Of a stretch of 64,000 nt of DNA, positions 1 through 64,000 are shown in pieces. The notes under the pieces were generated by a model. That model was not told the DNA's origin, did no database searches, and saw only the letters and a list, made by a program, of their open reading frames with translations. Position 1 is the stretch's first letter. The number at the start of each line of letters is the position of its first letter. The DNA is from Bolinopsis microptera. Taxonomy: Eukaryota; Ctenophora; Tentaculata; Lobata; Bolinopsidae. The translations under genes and the position numbers were made by a program. The stretch spans positions 868,001-932,000 of the forward strand of contig NC_087077.1 in assembly GCF_026151205.1 (NCBI RefSeq), written 5' to 3'.

Positions 1-1150
1 TGAATTTTCAGTAATGGGTAACCATACGGAATATCGGGCTTGACTAGATCTGAAGTGCTCTGTGAAAGAGTGTCCCGATCAGACTTCTGAATCAAACCAA
101 CCACACAATTAGACTGTTCACCACTTACATACTTCCGCTCCAAACCAGATGACCACAGCTCTAACAACCTCCCTCTCAAAGATCCAGTAGGATCAGTTTG
201 CAAAGGTCTGTATCTCAAAGGGTCCTCAACTTTGGCAGAAGTGATATCCTTGATTATCTGAGGGGTGACAATGATTATCGCACCGCCCTTATCAGCCGAT
301 GTTATGGCTATTAAGCCATCCTTGACAGCCTTCTTCAACCACATATACCCTTCACTCTCATAGCGGTTCATATTAGATTCAAGTTTTCTGGGCTTGAAGT
401 TGTCTACAAAATTGACAATGTTGTCTTTTGCAGACTTGATGGCTGGGTCTTCAAAAGAAGTACAAGGAGCTGTTACTGGTTTCTTCAGTAGCTCCATAGG
501 AACTTCGTTATCCCGTGCTGAGTTCTTAAAAACAGCTTTCCATGCTTGTTTGTTGGCAGCATTGTACCCATCTACTTTGAACTGCATCTCATCAAAATCC
601 GGGCAGGGTATCCATCCAGGACCATACGAAAGGACCGCAATGCTATAATCCGGAATATCAATGTCTGTCAGGTTAACAACAAGATTTCTCTCAAGAGCTT
701 CCTTGGCTTTCTTCCTCATTGCCTGCTCTTTCTTCCTGTTCTTCCTGGCTTTTGCTTTGAGCTTTCTCTTGAGCTTCTTAGCTGTGACCTTCCTTGTAAA
801 CTGATTCACTGAAACTGCTACTACCTTCTTCTTAGGCTTCCATTCTGAAAATTTAGTGCCATCACACTCCTCTAAAAATTTCATCTTCTTTAAAAGCTTC
901 TTCTGTTGGATGTGAAGCAACTTGCTATCTTTGATAAGTTCAGGAGAGTCAGGATAATCTCTCTGAATATCAGCAATCTGTTTCTTCAAGATGTTAATCT
1001 GCCTTGACTTGTTCTCGATAGCACGGAGGGTTGCTTTTGTTTCCACCTCCTGGAGGAGCGCACGAGCCTGTTCCTCAGGGAGAGCTTTCAAGCCACTGGC
1101 CCTTAAGGATTGGACAGGGCGCTTGGTCAACAGGCATTTCCGCAGAAGAC
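1..1150 (-). mobile_element. Retroelement ORF, Penelope-like reverse transcriptase N-terminal part (partial)
   Basis: One open frame runs on the minus strand from about 1150 down to base 1 and leaves the window still open. Its start side is a leucine/lysine-rich coiled coil followed by a strongly basic stretch (near 700-800). Then come a segment with SYGPGWIPCPDF and the motif ADKGGAIIIV (about 270-300), and the frame ends at the edge with PYGYPLLKI. The order 'PxxP, ADKGGA, later PxxYxLxKI' is typical of the region just before the RT core in Penelope-like elements, which is why I assign it there. The palm motifs are off the window. The sequence before the frame (1150-1200) contains a possible 3' splice site. 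It appears to sit antisense in an intron of the small gene whose exons follow at 1450. A different RT-bearing element with the same upstream motif cannot be excluded. Confidence 0.6.
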
Positions 1151-1449
1151 TTCTATATACTGTGTATATACATATATCGCTATTTTGTAGAGATGGTTGG
1201 TGTTTGATTTATAATGTACTAGACATTACTGGTGTTGTGCGAGTTGTGTTGACAGGGGCGGGGCACGGAACGTTCTAGAAAATTGCAAGATCACGGATAA
1301 ATGATAGTGTTATTGACCGGTTATCATAGTTCATGAAGTGTACCTTGTACCAATAATTGACGGGTGGGTCTGGAGTGCATGACTTTAAATCAGCAGTGAA
1401 CACTGAACATGTCTGTAAAGATGGAATAATAACTTATTTAATTGTTCAG

Positions 1450-1903
1450 GTTAAACGACCAGCAAGTTCAGGAACTTCAATCTTCGTTAAAGCAAGTTCT
1501 AGAACTACTGAAGTCTATTTGCTGCGAAGTTTCAGACGAGAAAGGTAAAGGTCTCACTAGTATAATACAGCTGGATGTCGTTATATTATGGTGACACTGC
1601 CCTAATTCCCATCTTTTCACTGCACTTTACCTCCTGGATTGATTAATTTACACAATGAATTCTATTTTTAGACTTTAAGAATCCTGTCAAATTCGTTACA
1701 GTGCAATTTCTATTACAGAGAACATTCTGGAAAACGCACAAGAGCTCGCCCTTCTGAAGACTTGTTTCGAGGAGTCGTGCCAACAATACGAGAAGGCCTC
1801 TCGACTTGCTCGCCAGATTAAAGTTACTACCGATGAGAACTTGTTCTTAACTTCTACCTTCAGTAAGCTTGACCTCAAGGCTGATTTAGGGGAGGATCCC
1901 TGA
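1450..1903 (+). CDS. Small coiled-coil protein, last two exons (5' part missing)
   Basis: Two exons are visible: 1450-1547 (after attgttcag, donor AAG|GTAAAG) and 1718-1903 (after ttattacag, stop TGA at 1901-1903). Both junctions agree in phase 1, and the joined frame is open. The first exon reads as a heptad-rich helix (QQVQELQSSLKQVLELLK). The second continues it (ENILENAQELALLKTC) and ends in an acidic tail ending GEDP. The first exon contains no in-frame ATG, so the start must lie upstream, probably left of the retroelement at 1-1150 and outside the window. I do not recognise the family; a subunit of a small coiled-coil complex would look like this. The stop is about 655 bp before the 3' splice site of NCAPH2 on the same strand. 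Confidence 0.6.
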
Positions 1904-2556
1904 ACAGTGAAATCAGTATACACTATATACACTAGTGTACACTATACGGCAGATATAATATGACAAGTTGGGGGGGGGGGGGGGGCAAAGTTTATATTTT
2001 GTAATGATAGAATCTGTACAATCAGTAGTGACTAGTGAATGATGAGGTATGCAGACTTTGAACAATGAACATGTTTAGGACGTCGTTGTTCTTATGTTAT
2101 TTCTGACTACGAATGTCTGTCCTGTTTATAGAATTTACTGCGAAATGTTTTCTATTACAGTTGTTGACTTGGGGTCAAGGGTTATTTTTTGGTTTGATAT
2201 TTTGTAAAACCATTGGTTTTTTTGTTGATTGTATTTATGACTTAACATAATATTTATGCGTTCATTGTTGTAAATGTTAGAAATAGAACGTTTTAAAATT
2301 TTAACCTGTAAATATTTATCTTAATCAAAATTATTATGTATCATTACTCATTAGTACAGTATACATACTTCTGTTGACAATAGCGTACTTATTGATCTAT
2401 CCAATCTTCTGCAGAATTTCTTCTGAAAATATGCCCCAACAAAAGAGCATGTATAATACTACAAGTTAATATTAAGTTACAAATGACTATAATCACACAT
2501 ACCGTAGAACATATTATATTGCAACCATAATCACAATCTCATAATTTATTTTGCAG
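1904..2556. other. Intergenic spacer, small gene to NCAPH2
   Basis: AT-rich DNA without a convincing exon. It holds a run of 16 G residues near 1970-1985. It ends in a pyrimidine-rich tract and ttttgcag directly before the NCAPH2 ATG, a strong 3' splice site that implies an upstream non-coding exon or a trans-spliced leader. Confidence 0.5.
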
Positions 2557-2558
2557 AC

Positions 2559-4517
2559 ATGATTGAAACAGAAGATATCCGTTTATCCCAAGAGCGTCTC
2601 GCCGCGCTAAAAGAGCTCATCACACCCATCAAAGATCTGGCTAAGAACTGGAATGTCGACATAAACTTAGAGCTGGAAAAGTACATGTCAACATTTGAGC
2701 TAGATGTCAATCATGCAGATAACTTTGCAGAGGCAGCTCTTGTCATTCAGGGTAGTGCTGGGGTATGGAGCAAGAAGGTGGAATTTCTATACTCACTGGC
2801 TGTAGACTCCTTAGGAATGTTGGAAGAAAAGGAGAAGAAAGTAAGAGGAAAGGGAGGAGGTGATGATGACAATGATGACAGTGATGAAGAAGAAATGATG
2901 ACACTGATGCCTGTCGTCATCAAAAGAGCTGCCCACGTTCAGGTTGATCTCTGCTCTCTGGCTCGATCTGAACATTTCAAACGTCGGGTACCTCTCTTTC
3001 TGTCTGCAATATCAGTTAAAAATGACAAGCCCGAAAACTTGCTCTACAACAAAAAGGGAGAACTTTTAGCCAGCAGAGACGATTTTGCCATAAACAACTG
3101 TATCATCAACAAGTCGGGGTTTGCTTCCCTTGACATCCAGACATGCTTACTCTTAAACCAGTCAAACAAGAAAACTGACATATTAACTCCTTTTTTCAAA
3201 CGTCATGTTTCACAGTTTGATGGCTTTGTTAATCAGAGAAATTCTAATCCTCAGTCAATAAACCCTGCCGCAGCAGTTGATGAAGTTATGGATACCCAGC
3301 CAGGAGATGGTAACCCTGTTGATGAGGGTCCACAAAATCTTTTAGAGGATGATGATGAGCTAGATCCTGGAGGAGCTCTTGATCTCTGTGATGATGAGAC
3401 AGATCACGAGGTGTCTGGTTTTCCCGAGATTAATGCTGTTAATCACAGTAACCTTAAGCTTAATGAACCTAAAACTCCACAACCGTCACATTCCATGCAG
3501 CTAAGAAATAGTATTAGCCAGGTTACTGCACCACAAGAAAAGACAGTAGAAAGTAAGATTACAAAAACATTGGATCCCTACTCGGAGTTGCCTGTCAAAC
3601 CCTTTAAAAAAGCGATCATTGAAAAGCCGAAAGTTTCTCGAAAGCGTAAGAAAGAAAACGCTCCAAAGACATCTCTTATGGCATTACTTCAATCATCTCA
3701 CAAAGCTATGAGTAAAAATGCTCGATTTCCTAACTTATTACGCAAACCTGAATTTTCTGAAAACACTGAACTTTTTAAGAATTTGAAATCAAAAGAAGTA
3801 AAATCAAATAGACTGATTCGTAAGAAACTAGCTGCAGCATCTCAAAACCAGCCGTTGCCTGGTGACCTACTGAAACCTCCACTACCGGCAGAATCCCCTG
3901 ATCTTGACTCTGATGATCCTGGCCCTGAGCCAGATGATGACTTCTGTGGAACTATCTCAGAGAATCCCAATATGGAAGAAGACCCTCTGATCGATCTTGA
4001 GACATCACATTTAGAAACACTTGAGGCAAGCCAACAAGAAGCCCTGAAACCACAGATTGTACAGCCATCTTACGAGGACATGGTGAAGGAACATGTAATG
4101 AAGTACACATCCGAAGCCAGGAACCATTTCCACGTGTCTGAGTTACGAGGAAGGGTGTTAGAGTGGGAGAATAAGATTACCCCCATTCTCGATGAAGAAG
4201 CAAAAAATAGTGAATTTAATGTCTGTGATTACAGCAACAAACTTCTTGACAAACTAGCCTTATGCCCAAAAGAAACTACTCAGTTCAAGAATTTGGTCTC
4301 GGGGGAAAGAAAAGGAGAAGTGAGCAGACTCTTCTTAACTTCCCTCATGCTTTCAAACAGTGGCAATATCCAGCTAAAAGGAGATGACGATAAAGCAGAG
4401 TGTAAACTACTTTCCAGAAAATTGTTCAGTGATGTTTTGGAGGGTTATGTTGCATCTGCTAGCGAAGAAATTCCAACAACCTCGTCAAAGAGAAAACGAA
4501 AGAATGCTCCTTCCTGA
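2559..4517 (+). CDS. NCAPH2: Condensin-2 complex subunit H2 (kleisin beta)
   Basis: A 652-residue protein in a single uninterrupted frame. The kleisin of condensin II bridges the SMC2-SMC4 ATPase heads and recruits the HEAT subunits for mitotic chromosome compaction. The N-terminal domain (residues about 8-90) has the family signature: PIKDLAKNWNVDI, then AALVIQGSAGVWSKKVEFLY. An acidic linker (about 100-113) follows, then a conserved block around LYNKKGELLASRDDF. The middle is low-complexity, with a basic RKRKK patch near residue 365. The C-terminal winged-helix region (about 505-625) begins YEDMVKEHVMKY and includes FNVCDYSNKLLDKL. Length is close to the usual ~600 residues. The ATG lies two bases after an AG at the end of a good 3' splice site. 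An intronless coding region is unusual for this gene in animals. An ATTAAA lies just after the stop, near 4538. Confidence 0.93.
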   Translation: MIETEDIRLSQERLAALKELITPIKDLAKNWNVDINLELEKYMSTFELDVNHADNFAEAALVIQGSAGVWSKKVEFLYSLAVDSLGMLEEKEKKVRGKGGGDDDNDDSDEEEMMTLMPVVIKRAAHVQVDLCSLARSEHFKRRVPLFLSAISVKNDKPENLLYNKKGELLASRDDFAINNCIINKSGFASLDIQTCLLLNQSNKKTDILTPFFKRHVSQFDGFVNQRNSNPQSINPAAAVDEVMDTQPGDGNPVDEGPQNLLEDDDELDPGGALDLCDDETDHEVSGFPEINAVNHSNLKLNEPKTPQPSHSMQLRNSISQVTAPQEKTVESKITKTLDPYSELPVKPFKKAIIEKPKVSRKRKKENAPKTSLMALLQSSHKAMSKNARFPNLLRKPEFSENTELFKNLKSKEVKSNRLIRKKLAAASQNQPLPGDLLKPPLPAESPDLDSDDPGPEPDDDFCGTISENPNMEEDPLIDLETSHLETLEASQQEALKPQIVQPSYEDMVKEHVMKYTSEARNHFHVSELRGRVLEWENKITPILDEEAKNSEFNVCDYSNKLLDKLALCPKETTQFKNLVSGERKGEVSRLFLTSLMLSNSGNIQLKGDDDKAECKLLSRKLFSDVLEGYVASASEEIPTTSSKRKRKNAPS

Positions 4518-5196
4518 ATTTTTTTTTCAATCACTAGATTAAATTTTTTTTTTTGAATATGTTTTGTTAATTTATTCGGCTAGTATGATTTTTAGTACTG
4601 ACATTGATTATTGACATGCAGTTAAATTTTGTTGTTATGTAATTATAATTACAATGTATTATTATATTGTTTTCAATTTCATTTTACGCCTAGAATTTAC
4701 GGAAACCAGATCTTTCATAAAACCCACTTATATGAGGAATGAAATATAATCAATATGCATTATATTTTTAATTGTTATCTTGTCTTATTGTATATTATGA
4801 TATTGAATTTTACAGCTTTTTAAAATTGTGAAATATTACAAATTATGCCAATTTTTATTTCGAAATGTGTCCCACTCGACTTAATAGCAAATATCATTTC
4901 GATATAGGAATTCTCATTAAAGAGCGGCAATTTAAACGCAAGGACTAACTAACTTTAGTCAGATGATATGACGACTAATTCCATGCATTAGTTGTACAAC
5001 TTAAAGTTCGTTTTTCCTTGCGTTAAATTTGATATCACTCTTATCTCTGTACACACTGTACGATTCTGATATAATAATAACATTATATTGAAACTGTTAT
5101 TAATCTCTTCAACCCCTAATAATGTTTATTTTCAGTTTAGGCTGCCGTTGATGTAATGATAGTGGTTTAGTGACAAGAAATGTAGTCGTCAGCAAC
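4518..5196. other. NCAPH2-USP10 spacer and USP10 leader
   Basis: AT-rich sequence with T-runs after the NCAPH2 stop. A 3' splice site (tttattttcag, exon from 5136) lies 61 bases before the USP10 ATG. The leader after it holds two tiny upstream frames: ATG-TAA at 5151-5156 and an overlapping five-codon frame at 5156-5170. Nothing else recognised. Confidence 0.55.
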
Positions 5197-7116
5197 ATGA
5201 GTATGGCAACGTTAGAGATCTCGCAGGACACGAGGCATGGTGCACCAGATGTTATGTTTGGTGATTTTAGTGAAAGCGAGGTGGCATCTATAATTTACAA
5301 CTCAAAGTTGTTCAACAAACAAGACTCACTTTCGTTTGGTACTTTTAGTGAGGAAGAGATCAATGAGATTTTAGATGCATCTCACGCAGAAAAGAAGTTT
5401 GTTGAATTCGATTTTGAAGAGGTAGTTGCTCCTCAAATAACCCCAGAAACGTCTCCAGTAAAAACTGATGAAGTCATCGAGGAGACACCTGAAGAAATCA
5501 TAAATGGTAACGAGGAAACACCAGTTATCACCTGTCCTCCATCTCCCCCTAAAGATCACCCGATCGTGCTGGACTTTAGTTCATCCCAGCAACTAGCTCC
5601 GCAAGTTCCAAACCTGTCCACACCAGAACGCACAGATATTGACGAAGTACTGAAAATCCTAATAGAAGAAACTGTGAAGTCCAGTTCTTTTTCTGCTCCA
5701 CCCGCCCCAACTCACCAGGCAACCCTGCAATCATCATTCCCATACAGCACTCAGCCGAATACCTGGTCCACTGGTCCTACCGCGCAAGGCTGGCCCAATC
5801 CTACCAAGAGTTCCTTCACAACAGATTTTTACTCAGCTCCTCAGAGCACTGAACAGATCTGGTCTAAGCCTCCTGAACCTACATCAGTTTGGTCAAACGG
5901 GACTGGCAACCAATGGTCCTCCTTGTTTAAGAACTCTGATCTCAAAGAGGAGGAACCTTCTAAAAACGTTCTTCCCCAGATCCTCTCAGAAAACGTCCCC
6001 ACCTCAATCAAGGACCACGAGCTCATGATGCTGGGCTCGCAGCTGCAACTCATGACTATTTCCCATCACATGCCTGTTAACATAGTTCCCAGAGGTCTGA
6101 TAAACAAGTCAACCAACTGTTTTGCTCATGCGCCTCTGCAGGCCCTCCTCGTTTCACCTCTCTACCATGTTATTCAACAGATAGACTCCTCGTACGCCCT
6201 CTCGCCCGTCCTCAGTGCTGTAAAGCAGTTCTTCAAAAGTTTTAATCCTGCTCTGGGTGTTGTGGACAAGATGGATCCACCATTTGAGCCCACGTGTATC
6301 TACGAGATGCTGAGGAACAAGATGCCTAATTTCAATGAAAATGGTAGACAAGAGGATGCAGAAGAATTCCTGGGAATCATCCTTTCAAACTTACACGATG
6401 AAATGGTTTCTGCCATTAGATCAGCTAAAAAAACAGTTTCCTTGGCTGATACAGTTCTCGGTTCCGGTGACGATGGTGAGTGGCAGCAGATTGGGAGAAA
6501 AAACAAGATTCAAGTTACACGAAACACATCAAACAACGAGCCCAGCCCTGTCAGCGAGCTGTTTGGAGGTCTAACCAGATCTGTTGTTTCAAAAGCGGGA
6601 GCTAAAGAATCGGCCACTCTTCAGCCCTTCCTATCTGTCCAGCTGGACCTGCAGCACCAAAACATCACCTCTGTCAGAGATGCTCTGTGCCACTTCACTC
6701 ACAAGGAGCAGATATATCTTAACGACGTGAAGTGTTACCGCAGGGAAACACTAGAGTCCTTACCGCCCGTTCTTATCCTCCACTTAAAGAGGTTTATTTT
6801 CGATGACGCAGCGAAATCATGCCAGAAACTTCTCAAGGAGATAGACTTTAACATAGACATGACGATATCAGATGACATGATGTCAGCAATAGGCACAACA
6901 TTAACTGCCGAGAGACGCTACCATTTGTTTGGGGTCGTCTACCACCATGGTTCTCACGCTACAGGGGGACATTATTCTGCCATGGTTTATCATCCTTATA
7001 TTCAATGTTGGGTTAATGCTGACGATGATAAAGTTGTCCATCAAGATGACAATGCAGTCTTGAAGCACATTCCCGGACGGTCCGCTTACCTTCTTTTCTA
7101 CAAACGTGTTGCTTAG
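5197..7116 (+). CDS. USP10: Ubiquitin carboxyl-terminal hydrolase 10
   Basis: A 639-residue cysteine deubiquitinase in one exon. I start at ATG 5197 (MSMATLEIS); the frame is open slightly further but only through a GTG. Near the N-terminus are two motifs of the type that docks USP10 onto the NTF2-like domain of G3BP: FGDF at residues 21-24 and FGTF at 47-50. A low-complexity P/S/T/Q-rich region follows to about residue 290. The USP domain starts at PRGLINKS. The nucleophile is Cys308 (NCFAHAPLQ), with the oxyanion Asn five residues before it. RQEDAEEFLG and SATLQPFLSVQLD are family signatures. The general-base His592 lies in GGHYSAMV and the Asp in NADDDKVV, so the triad is complete. It is shorter than the human protein (about 800), mainly in the linker. 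A canonical AATAAA lies at 7528-7533. Confidence 0.93.
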   Translation: MSMATLEISQDTRHGAPDVMFGDFSESEVASIIYNSKLFNKQDSLSFGTFSEEEINEILDASHAEKKFVEFDFEEVVAPQITPETSPVKTDEVIEETPEEIINGNEETPVITCPPSPPKDHPIVLDFSSSQQLAPQVPNLSTPERTDIDEVLKILIEETVKSSSFSAPPAPTHQATLQSSFPYSTQPNTWSTGPTAQGWPNPTKSSFTTDFYSAPQSTEQIWSKPPEPTSVWSNGTGNQWSSLFKNSDLKEEEPSKNVLPQILSENVPTSIKDHELMMLGSQLQLMTISHHMPVNIVPRGLINKSTNCFAHAPLQALLVSPLYHVIQQIDSSYALSPVLSAVKQFFKSFNPALGVVDKMDPPFEPTCIYEMLRNKMPNFNENGRQEDAEEFLGIILSNLHDEMVSAIRSAKKTVSLADTVLGSGDDGEWQQIGRKNKIQVTRNTSNNEPSPVSELFGGLTRSVVSKAGAKESATLQPFLSVQLDLQHQNITSVRDALCHFTHKEQIYLNDVKCYRRETLESLPPVLILHLKRFIFDDAAKSCQKLLKEIDFNIDMTISDDMMSAIGTTLTAERRYHLFGVVYHHGSHATGGHYSAMVYHPYIQCWVNADDDKVVHQDDNAVLKHIPGRSAYLLFYKRVA

Positions 7117-7914
7117 TTTACCATGATCAGGCCATTTAGTACTCCCTGGTTGTTATCTCCTTTTATTAGAGAACATGATTTTGGTTGAGTGGAAATAATC
7201 TGGCTAACCAGGAGGAAGTTATGATAATTTCTTTTAAATTTAATACTATCTTTCCACGGTAGAATGACGACGATTTGTAAAATAATTGCTGCTTGAATTT
7301 GAATGCTCTGAAAACTGCTAACTTTGCATCTAATTTACTGTCTCAGCATTTTTATCATGAACTGAAAGTTTTTTAATTTATTGCGAGTGCTAGTGTTTCC
7401 CTAGTTCAGAAATGCTTAGTATATGATTAATGATTCCATTATTGTATTTGCTAGTATTTGACTGTCGCGCTAACTTTAAAAAAGTTTAAAGTTAACGATT
7501 GTGCCTTCGGAAAACTAAGCAATTTTCAATAAAATCCGTTCACAGTCACATGGATATTAACCAAGCTACTGCTTTAAAAGCTATAACAAAAGTATTTAAA
7601 GCTTTCAAAGATTCACATTATATTTAAAATATATATGATAATGTCCAAAGTAAATTTTCATCTTTTATAAAATGTGTGTCGTATTACTTTGGGACTTACA
7701 TAATCTTCAGTAGTAGCTATTACTATTCAGTGTTGATCGTTTTGACAACATAACGACTGAAACACTATTTACCTTTCGATCCCATGGTAAAAGCTTATTC
7801 AATTCAACGAATCCAATGAATGATATAAATTGAAGGCCTTCAAATTGTACGGTGATCATAACCTCTGAACAGTGAACAGGGATGTAACTGGTGGCAGCCT
7901 GTCTAGCACGTGAC
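7117..7914. other. USP10 3' UTR and YLPM1 promoter/leader
   Basis: The first part is USP10 3' UTR up to the AATAAA at 7528. The rest is AT-rich. Close to the YLPM1 start there is a candidate 3' splice site (ctgaacag at 7865-7872) followed by an ATG-TAA start-stop frame at 7882-7887. No other coding signal seen. Confidence 0.5.
7528..7533 (+). terminator. Polyadenylation signal of USP10
   Basis: Canonical AATAAA about 410 bases after the USP10 stop codon, in an AT-rich 3' UTR. No other AATAAA lies between the stop and this site, so it is the likely main signal. Confidence 0.6.
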
Positions 7915-10900
7915 ATGTACAATCAGCAGTGGGGGACTCAAGATGGGGGGAACTGGGCCACTCAACCTCCTCCCCCTCCCAACTACGGGGCCAACCCCCC
8001 TCCACCCCCTAACTACGGGGTTAACCCCCCTCCACCCCCCAACTACGGGGTTAACCCCCCTCCACCAGTTCATCCTCCTCCACCTAGCCATCCGCCTCCC
8101 CAGCCTGAAGAACCTTCAAGTTAGTGCAGGATGATTCTTGATTTATTATTCCACCAGTAATAATAGATTTAACTGCAATTAATAATTATAATTCAAGAAT
8201 CTTGAGTTTTAGATAAATTATCAATCAGGGATCGGAAAATTAAAAGGTAGTTGCAAATTAGTTAACAATTAACTGATAATTAGTTAATTATAAATAACTT
8301 GCAGATGCGGGAGCGGCAGTTGCTGGTGGTTTGGACTACGGAGCAGCCTACGTAAAGAAGTACATGGAGATGTATGGGCAGATGGTGGGCCAGATGATGC
8401 CCCCGGTGCCACCTCCAGCCCCTAATGATGAGGCTCCTGCACCTCCTGGCAGTCCTCCTCCTCCCCCTCCTCCTCCCCCTCCTGATGAAGGCCAAGGTAT
8501 TCTGAAACCTAGTTACACACTTAGTAAGAAAACATTTAGCAGAATCTGCAGACTGTATCCTATTAATCAGATATCATTATGCACATTACACGTTCACATT
8601 ATATCTTAATCATCATGTTTAGGAGAAGGCGGGCCTAAGCCACCATCCTCCCCACCATCAAGAGGTCCTTTCATGAAACCCTCAGAAAACAACAGCAGAC
8701 TGCTTGGTTCCAACTCTACTAGGTATTATTTATTTTGCTTTCAATATTCACATTGGTGTTTATTCAACTAATAATGTTGAATTTGTTGTGTTTTGCTTTC
8801 TAAAAGTCTGGGCCTGATTCTCAATTTTGTAACTATTATAAACATTCCTCAGTGTAAAAAGGGAATCGCAACCGTTCAGTCAACCTCCAACCGGAGGTCA
8901 TCCTGTGCAGCAACAAGGTCACTCTGCACAACAACAACAACAAAGCTATAATTACGGGAACCAAGGATATGGACAAGGGAACCAAGGATTTGAAGGTCAA
9001 GATTATGGGCAAGTCGACCAGACTTATGAGCAAGGCGAACAGAATTATGGACAAAGCGATCAGAGTTATGGACATCAGCAGTTAGGAAAACGGCGTGCCC
9101 CAGACCAAGGACAACTACAAGATAATAAGGTACCGTGTATACAATTTCATTGCAATTTGCACAGCGACAAAGTTATTGTAAGAATTCCTCTTTCTATTGA
9201 CTATAAAATTGAATGTTAAAACCAAGGAAATGAATGTACATAATTGAGTGTTATGAAATCTTCGTTTACAAACAATTAATTTTTCAGAGGGGTAACTTCA
9301 ATGAAAGTACGGGTCAGTGGCTGGGAGAGAAACCTATCCACCAGCAAGCAGCCCAAACTTGGCAACAAGATCAGTATGGATACGGAGATACGGAAGGTTG
9401 GGGGCAACCTGAACAGAACGTTGGGATGAACCAGCAGCTAGGTGGACAAATTCCGGACAAGAGAGAAGATCCTAACCAAAGGGGTGGTCTGAACCAGAGG
9501 GGTGGCCCAAGCCAGAGAGGTTTCGACCAAAGAGGTCCAATCCAAAGAAGTGATCCATATCAGAGGGTAGATCCAAATCAGAGAGGTGATCCGAATCTGC
9601 ACATTGATCCTAACCAGCGAGGTGGTCCTCACTCTCAAGAAGCAAATCCTGAACAAAGAGGGAGACCATTCAACCAACAACCTCAACTTAATGAACAAAG
9701 GAGAAGTTCAAGTAATCCTCCACAGAAATACGAAGAGAGTGTACCTAATCAGTGGGAACAGAATAACCAAGAATGGCAGGATAACAGTCAGGCTGTAGGT
9801 GCCAGACCGGATCATGATCAGCGAGGTCTGGGTCAAATGCCTCCCAGAGAAAACATGATGAGAGGACCTCATGGTCACGGTGGTCCACCAGATAGAAGTT
9901 CCCCACATAGCGGTTCCCTAGACAGGAATTCACCCCACACTAGTTTGCCAGAAAGTAGTTCACCTCATAGTGCTCACCCTGGTCCAAGTGTTGCACCCCC
10001 AAGACCTCCTGTTGATCAAGGTAGAGATTTCCGACGGGGAAAGTCAGAGGAACAAAGCTTTGAAGGAGCAGCTGTCAGAATGCGTCCTCATGGGTTTGAC
10101 GAGAGAAATGTGAGAGGTCCTCCTCCACAGAGGTTTGACCAAGGACCTAGACACAGAGTAACTGGTCCACGAGGCCATGAGTTTGGTCCCAGATCACGAG
10201 GTCCTCCTCCTCAAGAACAAAGAGGCCCTCCAGATGAATTTGGTAGAGGACCTCGTCCAAGGGGACCTCGTGAATTTGGTCATGGGCCCAGACCTAGGGG
10301 ACCAGGGGGATTTGATGGGACAAGACCAAGAGGACCCCCACCAAGAGGTTATGAAGGAGGTCCAAGGATGCGAGAACCTGCTCCAAGAGAGCGGGCTCCA
10401 GCACCTAAAGGCTACGAAAGAGGGCCTCGTCCTCGCAGTAGATTTGATGAAGCTGTCAGACCTCGTGGTCCACCAACTAGAAGCCAGCCCCCTCCCCCCA
10501 CCAGTACTGGACCGCCATCAAGAAGTAATACTGATCTTTATGAACCCCCCATCCCGACAGGTCCAATAGCGAGCAGACCTCCACCACCAGTAAGCACACT
10601 ACCTAGATCTAGAGGTGACCATCCTCCAAGGGGCCCCAGAGTTCCTCCTCCAACTAGCACAATGCCCCGTGGATTCAGACAAAGGACTCCGAGACCCGAT
10701 GGAGCGAGGCCGGTGGGGATGGTGAGGTCACCGAGACCGGTGGGGATGAGGCCATTAAGACCAGAGGGGGCCAGGCCTCCGAGACCAGAAGATGTAGATC
10801 CATCATTAAGGAGACCTGTCAGACGGCTACCTGCTGGGTGGGATCCTCCTACTTCTGCCGCTCAACCTACCCCTCCTGAAGCTACTCCTCCCCGATCTAC

Positions 10901-11969
10901 TCCTTCTCCTCATAATAAACCTGAGTCCACTCCGCCACCCCTTACTAGACCTGAGTCAACTCCTCCTCCCAGGTCTAAAGACGAAGTACTTCTGCAAAAT
11001 ATCCGATCATCCGTCGGTGAGAAGATTTATTTAATCATTTTATTGAATTATAACTGATACCTCACAATTCATGGTTCCAATAAATTCGTTGCTGGTTTTA
11101 CTTTCTGTACAAAAACACTTCCTATGACTCATGATATCACTTTCAGACAAGCCCATTGACGAACTTGAATACAAGGATCTCATCAAAACAGGGCTGCCAG
11201 TTTCCTTTGGCAGTACTCACGTCGTTTTAGCTGAAATGGTCAACGAATACAGAAACAATCGATGTAAAGTTGTGAGTTATTTTGTCACTCATTATGTCTT
11301 ATAAATACAGCTAAATCAAGACAGTAAACTGCTTAACGTAACATAGTCTTAAAGATCATAACCGTACATACAACAGGCTGACGGTCCTACTTGCAATCCA
11401 GAGAGGATGGATAAAAGGTTGCCCACAAAGGTTTTAGAAGCCCCGGAAATTACGAACTGGAGATTTGTCGACCCAGAAGGTTTGTTGTTCACATATTACA
11501 GATCCCCGGCCCCCCTTCATATAATGGTGACCCCACAGTTGGGTTCAATGACCCTGAGTCGGTCACATTGTAAGATCGTTTTCGCGTACCGCGCGCTGCA
11601 ACTCTTACATGAAAATGCCAAGTTCTCCCACATTTGATGACCCGCGCGCGTATTTTCCCACGCTAGATCGACAACGTAAAATGCTGGCATGATACCTCTA
11701 CTTGTAACAACATTTAGAGGTATATAAGGCGAAGTGTGTAAAAGTATCTCTACTCTTCGCATTTTTGTGACATCTTGTTCCTTTCAATCCATGTAGTTTT
11801 CTAATTATTGAATGGAAAGAGCTGTCAAAATGGGGAGTTTATTCCCTTAAATGTCACCACATTTAGTATTACGTTATTTTTTGCTCAGAGGAGAAGAAAA
11901 ACAAGGCCCAGAGAAGAATTATCCAACCACCTGCTGATCTGCTGAAGAAGAAAGAGGAAGAGAAAACTG
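7915..11969 (+). CDS. YLPM1: YLPM1 exons 1-8: proline-rich, prion-like and R/G/P regions
   Basis: Exons 1-3 are proline-rich, with three NYG(A/V)NPPPP-type repeats and a P-run after GSPPPPPP. Exon 4 (8853-9129) is a low-complexity Q/Y/G segment with many NYG, GYG and SYG units (SYNYGNQGYGQGNQGF), resembling FET-family prion-like domains. The large exon 5 (9288-11016, 576 residues) has QRG/NQRGDP repeats, then RGPP/RPRGP repeats, then SxPPP repeats. Exon 6 contains a conserved-looking segment (LEYKDLIKTGLPVSF). Exon 7 has APEITNWRFVDPEG. Exon 8 carries the first RRIIQPPADLLKKK repeat. The region is unstructured apart from exons 6-7, which may be a short folded or binding motif. The exon 1 donor GTTAGT (8120) is chosen because readthrough stops immediately. 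Confidence 0.8.
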
Positions 11970-14900
11970 GTGAGTAGTTAACAGCGACTAATCTGGTAAA
12001 TAAAGTTCCATTATTCTAGATCAGTTTGTTAGGTTACCTTAGGGCCAATAATTTTGGTTCACAATAAATTTGGTTACCATAATTTTAGTCACAAATTTCG
12101 CAAATTTTTAGTCTACAACAATTTTAGTCACATTTTTCGACTTTTCGAGACCATTTTCCATTCCATTTACCTTAAGAACGACAAATTTAGTCTACCCCGT
12201 CTGAGCATTACAGATTAAGCTGCACTGCATTACTCAGGAATTTCAATAACATCAGATCCAGAGTTTGTGACTCTGTATCACTAAGTTCTTCAGTACACTG
12301 TTCAGTTTCTTTTTCACCCTTTTTTGACTTTACCATTTTTGTCGGTACGACGTAGTTTATGTCGATATGATCCTTCAGCCGTTTCAACAGAGCATGCATT
12401 AGGATGGATCGATTAAAAATGTAATGTCCAAGAGGAGCTCTAACCCTTTAAGTGCAATAGGACTTTGGTACGGTTTTGTGCAGTAGGAACGGTGATTTCA
12501 TATATTAATTATAAACAATGTAAGCTTAATAATATTCATGTCATATTTGCTGTACTGAAATTTTGGTCTGCTTTAAAATTAGTCACCGAAAAATTTAGTC
12601 TCATGAAATTTGGTTTACAATAATTTTAGTCAAAAGCTTGACTAAATTTATGGTAGACTAAATTTGTCGTTCTTAAGGTACTGTTACATATCGGCTTGAA
12701 CCGAAACATTGCACCCTCTTCTTGTTTATTGGGTCATTTTTATGCGTCGATTAAAAATGTTTTCCAATCATTGATGCTGATTTAATTGTCCATGATTTAG
12801 TCACGAATTGAGGACGCAGACGCACCTAGTGCAGCTGACGACGATTAACACATGTTTATTGAAAGCTTCTACAAGTTAAACTATCGTATCATTTATATGT
12901 TTTTAACCCAACTCCGTTCAGTTCTAGTGAAGCTACATATAATTGATATAGTAGACAAGTTAAGTAACCAGTCGCATACAAAGATATTATAAAAATAAGT
13001 CTAGACACTCATCAAAAGATCGCATAAGTCCAATGCTGTGAACAATCTTGTGGGTGTCTTTGTTTTCGTCATTACATCTTTTACTTAGATTTAGTCATCA
13101 ATTTAGAATCATGAACAGGAAATATCGAAATAAGTTAAACTCTGGGAATCAGAAAAAAAACTAAAATAAGAAAATACCCAAAATACTATCACAGTCACAC
13201 ATACTTGAAAAAGCACATTAAATATAATCGAAAACAGAATTATAATCGATTTACTGAACGTCACGTTTTGTCTCAAGTAAACGAAAACATTGTTTGATCA
13301 AACAATACTTGCGATGCGAATTAATTGTGTATATTCATTATTCAATAGGCTGGGATCAGTACGTAGCCTATTGAATAGTAAATTGTAAAAAAGAGTAACA
13401 TGACTAGAGTAACATTCAACGAAATAGCACAGCAAATCTTCAACCTCAAACTTTTTTAAATGGTCACCATTTTCTAATTGAAATGCTCTTCTACCGAAAT
13501 ATAATAGTAAAATACGCGGAGATAAAGAGCAGGAAACCAAGAATTATATAGTTAAAAGCTCTTGAGAATGTATTTATGTACATTGTAGATTTGGAAACAA
13601 CTTTGAAAATAAAATAACCAAATCTTAAATCTATAAATCCAAAAGATAAGTTCATCAGTTTTAAGTCAGTGGTTCAAAAACCGTGAAGAGTAGTTCGGTA
13701 CGATTCGAATTGAGAATGTTAATGATTTTTGCATGTATAAACTGTCGAATAACATATGATATAGTATTCATCATATTTCTGCAGTCATCGTAGAGGGTTG
13801 TACATTGTTTTCTCTTTCCTCTTTGCACAAACATCCCACGAATTTGCCCCACAAGGTCGTAACGTGTAATCTCATCTCCTTCTTCCTGGTAAGATAGACC
13901 ACTGGGTTGCAGGCTGAATTGAGAGGAAGAATGATGAACTCAGATAACCAAGACAGTTCTTTCAATTGCCGAGAGCTCCATGAAAATTTGTTTCGGAGCC
14001 CACTATTAAAGACCAGAAAACCGACATTGCAGACACAGTAGATAACTGATAAAATGCCCACTGTAACTGCAGCTTTTCTCTTCCATTTCTCTGTTTGTGA
14101 CGATTTTGATAGACAAAGCTTTCCCAAGGTGATAACGTTCAGTAAAACCATAATCACAAAAATACTAACTAGTATACCTATTTGCATATCATCTAAGGAA
14201 TTTCGAAGGCCAAATAATTTCAATTGTATAATTACTGTTGTCAAGGCAATGATTACAGTATAAATTCCAGATGAGAATTTAACCGCCGTCCAATTTATAA
14301 TGTGGAGGGGGAATATCAAATGTATTGTCCTAACAGCTGCAAGTAAACAAGTTAAGTAACCAGATGCTAACACCGATAGTCTTATAAAAGGTTTGAAGAA
14401 ACCCATAAATGCAGATGGCACAAACACACAGACGAATAGATCACATATGTTCAAAACTGCAAACAATTTTGTAGTGGGATTGTCCGAGTTTCTCGTTAGC
14501 CTATTTGCTCTGATTTTGCTGATGAAGTGCGATAGAGACAACGTGTTCGTAATTGTCCCGAATACTAATATCATTGTCATAAGAATTTGCGCTGTCGTTC
14601 TGATACCTTCGGTCAGGTAAGCTGAGATGTTTCTGTCCATGTCCATGTTGCGGTTTTCTCTCACAGTTTGCTGCACAAACTGCTGTGATAATATTGTGTC
14701 TTGACCTGTTAAGAGTTTAAATTAGCTTAATTTTGTTAAACTATCATTTTAGCCAGGCCAAATATGAGCGTAGAAAACGAAATTAACGGGGGAAATCACG
14801 AGCATCAACACAATGGAATTGGAAGGATAATCAGAAAGAACGGTCGCTCGCTAGAAATAAAATTGGAAGGCTGCTCAAACATGATTACATGAGATGAGAT

Positions 14901-17900
14901 GAATTGAAATGACATAACATATACCATTTTTATCCCGCTTATACTAACAATAGAGAGCACAATAGAGAGCACAATAGAGAGTTTTAAACTAAATTCACAA
15001 CTACAATTAAATACATTTATTGAGGACATTATGTAACGAAGCCTTTGAAGAATGAAGAAGCCATGTGGGCGAAACGTCGGCAATAACTTGTGTTACTCAG
15101 AGGAGATTAAAGCCAATCTCAATTTTACTTCAAAATAGAGAGCACTGTTAATAATAGCTCTCAAAGGAGAGGGCATATCAATCAGTTGGTCAGAAAGCTT
15201 CATAGAAACGGGGAGCAAGGTCTGGCAAACTGTTCCTCTATAAGGCATCTAACTTTCTAGCTATTGTGTAGAAATTATAGTAAGTTTTCCAAACTGGCTC
15301 CCCGGGGGGTTTCCATTGGTGAAAAATGTTTTTAAATTTGGAAACTCGATTCACCATAAAAATCATTCACCATTTCTCACCATTGGAAACCATTGAAAAC
15401 CATTGGAAACCCCCCGGCTACCCTAGGCTTGCATAATTTGTCAAAGAGGCCTTTAATTCTGTACGATACAGAGCGAAAATTCTATCCTAGGACCAGTTTA
15501 AACCTTTTAAAATTGCATTGAAGTTTAGTTAGACAAATGAAAAAGTTCTAAATATATAGTGTAACGAAAAAAGGGACGAATGGTGTAGCTTAATTAGCTG
15601 ATCCAGTAATAAATTAGTTTGGGATAAACAGCCCTGTGATAGATGAGCTGCCCCCCCCCCCCCCCCCCCCCCCGGGTGACAAACCTGGCTACTGTCAGGC
15701 TGATTATTTGCTATTAACAGTCGAGAGTTGCTTTTATAAACAACGCTTATACTACAGATCTTTAGAAATGGTAGGCCTTGACATGATGGAATTAAAAGCA
15801 ATTCAGAATTGAAGAGATACATTGCAGCTGTTCTGAGTAGCAGTGCCTTTACCTACGATGAGTTCAAACTATCGGAATGTTTAAGTTATTTAAACATCAT
15901 TATACCTTTTACCTTACTTATCATACTTGAAAAAGCACAATAAATATAATCGAAAACATCACGTGTTATCAATGTTTAAGTTATTTAAACATCATTATAC
16001 CTTTTACCTTACTTATCATACTTGAAAAAGCACAATAAATATAATCGAAAACATCACGTGTTATCTCAAGTAAAAAGAAACATTGTTTGATCAAACAATA
16101 CTTGCGATGCGAATTAATTGTGTATATATTCATTATTCAATAGCAGGATATAGGCTACGATCAGTATGTAGCCTATTGAATTGTAAATAAAAGTTGGTGT
16201 CTCCTTCTGACTAGACTAGAGCAACATTAAACGAAATATCACAGCAAATCTTCAACTGCCAAATAGTTAAAATGGTTACCAGTTTCTAATTGAAATGCTC
16301 TTCTACCGAAATATAATAGTAAAATACCCGGAGATAAATAGTAGAAAACCAAGAATTATTTAGTTTTCAACTTTTCAGAACCTGTATGTGGACATGTTCA
16401 AACCTGGTTGGTGGTTTTGTTTCACTGCCAAAATGGGCGATTTTCTCATTTTTACAATAACTCCATTAATAATTACTTGATGGTCTTGAAACTTTCAGAG
16501 ATGATTATAATTGTGATAACAAATAGTCTCAGGTCATCGGCTATGAATAATATTGTAAAATGGCCCAGTTATGTTGAAAAATGTAACATTTGGTTACACT
16601 TTTCAATGGCTCAGCCAATTATTAAATTTTAAAGATTCTTGCTTCACAAAAATGTACTTTAGGTATTTGCTTAGCTGTGGAATGAAAAAAGGCCCACTTT
16701 TGATTACATAAAAAAGCCCAAAATGGACATTTTGTAACATCTTGTTTTCATGATATCTTTATAGTTTGTTACAACCACAGCTAGTGTAGGATATGTATTT
16801 AACTCTCAAACCAGGTTATTAGTGCAGCAATTCTTGTATAAAGGCATTACCACAATCTTGGTATTATATGGTTCATAATCAATAAAAGGCCCATTTCTTT
16901 GAATAACGTAACATGGTTACAAATGAGTATGTTATACAGAGTTGTTTGATCTAGTATTGGTTTTAAGTTGGTTGATGCATTAAAATAGAGACATGAAACA
17001 ACTTAACAAATTTTAAAAAATGATAATTGGGACCAAATTATTGAATTTTGTAACAATTTAAATGTAATGTAATTTAAATTGACAATCCGCGACAGAATGC
17101 GGTAAATTTAATCAAATGAATATAGCTAATTAGATTAAAGGTTGGATATTTAAAAACTTTTAATTTATATATGAAATTGTATAGAAAATAGAAATTGGGC
17201 CCTATATATTGAAATTTGTAACAATAAAATGCCAGGTCACGAGTTTATCAACTGAAATGGCAGAGTTCCATGTCCATCTATGGACTTACAAAATTCAATG
17301 TTTTGGGCCCAAGTACAAAATATGGTCAATAATATGGTTGATGGAACCCTTTAAATGACCTAGGCAAACTGGTCTGAACTTCAAAAACTATAATATAGCT
17401 TGTCTAACACCCCTCACACTAGGATACATACTATATATACTATACTCTATACATTTATTTTCTAATGTTACATTATTCAAGTTCCGCAGCCATTTTATCA
17501 AATTTATACGAATAAGGATTGCTTTACAATTCTGTATGAGAATCTAAAAACCATGTTACCAGTACAAGAATAAATTGAACATTCCAGATATGAGCTTTGT
17601 AGTCAGAACATAAATATGTTACAAAATTCAATGTTTTGGGCCCAAGTACAAAATTTGGTCAAGAATATGGTTGATGGAATCCTTTGTGACCTGGAAAAAC
17701 TGGTCTGAACTTCAAAAACTATAATATAGCTTACCTAACACCCCTCACACCAGGGTACATACTCTATACACTTACTTTCTAATGTTACATAATTCAAGTT
17801 CCGCAGCCATTTTATCAAATTATATGAATAAGGATTGCTTCAGAATTTTGTATGAGAATCTAAAAACCATGTTACCAATACAAAAATATATTGAATATTC

Positions 17901-20900
17901 CAGATATGACCTTGGCAGTGAAAACAAAAATATGTTACAGAATTCAATGTTTTGGGCCCAAGTACAAAATTTGGTCAAGAATATGGTTGATGGAACCCTT
18001 TGTGACCTAGAAAAACTGGTCTGAACTTGAAAAACTATCAAGAAGCTTCTCTAAAAACCCATTGAAAAAGTGTAACATAGAAATGTGTTACAAAATTCAA
18101 TATCCAGGGCCCCCAACTAAACTGCTATATCTCAGGACCTGAATATGTTACAAAAATTCTGATTCAAGGGTGCCCTCAGTCAAAGGGTCTAGTTTTTGTC
18201 AGTAGTTTCAGTTTTTCTTAAAATGTTACAGATTTCAATCTGGGGGCCCAGAAGTAATGAGTGGGAAAAATGAAACAAAACCACCAACCAGGTTTGAACA
18301 CGTCCATGTACATTGTACATTGTAGATTTGGAAACAACTTTGAACATAAAATAACCAAATCTGAAATCTATAAATCCAAAAGATAAGTTCATCAGCTTTA
18401 AGTCAGTGGTTGGCATGTATAATCTCTTGAATAACATGATCATATATAATAGTATTCATCATCGTAGAGGGTTGTACATCGTTTTTCTTTCTGCATAAAC
18501 ATCCCACGAAATTTCAGGATTACCGACGGTGCCATCTTAAGTTAGGATAAAAATAATGTAACCTAGATCTGTAACCTATCTGTATCTTAACCGTCACATT
18601 TTTCAGAAGACGTGAAGCCAACAATCGATCCGGAAACCGATACAGTTATCCAGCCCCCCACTGAACCGGTCCCAAAACGGCAGATAGTACCGCCACCAGA
18701 TTTAGCTCCTAAAAAGAGGGTTATAGCTCCGCCAGCGGACCTCCTTCCGAAACGAAGTATATTACCACCTCCCGATCTCTTGCCAAGACGAATAATCAGA
18801 CCACCCCCAGACCTTGCTCAACAGGGTTAGTGGCACCGGAACTTGTTATATTTTGCTACTTCATGTGGTTAATATAAGACCACCATTTGATCTGATTACA
18901 ATATTTTGTTGAGTAGATTGAGAAATACTGTGATTAAATAGTGGCGTGGATAGCGAGGGGGTGATGCTAACTGAATTGCAAAAATATCCTGATTTAAGGA
19001 TTAAAGATATTTCATCCTTCCGTATTATATCAGATAATTTGATATTGAAGAAGGAATAAACTTAACAGTACAAATATCACATAGTTTTATTTTTCAGGTC
19101 GTGAAGCACAAGGGTATGGGTTTAACTATTATTTCATAAGATTTGTATCTAAATACAGTATATTCATGTCATTTCATTTAATTATATAATTCATATCTAC
19201 TTCATTGTTAACAGATCAATAATCGTTTAAGCTAATGCGATTCTTTCAGGGAACAGGGTAGACCCCCTTATGTCAATAATGGTAGACCTCCATTTGACGA
19301 AGGTATATCACCTCGACCAACTATACCTCCATTTGACGAAGGTAGATCAGCTAGACCAGCTAGACCTCCATTTGACGAAGGTAGATCACCTCGATCAGCT
19401 AGACCTCCATTTGACGAAGGTAGATCACCTCGATCAGCTAGACCTCCATTTGACGAAGGTAGATCAGCTAGACCAGCTAGACCTCCATTTGACGAAGGTA
19501 GATCAGCTAGACCAGCTAGACCTCCATTTGACGAAGGTAGATCACCTCGACCAGTTAGGCCCCCCTTCGCTGGGTCTGATGACAGAAAACCGCCCTATGG
19601 TGTTGAAAGACGACCCCCATATGGGGACCCTAATAAACCTCCGTATAATCGGGAGGAGAGACGACCTTATGAGGCCGATGTGCGGCCTCCCTACGGTAGT
19701 GAACAGCGACCACCATACGGTGGACCAGCTAGGCCACCTTTTGAAGGAGACAGGGCACCTCGTGGGGGTGATATACCTCCACCCTTCAGAGACGTAGGAC
19801 CACCTTATGACAAGGAAGGAAGGGACCCTCATGGGCGAGAAAACCACAGAGCTCCACCTGAAGTAAGAAGGCCTACCCCACATGGCGATAGACGTGCACC
19901 GCCTTACGACAACCGACGGGGACCGCCATTCGGTGAGGAACAGAGCAGACCGGGCTTATCTGACAGGTATGATGACCACAGGGGCAGGCCCCCTCCTGGG
20001 GACCCATATCACAGAGACCCCCCAGATAGGGGCTATCATGACAGGGGCCATCAACCCGCTCCACCTCCCGACTCTCACACACCGCATGAGTATGATAGAC
20101 ACCCTCCTCTTTATGATAACCATTCTAATCAGCCTAATGTTCAAGACGTTTTAAGTAAAGTTATGAAAGCTGCCAAAGCCGGAGAGATACCTGGGGTTGT
20201 CTTGCCTCAAGAACAAGGTGGGCATTGATTCTATACTGTTAATTTATACCACGTACTTGTGCTAAATGATATATTTTATATTCTTCTAGTTGCATCGGAG
20301 TTAAGTTGGTCGCTCAGGATTTAGTTTGTAGTATACATTTCTCACATTAGGCACAATGAATTTTTTACGTATGGCGTGGTTTCATTTGTTTACGATACGT
20401 TTCAGAGTTGACTCTTGAAATTTGAATATATTTTGAAGATTGTTATTAAGTTTTTATGACATAAGTATAACTTTTGATTTTATCTGTGTCGGATTATCAT
20501 TGTTATCGTTCGTGTTATTCACAATTAGCTATATTCGTAGTAATTTTAGTTGTTCGAGAGAAGCTTTTTCAAATTCCAAACCTTTCTAAATTTCATGATT
20601 CTTGTTTTTTATGAACATTTTTCTCAAACATTCACGAAAAGAGTTTTACCTGATCTAATTTCAGCACAGGATGTCCTCGATGAGTTAGTCGCTGGCACAG
20701 TTGATCAACTATCCAATGAAATATCTCAACAAATCACTAATGCTCTCCTCTCTGGACTCACGGACGACACCAGATCGTCCGTCCGGAGAGACTCGTCCGA
20801 TAGGAGGGACTCTGATCGTTACAACCGACCCGAGTCCTCTCGGAGTAGGAAGAGAAGTTCGGAGTCCCGAGAGTCTCGTCACGAGAGAGCGAGTCCGGGA

Positions 20901-23900
20901 CATAGTAGGCGGTCTCCGGATAGGAGGCGGGAACCTTATCGACCATCTCCGCCTCGGTGGGTCTTCATTCAAACTTTCATCCTTCGACCTTAACGATACT
21001 ATTGGAAATTATAGGAAATATACTTCTAAATTCTGTATTTTGGGGATACGATGTCGTCTGTAATAATCATATTTAAAGAATAAAAAGAGTTTATCGGAGT
21101 GACTAATACGATAACGTTGTTTCAGATCAAGACATCAGGCACCACGACCACTCCAACCACCACAATCTGCTCCCAGACCCACTGAGGCTGCTCGAAGGCC
21201 CATGGAGGCTGCCCCTAAAGTGCCTGCTGAGGACATACTCTTCCCTCCTGGCCGCAACAATCGTCCTGAAAAGGTTCGTTGTTACTTGACTCCCGAACAT
21301 ACTCATCATCTTGTAAATCCTGGTCATATTATTCTGGGCATATTCCATTTTCGTGAATTATCTTTATTTGCGTTTGTTCGTTATTCAGACTGTTAAGAAT
21401 CTACCAAAGTTGCTAATATTTTCAAATCTCTCCGCAGATAGTGATAATATTAAGGGGTTTACCTGGCAGTGGGAAATCTCCTTTGGCTAAAAAGATAAAG
21501 GATGTGGAAACTGAGAATGGGGCATCAGCTCCAAGGATCCTATCCTTGGACGATTACTTCCTAAACGAGGTTTGTTGATGTTTCATATGACATATTATCA
21601 ATATTTATTGAATATTACCCCTACAGAGATTTGGAAAAGTCTAGAATTAAATATCTAAGAATCTTAGACATTTAAAAGTGTCACTCCAAACCAGACTAAC
21701 GAGTACGAATACGAAGTAGAACTCGAGGAGAGCTACAGAGCCAGCATGTTCAAAGCATTCCAGAGGACCTTGTCAGATGGCTGGTTCAAGTTCATTATCA
21801 TAGGTAATTTAACTACTTAATTCTTCGGCAACGCTTGCTGTCTTATTTCAAGTATTAGTTTTAACACTGAGCCATGGAACTACAGGGTAATACGGTAATT
21901 TCTATGGATTGTTAAATACGTCCACGAATACGCCATAATACGCCGTAATACGCTGATTTGTCAAAATTAAAAATTACTAATTTTTTGCGCGCACGACACA
22001 CCTTTTGGTAATACGTCAATTTTCGAGGATTAATACGTATTCGTATTCCAATACGTATTCCCTCCTAATACGTATTTAACAACCTTGCTTCGTTATGACC
22101 CCTCGGATTATGGTTATAAAAACAGCCTTTTTTTACAGACGCAGTGAACGCAGTATCAGAGCACTACACCCAATATTGGAGCGCTGCTAAATTGCAAGGG
22201 TTCCAGGTGTATCTGGCGGAGATCAACAGTTTTCCTGAACACTGTGTAACCAACAGTCTACACAAGCGCTCCTTACAGGATATCAATCAGGTTTGTTGGT
22301 ATTTACTTTCGTAAATACTTCGTGGAAAATTAACCCTAGCGTAGGTTGATAACCAAAAGCAGCACTCCTTCGCACTATGTTCTTATCTCGGACTAAAATA
22401 CAGCTTTAAGTATAAGATTTAAAAATTCAATTCGTTTGGATTGGTTCTTCTGAATGGTTTTTTGCTCCAGATTCATCAGAGATGGGAAGCAACCCCAACA
22501 AACTACATCAGATTAGACTTACGAGGAATCATACAAGGCACCACTATTGACGAGGTTACAACTTTCGATCCTCATTTTGTTTTTATCTAATGAAAATAAT
22601 TAAAAATGATTATTTGAAGCACAATTTGTTGGCGAGCGGAGTTATGTTTTTTGAAGTTCATCTGATTTTTGTTTTTAAAAAGGTCGAAATGGATGACAGT
22701 GACATGGATGGCGAGGCTGTTGAAACCCCTGTAACTGTGAGTAGATCAAAACTTAATAGACACCACATTTATAATCCTTACATCAGTTCGCATAGTTTTT
22801 ATAACATGTAACAAATGTTTTGTTGTGAACAAAATTATTCAATATAGTAATTAAAATGTTGATTATTTTACTGCACCAATTTTATGTTTTTTACAATAAC
22901 CCTCACGCGCTGTCTGACACGTATTCAACTACTATTTTTTGATTTGCGTCTCGAAATCTGGGCCATCTCTTCAAGAACCCCTGATAACTAATTGTTGCGG
23001 AGTGATGAGAGGATGGAGTTATTGGGTTGGTTTTGGGGCCTGTGTCGGATAGGCTTCATAACTTAACCTGTTCAGAAACCTCCAGTGAAACAGTGCCGCT
23101 GGGAGGCTCAAACAGAGCACGACGAACAATCCCTCAGTAAGTTTAATCTCTAGGAACGTTCCTTCATTTGTGTGTTCATTGTGCAAAGAATTGGTTTTTT
23201 TAAATGCCAGGTTTTGTTGGAGGAGCTGAGTATAATTATCTAAGTTGTTGCGGCTGTTTGGTGGTGTGGATAACAACTTTTTTGATAATCTCAAAATTGT
23301 TTTTAAATAGAATTAAATATTTCAACGATGTTTCTAAAATCTGGTCGTGTACTCTTAGTCTTGACATGACAGAACATATTTTTCCATATTTCTAGTCGTT
23401 TTTAACATCTAACAGATTTAAGACACGTATACAAAATTTTGAAATCTCAACAATTTCTAATCTCGTTTATATTGAGTCGTGAGGATAAAATCTATATATT
23501 GACTAACAATGACATTACTTTAAGAACTCCAATGAATAAAATGGTCATTTTGAAAACGGGCAGTTTTGTTTATGAATCATAGTTCCTACTAAACCCACCT
23601 CTCCCGGGCCTCCCCCACAACTAACACCAATCTCCTTCCCCCCACTACCCCCCCGGCCCCATTACCTCCCTCCTCACTAACACGATAATTTTCCCCTCAG
23701 ACCAGCTGGACGGTTTGAAATCTAGTTCACGGAAAGAGCGGAGTCCGAGCCCAGACGTTATGGAGCAGATAAAACTGATGAACAGGAAGAACAAAAACGA
23801 TGGAAAAAAACATGTTAGTATTTTTATGATTCCTCCGAAGCCATATTTCTGAAATAATTCTTACGCGACTCCTCCAAATCCTAACTTTTTAGTAGATCGT

Positions 23901-24108
23901 TATTGGTAATGTGTAATATAACAGGATGGTTCAGCGCTTTTTTAACTCACCCATATCGCAGGTGCATTGGGCGGATCTAGTTGAAAGAGAAAATGCGGAG
24001 AAGCGCCAGAAGATAGGGTTCCACATTGGTGGAGGTTGGAACCAGGAGCTTCCTGAACTATACTCCGCTTCCAGAGACAAGTCTGTGAGTAAAACATGTG
24101 TTCTTTAG
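7915..24108 (+). CDS. YLPM1: YLP motif-containing protein 1 (ZAP3), 21 exons
   Basis: Nuclear, RNA- and phosphatase-associated scaffold with a C-terminal P-loop kinase-like domain. Coding exons: 7915-8119, 8305-8496, 8623-8722, 8853-9129, 9288-11016, 11147-11271, 11377-11479, 11889-11969, 18607-18825, 19098-19113, 19250-20217, 20665-20956, 21126-21273, 21438-21569, 21668 (or 21695)-21803, 22139-22290, 22471-22554, 22683-22736, 23076-23136, 23701-23813 and 23962-24108. Phases agree at every junction. The start is ATG 7915 (MYNQQWGTQ), matching the short MY-W N-terminus of the family; an upstream GTG extension was ignored. Several donors are GTTNNN (gtttgt, gttcgt, gttagt). The stop at 24106-24108 assumes the GTGAGT at 24085 is not used; the C-terminal length then matches vertebrate YLPM1. 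Orthology rests on the C-terminal third. Intron 8 (11970-18606) contains an antisense GPCR and mobile elements. Confidence 0.88.
12168..12680. mobile_element. Non-autonomous TIR element (MITE), 513 bp
   Basis: 29-bp inverted ends: TACCTTAAGAACGACAAATT... at 12168-12196 and its exact reverse complement at 12652-12680. Short motifs of the type attttagtca recur in the subterminal regions and also in 12040-12165, which starts with a similar TTACCTTAGG and may be an older relative. No clear target duplication. An internal 63-codon frame on the minus strand has no recognisable product. Confidence 0.7.
13771..14646 (-). CDS. Rhodopsin-like G protein-coupled receptor (orphan), single exon
   Basis: A 291-residue seven-helix receptor read from ATG 14646 (MDMDRNISAY, with an N-glycosylation site NIS). 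Hydrophobic helices lie at about residues 16-40, 59-82, 90-112, 122-141, 154-177, 192-214 and 231-252. Helix 7 ends in NPVVY (247-251), the class A NPxxY motif. At the end of helix 3 the usual DRY is replaced by AVRTI, so only the Arg position is retained. Loops are short, as in many invertebrate lineage-expanded receptors, and the tail is short, with CLCKEE that could be palmitoylated. A 3' splice site (ttaacag) about 50-60 bases before the ATG suggests a 5' non-coding exon. The gene is antisense within intron 8 of YLPM1. Ligand unknown. Confidence 0.8.
   Translation of the reverse strand: MDMDRNISAYLTEGIRTTAQILMTMILVFGTITNTLSLSHFISKIRANRLTRNSDNPTTKLFAVLNICDLFVCVFVPSAFMGFFKPFIRLSVLASGYLTCLLAAVRTIHLIFPLHIINWTAVKFSSGIYTVIIALTTVIIQLKLFGLRNSLDDMQIGILVSIFVIMVLLNVITLGKLCLSKSSQTEKWKRKAAVTVGILSVIYCVCNVGFLVFNSGLRNKFSWSSRQLKELSWLSEFIILPLNSACNPVVYLTRKKEMRLHVTTLWGKFVGCLCKEERENNVQPSTMTAEI
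15020..15120 (+). repeat. Motif resembling the 3' end / ribozyme core of Penelope-like elements
   Basis: The stretch near 15051-15077 (TGAAGAAGCC, short loop, GGGCGAAACGTCGG) resembles the TGANGA-stem-GAAAC core found at the ends of many Penelope-like elements. The C expected before TGA is an A, and no clear cleavage-site strand is visible upstream, so it is at best a decayed copy. Confidence 0.3.
15876..16065. repeat. 95-bp direct tandem duplication
   Basis: Bases 15876-15970 (beginning aatgtttaagttatttaaac) are repeated head to tail at 15971-16065 with almost no change. The unit lies at the start of the duplicated GPCR 3' flank. Confidence 0.75.
15923..18515 (-). pseudogene. Duplicate of the GPCR 3' flank and last codons, split by a transposon
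   Basis: Sequence from about 15923 to 16389 and again from 18306 to 18515 matches 13200-13840, the 3' flank and final roughly 70 coding bases of the GPCR. Examples are the block tgtttgatcaaacaatactt and the block ccaaaagataagttcatcag. The copy stops where the receptor frame continues in the original, so it is a fragment, not a second receptor. It is interrupted by the element at 16390-18305. Confidence 0.75.
16390..18305. mobile_element. TIR transposon, non-autonomous, about 1.9 kb, TSD ATGT
   Basis: Ends are inverted repeats of about 37 bp: GGACATGTTCAAACCTGGTT... on the left and its near-perfect complement on the right. They are flanked by ATGT at 16386-16389 and 18306-18309. The related uninterrupted sequence at 13576-13579 has ATGT once, so the empty site is preserved in this window. 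Inside there are two and a fraction direct repeats with a 316-333 bp period (17292, 17625, 17941), each with ttttgggcccaagtacaaaa. No transposase frame is seen. Confidence 0.8.
18607..20217 (+). CDS. YLPM1: YLPM1 exons 9-11: PPPDL repeats, micro-exon, RPPFDEGRS repeats
   Basis: Exon 9 (18607-18825) continues the repeat begun in exon 8: five units of the form (K/R)RxIxPPxDLLPK, for example RSILPPPDLLPRR. Exon 10 is a 16-nt micro-exon (19098-19113), needed to keep frame between exons 9 and 11. Exon 11 (19250-20217) opens with about seven 39-bp tandem repeats (19289-19560) encoding RPPFDEGRS(P/A)R(P/S)A. RPPYG/RPPYD repeats follow, then a helical segment VQDVLSKVMKAAKAGEIPG that looks like the start of a conserved domain continuing into exon 12. 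A long alternative frame through the 39-bp repeats (LDLHLTKV units) is only a shadow. Confidence 0.8.
19289..19560 (+). repeat. In-frame 39-bp tandem repeat inside YLPM1 exon 11
   Basis: About seven units of 39 bp (AGACCTCCATTTGACGAAGG then TAGATCANCTCG/AGACCAGCT), each encoding 13 residues. Units differ at a few bases, giving the SPR/SAR and RSA/RPA variants. The 39-bp period preserves the frame. Confidence 0.9.
20665..24108 (+). CDS. YLPM1: YLPM1 exons 12-21: RS segment and P-loop kinase-like domain
   Basis: Exon 12 starts with a helix (QDVLDELVAGTVDQL) and turns into an SR/RD-rich stretch typical of splicing-associated proteins. Exon 13 ends ILFPPGRNNRPEK. Exon 14 has the Walker A motif GLPGSGKS and LSLDDYF. 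Exon 15 carries EYEYEVELEESYRASMFKAF. Exon 16 has FIIIDAVNA.VSEHYTQYW with the conserved Asp, then GFQVYLAEI. Exon 17 has the RWEATPTNYIRLDLRG segment. This order matches the C-terminal domain of vertebrate YLPM1, related to polynucleotide-kinase P-loops. Exons 18-21 give an acidic stretch, SPSPDVMEQIK and the terminal HWADLVERENAEKRQKIGF, the equivalent of the vertebrate VRWADLEEKK C-terminus. Walker A is intact, so nucleotide binding is likely. Confidence 0.9.
21893..22086. mobile_element. Truncated copy of the 47.1-kb hAT-type MITE
   Basis: Rich in tacg/cgta words (aatacgccataatacgccgtaatacg). It reads as the reverse complement of most of the element at 47136-47521, ending in tacgtatttaacaaccttg. 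One terminal part is missing. It lies in the YLPM1 intron between exons 15 and 16. Confidence 0.65.
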
Positions 24109-25037
24109 AGAATGGAAGTTGTTCGATCAGTGATCGTGCAGTGCTCAACAGTTGACCATGGGTTTCAAATTAATTCAGCAAAAAATAGGCGCTTATTTGA
24201 TTATTTTCGTTTTTCAGTGAGGTACACTGATATGGACGCCTACATTCTCTTAGTTCTATCATCATGTCAAATAACTGTCGTCTCACATTATATGTTGTCT
24301 CTTGATATCAGATAATATGTCATTCTTGGACTATATTATAGGTATTGTCTTGATAGAATATCAAACGATTGACTGAAGACTTTTATAAATATGAGAGCCA
24401 TAGGTGATGATGGTGATGTATTCGTTTGAGATCCAGAATACTAATTTCTAAGGACATGCGCTAGAGTCATATTAGTGGAGTTAATGTGTAATACTAATAT
24501 GGAAAGCGATAAGAAATGTGCAAATTTGTAATTGCATGCGCTTTCTCAAATTCGCCAGAAGATTTCCATATCAAGTTTATACAACGGATTTAACTTCACA
24601 TTTTTATATGTTATTTATCATGTTAAAATGGGCTTTAAAAGTTCATTATTTTAATTTTTACAAATGATTTACTTCAGCGTTTTAATTTGTGTATCTACTG
24701 CAACTACAAGTGACAATTGTGATAATTACCTTATAATAATGTTCATAAACAATAGAGATTCGGCGGAATGACAGACTGAGCGCCGTCCAGTAATAAAAAA
24801 GTGGCGTAACTTTGTCTCCCCTTTTTTGGCGCCCCTCCCTAAAATTGAACAAATTAGGTGATTTTAGAGGATACGCCCTTTCAAATCTCTAAAAAAGTGT
24901 GTTTCTAGATCAAAACGCGCAGTTTTGCTACTAGTAGTACTACTACTAGTAGTAGTAGTCTAGTAGTACCTCAGTTAAGTTTTTCAAAATTGTCCCCATG
25001 TTATCCGTGCGTTATTAAGTGTCAACTTTGCATAAGC
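24109..25037. other. Downstream of YLPM1, no gene seen
   Basis: AT-rich. Contains a short palindromic actagtagtactac microsatellite at 24930-24970. No coding or RNA gene signal; no clear AATAAA follows the YLPM1 stop closely. Confidence 0.4.
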
Positions 25038-25475
25038 TTAAGGGGGCATACACCAAAACAGTGGTTAGTGCCGTCCAACCCAAATGACCTCTAGTCAAAA
25101 AGCTGAAAAAAATGGTTAAAATAAGCCTGAAAAGGACAATTTCAGCTTTTTGACTTTAGAAATTTATAACAGTGTTATTAACACACCAGCCTTTTTAGAT
25201 ACGATATCAAGATTTTACACACACCTTGAAATAGATGTGAATAGACGGCGAGCAAAATTTCAACCCGATACCGCAAGAAATGATTAACTTATAGTTATAG
25301 CCTCTCCATGAAACAAATTGTGTTTTTCCGAAAATTCCACTCTAACCAGGAAATGCCCGATTACAAAAATAGTTATTCTCGAAATAATTTTTGGTGTGGA
25401 AACGGTGCGCTAGATGGTCACTGAACTGCCTATGAGGTCATTTGGGTTGGACAGGTTTGGTGAATGCCCCCTTAA
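25038..25475. mobile_element. piggyBac-like MITE with TTAA target sites
   Basis: Starts TTAAGGGGGCATACACCAAA and ends with the complementary TTTGGTGAATGCCCCCTTAA. TTAA flanks both sides (25038-25041 and 25472-25475). A second shared block, GTCCAACCCAAATGACCTC, lies further in on each side. The TTAA target and G-rich end suit the piggyBac group. No coding capacity. Confidence 0.75.
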
Positions 25476-26922
25476 ACTTAAAGTGTCTGTTATTTTGTTA
25501 AATTACCGAGCACCCTTAGCCACTGGTAAACTGGTAAGACACCTAAATTAAGCAGTAGCCTGTTAGAGAGACAACATTATCGTTTAAAGGGGAGCATCGT
25601 GAATAATAAATAATAATTAATAAAGCATTGTTAGCTGACAGACCCTATTAATATAATTGGTGAAATTATACTCAGTACGTTACCCTCAAGCCTTCTAGGT
25701 TGCTCTTAGTGGATAAAAATGGTTATCGCTCATACCTTGCAGCAAATAATAATCAAACCTTTTACAGCTTTGAGTCCTACATTAAGTTACATTATTGCCA
25801 TCTCTCCTGGTAGCACGTTATCTAGTTGCGATGCCAAACACCTCGATAAGTTCCTGCTCGCACAAGCAAAGATTTCGATTCTCCGCTTCCCCCTTTAATC
25901 ACATAATCCTACATAAAACAATTAAATGGGTAAACAAGGAAATGGAATAAAAATAAAACAATTACAGCAATTCGGAAAACCGCATGAGCAAGGCTCTTCC
26001 ATTTCATACTCCTACTATTCACACTGTAACACTTAATCTACAGCTGTACCAGTTCGTTTGCTTTTAAGTTTATCAGAGAGAAATTCAAATACCACTTGTA
26101 GGTCAACATTTCTTCTGCAGCATCCATTGAGGACGGTTTCAGCTGTCATTTATAAATGTTGTATGATTAACGAAAGGCCCGTGGTCACAGGGAGAAAGAT
26201 AAAAGTATACTTTTTTGAGTTTTTGATAGTCAGTTTTTACCGCATCAAAACATATCCACCCCAACCGAAGATGCCTTCTTCACAATTAGTACTCTACCTA
26301 GACCTATTTAACGGGTGATACTCGTAAAATATCTGTTCCATATATTGGAAGGACCGTTGACGAGTCCAACTCGGCGCGCGTCCTGGTAGGTTGTAAACCT
26401 ACAAAGACCTATTACCTGTCACTCGCACCTGTAAGTCAACCCCTTCCCTTTGTATTTGACTGCATGTGCGAACTGGGCAATGAATTTGCATATGTAACGA
26501 CGTAACGTTTGAATAGACACGCTAACCACAAACCAACAACATACAGTTTTGTATTCAAATTATTCATGCTCTCATCATATCAAGGGCGGAGTCTTTGGAG
26601 TCGTTTCCAATTATGATAATTTGCTAACCCGTAAAGCTGACTCCTAATCGACCAACCTATAATCATTGCATTGTCCACATCTAATGATATTCATATACTC
26701 CAGGAAATCGTGCAGTGAAAGTATCATGATGCAAATGCAATGGGCAATTAGGAGGAGCCCCAAAGTGTTACCCCTTTGTGTTCAGTCTGACAATTTCATC
26801 TAAAATCTCCAGTCTAGTCTCGACTGATTCAACTTTCAAATAAGCTTATGAATCCCATGCATCTCAAAACGTTTTACAAACTGTTGCTCTGAGTAGCCGG
26901 GTAACTCAGTCTCACCTCTCCA
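25476..26922. other. Intergenic, nothing recognised
   Basis: AT-rich single-copy-looking sequence with only short random frames. No splice-consistent exon, RNA gene or repeat end found. Confidence 0.4.
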
Positions 26923-27213
26923 TTGACGGATATGTTACTCGTCTAAATTTCTTCGAAGTATCGCGCGCCACTTTCTTCTCGAAATGGCAAGTGCTACGAC
27001 CATTAACAATGGTCAAACCCCTCCATCACAATGATGGTACTTTTTTTCTTCACATGTGAAAGATTCTCCATCACCATACCTTCAGTTGACCATTGTTAAT
27101 GGTCTGGCCCGGCGCGCGCTACTTCGTAGCACGTGCCATCGGGCCATTTCGAGAAGAAACAAGAAAGCGGCGCGCGCTACTTCGAAGAAATTTAGGCGAG
27201 TAACGTCCGTCAA
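26923..27213. mobile_element. GC-rich fold-back element
   Basis: Two inverted arms: 26923-27010 (ttgacggatatgttactcgt ... gaccattaacaatggtc) and 27090-27213 (gaccattgttaatggtctgg ... acgtccgtcaa). The right arm has an extra copy of the block GCGCGCGCTACTTCGAAGAA. Related modules recur near 34190 and 34580-34680, so it is a repeat family. Confidence 0.65.
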
Positions 27214-27421
27214 CATACCAGCAACGACATTTATCGTGCAGTTTGTCTCCAGGCCACGTTTTGGAAACCTTGCAGTCATTCCATCAGCAGCAAATCAGTC
27301 ACTGTATGATAATTCTTTTGGCTTTGCAGTCATAGGCCCAAATTTGTGGAATCACAATGATGGTCAACTTCTTGTAAGAATATAACAAGACGATGAATGC
27401 GGAAAACTATAAATTTCATTT

Positions 27422-28291
27422 TGTAGCGCGATGCACTACTGTGTACTGGGCCGCGCCGCGCATCAAATAATTCTTCTCGTGTCTCGGTAGATCGGCAAAA
27501 TGAACCATGCTACCACTAAACTGCAAACTGGGCCTTGCCGAGCTTGGAGCTGCGAATGATTGACATTGCATCGTGAGTCAAATTTCATTTTATGCGATTT
27601 TTTCTTGTTCCTACATTGGCCACTTTTGACTCTGAGCAATTCACAATAAAGTAATAATATATGCTCGGTTAATAAACGTCAAAATTATGCCGCTAAATGC
27701 TAATATGTCAAAAAAAGCACAATTTTTATCTGTACCAATATCAATAAAAAAAATATCCTCAACCTCAAATGCAAAATGAATGTGTCCCTAAAAGTAAAAG
27801 CATATGCAAGTTATGCAACTCCCGCAAGTTATGCAACTCCCGCGATCCCATCCCTAACTAATATTTCTTTTTGCAGCTTCCTTTAATTGAGGAGAGTTCT
27901 TTGAAAAATCACGCAAATTTACTTTAAACTCTATACTGCTTTTCTAAATATTTGTTGATTGCGTTTCTAAATATTTACTGATTGAATCTACCTTCAATTC
28001 AGAATTGCTTCGTGACCCCACTACTCACTAGGTGCAAACTGGTACATGGTAGTGGTAACAAATAAGGACTTCCATGACAGTTTGAATTAAACATCATGGT
28101 AACCATGGTAACGCGCACTTGCAAAGATGATTAGAGCAGCATCATTATCTTCTTTGACTTGATGAGATTCTTTTCAGTTTGCATTACATTTTCACGATGT
28201 CAATCCTTCGCATTTCGCCGATTTGCATAAGATGGTGGTTGTGAGAAGCATTATTGGATGCGCGCGCGACCCAGTAGTGCATCGCGCTACA
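27422..28291. mobile_element. TIR element, about 870 bp
   Basis: Left end TGTAGCGCGATGCACTACTG and right end CAGTAGTGCATCGCGCTACA are exact complements. Subterminal parts (gatcggcaaaatg... / ...catttcgccgatttg) also pair. The same end sequence starts at 36277 and a diverged one ends near 34704. No transposase seen; target duplication unclear. Confidence 0.7.
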
Positions 28292-30001
28292 TTTACAACA
28301 TTAAATTTTAATTTGCTATATCTTTGGTAATAATTAGTATTTTTGGATCTGTAAAACATAAAAACGGACTATCAGAATTTATCATTAGCTCCAAGTTCAA
28401 TCGTGTGACAACAGGGTTTTTAGCCTGATACCTCTATTATAATTCAGATATTTTAGGCGGTGCACGATAAAAATAAACTTGCTCGGATTTTCAAAATTTT
28501 TGTACCATCGTTTTCTAGAGACTGTGAGAATTTTCACAGTACCAAATTTATCATACCTTTTTGGAATTATCAGTGAGTTTCGCCTAGGTGCCATATTTGA
28601 TGGTGCGCGGCTTTTGGAGCAAAATTAGGTGTAAAAGTCGCGTAATTTGACGAAATTCGTTGATTTTTGTCGTATTATTCTGTCATATCTTCGGTTCCTG
28701 AACATGAATCATGCTGAAAATTTGTCAGAACCTTCCAATTATACTTAACTACCGAACCTAATTTAGTTGGGAGAGATTGGCCTTGATTAAGAGGTCTAAA
28801 AATGACAAAATAGGTATAAATTCGTTGATAACTCAAATTCTGAGCATCGAAATTGCTCAAACTAAATTAGGTTCAGTAGAACATAAGTGTTTACGTAAGC
28901 TGACCAAATTTCAACAAAATTGTTATATGGGAAGTATCATAACTTTTCGATTGTTTCCAAAATAATGTGCTGGCCGAAATAAGAGCTAAAAAACCATTCA
29001 ATGGTCAGCGCGCGCGTCTTATTGTCGATGGCGCACTGCCTAGATATTTCTGTGTTTCACCGAACGTGCAATCAATAATGCACGTGCAAAAATGATTGGT
29101 GCAGCGTTATAATCTGTTTTTTTCCATTGTTTTGATAACTTTGTTTTCAGTTTGCATATATCATAATGTGTCATATTTTAATCAGCTAAATCATCACGGT
29201 TATGATCGATATACAATATAGATATTGCTTGAATTTGCAAAACTGAACATCACAAAATAAGATTAAGATTGTCTCTTTGATCTTTCCGGCCCTAACAACG
29301 TTGGAATAGACACGTTTAGTACTGTACTAGCGCAGCCAACAATATATATAATTTTAAATCCCGGAGGATTTTGAAACACAAAACGCCTGCGCCTCGCACC
29401 TAGTAGTAGTTAGGAACCGACTAGATATCCGGCTGAATCCGGATCCGGCCGAATATCCGGCTTTAATATATGGTTCCGGCTCCGGTCCGGTTTCAGAAAA
29501 TTTTGCCGGATATTTCTTTTCTCCAAAAAAATGTATTTCTAAAATCTTGAAATTGGAAATGCATATTTTTCGTCACATTTTATGTTTAACTCGAATCTTT
29601 GAAAAATCAAGAATGTTTTGACTAAGAGCGGAATTCAAAAAACCGAAAAAATATTTTCGGATAATAATGGACAGGGTAGTACTAGTATAGCATGAAAAGT
29701 GTAGAAAAGTGGTTTCCAGAAAAACTTTGAAAAACTTTTGACTTATAGAAAATTTTCGGTCCGAGTCATTCTTGTCATACGTTGTATGACCCGCCGTATC
29801 GTAAGAACGATAAAGGTGTGAAACGACCGTGGGTGTCACGACGTGATACAAATTAATTCTCGATACGTGAGACTTACGTGTCGAAAATGGGAGTATATAT
29901 ATACTATTACTGGAAGATGAAACGAAAGACAATAGTATCGCATTCTATATAATACACAAACCTACCTTCTCCATGAATTCATCTCTGGCCCTGGTCGGAC
30001 T

Positions 30002-30229
30002 GGATCTCAACAGCTACTTGTCTCTGATGGATACATCTACTTTCGGAAGAAGGACAAGGATTCAGCCCGCCTCACAGATGCCTGGCGGTGCTGCAAGCAC
30101 AAACTTTCTACGAAGTATCCCTGTCTGTGCTATCTCTCCCTCTCAGACAATTCTCTCAATTCTCTCTGCTGTAGCGACCGATTTCATTCTCGGTATCATT
30201 TTGCTTTTAAGAACCGTTATTTCAACTGA
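30002..30229 (+). pseudogene. FLYWCH-type zinc finger fragment of a transposase (decayed)
   Basis: A short open frame reads QQLLVSDGYIYFRKKD, then AWRCCKHKLSTKYPC. Such a pattern (GYxYxxKK...WRC...C) resembles the FLYWCH finger that precedes many MULE-type transposases. There is no start codon in a sensible place, and the frame ends at 30229 without a catalytic domain, so I treat it as a relic. Confidence 0.35.
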
Positions 30230-30339
30230 TATCATTTCCTTTTGTTTGCGAAAGGGAGACACTGGCAACGGTCCACTCGACCACTCTACGGCTACCCAAT
30301 TATGGGGTTTGGTAAAATATATAATAATATAGCTACAAC

Positions 30340-30419
30340 TTACTGGGCCGCGCTCAGCCTGTCATTCCGCCTAATCTCTATTGTTTATAAACATGATAGC
30401 CTTAGGTCCGGCCAGGTAA
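30340..30419. mobile_element. 80-bp MITE, copy 1, TSD GCTACAAC
   Basis: Begins TTACTGGGCCGCGCTCAGCC and ends GGCCAGGTAA, so the ends are short imperfect inverted repeats. Perfect 8-bp duplications GCTACAAC lie at 30332-30339 and 30420-30427. The interior includes TCATTCCGCCTAATCTCTAT. Confidence 0.85.
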
Positions 30420-30960
30420 GCTACAACATGCAAGTTTAATTACTCATAATTAATGCACGTGCGACGAGCGGGCTACGGACATGACTTTAAATTGCTTATT
30501 GCTTTATTAATATTATCATATAGCCTATAGAGAGATAAAAACAATGCATGTGCAAAGTGAGCATGTGTTGCAGACCTCTACGATCTGGAAGGCTCAATCA
30601 ACAGTTATCACTGTAATCACAACTGCAGTTATCACTGTAATCACTGCCTATACTAGTGCCTAACTCAAGCTGTGGTGGGTGGGCAGCTGTTCTTAAATCT
30701 TTAAGATCTTAAACCCTTGGGAAATTCATTCGCCAATAATAAATTATTTGTAGGCCATGAATGAATGGGAAAAGCGAGCGAGCGATGTCAGTCCGCTAAT
30801 TTGTAATTAACAATAACAGTGGTTATACTTATAAACATTATACTTATAACATGTGTATGTATACTTATAAATAGGCTTTTACTAATTCGCTCACCCAAAA
30901 ATTATCACGTGACTTTGGTTTTTATGGTTTTGCAGCCGTACAAAACGGTTTTTACACAAA

Positions 30961-31045
30961 CCCTAATCCCATCCCTAACCCTAACCATGAACCCAAAGCT
31001 ATCCATAACCCTAACCACAACCCTAACCCTAATGCCTAACCCGAG
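30961..31045. repeat. Interstitial telomere-like CCCTAA tract
   Basis: Imperfect CCCTAA/CCATAA repeats (ccctaaccctaaccatgaac...) across about 85 bases. It is flanked on both sides by similar sequence in opposite sense with TCACGTGAC and AAAACGGTTTTT/AAAACAGTTTTTT. It is degenerate and internal, not a chromosome end. Confidence 0.6.
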
Positions 31046-32519
31046 CCCAAAACAATCAATGTCGTTTTTTACTAGCGTGTCACGTGACCAAAACAGTTTT
31101 TTGTCCATAACTTTCCAGGGAAGCATTTTTACCCTACGTCATGGGGATGGGGGGGGTGATTATATTCGGAATCAGCGTCCAAAAATACACCGAACAAGAT
31201 TACATTCATACCTTTAGGGCCTTTTCACAACAATTTTCTTAAAATTTGGGCGAGCGATTTTGGATTTGGTAGGAGCGTTATAAATATCTTAAGTAAAAAT
31301 CTCAATTAATCCGTGTGGGAAATCTACAATTAAATTCTACTGATGGATTACATGACTAATTATACGTCACTAATTGGTGACATGATCTGATCACCGAGGT
31401 ACCGTACCCCTAATAATTGGAGGTCCCCTAAGTCGTGCAGCCCAATCGCGCTCAAGGGGTCTGGTAGGATATGCCAATTGCATATCATTTCTGATAATAA
31501 CTTGTCTACCCTTGTTACTTCTTGTATACTCTGGTTACAACGTACTGCTCATGCTTGTTGATTTGATATTTGACTTATGTGAATGTCTACTGCTAGCTAG
31601 GCCTAAACAGGAAACATCATCGGTGTGGTTGTATTAAATTGCTTTTAGGAATGCGGAACTTATCGTGTAATTACAAACTATGGCTTAGTAGAATAAATAT
31701 CATAGTTGATAATTACAAAAGCCCAATAAGAAGGATTCATTTAAATTTTTCGTCAAGATCAGGCACATTGAGGCAAGTTTCGGCAACCTTATATTTGCTC
31801 TTCCTAAAAACTGGGTCCGGTCCGCCGTCCGGCAAAATCTGGCTAACCGGATAATAGATTGATATCCGGCAAAATCTGGTCCAGCAGCCAAAAGCCCATT
31901 CCGCCATTCCGGTCAGTTCCTACACCTAGTATTATATTGACAAAACCCCTCAATGCTCATGCTGCGCAAATCAGCGTTATTTTCATAAAAATCCCTCGTG
32001 CTCTGAATCTCTGGCCCTGTCCCAGCGTTATGTCTGTTATAATATAAAAGTATTACTAGTAATACACGGAATGCAAACGTATCTATTTCAAATAAACTCT
32101 ACGGACCAACGGTCTCTCAAAACTGCTTTGAGAGACAAAACAGCATCAAGTACCCCGCGCGGGGGCACGAGGTCTCAGTTTTTCACTTTGAGTTTGTTTA
32201 TAAGTAAACTGAAACACCAAGCGCAGCGAATGTTTTCGATAAAATAGAAGAATTGTGGGAAGTGCCTATGAGTATGAAGTAAAGAATAAAGATGAGGGCG
32301 GGTTTGCTACTCCAACGAGTGACTACCTAACTTATATCTTCAACATCTTGACATTTTGATTTAAAAGATCTCATATTGAAACTTTGAAATTACAGTACCC
32401 GCCGTGTTTTATAACCTATCTATTTCTGTTTCTACGAAAAGAAATTGTTTTTAATTTAGTCTACTTCAGATCAGATAAGAATCATATTCAGTCAGGCATA
32501 TAAATGTTTCAATTTTAGG

Positions 32520-35500
32520 ATGTATTGGTTGCGGATAATTTCAACGATTATTTTCAAACTGACGAGTTGTTCTTCTGGACCACCAACTAAGGGTAAGTTT
32601 TTCTACTTTTTCTACTTTTTCTGCAAAAACATGTCATTACATGGATACAAATAACATTTTATCAAATTAAGATCCTGTTAGCAGTTACTGGGCCGCGCTC
32701 AGCCTGTCATTCCGCCTAATCTCTATTCGTTTATGAACATGATAGCCTGAGGTCCCCGGCCAGGTAAGTTAGCAGCTAATAAAATCCTTTCAGTTGAGTA
32801 CAAGATTACAACGGAAACCAACGATGTTTGGTCTGCAGATACAAATTCAGACGTTTACTACACAATCATTGGAACCGGAGGGACCACGTCAGAGCACTTA
32901 ACTGATAATGATGGAGATGACAGAAAAAGGGGAGAAAATGATACCTACACCATTATGGACAGAGCTAAGATAGGAGAGTTCAGATGTGTCTCAGTGAGAA
33001 TGTCTGGCCCTGATGGATGGTGGTTCACTGAGGTAGGTTCACGCTATGAATAGTATAACTTCATTTGTGGATTTGTCTCGATTTGATCTCGAATATGCAT
33101 TTTTGATATTCGAAACCTAACCAGCTATTCCGATGACATGGCTGCTTTTCATTTTGTTGGACGAGTATCATTGAATATTTCGTGCAGCGATGCTATGCCT
33201 ATGACTAAGCTCTTTCGTTATCTTTGAAGGTCTCACATCAAATTAACTTATAATTGTAATATGAGGTCACAGAAGCGCATTGTCCCACAATTTTTAGTGA
33301 AGCGTGAGAGTCGAGCTGAAATTCAATAACTATGAAAAATTAAAAATTAATGCTTAAAATTCTAAAATAAATTGTTTCTAGATGTTCATCGAGATTGATG
33401 GAAAACCCGTGCCAAAGATAACCAATCATATGGGCTTTTTAGATGATTCTCCAGAAAAATTGAGGGAAGTTGCATTTTGTGTGACCGATTTTGGTAAGTC
33501 TAACCGTCACAAATTATATATTAACGTTATTTCTGTTGTACTTGTCTATCTCAAGCATTTATGTGATTTTTTATTAAGTGAAAGTCTGATTGCTATTGTA
33601 TTTTTCACATATTTTGTACCCTAGAAGATAAAGTGAGAAACAAATGTTCGAGTGACTATCCTTACTCCTTTCTTCAAAACAATTGGTGCTGTACAAGTAG
33701 ACAAGAGGGAACTACCACTGTCGATGACGAAAAACTTTGGTGCAATCAAAGAAAACTAGGAGGTTGGAGCATTTGTTGTGATGGAGACAGCAAAAAGTGT
33801 TTAAATAAACCCTGCTTCGACTATCCTCGACCTGAAGCTGAAGGTGAAGGTCTTATAGTTATACACACCAACATTTCAAGCTGATCCTCTTACCACTAAC
33901 ACAAACACCCGTCTTAAACTCCTCCCTCTCCCCTCCCTCTCCCCTCCCTCTCCCCTCCCTCTCCCCTCCCTCTCCCTTCCCCACAAATGCCTCAACATAG
34001 ATATCATCAATTATAATGTAATAATACTCCGGCAAGTGTGCTTAATCAGTACGCTGTTATCGAATGCCGAAACTTTTCCAAAAGGAATCCCGATGCAGTT
34101 AAAATATATTTGAATCGAAGTAGTGTTTAAGGCGCAGGCTAATATTTCCACCGAAAGCACACTGTCCATTGTTATTATTAATAGATTAGCCCGGCGCGCG
34201 CTACTTCGAAGAAATGTAGACGAGTATATTATGGAGTAACATCCGTCAACCCAAATTGCGCGCATTGTATGCTGTAACTTTTTTCATGGACATCATTCAT
34301 GTTCATGCGAATCAAAATAAAGTCTTTTGCAATGTATTCAGAATTAATGTTTGCAGTTATACAAATCACTTGGAATACTTTTGAAAGAGAATAAAGAATA
34401 ACTAGCTCAAAAACGATACTGACGCATTTCTCCGTGAAAAGCTCAATAGCGTCAGTAGCTTTTAGTTTTGTCGTTAATTGACGCGGACGATGTCAATTCT
34501 TCGCAGCTCGGCGAGGCCTGCAGTACTAATAGCGCATCGTGCCGATCTAGCGAGAAGCATAATTGAGTGCGCGAAGCGGCCTTGACCATTGTTAATGATC
34601 TGGCCCGGCGCGCGCTACTTCGAAGAAAGCGGCGCGCGCTACTTCGAAGAAATTTTGACGAGTAACATCCGTCAAGGCGCGGCCCAGTAACGCATTGCGC
34701 TACAAGTTTTGTTTTCTATCACGTGGTGACCCCCACTATGTCGCTTCACTATAATGGAGTTTCACCCCTGTAGAGTTTCGACGATACAGGGGGAGCCGCG
34801 CACGAGTGCGCGGCGGGTCATTCAACGTATGACAAGTTTTGTCGAGGTGTCTCAAAACTTCGAAAGTAGTTTCATAAAATTATAGGCCCACAATTCACCT
34901 AACCATATAATGTGCTTTCGCGCCACTTCGGGCGCGCTTGTTTCACAAGTCAAGAAAAGCACCTATCCACGAACCCCGATGGGAAGGTTCGTGCGCGCGT
35001 GCGCAGTGCTGACAACAGCGTCTATGTAGCGCAGGTAGTCTTGGCACTTCTCCCTCCAGTATGCAGTAACCACTTTTCAGGTTTCTATAGTGCATAGTGA
35101 CAGTGTATAGGGGTTAATTAGGTATAAACTACAGTACAGTTACAGCTGTACTTACACAGCTGTACTTACACCTACATTCACAAGCATGCAAGCTCACCTG
35201 GTCCAATGAGCGGGAAACGGAGGACAAGGTCTGGTGACGTCATAGTCACGTGACCTCATAGGCTCATAATCACGTGACCTCAGACCCAATCAATGATCAA
35301 TTAGGTTTGGGCATGGTCAGCCCCCTGTCACCCGATCTTGAGGTGACGTACGACACCTCGTTCACGCAATCAATGTCTGAAAGGCTACACACGTCGCATA
35401 TGAGGACAAAAGCGCGGGTAATTTTGGCACCACTGTAGAGTGGTGCCAAAATCGATGGGTGGGTTCATGGCTAGAGCCCTTTTTACCGCCGTGAGGCGGG

Positions 35501-38500
35501 CGCGCGCTACTGCAAGCGCTCTGGATAGAGCAAGGCCCACAATTAAACAAAAAAGAATACATTACCTGCAACCTGGCACGCCAATTTCTGTGCGCGACAC
35601 TCTTTGCAAGCTTCCTAGATGGCCGATGCTTTATGATACATCATATCATTACTATTAGTTTCAAGTTTACACAATATTATTTACTGCATACTGGGCCGCA
35701 CTCAGCTCCTGTCATTCCGCCTAATCTCTATTCTATATGTTTATGAACATGATAGCCTGAGGTCCCCAGGTAAAATATTATTTATTAATAACTTCAAGCA
35801 ATAGCAAACATATTAATTTATTGTCATACGTTGTATGACCCGCCGCGCACGAAGTGCGCGGCTCCCCCTGTATCGTCGAAGACGATACACTATAGTGAAG
35901 CGACCGTGGGGGTCACCACGTGATACAATTAATGGGGGTCACCACGCGATACAATTAATTTAATAAGCGATAAAAAGATCAGGAAAATTGTCTTTTTATT
36001 TGATCCACGTTGCATTTCCCTTTTATTTATGCTTTAGCACGCAATTATATTTATACAAATGAAACATATTTTGTAATTGGTTGAATTGCAATTGTTTATG
36101 ATATTGATATAAGTGAACTTGCTCTAACCAGAGCCCTCTCGCTTGCAGTAGCGCGCGACCGCCGAAACAAGCGCGTCACGCAGTACGCGTAGGCACATGG
36201 CTATGTGAATAAGTGAACAGTAAAACTAAAATGTAAAAAACATTTTGATACCTGCAATTTCAAATCTTAGATTCTTGTAGCGCGATGCACTACTGGGTCG
36301 CGCGCGCATCAAATAATGCTTCTCGCAACCACAGTAGTGTGCAAACCAACATTCGAACCACCAGCAGCTGGTGGTCAATTTCCTACGAACGCGACTTAAT
36401 TTTGGTTCAGACTGGAGTCGAGCGCTACGTTATAGCTGTATATATAGCTCGTTTCACGACGAAATCTTCATTTATTGAGTTTGTCTGTCGATTATGTTGG
36501 AGTTTGTATTTTTAATTTTGTACTCGAATACTGTTAATTTATTTTTATTAAATAGTTGTTTTTCGTAACAGCACACTAGTACGTGATTCCTTTTGTTATT
36601 CTTACATAATTAGGAAGATTTTAAACTTCAATACTATAAATAATCAAATATTTACGAACACCGATCATCGGTATGTACCCATTATGCATTATTGGTATCG
36701 AAGTCTTATGTTGAGCTGGATATCGAAAAATTTCAAAATGTAAGGCTGTAATTTTGTACTTGTTTAGGTGTAGAACTAGGATTAACAACTTGATTGCTAG
36801 GAGCTAGGAAGAGATTTTAGTAATGATGACCCTTTAAACTTAAACTATATCTCTAGTGCACTTCGATCGGTTTTCTTTTCAATTTTGATAAAAACTAGTC
36901 GTGATCTTTGTTTCAGAACTTCACTAATTTATTAAGTTTTGTAGTTTATATAGACGGAACATGAGCAGATACCATTTGATTAATTATAATATATCCGATT
37001 TGAAATATTATTCTGTCGGAGTTTGAGTTCAACATGGACACATTTATTAACATCCCGCATGAATTTGTGTCGTCTTTACAATTTTTTGCGCTGAATTTGT
37101 ATGCTTATTAATACTGCCGCATGATATCAGTAGCTGCTATAAAACTAGAGTGTATAGCATGTGTATTATACGATGTTTCCCACGTAAAAATCGCAGGTTG
37201 TTTTGGTGCGGCTGGGCACTCTACTGGTGATTGACACCAGAGACTGAGAAAAACTTTGACATAATTTTCAAGTTTGATATGACCTAATAACTACCACATT
37301 TACAGGAAGTATGGTAATACATTCTTGTCAGCTGTCTGGGCAAATCTTCTCTCGCAGAATTGGATTAAAATTTAATGTATTTTATTTCTCACTTCCAACG
37401 ATGTCGCAATTATTAGGTAAAATTTGAAGTTATTTTGAGATTCAATTAATAAATTTTAGATTGCAGCTTGATATCACTTAGTATGTACATTGTACTCGGT
37501 TGCAAGGGTAGAACTTATGAGAATACTATCATAGTATTATTGCACTATACTATTATGGGTTCATCAAAGTTCGTATCATGATTTGTCACAATTAAACCAT
37601 CGAGTCACTTGAGGAAACCCGTTAAAGCTCGCAATTGGCGACGAGATAAAGTTTGTGGTACCTCTAGATGTTAAGTTAACTCTTAGGCTCCAATCTTCCT
37701 TACTATACCTACCACTCCTTCTTCCTTGATAAGAAGTAGATCCTTCTTCCCTTCTATCCCGTACTAGCCTACTCAGCTCTCTCCAAACCGTGAACAACTA
37801 CTCCCGGTGCTAGAACTTTAACCGCATAATTATAACAGCACAATTCTTTCGCTTGAATCTCAGTCTGCTGTAAGACTGCTGTACCGGTAGAGTTTTTACT
37901 TGTATGATTCAGCAATCTGCTCTTTAGATGGTACCGTTACCTCCCGCCATAAGACTGTGCCGTCTTGGTGACCTTGAGAATATCATAAGGTCCGATATAT
38001 AAAAGCACTATCCAATATCGAGACCCACTCAGGATCCCAAACCACGACTCCTTTCGGTCGTCTGTACTTGCTTTTTTCCTCCCAGCATGGACTAAGTCAA
38101 TGATACTGTCTTACATCGCTGGCCTTGTTCTTATAAGTGTTCACTCGGCGCTCACAAGATAACATGTTCAGAGATCTGTTGCAGAACCTTGTCGTGCCGT
38201 CATTTATATACTCCTTGACTAAGAGCTACTTTACACCTACAGCAAAAATGTGCTAAATGATACCCATCCTCTCCTCACATTACTGTACTTGCACTTACCA
38301 TCCTCATCTTCGCCATAGAGGTGGTTAAGAGGGCGACGTACACAGCATCTAGCACGAATCCAATAAGTGAGTCTACAGTGCGTGTCGAAATACATTGCAT
38401 GTACCCTTATATATTAATTGAGACAGAATTTTAATAAATCAACAAATTCTTAAAATTTAAAAAGGTAGAATTTAATTCTATGGCATTTATTGAAACCTGC

Positions 38501-41500
38501 TTTTTTAAAGTTGAGAATTGGTTTCAATTTCTAGAATATCACAATAATGTTGACTCAAAACTGTTTCAGGCAGCTATCAAGTCTCAAGATATGACATAAT
38601 TTGATAGAATGTTAGTACCAACGCTATCAGTGCATTGAAGTCGAGTTCTCGATACAGGTATTATAATTAGGTTCTATCGACCGTTTTTGTAGTCTTAACT
38701 CATTTTTATTTGTTATTATACGACCAATTAAAACCTAGCAAACCAGACTTCTTTATGTGCTAAATGTTACTTTAACCTTAATAATAGCAGCATTGTGGCA
38801 GATATCCAGTTACATTTTTTCCAGCCGTATATTATAAATATACAGGGTGGGCCAAAAGTCAGTGTGCAAACGTTGGCATTAATAGCTCAGTCACTGAGTG
38901 CCCAATTGAAATAATTGGTTCTGGTATGACTTACTACCACCACTGGTTCGAGAAATTTGTCAAATCGAAACATATTTGTGTTCATTGTTTTCAAAAGAAG
39001 GTTCATTTTCGCATTTATTTGATAGTTTGGATAATCGGATCGAGCCAAATTTTATTGAATTGTGTTTAGCCATTTAAATTACGTTTGCTCTAAAAAAAAT
39101 GAGAGTATATACAGGGTGGGCCAAAAGTCAGTGTGCAAACGTTGGGTCTTATACCTCCGCCGTGTTTTATATTTGAGAGCTGTTGCTTTGCAGATGGCAT
39201 ACTGTACTTACTGGTTCGAGGATTCCGTCGTCAAAATTTGAAAATTCGAATATTTTAGACCACGCCCATTCAATATTAAAACACCTATATTGTTTTCTCT
39301 GAACATGCTGAACGCCTAATTTTTTCAGAGACGGTAGATTATCAAATGTTGCATATGATCTGAAAACATGAGGCAAAACGGATTAGAAATGACGAAGTTA
39401 TCAAGCATTTTGTGTATCTCGTTAACAAAATTGACTGGGTGATTATGTGACACCGTGACACGACACCTTAATTGGGCAGCCTTAACGATTCCCATAATGT
39501 TTAATGGGTTGGTTATAACCGGGTCACCTTATCACGTGATTAGGTAAACCAATCACCTGATCACACGTAATGAATAAACTCGTTATGCTTCATATCTCGG
39601 TCATCTGAGAAGCTACAGTTCTAATTCTTTCAGGACAAACGTAATTCGAATGGCCAAACACAATTCAATAACATTTAGCTTGATCCGACTATCCAAACTA
39701 TCAAATAAATTTGAAATGAACTTCCATTTGAAAAAAATGAACGCGAATATTTTTCGAGTTGACAAATTCCTCGAACCAGTGGTGGTACTAAGTCATACCA
39801 GAAGGAAGTATTTCAATTGGGCACTCAGTGACTGAGCTATTAAGGCCAACGTTTGCACACTGACTTTTGGCCCACCCTGTATATATTACTCATGCAACTA
39901 AGATAAATTGAGTATAAATACTCAATTTATCTTAGTTTAAGTTGCAAGTTATATAACTCATTTTCTAAAGGTCTCGTAAACTTTAATCAATTACAGAGAG
40001 TGTGGCCTCTTTTTCACTGAAAAGACGCCATCAGATTTCATTGCATTCTGGGACCAATTTTGGTGTGATTTAAAGTATCCTACAAATTGGTGTTTACTGT
40101 TTCGACTTTTGTAAAATCACTGTAACAATATAATCTGTATTCTTATAGTTTCAACCATAATAGTGAAATAGAGGGGCTGGCCAATAGCCACACCCTCTGT
40201 AATTGATTTAAGTCTACGAAACTTTCAGAAATTTGTGTGTAATTCGGAGATAAATTAAACAAGTTGTTATCGGCCACCATGTGTAAACGGAATGTTCTAG
40301 CAGACTGTATAATACTATAACATACATTTTCTTACACACACATAATCTAATCTCTGGAATGTTGCTATGATATCAATGGCAATGTTTTGATACTGTGTAT
40401 TATCATGATTATGCCTTACAGGCCGATCTTCCGATGGAGTTTCGGTTGCCATGGCAACACATCAATATGATAAAGAATTTGTAAACGCAGTCACAACTCT
40501 GTCGTGTACACTGTACGGTGCGAGCGGTTATTTTATGATAGGTAACATCTACTTTTTCAGCATTTGCGGGATGACCAGTTCACACGTATATTTTCGCAGA
40601 CACAACTTCGCATAAAATTATATCCAATTATTCTATAACCAATTATCTACACGGACTTCTGTCTAAATATGAATGAAATCGAGAAAACCAAATATTATAT
40701 GTTTCATCCTGAAGTGCTGAGTTCTCAGGCAGTAAAATCATGATCCTGATAGATATCGAAGTCTCCTTAAATGATTGTCTCTGCTGCTTAATATATCTGG
40801 ATTGTCGTTGGGAGGCGATGCAGATTTGTTTACTTTTAAGGGGGAGGTTCTGCTCAGCAGGAGAAAGAGGTGATGCACATTTTGTATTTGTCTGACATGT
40901 AGGACTTGAGCCACGTTTCCGTAAGTGCAATAAACGGTAACGAGTGGTTTTTGGATTTCTCCTGAATAAGAGCTGAGATTTTTGGCACTTCCCATATACT
41001 CGCACTTGATGCACAGGATTCATGGACTGGACATTTAAGACGAGGCATGAGGAATAACGGGCACGTGCAGTGTATCCTCTGAGGCGGTAGGAACTGCTGG
41101 TAGTGGTATAGTGGGTAGTATATATATATTACTCATGCAACTAAGATAAATTGAGTATAAATACTCAATTTATCTTAGTTTAAGTTGCAAGTTATATAAC
41201 TCATTTTCTTAAGGTCTCGTAAACTTTAATCAATTACAGAGAGTGTGGCCTCTTTTTCACTGAAAAGACGCCATCAGATTTCATTGCATTCTTGGACCAA
41301 TTTTGGTGTGATTTAAAGTATCCTACAAATTGGTGTTTACTGTTTCGACTTTTGTAAAATCACTGTAACAATATAATCTGTATTCTTACAGTTTCAACCA
41401 TAATAGTGAAATAGAGGGGCTGGCCAATAGCCACACCCTCTGTAATTGATTTAAGTCTACGAAACTTTCAGAAATTTGTGTGTAATTCGGAGATAAATTA

Positions 41501-43716
41501 AACAAGTTGTTATCGGCCACCATGTGTAAACGGAATGTTCTAGCAGACTGTATAATACTATAACATACATTTTCTTACACACACATAATCTAATCTCTGG
41601 AATGTTGCTATGATATCAATGGCAATGTTTTGATACTGTGTATTATCATGATTATGCCTTACAGGCCGATCTTCCGATGGAGTTTCGGTTGCCATGGCAA
41701 CACATCAATATGATAAAGAATTTGTAAACGCAGTCACAACTCTGTCGTGTACACTGTACGGTGCGAGCGGTTATTTTATGATAGGTAACATCTACTTTTT
41801 CAGCATTTGCGGGATGACCAGTTCACACGTATATTTTCGCAGACACAACTTCGCATAAAATTATATCCAATTATTCTATAACCAATTATCTACACGGACT
41901 TCTGTCTAAATATGAATGAAATCGAGAAAACCAAATATTATATGTTTCATCCTGAAGTGCTGAGTTCTCAGGCAGTATAATCATGATCCTGATAGATATC
42001 GAAGTCTCCTTAAATGATTGTCTCTGCTGCTTAATATATCTGGATTGTCGTTGGGAGGCGATGCAGATTTGTTTACTTTTAAGGGGGAGGTTCTGCTCAG
42101 CAGGAGAAAGAGGTGATGCACATTTTGTATTTGTCTGACATGTAGGACTTGAGCCACGTTTCCGTAAGTGCAATAAACGGTAACGAGTGGTTTTTGGATT
42201 TCTCCTGAATAAGAGCTGAGATTTTTGGCACTTCCCATATACTCGCACTTGATGCACTAGGATTCATGGACTGGACATTTAAGACGAGGCATGAGGAATA
42301 ACGGGCACGTGCAGTGTATCCTCTGAGGCGGTAGGAACTGCTGGTAGTGGTATAGTGGGAGCGCTGTTCCTGGCTGAAGAGGTGGATGTGGTCTCGGGTA
42401 GTGGTAGGGCATTTGAGTTTGAGGGAGGCTGGACCGGTGGTCGACTATTTCTGATAGGAGTCCGATCCTGGTTTGCATCGTTTCCAACAGTCTCCGTAAC
42501 TATAACAATCCTGTGATCTGGTATTGGTTACTTAAACTTATTTAATTGAACATGGTGTTTGACGTTGGAGCTTATCACTTTACAGTTTACATCACCTTAC
42601 CTGAATAATTGAATAGGATGAATACTGAATAGCATTTATTAATGCTTTCTTTACCCGGAGAACTCTGTTTTACTTGTCCCTCGGTAACACAAGACCGTGA
42701 GCCGTGACACTTAGTCACAATAATTAAGTCATAAGTCAGAAAGAAGTCCATAATTCGTACACCCATGATTATGTTAAATATAGATTGACTCCAGTCTCCA
42801 TTGTTCAATGACTTCGTCAAAATGTTTTAGGAAAATGTTCACAGATTTGTTAATTTTGGACTCAAATTAACGTTGAGAAAAACTGAATTTATTTTGGAAA
42901 AATCCCGGCTAAAACCAAAATCCCGGCCGGTACCGGTACAAAATCGCCAAATACCAGCCGGTATTCCGGCTGCGCCGGTTATATCCCGGTCGAGTTCTGT
43001 CTGAGACCTAATTTTCTCTATTTCTCGTGCAATTTTAGATCAGACACAGTCATCTAAATTATTTAATAAGAAGGTTTAAATTATAAGCAATTAAAAACAG
43101 TTGGGACTATCATTGTTTGTGAGTACATATTATACGAATATAAGGTGGTTAATATAATTATAACACATTTAATATAAAACATTTAAGACACATTTTTTAT
43201 TCCTGCATTGTACTCATTAATTTAACTAGTAATATTATATAAAAACCACATTTCTATTTGTACAGGGAGCTGCTGGTAAACTACCGTCGCTATACATCGA
43301 CTATGACTACAATCCTACTTTTAAAAACAAACTACATACATATCTCACATTTGCGAGGACTACTTCATCACAAGCAAAAAATCGACATTGGTAAATAAAG
43401 GTAGGTTCTTTTCACTGACTTCGTTAAATGAGTTACATATTTTCACACAAATTACGTGCGTGATCATTAAAGGGTTGCTTGTGTGCAGTTACTTCTGGGC
43501 CAGCGCCACCCTGTTGGGAGTTTTCACATAAGTAAATTTGCCGATAATACAATTTTACTCATTCTGGACATGTTACCTATTTTATCATTATACTAGTATT
43601 TCTTCAGGTCTGTCTTCTATAACCACGATGAAAAGAAAAGCTGGGCGAAAACATTTGAGACTGCAGATTGCAGAACTGGAACACTCTATTTGAAGACAGT
43701 GGCTGCTGAGTGCTGA
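32520..43716 (+). CDS. Secreted PLAT-domain, cysteine-rich protein (7-8 exons)
   Basis: Coding exons: 32520-32592, 32794-33032, 33382-33493, 33625-33843, 40422-40541 (duplicated at 41665-41784), 43270-43390 and 43608-43716. Phases match throughout. The total is about 330 residues, or 370 if both exon-5 copies are used. Exon 1 encodes a signal peptide (MYWLRIISTIIFKLTSCSSG). Exons 2-3 form a PLAT/LH2 domain: VEYKITTETNDVWSADT, VYYTIIGTGG, CVSVRMSGPDGWWFTE. Exon 4 is cysteine-rich (YPYSFLQNNWCC ... GGWSICCDGD ... PCFDYP). Exons 5-7 encode an unrecognised C-terminal domain with four more cysteines (one per exon 5 copy, two in the last exon). The ATG follows a splice acceptor by one base. Extracellular lipid or protein binding is a reasonable guess from PLAT. 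Intron 4 is filled with transposons. Exon 6 has two possible acceptors; only the downstream one keeps the frame. Confidence 0.75.
32685..32767. mobile_element. 80-bp-type MITE, copy 2, TSD GTTAGCAG
   Basis: Same family as 30340-30419. Target duplications GTTAGCAG lie at 32677-32684 and 32768-32775. It sits inside intron 1 of the PLAT gene, ending 26 bases before the exon 2 boundary. Confidence 0.85.
33915..33975. repeat. CCCTCTCC pyrimidine microsatellite
   Basis: About 60 bases of (CCCTCTCCCCT)n, a pure pyrimidine tract on the + strand, at the start of PLAT-gene intron 4. Confidence 0.85.
34130..34704. repeat. Fragments of the GC-rich fold-back / TGTAGCGC families
   Basis: Contains the block cccggcgcgcgctacttcgaag at 34190 and twice near 34600-34650, the gacgagtaacatccgtcaa block at about 34658-34676, and an end aacgcattgcgctaca at 34704 resembling the TIR of the 27.4-kb element. 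I cannot delimit one element. Confidence 0.45.
34717..35925. mobile_element. TIR element with about 110-bp ends, 1.2 kb
   Basis: Left 34717-34837 (TATCACGTGGTGACCCCCAC ... AACGTATGACAA) and right 35821-35925 (TTGTCATACGTT ... GTGGGGGTCACCACGTGATA) are complementary with small gaps. Each end contains an inner palindrome gcgcacgagtgcgc. A diverged solo end is at 29770-29860. No transposase is visible inside; a copy of the small MITE (35681-35773) is nested in it. Confidence 0.7.
35681..35773. mobile_element. 80-bp-type MITE, copy 3 (93 bp), TSD AATATTAT
   Basis: Same family as 30340 and 32685, slightly longer through two small insertions. AATATTAT lies at 35673-35680 and 35774-35781. It is nested in the 1.2-kb TIR element. 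Confidence 0.85.
36277..36345. repeat. Solo end of the TGTAGCGCGATGCACTAC family
   Basis: TTGTAGCGCGATGCACTACTGGG followed by cgcgcgcatcaaataatgcttctcg, the same as the complement of the right end of 27422-28291. The partner end is not identified downstream. Confidence 0.5.
37570..38420 (-). pseudogene. Decayed LTR-retrotransposon pol fragment
   Basis: On the minus strand, short open segments separated by stops recall the C-terminal part of a Ty3/gypsy-type integrase region: a GPYDIL-like segment near 37985-38005 and a charged Arg/Glu-rich stretch near 37700-37790. No LTRs, RT or protease seen. Family assignment is tentative. It lies in intron 4 of the PLAT gene. Confidence 0.35.
38841..39881. 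mobile_element. mariner/Tc1-like TIR element, non-autonomous
   Basis: Ends TACAGGGTGGGCCAAAAGTC and its complement GACTTTTGGCCCACCCTGTA, with TA on both flanks as in Tc1/mariner. The inverted ends extend for about 120 bp (through tggttctggtatgacttact). A second left end lies inside at 39111-39148, so one copy is nested in another. No transposase frame. Confidence 0.75.
39885..42357. repeat. Tandem segmental duplication, 1,243-bp unit
   Basis: Two head-to-tail copies (about 39885-41115 and 41128-42357) offset by exactly 1,243 bp and nearly identical. Each copy has a 17-bp inverted repeat hairpin (aactaagataaattgagta ... ), one PLAT-gene exon (40422-40541 / 41665-41784) and an antisense LINE fragment. 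The very low divergence implies a recent event, or an assembly artefact. Confidence 0.85.
40643..42500 (-). mobile_element. 5' part of a LINE (ORF1 tail and endonuclease start), in both duplicate copies
   Basis: On the minus strand, a frame reading VPKISALIQEKSKN then PFIALTETWLKSYMSD matches the first part of the apurinic-type endonuclease of jockey/CR1-type LINEs. It is preceded by MPRLKCPVHES and, only in the right copy (42257-42487), by a proline-rich upstream frame. The frame breaks soon after, so the element is decayed. The left copy is cut at the duplication junction near 41115. Confidence 0.6.
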
Positions 43717-45265
43717 GCTGCATCAAATCTATCAGCATCATGTAACTTCGATCATTAACAGACTCCATTTCATTTCCGACAACTAGCACCTGTTTTCCCT
43801 AGACTTACCAAGTATTAAGTAACTGCATTAGTATTAGGTTAAATTAAAGGCCCTACATCGAACAAGTCTAACAATTAAAACTTAAATGCAAGAGTGCACA
43901 ATTTATCACTAAATATCTTCCTCTTTTAATTCTAATCAACACACGGTTTCGTCTTTGTTTCACCCAATCGTGCTGATAATCAGTAATCATGCACTCTGCA
44001 CTCTAACTTCGAGATGTTTCAAAAGGGCTCCCGACGAGTTGAATTAGATCAATATTTTCTTTTGATACATAGATACTGATTGGGAGGTTCATCATACTAT
44101 TCTTGTCACATGGTAACGATTAACGATTAGCTGATCAGCTTCCAGCATCGACAGGCCGAAATCCATAAATATAATCAGTTGTAATTTAATATTTATCATC
44201 GTCCGGATCATCATAATATTTTAATTTAAAGTTATAATTGAACGGTGTTAAGAAAGATAATTTAAGAGAAATGTTTTGAAAGTGCCTGATTTCGAGTATA
44301 AGATCTGTACTGATACATTAATTTTCAGATTGTTATTATAGTTTATTTGTATTTTTTATATTATCTTATCCGCACAAGTTCGGAAGCCATCTGAACGCTA
44401 TTGCCAGACACAGGCATATATTTATTTTGGGGTATCATGCTCTCAGAAATTTCAACTCAGTCCGATATTATAGTTATACTAACCTGCATTGCATAAGGTT
44501 AATTGTCTCGCAGTCTAGTGCATAAACCTTTTATTTTGTATAAACCCTTTATTTTGATTGGGAAAACTTTAGTTTAATGTGGTTACCGTCTCTAAAGTTG
44601 GCATGATAGTTAATAAACTCTTATCTATTATGTCACTGAAGATGACGCCTTGCAACATGTTTGACGATAGCCTGTAGATTGATAGTTTGATCTAAGTATT
44701 TACAACAATTCATCTAGTTTGATTGATTCAAAGGGAAACAAATTCCTCTCTTATCTATTATGACTATATTTAAATTCAATCCTGTAAAGTGATACTCCTT
44801 TTTTAGTAATTTAAACATGTGTTTTCTCCTTCTGATTTTTAAACTATTACCGGTCACGCTGAATAATAATGACATCAGTGAATTTAAAGCTATCGTTAAC
44901 ATCACTCAGAGAATGCGCGTCTTTAGCGCGTGTCTTGTTGTTATGCATCAATCCTTCGGTAGATCGGCGAGATGCACCACTGTGCCTCACCGAGCTGCGA
45001 AGGATTGACATCGTGAATCAACTTAGATTCATACATTTACCATTTACAGAATTAATAAAGAAATAAGTGCTTACTAGTACTACATACACTTCCGACTTTA
45101 TTTTTAACAATTCAAGATGCGGATTTGAGTTTGAGAGTAAATGTAATGCTCGAATTTGTTTTTATTCGGATTTTTAACGGGTGATACAGTAATTATGGTT
45201 ATTTGAAATTCAATTATTGCGTCGAAGCATGAACTCTGAGCGTCATACTCATAGTGACAGTGTCA
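43717..45265. other. Between PLAT gene and E-Syt gene, nothing coding
   Basis: AT-rich PLAT-gene 3' flank (ATTAAA near 43843). At 44920-45020 a short inverted pair (caatccttcggtagatcggc / gagctgcgaaggattgacat) is shared with the GC-rich repeat families of 27-36 kb. No gene seen. Confidence 0.4.
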
Positions 45266-45343
45266 GTAGGTTTTACTTATAACTTGAAGTTGCATTTCCC
45301 TTTTCGCGCCCGAAATGCAAGGTGTATCAAGTTATAAACCTAC
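45266..45343. repeat. Fold-back hairpin
   Basis: GTAGGTTTTACTTATAACTT ... and AAGTTATAAACCTAC with gcatttc/gaaatgc in the inner stem and a loop ttttcgcgcc. Arms of about 33 bp, possibly a tiny palindromic MITE. Confidence 0.6.
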
Positions 45344-47127
45344 AACGCGAATTGAAGACGGAAATGTACGTACATGGAGGATACAGGGAAACAAAGTTTA
45401 CATGGTAGGGTAGGTGATCATGAAATTATAATTTACGTCAAAACCTGGATTATTTAACTAAGTCCATTGACAGCACTCAACAGCAGTCTGTAATTTAGAC
45501 AAGCTTTCACAAAAAAACGTTGAAAATCGCTAATATCTCAGTTTTCGTCTTTCGCAAGAGCGAATTCGCTCAATTCGTAATTACTTCTCCATTCCTTAAT
45601 ATTTTCGCATGAAACTTTCAGAATCAATAAAGAATCGTATTTTGACTTCACACTAATGATCAGATTTTAGATTGAGGCCCAAATGAAAAATTTTGGGGGC
45701 CAATTTCCAAACTAGTTCTGGCAGAAACATTCTTCACAGTTATCACTCAGGATGTTGCATCACAATATTTGAAATTTTGAGAAGTGTGTGACATTTTTGA
45801 TATCTGGACTGGTTGTAACATAAATTTAATCGATTAGCAAAGAAAATGAGTGGAAAATATTGTGGAGTGCTCCTTCATATATGTTTTTATAGACATTTAG
45901 AACCGTTTCAATGCATCGTGAACACCTTGTATCTTTCGAAACTAATTTCCGCACATCTATAAAATGGGATGATAATGCCACGAAAAATCGTGAAAAATTA
46001 GGATACGTTTAAATTTGAATCCAGACAGGTAATATTGGATTACTGGACGTGCTTATCTTATCTTATCCAGTATGGACGAAACAATGTCAATTTATACACC
46101 GATATTTATATTATAAAAGGTAATATAACCAAGCTGTTTCTCTTAGCGTCAGCTATGTCTATACCCTATAGTTATACTGCGAATACAATCTGCAATTAAA
46201 ACTTAATCTGAAACCTCTACTTATAAGAAAATCATTGTAAACAAGCTTCAGTTTCTTTTTATAGCTTCGAAACGAAACAAAAGAATCTCAATCCTTCAAA
46301 ATCATTATTAATATTATAGGGTGGTTAGCCTCTTATATCTATGTAATTCTATCAAATAATCATGAATACATAGAGTAACACCATCATTAGTTACATTCAA
46401 TTTCATGTGTGTCAGGAAATCCAATCACAATATACTTATAGTACAACGATTAAGAATCTAACTGTAATATTATAGGGCCTTATTATTAAAGGGATATATC
46501 TTATTAAAGGGATATATCTGCAAATTATCAGCTCTCAGTGTCCACGAGTTTTAGTGGATATAATTCCCGGAAGGTATTATAACAAATAATGTCTTCGCTG
46601 CTTCGGGCCGCAACTTCCCTCCAGCAGGCTGTCGGGAATTATCACGTGTAGCCCGGAGAAGCGAAGTATAAAGGTATTATTGTATTATACTCGAAACTCT
46701 GAACATAATTTACTAAACGGATTTTTTTACCGTAAAAACGGTTAAAAGTGTTCCGGTAATGATTGGATTTATTTGTTTGTGTTTTTTGATTGGCCAACAA
46801 TTTCTTAAAACCGCCAATTCTAAATCGTTGCACTATAGTGAAGATTGAATTTTAAAAATTCAAAATTCACAAAATAATATGGGTACTTTAACATATTCAA
46901 TATTAGCACAAACAATACCAATACAATCCGAACATAATCATTTTATATGCCAACAGCTCAAAAGAACACGGAAATAAAAACAATAGTCAAAAATTAAAAA
47001 TTCAGCTGATGCAATAAATGAAATTTAAAAAGCAAACCCATAATGGGGTAATTTCAAATTTTGGACGTCCTAATTGCAAAAACAATATTCCAAGCCAACT
47101 TATGAAGTAACGTCAAACTCTGAAAGC
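45344..47127. other. Intergenic, nothing coding
   Basis: AT-rich. A GC-rich hairpin at 46590-46672 (cttcgctgcttcgggcc / gcccggagaagcgaag) is the only structure noticed. Confidence 0.4.
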
Positions 47128-47135
47128 TATGAGAG

Positions 47136-47521
47136 CAAGGTTGTTAAATACGTATTAGGAGGGAATACGTATTGGAATACGAATACGTATTCCTCCTCGA
47201 AAATTGACGTATTACGAAAAGGTGTGTCGTTCGCAAAAAATGTTATCTTATCGGATTATCCATGAAATTTGATTACAAATTTAAGTTATCATGTATAAGT
47301 TCTGCACTCCTTTATTTAATGCATGATCAATGATGAGGGTGGCGCGCAGCTGTAATGTTTAATTTTGACAAATCAGCGTATTACGGCGTATTATGGCGTA
47401 TTCGTGGACGTATTTAACAATCCATAGAAATTACCGTATTCCGGCGTATTACGACGTATTCTTTATTAGAACCGAATACGTCGTATTCTTTCACGAAAAT
47501 TTGACGTATTTAACAACCTTG
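47136..47521. mobile_element. hAT-type MITE, TSD TATGAGAG
   Basis: Inverted ends CAAGGTTGTTAAATACGT and ACGTATTTAACAACCTTG; perfect 8-bp duplication TATGAGAG at 47128-47135 and 47522-47529. The interior is dense in tacgtatt/aatacgta words. A truncated relative lies at 21893-22086. Confidence 0.85.
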
Positions 47522-47795
47522 TATGAGAGGAGCTAAAGAAGGTGAATTATTTGTAGGAATGTGATTTGAAGAGACGTTTTCGGAGGAATGTTTTCTTCTC
47601 TTTATGGCCATGATCCCCCGTAGATTTATTTCTTTTACTCAGATCCTAAATGTAATAGCAATATTACATTTTCAACGGTCGCTTTTAAACTAAGTTAACC
47701 AAATATAAAATCAATTACAAAATAAAAAGATTAAAAATATTCAGTGAATTTATTAGTCTTTTCATTTGATCTGAATGAACAACCCTGATAAGCTA

Positions 47796-49128
47796 ATTAC
47801 TGAGCAGCCCAGGAACTAACCGGGACGGTACTTACTGAGCAGCCCAGGAACTAACCGGGACGGTACTTACTGAGCAGCCCAGGAACTAACCGGGACGGTA
47901 CTTACTGAGCAGCCCAGGAACTAACCGGGACGGTACTTACTGAGCAGCCCAGGAACTAACCGGGACGGTACTTACTGAGCAGCCCAGGAACTAACCGGGA
48001 CGGTACTTACTGAGCAGCCCAGGAACTAACCGGGACGGTACTTACTGAGCAGCCCAGGAACTAACCGGGACGGTACTTACTGAGCAGCCCAGGAACTAAC
48101 CGGGACGGTACTTACTGAGCAGCCCAGGAACTAACCGGGACGGTACTTACTGAGCAGCCCAGGAACTAACCGGGACGGTACTTACTGAGCAGCCCAGGAA
48201 CTAACCGGGACGGTACTTACTGAGCAGCCCAGGAACTAACCGGGACGGTACTTACTGAGCAGCCCAGGAACTAACCGGGACGGTACTTACTGAGCAGCCC
48301 AGGAACTAACCGGGACGGTACTTACTGAGCAGCCCAGGAACTAACCGGGACGGTACTTACTGAGCAGCCCAGGAACTAACCGGGACGGTACTTACTGAGC
48401 AGCCCAGGAACTAACCGGGACGGTACTTACTGAGCAGCCCAGGAACTAACCGGGACGGTACTTACTGAGCAGCCCAGGAACTAACCGGGACGGTACTTAC
48501 TGAGCAGCCCAGGAACTAACCGGGACGGTACTTACTGAGCAGCCCAGGAACTAACCGGGACGGTACTTACTGAGCAGCCCAGGAACTAACCGGGACGGTA
48601 CTTACTGAGCAGCCCAGGAACTAACCGGGACGGTACTTACTGAGCAGCCCAGGAACTAACCGGGACGGTACTTACTGAGCAGCCCAGGAACTAACCGGGA
48701 CGGTACTTACTGAGCAGCCCAGGAACTAACCGGGACGGTACTTACTGAGCAGCCCAGGAACTAACCGGGACGGTACTTACTGAGCAGCCCAGGAACTAAC
48801 CGGGACGGTACTTACTGAGCAGCCCAGGAACTAACCGGGACGGTACTTACTGAGCAGCCCAGGAACTAACCGGGACGGTACTTACTGAGCAGCCCAGGAA
48901 CTAACCGGGACGGTACTTACTGAGCAGCCCAGGAACTAACCGGGACGGTACTTACTGAGCAGCCCAGGAACTAACCGGGACGGTACTTACTGAGCAGCCC
49001 AGGAACTAACCGGGACGGTACTTACTGAGCAGCCCAGGAACTAACCGGGACGGTACTTACTGAGCAGCCCAGGAACTAACCGGGACGGTAGAATTACTGA
49101 GCAGCCCAGGAACTAACCGGGACGGTAG
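47796..49128. repeat. 35-bp minisatellite, about 38 near-identical units
   Basis: Unit on + strand: cttactgagcagcccaggaa followed by ctaaccgggacggta. About 38 copies from 47796 to 49128 look identical except at both ends (attactgag at the left, gaattactgag at the right). On the minus strand, the sense of the E-Syt gene, each unit contains gctgctCAGTAAGTacc: a perfect GTAAGT and an in-frame TAA after CAG. The unit corresponds to the end of a candidate last exon of E-Syt (49094-49167). An AATAAA for that strand lies near 47745, so the array could be 3' UTR. Confidence 0.9.
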
Positions 49129-49217
49129 GAGATGAAGGTCGACGTATCTCCCCACTCAGCTGTATACCTCTAAATATAACAGAGACAGATATCTCACCTG
49201 CCTTCTCTCCAGGCTTT
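49094..49217 (-). CDS. Candidate terminal exons of the E-Syt-like gene
   Basis: Two small minus-strand exons could follow 49417-49626 if the donor gtttgt after FLKK is used: a 20-nt exon 49198-49217 and an exon 49094-49167 ending CAG TAA. Phases 2-1-1 agree. The product would continue the second C2 domain as AGIQLSGEIRRPSS, plausible for the last strand, and end WAAQ. Acceptors are weak, so the simpler reading, with the protein ending at the TAA at 49417-49419, stays possible. Confidence 0.35.
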
Positions 49218-49416
49218 CTTATTAAATCGTACCTACGATGTGATTAATACAATACAAATACTTAGAACCTAACCTGGAATTAGAAACTAAAACTAGCTAA
49301 ATCTACCAAACTATAATATCTGTTTGCTAAGAACGAAGAGGCTGAAAACAAAACTTACGATTAAGGTATACCATATCATATAGCTAGAGCTGAATAAGGT
49401 TAAATAATCCAGATAA

Positions 49417-52400
49417 TTAAAGCCTTAAGGTTAAATTTCTAACAAACTTTTTTAAGAAGTTGTAAGCGTTGGTAGAAGGTAGGTCCACTTGAGTGTAACC
49501 TAGGAAGTCATCAGTTCCAATATCATCAGCATCGTAGAGCTCCAACTTAACTGATACTACAGTGTTTATGTCTATCACTGTTCGCTCAAATATGTCGTTG
49601 AAAACTGGATTCAGTGTCTTAGGGACCTATAGATTGTTAATGATATTGAAATAGTTAATGATATTGAAATAGTTAATGATATTGAAATAGTTAATGATAT
49701 TGAAATAGTTAATGATATTGAAATAGTTAATTGCATTAAAATAGTGAATGATATAAAAATAGTGAATGCCATTGAAATATTGTTCGGATTTTTAACAGCT
49801 GCTAGGCGATGAAACAAATCATCTTAAAATGGTGTTCAGCGAATGGAAGGTAAAAATAAAAAGTGATTCCTAAATCCTATAGCAGAGTTAGCAGTACCAG
49901 TTCAAATACTCCAGTTTGACGTGAACCACCCCTCTCTCCCTCAATAGAAACTAACCGTTTTGGAACGATGTTCCAGTTCACCGTTAATGAACAGCTTGAC
50001 GTACGGATCACTTTTACCGTTGAAGTCCTCACTAATAAGATCTGTAGCATAGTGGGTGTGGATCTGGAGAACCCCGCTAGGAGATCCCAGGATGGGTATT
50101 GGTTTTAACTTGCTGCCTCCCATCGCTTGTTCCTCTCCCACTACTACTCTGTAGTCTGAGATTATGCCACGTTTTAAGAATGCTTTGTTATCTGACGCTA
50201 TTAATTTCTAAAGGTTTTTTAAAGATGTGCGACCAATTCTCAGAACTCTTTGTCATACAATTTTCTTCAGTGCCAAATATTTAATATCTATTCTAGATGA
50301 TAATCGACTACGTAATGAAGTTTCTCGATTATTTTGTATGGTTAATAATACCCACGCATCACTAAAAATCGACTAAATAATAAAATTTCTAGATTCTTTT
50401 TAAACGTAAATAATACCCACGCACCAGTAACATCAGTATTGACTTGGTGTATAGGCACCATTGGAAGGACCTCTATTTTAGCGTTCACTTTCAGTCCAAC
50501 ATTCTTTGACCGGTTTTCCAAAGTTCTCTCAATAACTGCATCTCGAAATGCCTCCAACAAAATTATCTGTATTGATAAATTTGAAGTGTGAATAATTTTA
50601 CCGATATTACCAATATTACCAATAACTTTCAGATAATTTTTGTCCGTTTGACAAATTTTATAGAACAATTATAAACCTCGTAAAATGTTAGCACATTCTC
50701 GCGATAACAAACTAGATATCCTAACCTCAGTAGAAACGTATTTATTAGAAGATATGAACTGTCCGGAGAGGGCCTGGATATGGTTACACTTCTGAACCGA
50801 CACTTTCAGGACCTCATCGTAATCATACACGAACATGTTGAACATTTTCACAGTCCGAGATGAGTCGTTACTCAGGAGAACTACTGTTTCTCGTTCTGCG
50901 TTTTGCGTCTTCACCTGTTAAATACAAATTTAAAGGATGATGGGGAACGTTTATCTAGGGGGTCGGTTCAGTTTTGGAAGGTTTTAACTTAAGAGAGGGG
51001 AATGTGTTCAGAGAGCTTGGAACATTTCAACTTTAAGTTTAAAGGAACTTGGTTAGATATAGATTTAATGGAGTACAATTTCACTAGAATACTCTAATAG
51101 TAGGGTTAGTCATTTTAAATGATAGAAACGTTTCAGACGAGAAATATAGCTCAAAGTCTACACTGTGTACGAGTATTGTCTTTGATCTAGTTTTAAAATA
51201 TCCTAGCGATAGAAACTCAAGAGCATAAACCACATAAATATGACGTGTTAGATAATCACGTGTTTGCATTCTGAATAGAGCTGATAAGGGGAAGTGATTG
51301 TTATTAAATCTACAATTTTCAGGGGAAGCCTGAATGTTATCAATGTTGATTTTGCTGCAGATTCACAGATTGGTGCGTTGTTCATGAAAATGGAAACATA
51401 TTACTGGATTAGAGTGAAGTCAGTCAGTTATGAGTTATATTTCCCTTTTTCGGCTGTTAATCAGATTCATTCGTTTTAAGATAAGAACATAAACACTTTG
51501 CAATCATTTGACCTCCAAACAATGTTAGCACTGAAAATTATCTTATCTGCATATTTGCACCGGAAATTGGACCTTTGAAGTTAATTTGAAAATTCGCATG
51601 TCGTAATGCAATATCAATTCAATTTCAACTCCCCTGCATATCCAACAATCAGTCTATAATTCAGCGGGACTCGTCTAATGGATGGTCATGGGTGCTCAAC
51701 TCAATATACACTATACAGTGCATATTTATTTCAGGACCCTTGACCGGCCGTTAGATAATGCACTCGTGATCAGATCACGCGATGTGGCAAACAATGTGTT
51801 TCTTTATAAAGGAGTAGGAGAAGTGTACTCCTGTTATTGGTTCTAACCTCACAGCTGTGAAAGACTAAAGTAAGGTATCACTGCTAGAGGTCATCTTTAC
51901 TAAGTCTGGATGTTTTACCTTGATTTGAAGGTCCTGATGGTACATAGTCCCTGTGTAAGATAGCAGGTACATTTCAATATCAACTAACAGTACTCCAATT
52001 GCTAAAGAGGGGTTCCGGGGGATAATGAGAGTTTCAACTGCATCCTGGTAATTAATTAATTAATTAAGATATCCTGTTCTTCTTAATTGTCATTGATTAT
52101 GCATTTCGTCGAGAAAATCGAATGATTTCACACCAACAATTTTGATTCCACCAAACGTTAAAGCTGCATTGTACTGAAAAGAACAAACCTTTTGAAAATC
52201 AAGATATATCCGTCCTGGGAAGACTAACATTTTAGCCACACTATCCTCAATAATATTCCTTATCCAATCCTTGAGTCCAGGAAGTATGTCCATATCCAGG
52301 TTCGTAAGGAACTCAATGTTGAAGTCTACCTGGAAGTAAACGAAATGTGGGTGTTCAAGAAAATGCCTCATATCTTAGTTGAAACGTGTTTCAACTAAAT

Positions 52401-54427
52401 TATTGAACGTGATTGTTAACGATTGGCAAAAGAGTGTCAATAAAAATGGTTTTCAGGATTGACACAAAAATTGAACCACAAAAATTGAACCACAAAAATT
52501 GAACCACTAAAAGTAGCCAGTTCCAGCGATAGTTTCCTTGCTATATTAGCAAAAGTTATCAACGAATCCTTAAGTACAGGCATATTTCCACAGGCCCTTA
52601 AAATTGCCAAAGTAACTCCCATCCATAAAGGAGGCTCTAAACTTGACGTTGAAAATTATAGACCCATCTCTCTCTTAGGTTCCTTCTCAAAAATCTACGA
52701 AAAACTGATGCACCGACGTGTCTTAGAATTTCTCAACAAAAATAGTTCTTTATTCGAAAATCAGTATGGGTTCCGTCCAGGAAGGTCCTGTGAACATGCT
52801 CTTCTTAATGCACAAAGTACAATTTTACACTCTCTTAGCAAAAACCAAATTTCACTACTGCTATTATTAGATTACAGTAAAGCGTTTGACGTCCTGGATC
52901 ATGCTACACTGCTAAATAAATTACAGCACTACGGCATCCGGGGAATAGCTCTAAAGTGGTTTGAGTCATACCTAAGTGATAGAAGCCAATATGTAGCAAT
53001 AAACAATTCACATTCGTCCCACAAGCCTATTGTGCATGGTGTTCCACAAGGGAGCATACTAGGTCCCTTACTTTTCGTCATATACATCAACGATCTTCCC
53101 GGTATTTCTAACATGATGGTAAAATTCATACTTTATGCAGACGATGCAAATATCATTATTAACGGTTCCAATGTCCAAGAACTAATGCTAAGGGTCAACC
53201 AACTAACGGAAACATTATCACGGTGGGTTAATAGCAACGGATTAGCACTAAATCTAAAAAAGACGTGTTATATGATTTTCTCGAAAAAGCGCATAGAACC
53301 ATCATTGATTAAAGTACAAATAGAAAATACAGTATTAGAACGTAAAACTGAAGCCCGGTTTCTTGGTGTAATTGTAGATGAAAAGCTTAACTGGAGTAGC
53401 CACATAAAAGCACTGAGGAGCAAGATGTCAAGATTTATTGGGGTGATGTACAGGATAAAACATAAATTGCCAATGAAGGCCCGTTTACAGATTTTCCAAA
53501 GTTTTGTTCAGTCCCATTTAAACTTCTGCTCACTTGTCTGGGGATTTGCTTCAAAATCTCTTATAGAATCTCTTTTTGCTAAACAAAAACAAGGTATGAG
53601 GGCAGTTATGGCCGGAAATGTGAACTACTACTACAAGGACGGAAAACTGCCAGAGCACACAAAACTAGCATTTAAAGAACACGAGGTCTTAACCGTTCAA
53701 GGGGTTATCGTTAAAAACGCACTTATTTTACTGCACAAAGTTCGAAATATGTCTAGTTTGTTACCTAAATCGATTTCAGAACTTTTCCCTCCTAACACAC
53801 CCAAACAAGGAACGACACACGAACAAAACTTAGACTGGTTATCAATTTACTCACAGACTGACCTGAGATCTAGCATCTTTTATAAAGGCCCAATGCTCGC
53901 TATTTCAGAGCATAACACTCGCATTACATGCCCATCCAGTATATTTTCTATCAACATATATAAGAATTCGTCAAAAAAAGTACTACTAGACTTGCAAAGT
54001 GCTGGCTGCAACGACGAATGGCCACCATTTTTACTCCACAACCTACCTGGATTACGTAAATCACAAAGAACATAGTCAATAATCACTCAAAACCAAACTC
54101 ATACAGCTCAAATTAAACAATCTGAATCAGGACAACATTTCTAACCACCTGCCATTCTAACAGCACATTCCTTATTTCACTGCCACATAGCGCATATCTA
54201 CACTGATAACACACCTAATTGCGGTGAGGCAGCATCATAAAGTTACCAATATCAAATATGTTTGCAGATCAGGGCCAGTCGACTCGACCAATAAAATTTT
54301 AATCGAATAGTTTTAATAGATAACATCACAATTATAATCTGCGTGCCCCTCGGGGATGAATATTTAACTTATTTCAATTATATATTACTTTTGAGTAAAC
54401 ATTGGCTGGTACTACGGACCAGTCCCC

Positions 54428-54467
<40 letters not shown>

Positions 54468-56530
54468 TGAAGACAAACCTTTGGTCGCTCCATCAGAGTG
54501 ATAAAGACACGAGTGATGCAGGGGAAGACCTTACCTTTGGTCGCTCCATCAGAGTGATAAAGACACGAGTGATGCAGGGGAAGACCTTACCTTTGGTCGC
54601 TCCATCAGAGTGATAAAGACACGAGTGATGCAGGGGAAGGCCTTACCTTTGGTCGCTCCATCAGAGTGATAAAGATACGAGTGATGCAGGGGAAGGCCTT
54701 ACCTTTGGTCGCTCCATCAGAGTGATAAAGACACGAGTGATGCAGGGGAAGGCCTTACCTTTGGTCGCTCCATCAGAGTGATAAAGACACGAGTGATGCA
54801 GGGGAAGGCCTTACCTTTGGTCGCTCCATCAGAGTGATAAAGACACGAGTGATGCAGGGGAAGGCCTTACCTTTGGTCGCTCCATCAGAGTGATAAAGAC
54901 ACGAGTGATGCAGGGGAAGGCTTACCTTTGGTCGCTCCATCAGAGTGATAAAGACACGAGTGATGCAGGGGAAGGCTTACCTTTGGTCGCTCCATCAGAG
55001 TGATAAAGACACGAGTGATGCAGGGGAAGGCTTTAGTTTTGTCTAGCTCCACCACAAATTTACACTTCCCACAGTAATGCACGTCCTTCAACAGCACGTC
55101 TATACTCAAGTTCTTTATCTTAAATTCAACCTAAATGTATCTGGTGTCATCAAGATTCAAGATCATAAAACAAGATGTGCTAAATCACAACACATTAATT
55201 TACAGTCTTACTAATACTGTCTATAACAATGATTTGTTGTCCTACCTTGAGCAGCATTCATCCCACATTCCTCTGTACGAACCTTGAACATCATCTTAAA
55301 GTCGTTAGAGCTAATAACGGGTCGCATCTCCAGAATGTAGAATCGTTTAGGATTGTAGGAGCCAGGCTCAGGGCTCCCTCCGTTGGTATCGTGCTGTGAT
55401 TCAGATCTTGTATCAGATCCCGTCACTCCCTCTATTACTGGAGTTGAAGTTCCGAAATCAAACTGCCTGGAAAAGTGGAAATGTGGAAATGTCACGAGTT
55501 GAAACTACGTGAACAGAGACAATTAATTGAACCCCTTCATTTCTGCCGTTTTCCGGGACAAAAATATTTTCAACTGTAAAAATCGACGATACAAATTTGT
55601 TAACCCTCCTCTAAAAAAGTGATTTCAATTTCCGGCACCATCCGGAAAGAGTTTACACCACTAAAAAAAACTCACGTAAGAACAATCTTAGATATGTATC
55701 CAGGTTTGACCTCAGCAAGAATCGGATCTAACATCTCCTTCATCTTTACGAAAATAGCATTTCTATTGGTCTCGTAAAACAGTTTTATCATCAGGTTCAA
55801 CCAATTCATGCTCTCTGGTCGTGATATCCTACCTAGGAGAACTTCACATTTTTGTTAAGGAACGTGCTAACGTAAGTCAGCTGATTCACCATATTTTGTC
55901 ACGCCCATGGTACGTGATAAAAAACCAGCTGAAAATGGAATTAATCACGTACGTGGGGAATTTTCTTCCCACGAAAAACAATTAATCACACACATTACGG
56001 AGGGGCCTGGGAACTGATAAATTATTATATTTATCTAGTCAATTATTATAGACTCTAAACATCCTGAAAAACACGTCCGGATGTCCCGCTGATAAAAAGG
56101 AGGAAGTTAACAAGCCTTACCATCAGGCGTGAGATGTTTGCTGTTGCTCCTCATGAACTCCTGTCTCCGCTCCTCGAACGGTCTGTACCTGCAGTATCAT
56201 GATACTGAAGCTCTAGATTCAAGTAATTAAGTAATTAATTAAGTAATTGCTGGATAGCTAGCACTGTGATCATGGGTCTCATTTCGTGATTCTGTCAAGG
56301 TCTGAAAACTTTATAAATCAGGGAAATCAGAACTTTTCTTGGAAGTATTTAAAAGCTCTACTGATATCTAGAATAGTGATATCTACAAATAAACAGAAAA
56401 CAAGACTAACTTTTTCTTCTTCTTAAGGAAGAGCAGAGCGAAGAGGGTGAGGGAAAGGGCTATGACGGCCCCCAAACCCCCACTTATGAGAGCGACGTAC
56501 AGCCATGCCATAAAGAGATGGCTCAAGGAC
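49417..56530 (-). CDS. ESYT: Extended synaptotagmin-like protein (SMP + C2 domains)
   Basis: ER-anchored lipid-transfer tether. Minus-strand exons in order: 56411-56530 (ATG at 56511), 56121-56188, 55676-55832, 55283-55466, 54981-55130, 52189-52329, 51919-52044, 50726-50914, 50425-50566, 49956-50207 and 49417-49626. Phases agree except 50425-50566 to 49956-50207, where the exact junction is open. The first exon is a membrane segment (ALISGGLGAVIALSLTLFAL) ending KKKKK. The SMP domain runs from SMNWLNLMIKLFYE through FITLMERPK|VDFNIEF to LPGLKDWIRNIIEDSVA. A degenerate C2 follows (GVLLVDIEMYLLS, VLKVSVQKC). The last C2 is canonical: DFNGKSDPYVKLFING, SKT|VPKTLNPVFND and LYDADDIGTDDFLG, so the Ca2+ aspartates are present. 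A LINE sits in the 52330-54980 intron. An upstream non-coding exon is likely. Only two C2 domains are visible. Confidence 0.8.
49629..49790. repeat. 18-bp tandem repeat in an E-Syt intron
   Basis: About nine units of ttaatgatattgaaatag, diverging toward the right end, directly beside the 49417-49626 exon. Confidence 0.85.
52463..54462 (+). mobile_element. LINE (jockey/CR1-type), 5'-truncated, 2.0 kb, TSD AGGATTGA
   Basis: The element ends in a 35-base A run (54428-54462) and is flanked by AGGATTGA at 52455-52462 and 54463-54470. The RT frame is open from about 52513 to 54075: VTPIHKGGSKLDVENYRPIS, QYGFRPGRSCEHAL, the Asp of LDYSKAFD, HGVPQGSILGPLLF and YADD with both catalytic aspartates, then the C-terminal region FLGVIVDEKLNWSSHIK. 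No stop interrupts RT, so the insertion is young. The endonuclease half is missing through 5' truncation. It sits antisense in the E-Syt intron, its tail abutting the 56-bp minisatellite. Confidence 0.9.
54471..55030. repeat. 56-bp minisatellite spanning an exon-intron border
   Basis: About ten units of 55-56 bp (ttacctttggtcgctccatc ... gatgcaggggaaggcc). On the minus strand each unit is the last roughly 49 bases of the E-Syt exon 54981-55130 plus its donor, ...CGACCAAAG|GTAAG. Donor-like borders fall at 54981, 54926, 54871, 54815, 54759, 54703, 54647, 54591 and 54535 (all GTAAG) and near 54479 (GTTTG). Only the first keeps the known frame; readthrough shifts frame and meets stops. Confidence 0.9.
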
Positions 56531-56657
56531 CTGTTCACATGACACGGTAGGGGACACGGACCAGTTACATGGACTAGGGAGGAGAAGGGGTATCAGAATA
56601 GTGATCACTGTGCACCACTTCCCAGAGCTGATAACTAACATGAGATTTGACACTCTG

Positions 56658-56949
56658 TGATTAATTTCGTTCTATGCCCACGTGGGCATAGAACAGAATT
56701 AATCAAAATCCTCGCGCACAATCATCATTTAATATTGAGCAAACGTGAACAGTTTTTTTTCAATCTTCGTTATGACAAGAACAAAGTTGAAGAATTCTTA
56801 ATATTAATAATAAGGTTCACTAAATGTGAATACTTTTCATCATTCTGATAACCCCTTATCCTCATAATAAGGGGTTACTGTTCAGTGGTGATGATGGTGC
56901 GCGATGATTTTGATTAATTTCGTTCTATGCCATAGAACGAAATTAATCA
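56658..56949. mobile_element. Palindromic MITE, 292 bp
   Basis: Each end is itself a hairpin: TGATTAATTTCGTTCTATGC with its complement at 56658-56704, and the same again at 56911-56949. Just inside, tcctcgcgcacaatcatca pairs with tgatgatggtgcgcgatga. No coding capacity. It lies upstream of the E-Syt first exon. Confidence 0.8.
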
Positions 56950-59900
56950 TAGAGTCAGAGTGTTAAATATCATAATATAAACTATCGGCTCTGGTTGTAA
57001 ACATGAAAAAAGGGAGTTTCAAATCGAGCTAAGAGTAAGGCTTGTTAAACTAAACGGTGACAAAACTTAGACTAAAGACCGATAACATCATATGAGAAAC
57101 ATTGCGAACATATTTGCGATGTTTAATTTGATACCGTGTCATAGCCCAGGCAGTGTAATTTAAGAGGGTGTGAATGTTTTTGATATTCATAGTGAATATG
57201 TATTATGCAATGAGTACATTCGAATCTCCCCACCATACCGTTTTTTGTTACTGTTCCATGTTTAGTGTTTACATATTTTACAAGTCAGAAGGTAAGAAGC
57301 TAAACGTGCAATAGGCAAGTGTTGGCTATAAGCTTCAGGAAAATATAAACTTGTCAGATATTATTACTAAACTACAAAGTACAAAGTAGTTTAGTAATAG
57401 TCAGTTAATGTATTTATTACTGCAGATGGACGATGGTCATCGTAACTTTGACGTCGTGCGATGGGGCTCAATTTCTGCAAAATGATTTGATTTTAAAAAA
57501 AACAACTCACAAGCTCTAATTCAGTTAAAGTAATTCAGTGCAAAGGTACAAAACTACGAAAAGTCACTCAATAGCAAAGAAAACCTAATTATTAGAGCTT
57601 TTCATCTGGAAGTGAAACAAATTCTTCATATTATGGAGCTAGGGTATGACTACAAACAGCGTTTGTAGCATTTTATTTCACAGCATTTTTATTTCACAAG
57701 AAAACAAAAACGGAGTTTGCTGTGATTATAACACGCTAATAGATAAATTATCACTGATCCAAAAATGAATAAGAAGTAGAACTAAGAAATGTATGACGGA
57801 ACAGTGTACAAACTACAATGTACTTTGGACGTCCAACCAAAATAAGAAGCCAGCACGGTAATACGGTGTACAGCATGGCAGACAATTCCTCAGATTTATA
57901 TGATATATTCGGGTCATAAGTCATACGGATAACTTTTTCGACGGATAACGTTTCACTGTATAGAAGTACCGTGGTAGAAATGTACCTCCCGACAAAATGT
58001 TGGCATTATCATTATCATATGCGGGCACATTCACGATCAATTAAATGAATTTGAATTTTTGTCGGCAGTAATTTTCAAAGTACATACTGCAAATTAGGTA
58101 GCGGAAATTGTAATGTTGCAATTACATGGAGGTTTCTATGTCAGCTCATTGGAAATTTTTTCTAAACGCCGGAAATCACGAAAAAGTTACAATTTACCCT
58201 CACTGAAGTCTGAACATTGTGAGAAATACAAATTGTGAGAAATACATTTTCTTGACAAGACCATTAGACCAAGATGTTAAAAATGTTGTAAATATCAAAA
58301 ATTACAAGGAAGTTCAAACTATGAACAATCTGACAAACTGTGACATTTTAAATTTACAATGCAGCGTTGACGATATAAGTCACCCGACTTTTGACTGAAC
58401 TGAGAAGCAACCAATTTGGTATAACTCTTGAAAATTTCAAGAATGAGTGTATGCACTAGTTTAGAATGAACCTGATGATATAGGACAGACACATTACAAG
58501 CTGACAACAACAAAAGTTGCAGCACGGCTATTTCAACAGTTGAAATAGGAGGCGGGGGATCTCACTGATTGGTATTTTGCAAATAAATGATATACCTGGC
58601 CCGACAAGGCATTATGTGGCATTATGTGGCATTATGTGGCATTATGAGCTTCACTGTTTCGAATAGTTATTAAATCGTTACATGGCCACTATTTGGTTTG
58701 TAGAACAGTAATTGAGATACGGGCACATATAACATTACACTATTTGGTTTGTAGAACAGTAATTGAGATACCTCATAACATAGGAAATAAAGGCACACAA
58801 TGTGATAGGGGATTAACATATTTAACACTAGAACAAACAGCTGTGTGCTAAAAATACATGTTGTAGGGATCACAAGAGGTATTAATAGATCCGGTACTAG
58901 AAGCCGGTGGTTCTAGATCTGAGGGTTTAGCTCAAGATTGGATGATTTATTTTATCTTCACACCCTAGAGTAAGTGTTTAACGTTTATAAATAATCACAC
59001 GGGAGGTCCTATATATATATAGAGTATTATTATTATTAAATCATTATATTGATTATTACGACGGCATACCACATTAAAGCATGAATAAAGCATCTGGATG
59101 TTTCCTAATTGTAACATTAGCCATTACTGTAGTTAAATTAACGAGTCTTGTCGTCCTATTTAATAATTACTAATGATTATGATTTATTTATTTGTCTATT
59201 GATCATAAAAAGTAACATTGCCTCTTTTGCTAATGATTGATCATAAAGTGTATCATTACCTCCCCCTTGGAATTCAGGCATGAACAGTGAACAATGGACA
59301 CAGTAGCAGGAATTAGCAAAAGAACAGTGAGAACAAAAACAACGAAAATGTTTAATTGGTATGTACCGTATTATATAATGAATCTGATAAAACTGATTCA
59401 ATTCTGATTCAATTATCACAAGTAAAGAAGTGGAAATAACGAAATCTAAAGACGATGTAAGTCCATTCCTTCAACACTGCTAATTCCACTTCAAACAACA
59501 TCAGATTAACACAAACTGTGTTAAAATGTACATTGTACATTGTACTCTCCACTACTTATCGGTACTTGGAGGTCAGCAGAGGCGTGAAATTGCTGTGAGA
59601 TTGTCTTTTTTTGGGCCAGCGAAAATAGAGCACAAGCTTGGTCGACGTTATCTTGTTCTAATTAAAAGTTAGTTAAAGTAGACAGAGGAAGAAATCAGGT
59701 GAATTAAGAACTATAAATCTTATTTCCCGTTCAATTTCGGGAAATCATTGCAAATTTGTGCGCACTGATACTTTGAAAACTGCAGTTCGATGCAACAAGG
59801 CGTGATATTTAAATTGTTATGTTGAAATGAAGAATATCTCAACTTCGCACGATCGGCTAATTAACAACAGCAGGGTTACAATAATGACGGAAAGTTACGT

Positions 59901-60836
59901 GCACGCTTCACTGGCCTGATAAGCTGTTAACAGGTATAAATATAAAACATGCAGCAAGCATGCGTGCAAGCAATTAAATAAACCAACCAGCTTAACCAGA
60001 ACATTTTCCTCGGAAATTCATGAATTTCACGAAACAAAAGGATGTTTAAAATAGGGTTCCTAGACAGTAGACATGTACGTCAAATTTTCAATGATCATGA
60101 GAAGATAAGAATGTATTGAGAGCCGAACATTATCTCGTATATATACGAGAATATGCGATATTATATACGAGAATATGCGATATTATGCACGGAAATATGT
60201 ACGAGATTCTCGATCTGAATAAAATAGGTCACTCAGTACAGACAACAATACCGTACATATAGACTACTGACTACTATACTGACGCTACAAATATGACATC
60301 TGTATACGATGTAGTGCAGAAATTGTATTGTGTACACCAGCGCTTAAAATCACCCAATAACAAGACTGCAGCTGTACTCAGTAATGATCATATGTCCAAT
60401 TTTGGTAGGATCTATTCGCCGATTTTACAGATCATGGGATAATATTTACGGGGAAAAGATTTCGGGACTGGGGAAGGTGCACTGCTGCCCTCGAAGTACA
60501 AAGACGGGCTAACTTGTTGGTTATAATACAAGTACCATACTTCTTTACTTCCTGGAGAAGGAGCTAATGTCTGTGAGAATCCACCTTAAAACATTAACAA
60601 ATGAAACACAAGTTTGCTATGTTGGGGTACTACCAACCCTCTCCAGCCAGTTACAAACTTGTTGCCTTGATTACATAGTGAGCTGTAAAGTAAATAAATT
60701 AAAGATATCATTAACTACACATGCAACTACTATATAGCTAATACTACTATGAATCATTGAGTAGTATTAGTAAGTAGAAAGAGTAGTAAGTAGGGGTAAC
60801 TGTAAGACGTAAGTAAGTGGTGAGGTAGATTATTTC
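56950..60836. other. Upstream of E-Syt, no gene seen
   Basis: AT-rich. Holds a ggcattatgt microsatellite (58610-58650), a 59-bp direct repeat (cactatttggtttgtagaac at 58686 and 58739) and a gatatatacgag repeat near 60130-60190. No exon with consistent splice sites on either strand. Confidence 0.4.
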
Positions 60837-63357
60837 AATCCTCCACCTTCCATCACGCGTAAATCAGACCTTTAATTGGCAGTACCACTTATAGCGAGAG
60901 TGTATATATCTTATTCTGTGATCTTATCTTATCTCTACACTCATTCCCACACAGCTAAATGAGCATAGTTAAGAAGTTCTTCGAGTTTATTTTCTCTCTA
61001 ACTTGATCGCTTGAGATTGCCGTTGCAGAGGTCGTTATAGAAACCTGCCCTCCTTTTTCTACCATTTATATTAAAGAAATACGCTTTAGAAGCACTAAAA
61101 GAACTCCTTCATGCCTAAATAAACGAAATTTAGAGATTGTTCTCTGTTTAAAATTGGCGGATGATACACAAAAAATATTGTACACCCGCGTTAACAGATA
61201 AGCTGCAAGATTTAATTATATTTCGAAAAAAATGAACCACCCTAACGTGATGAGAATCATCTGGTCATAGAATTAACATTGTCATTGAATAAGGGAGATA
61301 AAGAGGTGCAGTTATTGAACCAAACAAGAAAAATAATACCAAGTTAAGCACTAAGCAGGAGACACTTTCGGATATTGCAGTTATTGAACCAAACAAGAGA
61401 AATAATACCAAGTTAAGCACTAAGCAGGAGACACTTTCGGATATTGCAGTTATTGAACCAAACAAATAATACCAAGTTAAGCACTAAGCAGGAGACACTT
61501 TCGGATATTGCAGTTATTGAACCAAACAAGAGAATACCAAGTTAAGTACTAAGCAGGAGACACTTTCGGATATTTCCGGTTTTAAAACTTGAACGGTTGA
61601 AAAACACCTGTTGGAAAGCCAAGCCAGAGCGTCATACAGTGTGCCAACAATTCAGGTATATAGAATGTAAGGTTGGAACGCAATCTGTTGAATTCAGGGT
61701 TGAATTCAGGTGCAGAAGCAAGACAGGGAGCTGAGGGGGGTAATGACTAGTGAGGTGTAATTATGACAGTAATTAGTGGTGATAACAGTATAGAGCAGGT
61801 GGGTGTTAAAGCTAGCTGTATCTCTCTCTCTTCTATTCCATAGAATTAACCACCTATTATATAGTCTAGAGTTTTCCGTGTTACGAATGAGAAATATTGT
61901 TCGCATACCAAACGTAACTGAATCTAAATTGGCATGAATAGTTATCCGGTATAAAATACTGGAAAGCAAACCCACAAACGTGGAGGAAAACAGAAGACAG
62001 GTAGAAATATTGACTATAGGGTGGGAGCTGTAAACTTAAAACTTCTGCTGAGTACAGTGGAAATTTGAGATGGAGGAATTAGATCAATAATTAATTAATT
62101 AATAATTAATTATAGCACAACTTAGCTGTGCCCCACAGTAATTGTTAAATAAGATTCTGGAAAAGAGCAAACTTGAATTTCACACACAGTACTAGTAGTA
62201 ATAACACACAGTTGACTTACTAACTAAAGGGGGGTTTAGCGTTGGACTATAACTAACTACATATACAACTTTATTATAACTATTATTATATTTACCTTTA
62301 TTATATTTTCTATTGTTTACATATTGTTATTTCATATAATACCTATAGTCGGTTCAGCCATGGCTCTCTAGCTAGGGCAGGTTTGACTTATATATGTATA
62401 TAGTTGTATATATACAACTAACTACAACACATAATACAATTACACAGTGTTCTTTTCTATCTTGTCACAAGGGGTCGCCTCGAGATACGTTGTTTTCATG
62501 TGTACATGACTACCATCAATCGTACAATTACACATATTAAGTTATAGCAAGGTTAACCTTGTTAGTGTTGAACACTGGATCGTGTAGACGGCTAATATAT
62601 AACAGATCCCATATCGAAGTTATTATTCTCTTCAAACCTATCTTTACTGCTGACAAGGATCGAAACTCAAAGTGAGATTCGATCAGAAACCCCACCAATA
62701 TTCAAATAGTGAAAACGATCGTTTTGATTTCGTACAAAGATAATTACAAAATCGTACTTCTAGTTCTTTGCAATTTAAGGAATAGAATACACATTACACA
62801 TTATCACAACGAAACTGTGGGACACACAAGAATTTGATAATTATAAATTGCTTTACAGTTTACACTGACTTACTGTTCAAGAACAGGAAGTAAAATAAAG
62901 GATGAAATTCATATGTTTAGCCTATTTAGAATACAGAAAAGCGAAAATGAAGAATTCCTGACATTGTCACACAACAACAATGAAATTACTTATATATTCT
63001 TGAGTCTTAGTGTCAAAGTGCAAGCTGTGCCACTGATTTACGAAACTAGCCCGACTTTATCCTCACTAATCTGCGGGGAATCATGGTAAACTGAGAACAA
63101 TTAAAATACAATATTAGCACCAAGAAATGAGGGAAAAGTTACACGGTGATCTAATAGCGATCGAGTTAGGGAGAGAATTAACACGGAGAAATTCTTAATT
63201 GGACTATTTAGTTTCTTGATAATTTGGGAATGAGCGGCGAGATAATATCACAGAATAAGATATGAGATACAATCGAACAAGTGAAATACTGTGTAATATT
63301 AATAAGTGGCACTGCCAATTAAAGGTTTGAAGTGCACGTCATGGAAGGTGGAGGAAT
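60837..63357. mobile_element. Inverted-repeat structure, about 2.5 kb (possible TIR element)
   Basis: The left arm from 60837 (caatcctccaccttccatca ... aattggcagt.ccactta ... ctctctaacttgatcgct) and the right arm up to 63357 are complementary over about 180 bp with mismatches. The span contains a 64-69 bp tandem repeat (61309-61575) and no transposase. No target duplication is visible because a minisatellite starts at the right border. Confidence 0.5.
61309..61575. repeat. 64-69 bp tandem repeat, four units
   Basis: Units begin at 61309, 61377, 61446 and 61510 (gcagttattgaaccaaacaa ... gcaggagacactttcggata). Differences are small deletions in the A-rich part. The minus strand gives a hydrophobic repeated frame, which I read as a by-product. 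Confidence 0.85.
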
Positions 63358-63364
63358 GTGTTAC

Positions 63365-64000
63365 CCCACTGTGCAGTGTGAGGGTTGCAACGTTACCCCA
63401 CTGTGCAGTGTGAGGGTTGCAACGTTACCCCACTGTGCAGTGTGAGGGTTGCAACGTTACCCCACTGTGCAGTGTGAGGGATGCAGTGTTACCCCACTGT
63501 GCGGTGTGAGGGTTGCAACGTTACCCCACTGTGCAGTGTGAGGGTTGCAACGTTACCCCACTGTGCAGTGTGAGGGTTGCAACGTTACCCCACTGTGCAG
63601 TGTGAGGGTTGCAACGTTACCCCACTGTGCAGTGTGAGGGTTGCAACGTTACCCCACTGTGCAGTGTGAGGGTTGCAACGTTACCCCACTGTGCAGTGTG
63701 AGGGTTGCAACGTTACCCCACTGTGCAGTGTGAGGGTTGCAACGTTACCCCACTGTGCAGTGTGAGGGTTGCAACGTTACCCCACTGTGCAGTGTGAGGG
63801 TTGCAACGTTACCCCACTGTGCAGTGTGAGGGTTGCAACGTTACCCCACTGTGCAGTGTGAGGGTTGCAACGTTACTCCACTGTGCAGTGTGAGGGTTGC
63901 AACGTTACCCCACTGTGCAGTGTGAGGGATGCAGTGTTACCCCACTGTGCAGTGTGAGGGTTGCAACGTTACCCCACTGTGCAGTGTGAGGGATGCAGTG
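63365..64000. repeat. 32-bp minisatellite running off the window
   Basis: About 20 units of gttaccccactgtgcagtg + tgagggttgcaac. A variant unit ends ggatgcagt in place of ggttgcaac (near 63480, 63927 and the window edge). Starts right at the border of the inverted-repeat structure. Confidence 0.9.

What the first reader, a model, noticed from the sequence alone, without database searches (positions are those of the whole stretch)
54471..55130. Minisatellite that multiplies a 5' splice site of the E-Syt SMP exon
Seen: each 55-56 bp unit equals the last ~49 bases of a coding exon plus its GTAAG donor, giving nine in-line GTAAG donors and one GTTTG. Because 55/56 is not a multiple of three, only the first donor gives the frame into VDFNIEF. 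Use of any other should insert frameshifting, stop-containing sequence. Inference: the array either acts as a splice-site decoy or tuning device (copy number setting the share of NMD isoforms), or is tolerated because the first donor always wins.
Basis: partly seen in the sequence, partly recalled or inferred. Interest (0 to 1): 0.75.

Follow-up and report, generated by a model that had tools for sequence, protein, structure and literature searches.

The report
Tandem repeats copying a splice site
In what is probably a comb jelly, the DNA at the end of one gene segment, cutting signal included, has been copied about ten times in a row, and similar copying is seen at other segments of this gene and in another gene, apparently without spoiling the message.

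Summary
On the minus strand, exon 5 of a 13-exon gene ends at 54981; its last ~50 nt plus the donor recur so that ten donors stand in line (nine GTAAG, one GTTTGT). Two details are wrong: donors 5 and 8 are in phase with donor 1 and fail only through an in-frame stop, and the protein is SMP (MUG190-like) plus one C2, not a standard E-Syt. A fourth case (61 bp, six donors) lies in a Wntless gene among 17 arbitrarily chosen stretches of the assembly. Such boundary-spanning minisatellites are known in amphioxus as "mirages" and reportedly leave splicing normal there. A compact, evidently spliced relative (435 of 439 residues identical) shows the canonical joins at both arrays, and human minigene data favour the upstream of two equal donors under exon definition. 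Best reading: a recurrent duplication product, tolerated because the first donor is used; no sign of tuning was found, though no transcripts of this animal could be seen. New member of a known kind, in a probable ctenophore.

The parts
54981..55130 (-). Exon 5 (150 nt) of the SMP/C2 gene; its last ~50 nt are the source of the repeat
   Evidence: Gene model open over 616 codons; four relatives align through ...MERPK|VDFN...
54479..54980 (-). Array 1: nine extra copies of exon-5 end plus donor, 55/56-bp unit; donors 1-9 are GTAAG
54478..54478 (-). G of the tenth donor, GTTTGT, continuing into the unrepeated intron
   Evidence: introns 6 and 11 of the same gene also begin GTTTGT
52456..54470 (+). 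Non-LTR retrotransposon in intron 5, antisense to the gene, with its flanking repeats GGATTGA (52456-52462 and 54464-54470); A35 tail 54429-54463 begins 15 nt downstream of the G of donor 10; open frame with reverse transcriptase 52489-54075
   Evidence: RVT_1 131.4 bits; frame; tail and flanking repeat; exact 5' end inferred
52330..54980 (-). Intron 5 (2651 nt), phase 0
49118..49232 (-). Exon 12, ending CCTACCGTCCCG|GTTAGT
   Evidence: join ...P|DLSKRNK... as in P0003
47797..49127 (-). Array 2: 38 copies of the GTTAGTTCC donor, steps 37 then 35 x36; 36 identical units; 36 further CAGTAAGT sites at unit joins
47547..47645 (-). Terminal exon 13 (DLSKRNKSTGDHGHKEKKTFLRKRLFKSHSYK*), which places array 2 in intron 12 and not in a 3' UTR
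50302..50430 (-). Decayed two-copy 65-bp repeat (79% matches) beginning across the donor of intron 9; the second copy has GA in place of GT
   Evidence: score 35 against a shuffle mean of 13.7, 0 of 200 shuffles reach it
49636..49779 (-). 18-bp x8 array ending 9 nt before the start of exon 11; it does not span the acceptor

Best explanation
This is a boundary-spanning minisatellite (a 'mirage'). A stretch holding the end of exon 5 and its donor was tandemly duplicated by slippage or unequal exchange, probably between imperfect short repeats at the exon word CTAAAGCCTTC and the intron start, which lie one unit apart, and then expanded. The extra copies became intron. The message is unaffected because the donor nearest the upstream acceptor is chosen (exon definition: 150-nt exon, 152-nt upstream intron, 2651-nt downstream intron). 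Shown: the array, the gene model, the second array, canonical joins in relatives, premature stops from the other nine donors. Inferred: the duplication mechanism, first-donor use in this very animal, and near-neutrality.
For: Array anatomy. The exon word CTAAAGCCTTC at 55036 lies 56 nt before donor 1; unit joins read, 5' to 3', GTAAGCCTTC (2), GTAAGGCCTTC (5), GTAAGGTCTTC (2), and the intron edge reads GTTTGTCTTCAATCC. Same kind of array at intron 12 (38 donor copies) and a decayed one at intron 9: 3 of 12 donors and 0 of 12 acceptors of the gene score more than 4 sd above shuffles. Fourth case at a Wntless donor, L011 5859-6171 (Pfam WLS-like_TM 110.3 bits). P0003, on a 1518-nt contig where the genome spans about 7.5 kb, has both canonical joins; P0001, P0002 and P0004 agree at exon 5/6. 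Five human minigenes with two equal donors under exon definition used the upstream one exclusively (PMC9225289, part 1 of Results). Amphioxus mirages reportedly do not disturb splicing (PMC3087553 and PMC3902484, passages).
Against: No transcript of this animal was seen. P0003's species is unknown and its gene may lack the arrays; two of its four differences (T582S, V583L) lie in the exon-12 stretch that array 2 copies. The two GTAAG types computed are the strongest U1 matches of the gene (-9.5 and -10.0 kcal/mol; the other donors -1.6 to -8.5, U1 end recalled), so the later copies are strong competitors. The splice-choice rule is human data, and in the same study, without the filter for equal strength, the majority of events in all four intron classes preferred the downstream donor. 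Copy number rests on one assembly.
Confidence: 0.8

Rival explanations
1. Tuning device: competing donors divert part of the transcripts into nonsense-mediated decay, with copy number setting the share.
For: 9 of 9 alternative donors give a premature stop more than 1000 nt before the last junction. The GTAAG donors are strong. In human data as a whole the downstream donor is preferred in about 60% of events (PMC9225289).
Against: No protein with the array-encoded tail among 3 hits, a weak test. Arrays of the kind occur at other donors and in another gene, so nothing is special to this exon. Among equal donors under exon definition the upstream one is preferred.
Confidence: 0.1
2. Serial (recursive) splicing: because each copy of array 1 ends AAAG|GTAAG, a copy can act as acceptor and regenerate a donor, so the array is removed stepwise with the same final mRNA.
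For: Unit ends are AG|GT with zero net exon. The pyrimidine fraction before AAAG (0.47) lies within the range of the 12 true acceptors (0.41-0.82). In the Wntless array most units end TTTTCTTATTTTTACACAG|GATG|GTAGGG, an acceptor-like end (pyrimidine fraction 0.76).
Against: In array 1 the stretch before AAAG is poor in T (0.18, against 0.24-0.59 at the 12 true acceptors). In array 2 units end CCCG, without AG. In Wntless each step would leave 4 nt.
Confidence: 0.06
3. Assembly artefact: a short true duplication inflated or homogenised by assembly.
For: 36 identical units in array 2. If this is the published Bolinopsis microptera assembly, it was made with wtdbg and polished with short reads (PMC10232365, passages).
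Against: Array 1 holds ordered unit variants (55 against 56 bp, C/T, one G/A). Further arrays of the kind exist at other places, one of them decayed.
Confidence: 0.04

Closest known systems
Amphioxus mirages (Adh3, globins BflGb6 and BflGb9, troponin C; similar imperfect duplications in PGBD5)
   Same: Minisatellite-like tandem copies spanning exon-intron boundaries; 10-72 bp units in Adh3; many repeats carry AG/GT; regular splicing reported; cluster boundaries excluded from homogenisation (PMC3087553 and PMC3902484, passages)
   Different: Probably a ctenophore, not a cephalochordate; ten and 38 donor copies in one gene, against 3 and 6 repeat units in the two BflGb6 haplotypes; instability could not be tested
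Intron gain by tandem duplication of AGGT-containing segments
   Same: A duplicated segment carries AG|GT and could supply new splice sites (PMC4974935, abstract)
   Different: No new intron is seen; the copies lie inside an existing intron
Variable internal tandem repeats at exon-intron boundaries in human segmental duplications
   Same: Minisatellites that alter gene structure, some at exon-intron boundaries (PMC2812944, passages)
   Different: Those concern recent paralogs in segmental duplications; for array 1 the only match found in the assembly is its own place

Membership tests
Mirage (boundary-spanning minisatellite) | Head-to-tail repeat of minisatellite size | tested here: met
   56 bp x10 and 35 bp x38
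Mirage (boundary-spanning minisatellite) | Unit spans an exon-intron boundary and carries the splice signal | tested here: met
Mirage (boundary-spanning minisatellite) | Regular splicing of the mRNA is kept | tested here: inconclusive
   Canonical joins in relatives, but no transcript from this animal
Mirage (boundary-spanning minisatellite) | Length instability between alleles or in somatic cells | not testable with these tools
   One assembly only; its own place was the only match found for array 1
Extended synaptotagmin | SMP domain of the SMP_LBD family above cut-off | tested here: not met
   19.9 bits against 27; the MUG190-like SMP model is met with 49 against 35
Extended synaptotagmin | Two or more C2 domains (recalled) | tested here: not met
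   One C2 stretch

The most novel reading that the evidence does not exclude
Donor-spanning minisatellites are a genome-wide habit of this (probable ctenophore) lineage, biased towards 5' splice sites. They lengthen introns again and again and supply ready-made splice sites: an engine of intron growth and possibly of intron gain far outside the cephalochordates.
Probability: 0.3. Interest if true: 0.65.

Novelty: new member of a known kind. Interest (0 to 1): 0.42.

Why it matters
If mirages recur outside amphioxus, they are a general route by which introns grow and splice sites multiply. Natural arrays of ten to 38 like donors would also be ready-made tests of how the spliceosome picks one donor among equals.

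Tried and rejected
First model rejected: I first took the stretch before array 2 as the last exon, ending in SSWAAQ*, and kept 14 intronic residues near exon 10. Searches used that 605-aa version. The PDB query carried 12 residues past the end of exon 4. Relatives showed exon 13 and the right joins; the model was corrected and rescanned. The PDB search (no match) and the protein search were not repeated with it.

General enrichment of donor motifs in minisatellites: not seen. AGGTRAG or GTAAGT occurs in 1 of 38 TRF rows outside the window (period 18-150, at least 3 copies, overlapping rows not merged) and in 2 of 8 in the window, both from this gene. The looser motif GTWAGB or GTWAGC-type counted there adds 2 more rows outside the window.

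Positional bias: placing the first copies of five arrays of the gene at random in the collapsed gene gives at least 3 donors hit with probability 0.005, or 0.011 if wholly exonic placements are barred. I left out the 14-bp repeat at the retrotransposon edge and the A35 tail. The test was made after seeing the data and is suggestive only. In the Wntless piece 1 of 4 donors is spanned (by reading).

Coding-edge screen: one search had one training segment out of frame and was repeated correctly. One search shows only its 34 best rows, and array 1 is not among them, so its sensitivity is low; the test arrays' own gene was in its training set. I read out L011 and L018 candidates and left L020 5909-5946 and others unresolved.

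The two rows for the extra donors inside array 2 were computed at wrong coordinates and are not used.

Genome-wide count of donor arrays: not obtained.

Full report
What is there. The window lies at C6:868001-932000 of a 264.65-Mb, 232-contig assembly. On the minus strand from 56511 to 47547 lies a 13-exon gene with an open frame of 616 codons and GT-AG at 12 of 12 introns. It encodes an N-terminal hydrophobic stretch (by eye), an SMP domain best matched by the MUG190-like model (49 bits, cut-off 35) and one C2 domain (65.4 bits); the usual SMP model stays below its cut-off (19.9 against 27). "E-Syt" is therefore a loose label. The proteins named E-Syt3 match only 9-22% of the query by local alignment.

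The array. Exon 5 (55130-54981) ends CCAAAG|GTAAG. Its last ~50 nt plus donor recur so that ten donors stand in line, nine GTAAG and one GTTTGT, with steps of 55, 55 and seven times 56. TRF gives 10 copies, 98% matches. A search of the assembly with the array found only this place; the tool scores the best candidates only.

Origin. The exon word CTAAAGCCTTC (55036) lies 56 nt before donor 1, and the joins between units are GTAAGCCTTC, GTAAGGCCTTC and GTAAGGTCTTC; the 3'-most joins share GTCTTC with the unrepeated intron edge GTTTGTCTTCAATCC. Slippage between short imperfect repeats fits (inference). The last donor, GTTTGT, may be the original one or a decayed one; introns 6 and 11 of the gene also begin GTTTGT, so it is not a dead sequence in this gene. 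Fifteen nt downstream of its G begins a non-LTR retrotransposon, inserted antisense, with an A35 tail and flanked by the 7-bp repeat GGATTGA.

More of the same. Relatives of the protein carry a conserved C-terminus that is found here as exon 13 at 47645-47547. This shows that the 35-bp x38 array at 47797-49127 spans the donor of intron 12: 38 copies of GTTAGTTCC, 36 identical units, and 36 additional CAGTAAGT sites at unit joins. The later donors tested (5 of 37) would end the protein after 591 residues, in ...SSWAAQ. A third, decayed 65-bp x2 repeat spans the donor of intron 9 (score 35, shuffle mean 13.7, 0 of 200). So 3 of 12 donors and 0 of 12 acceptors of this gene stand more than 4 sd above shuffles; two acceptors (introns 7 and 10) are mildly high, with 7 and 6 of 200 shuffles reaching them. 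In 17 stretches of the same assembly picked without regard to content (169.8 kb) I found one further donor-spanning array: L011 5850-6221, 61 bp, six donors, in a Wntless gene, on the same contig and 262 kb from the window; some weaker candidates were left unresolved. The last exon of that gene has a repeat of about 38 bp that copies its coding end with the stop codon. Tandem repeats of period 20 or more make up 32,952 of 233,784 bp in window plus sample, though unevenly: one array in L015 covers about 9.9 kb.

How it most likely works. P0003 (435 of 439 identical; 1518-nt contig against about 7.5 kb of genome) and three more distant relatives read ...ERPKVDF... without insert. A search with the truncated product that donors 3-10 would give found 3 proteins, none with the array-encoded tail; clustering at 90% identity could hide one. 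In human data, among donors of near equal strength the upstream one is preferred under exon definition, most of all where a short intron lies upstream and a long one downstream, and five minigenes with equal donors used the upstream one exclusively (PMC9225289, abstract and part 1 of Results). Here the upstream intron is 152 nt and the downstream one 2651 nt; calling these short and long is my reading. The same study found a downstream preference in all four classes before the strength filter, which is a point against. I think that donor 1 is used and that the array is a tolerated product of tandem duplication.

What is known. Tandem repeats spanning exon-intron boundaries were named mirages in amphioxus Adh3; they also occur in amphioxus globin and troponin C genes, with similar imperfect duplications in PGBD5, reportedly without harm to mRNA splicing, and were proposed as a source of new introns (PMC3087553 and PMC3902484, passages). 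The present arrays meet the structural features; instability and normal splicing in this animal remain untested. A search for ctenophore plus minisatellite gave 2 papers, both off-topic by title and abstract start; Mnemiopsis plus tandem repeats, introns and splice sites gave 1, on fireflies. Searches on minisatellites and splice sites or boundaries (listings seen, apart from the papers cited) showed me no ctenophore case. This covers only the held open-access library.

Which animal. Assembly size and chromosome-sized contigs fit Bolinopsis microptera (265 Mb, 13 chromosomes, but 346 scaffolds; PMC11797021, passages). A relative from EukProt bears an identifier that I recall as the Pleurobrachia style. 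The species is an inference.

Noticed in passing
L011 5850-6221 (C6:605850-606221): Wntless gene: donor-spanning 61-bp x6 array, most of whose units also end in an acceptor-like TTTTCTTATTTTTACACAG
   Followed up: yes
L011 7426-7575: Repeat of about 38 bp copying the coding end and stop codon of the same Wntless gene
   Followed up: partly
L011 about 5220-5720: Long array of CACTGTAACAG-like units directly upstream of a Wntless exon acceptor
   Followed up: no
window 49636-49779: 18-bp x8 array with repeated ATTAAC, ending 9 nt before exon 11, where a branch point would be expected
   Followed up: partly
P0003 against window exons 11-13: The four differences of P0003 fall at residues 550-583, two of them in the stretch copied by array 2
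   Followed up: partly
window 61307-61574: 69-bp x4 array, part of which keeps a coding-like reading frame open on the plus strand
   Followed up: no
window 63360-63997: 32-bp x20 array reaching the window edge
   Followed up: no
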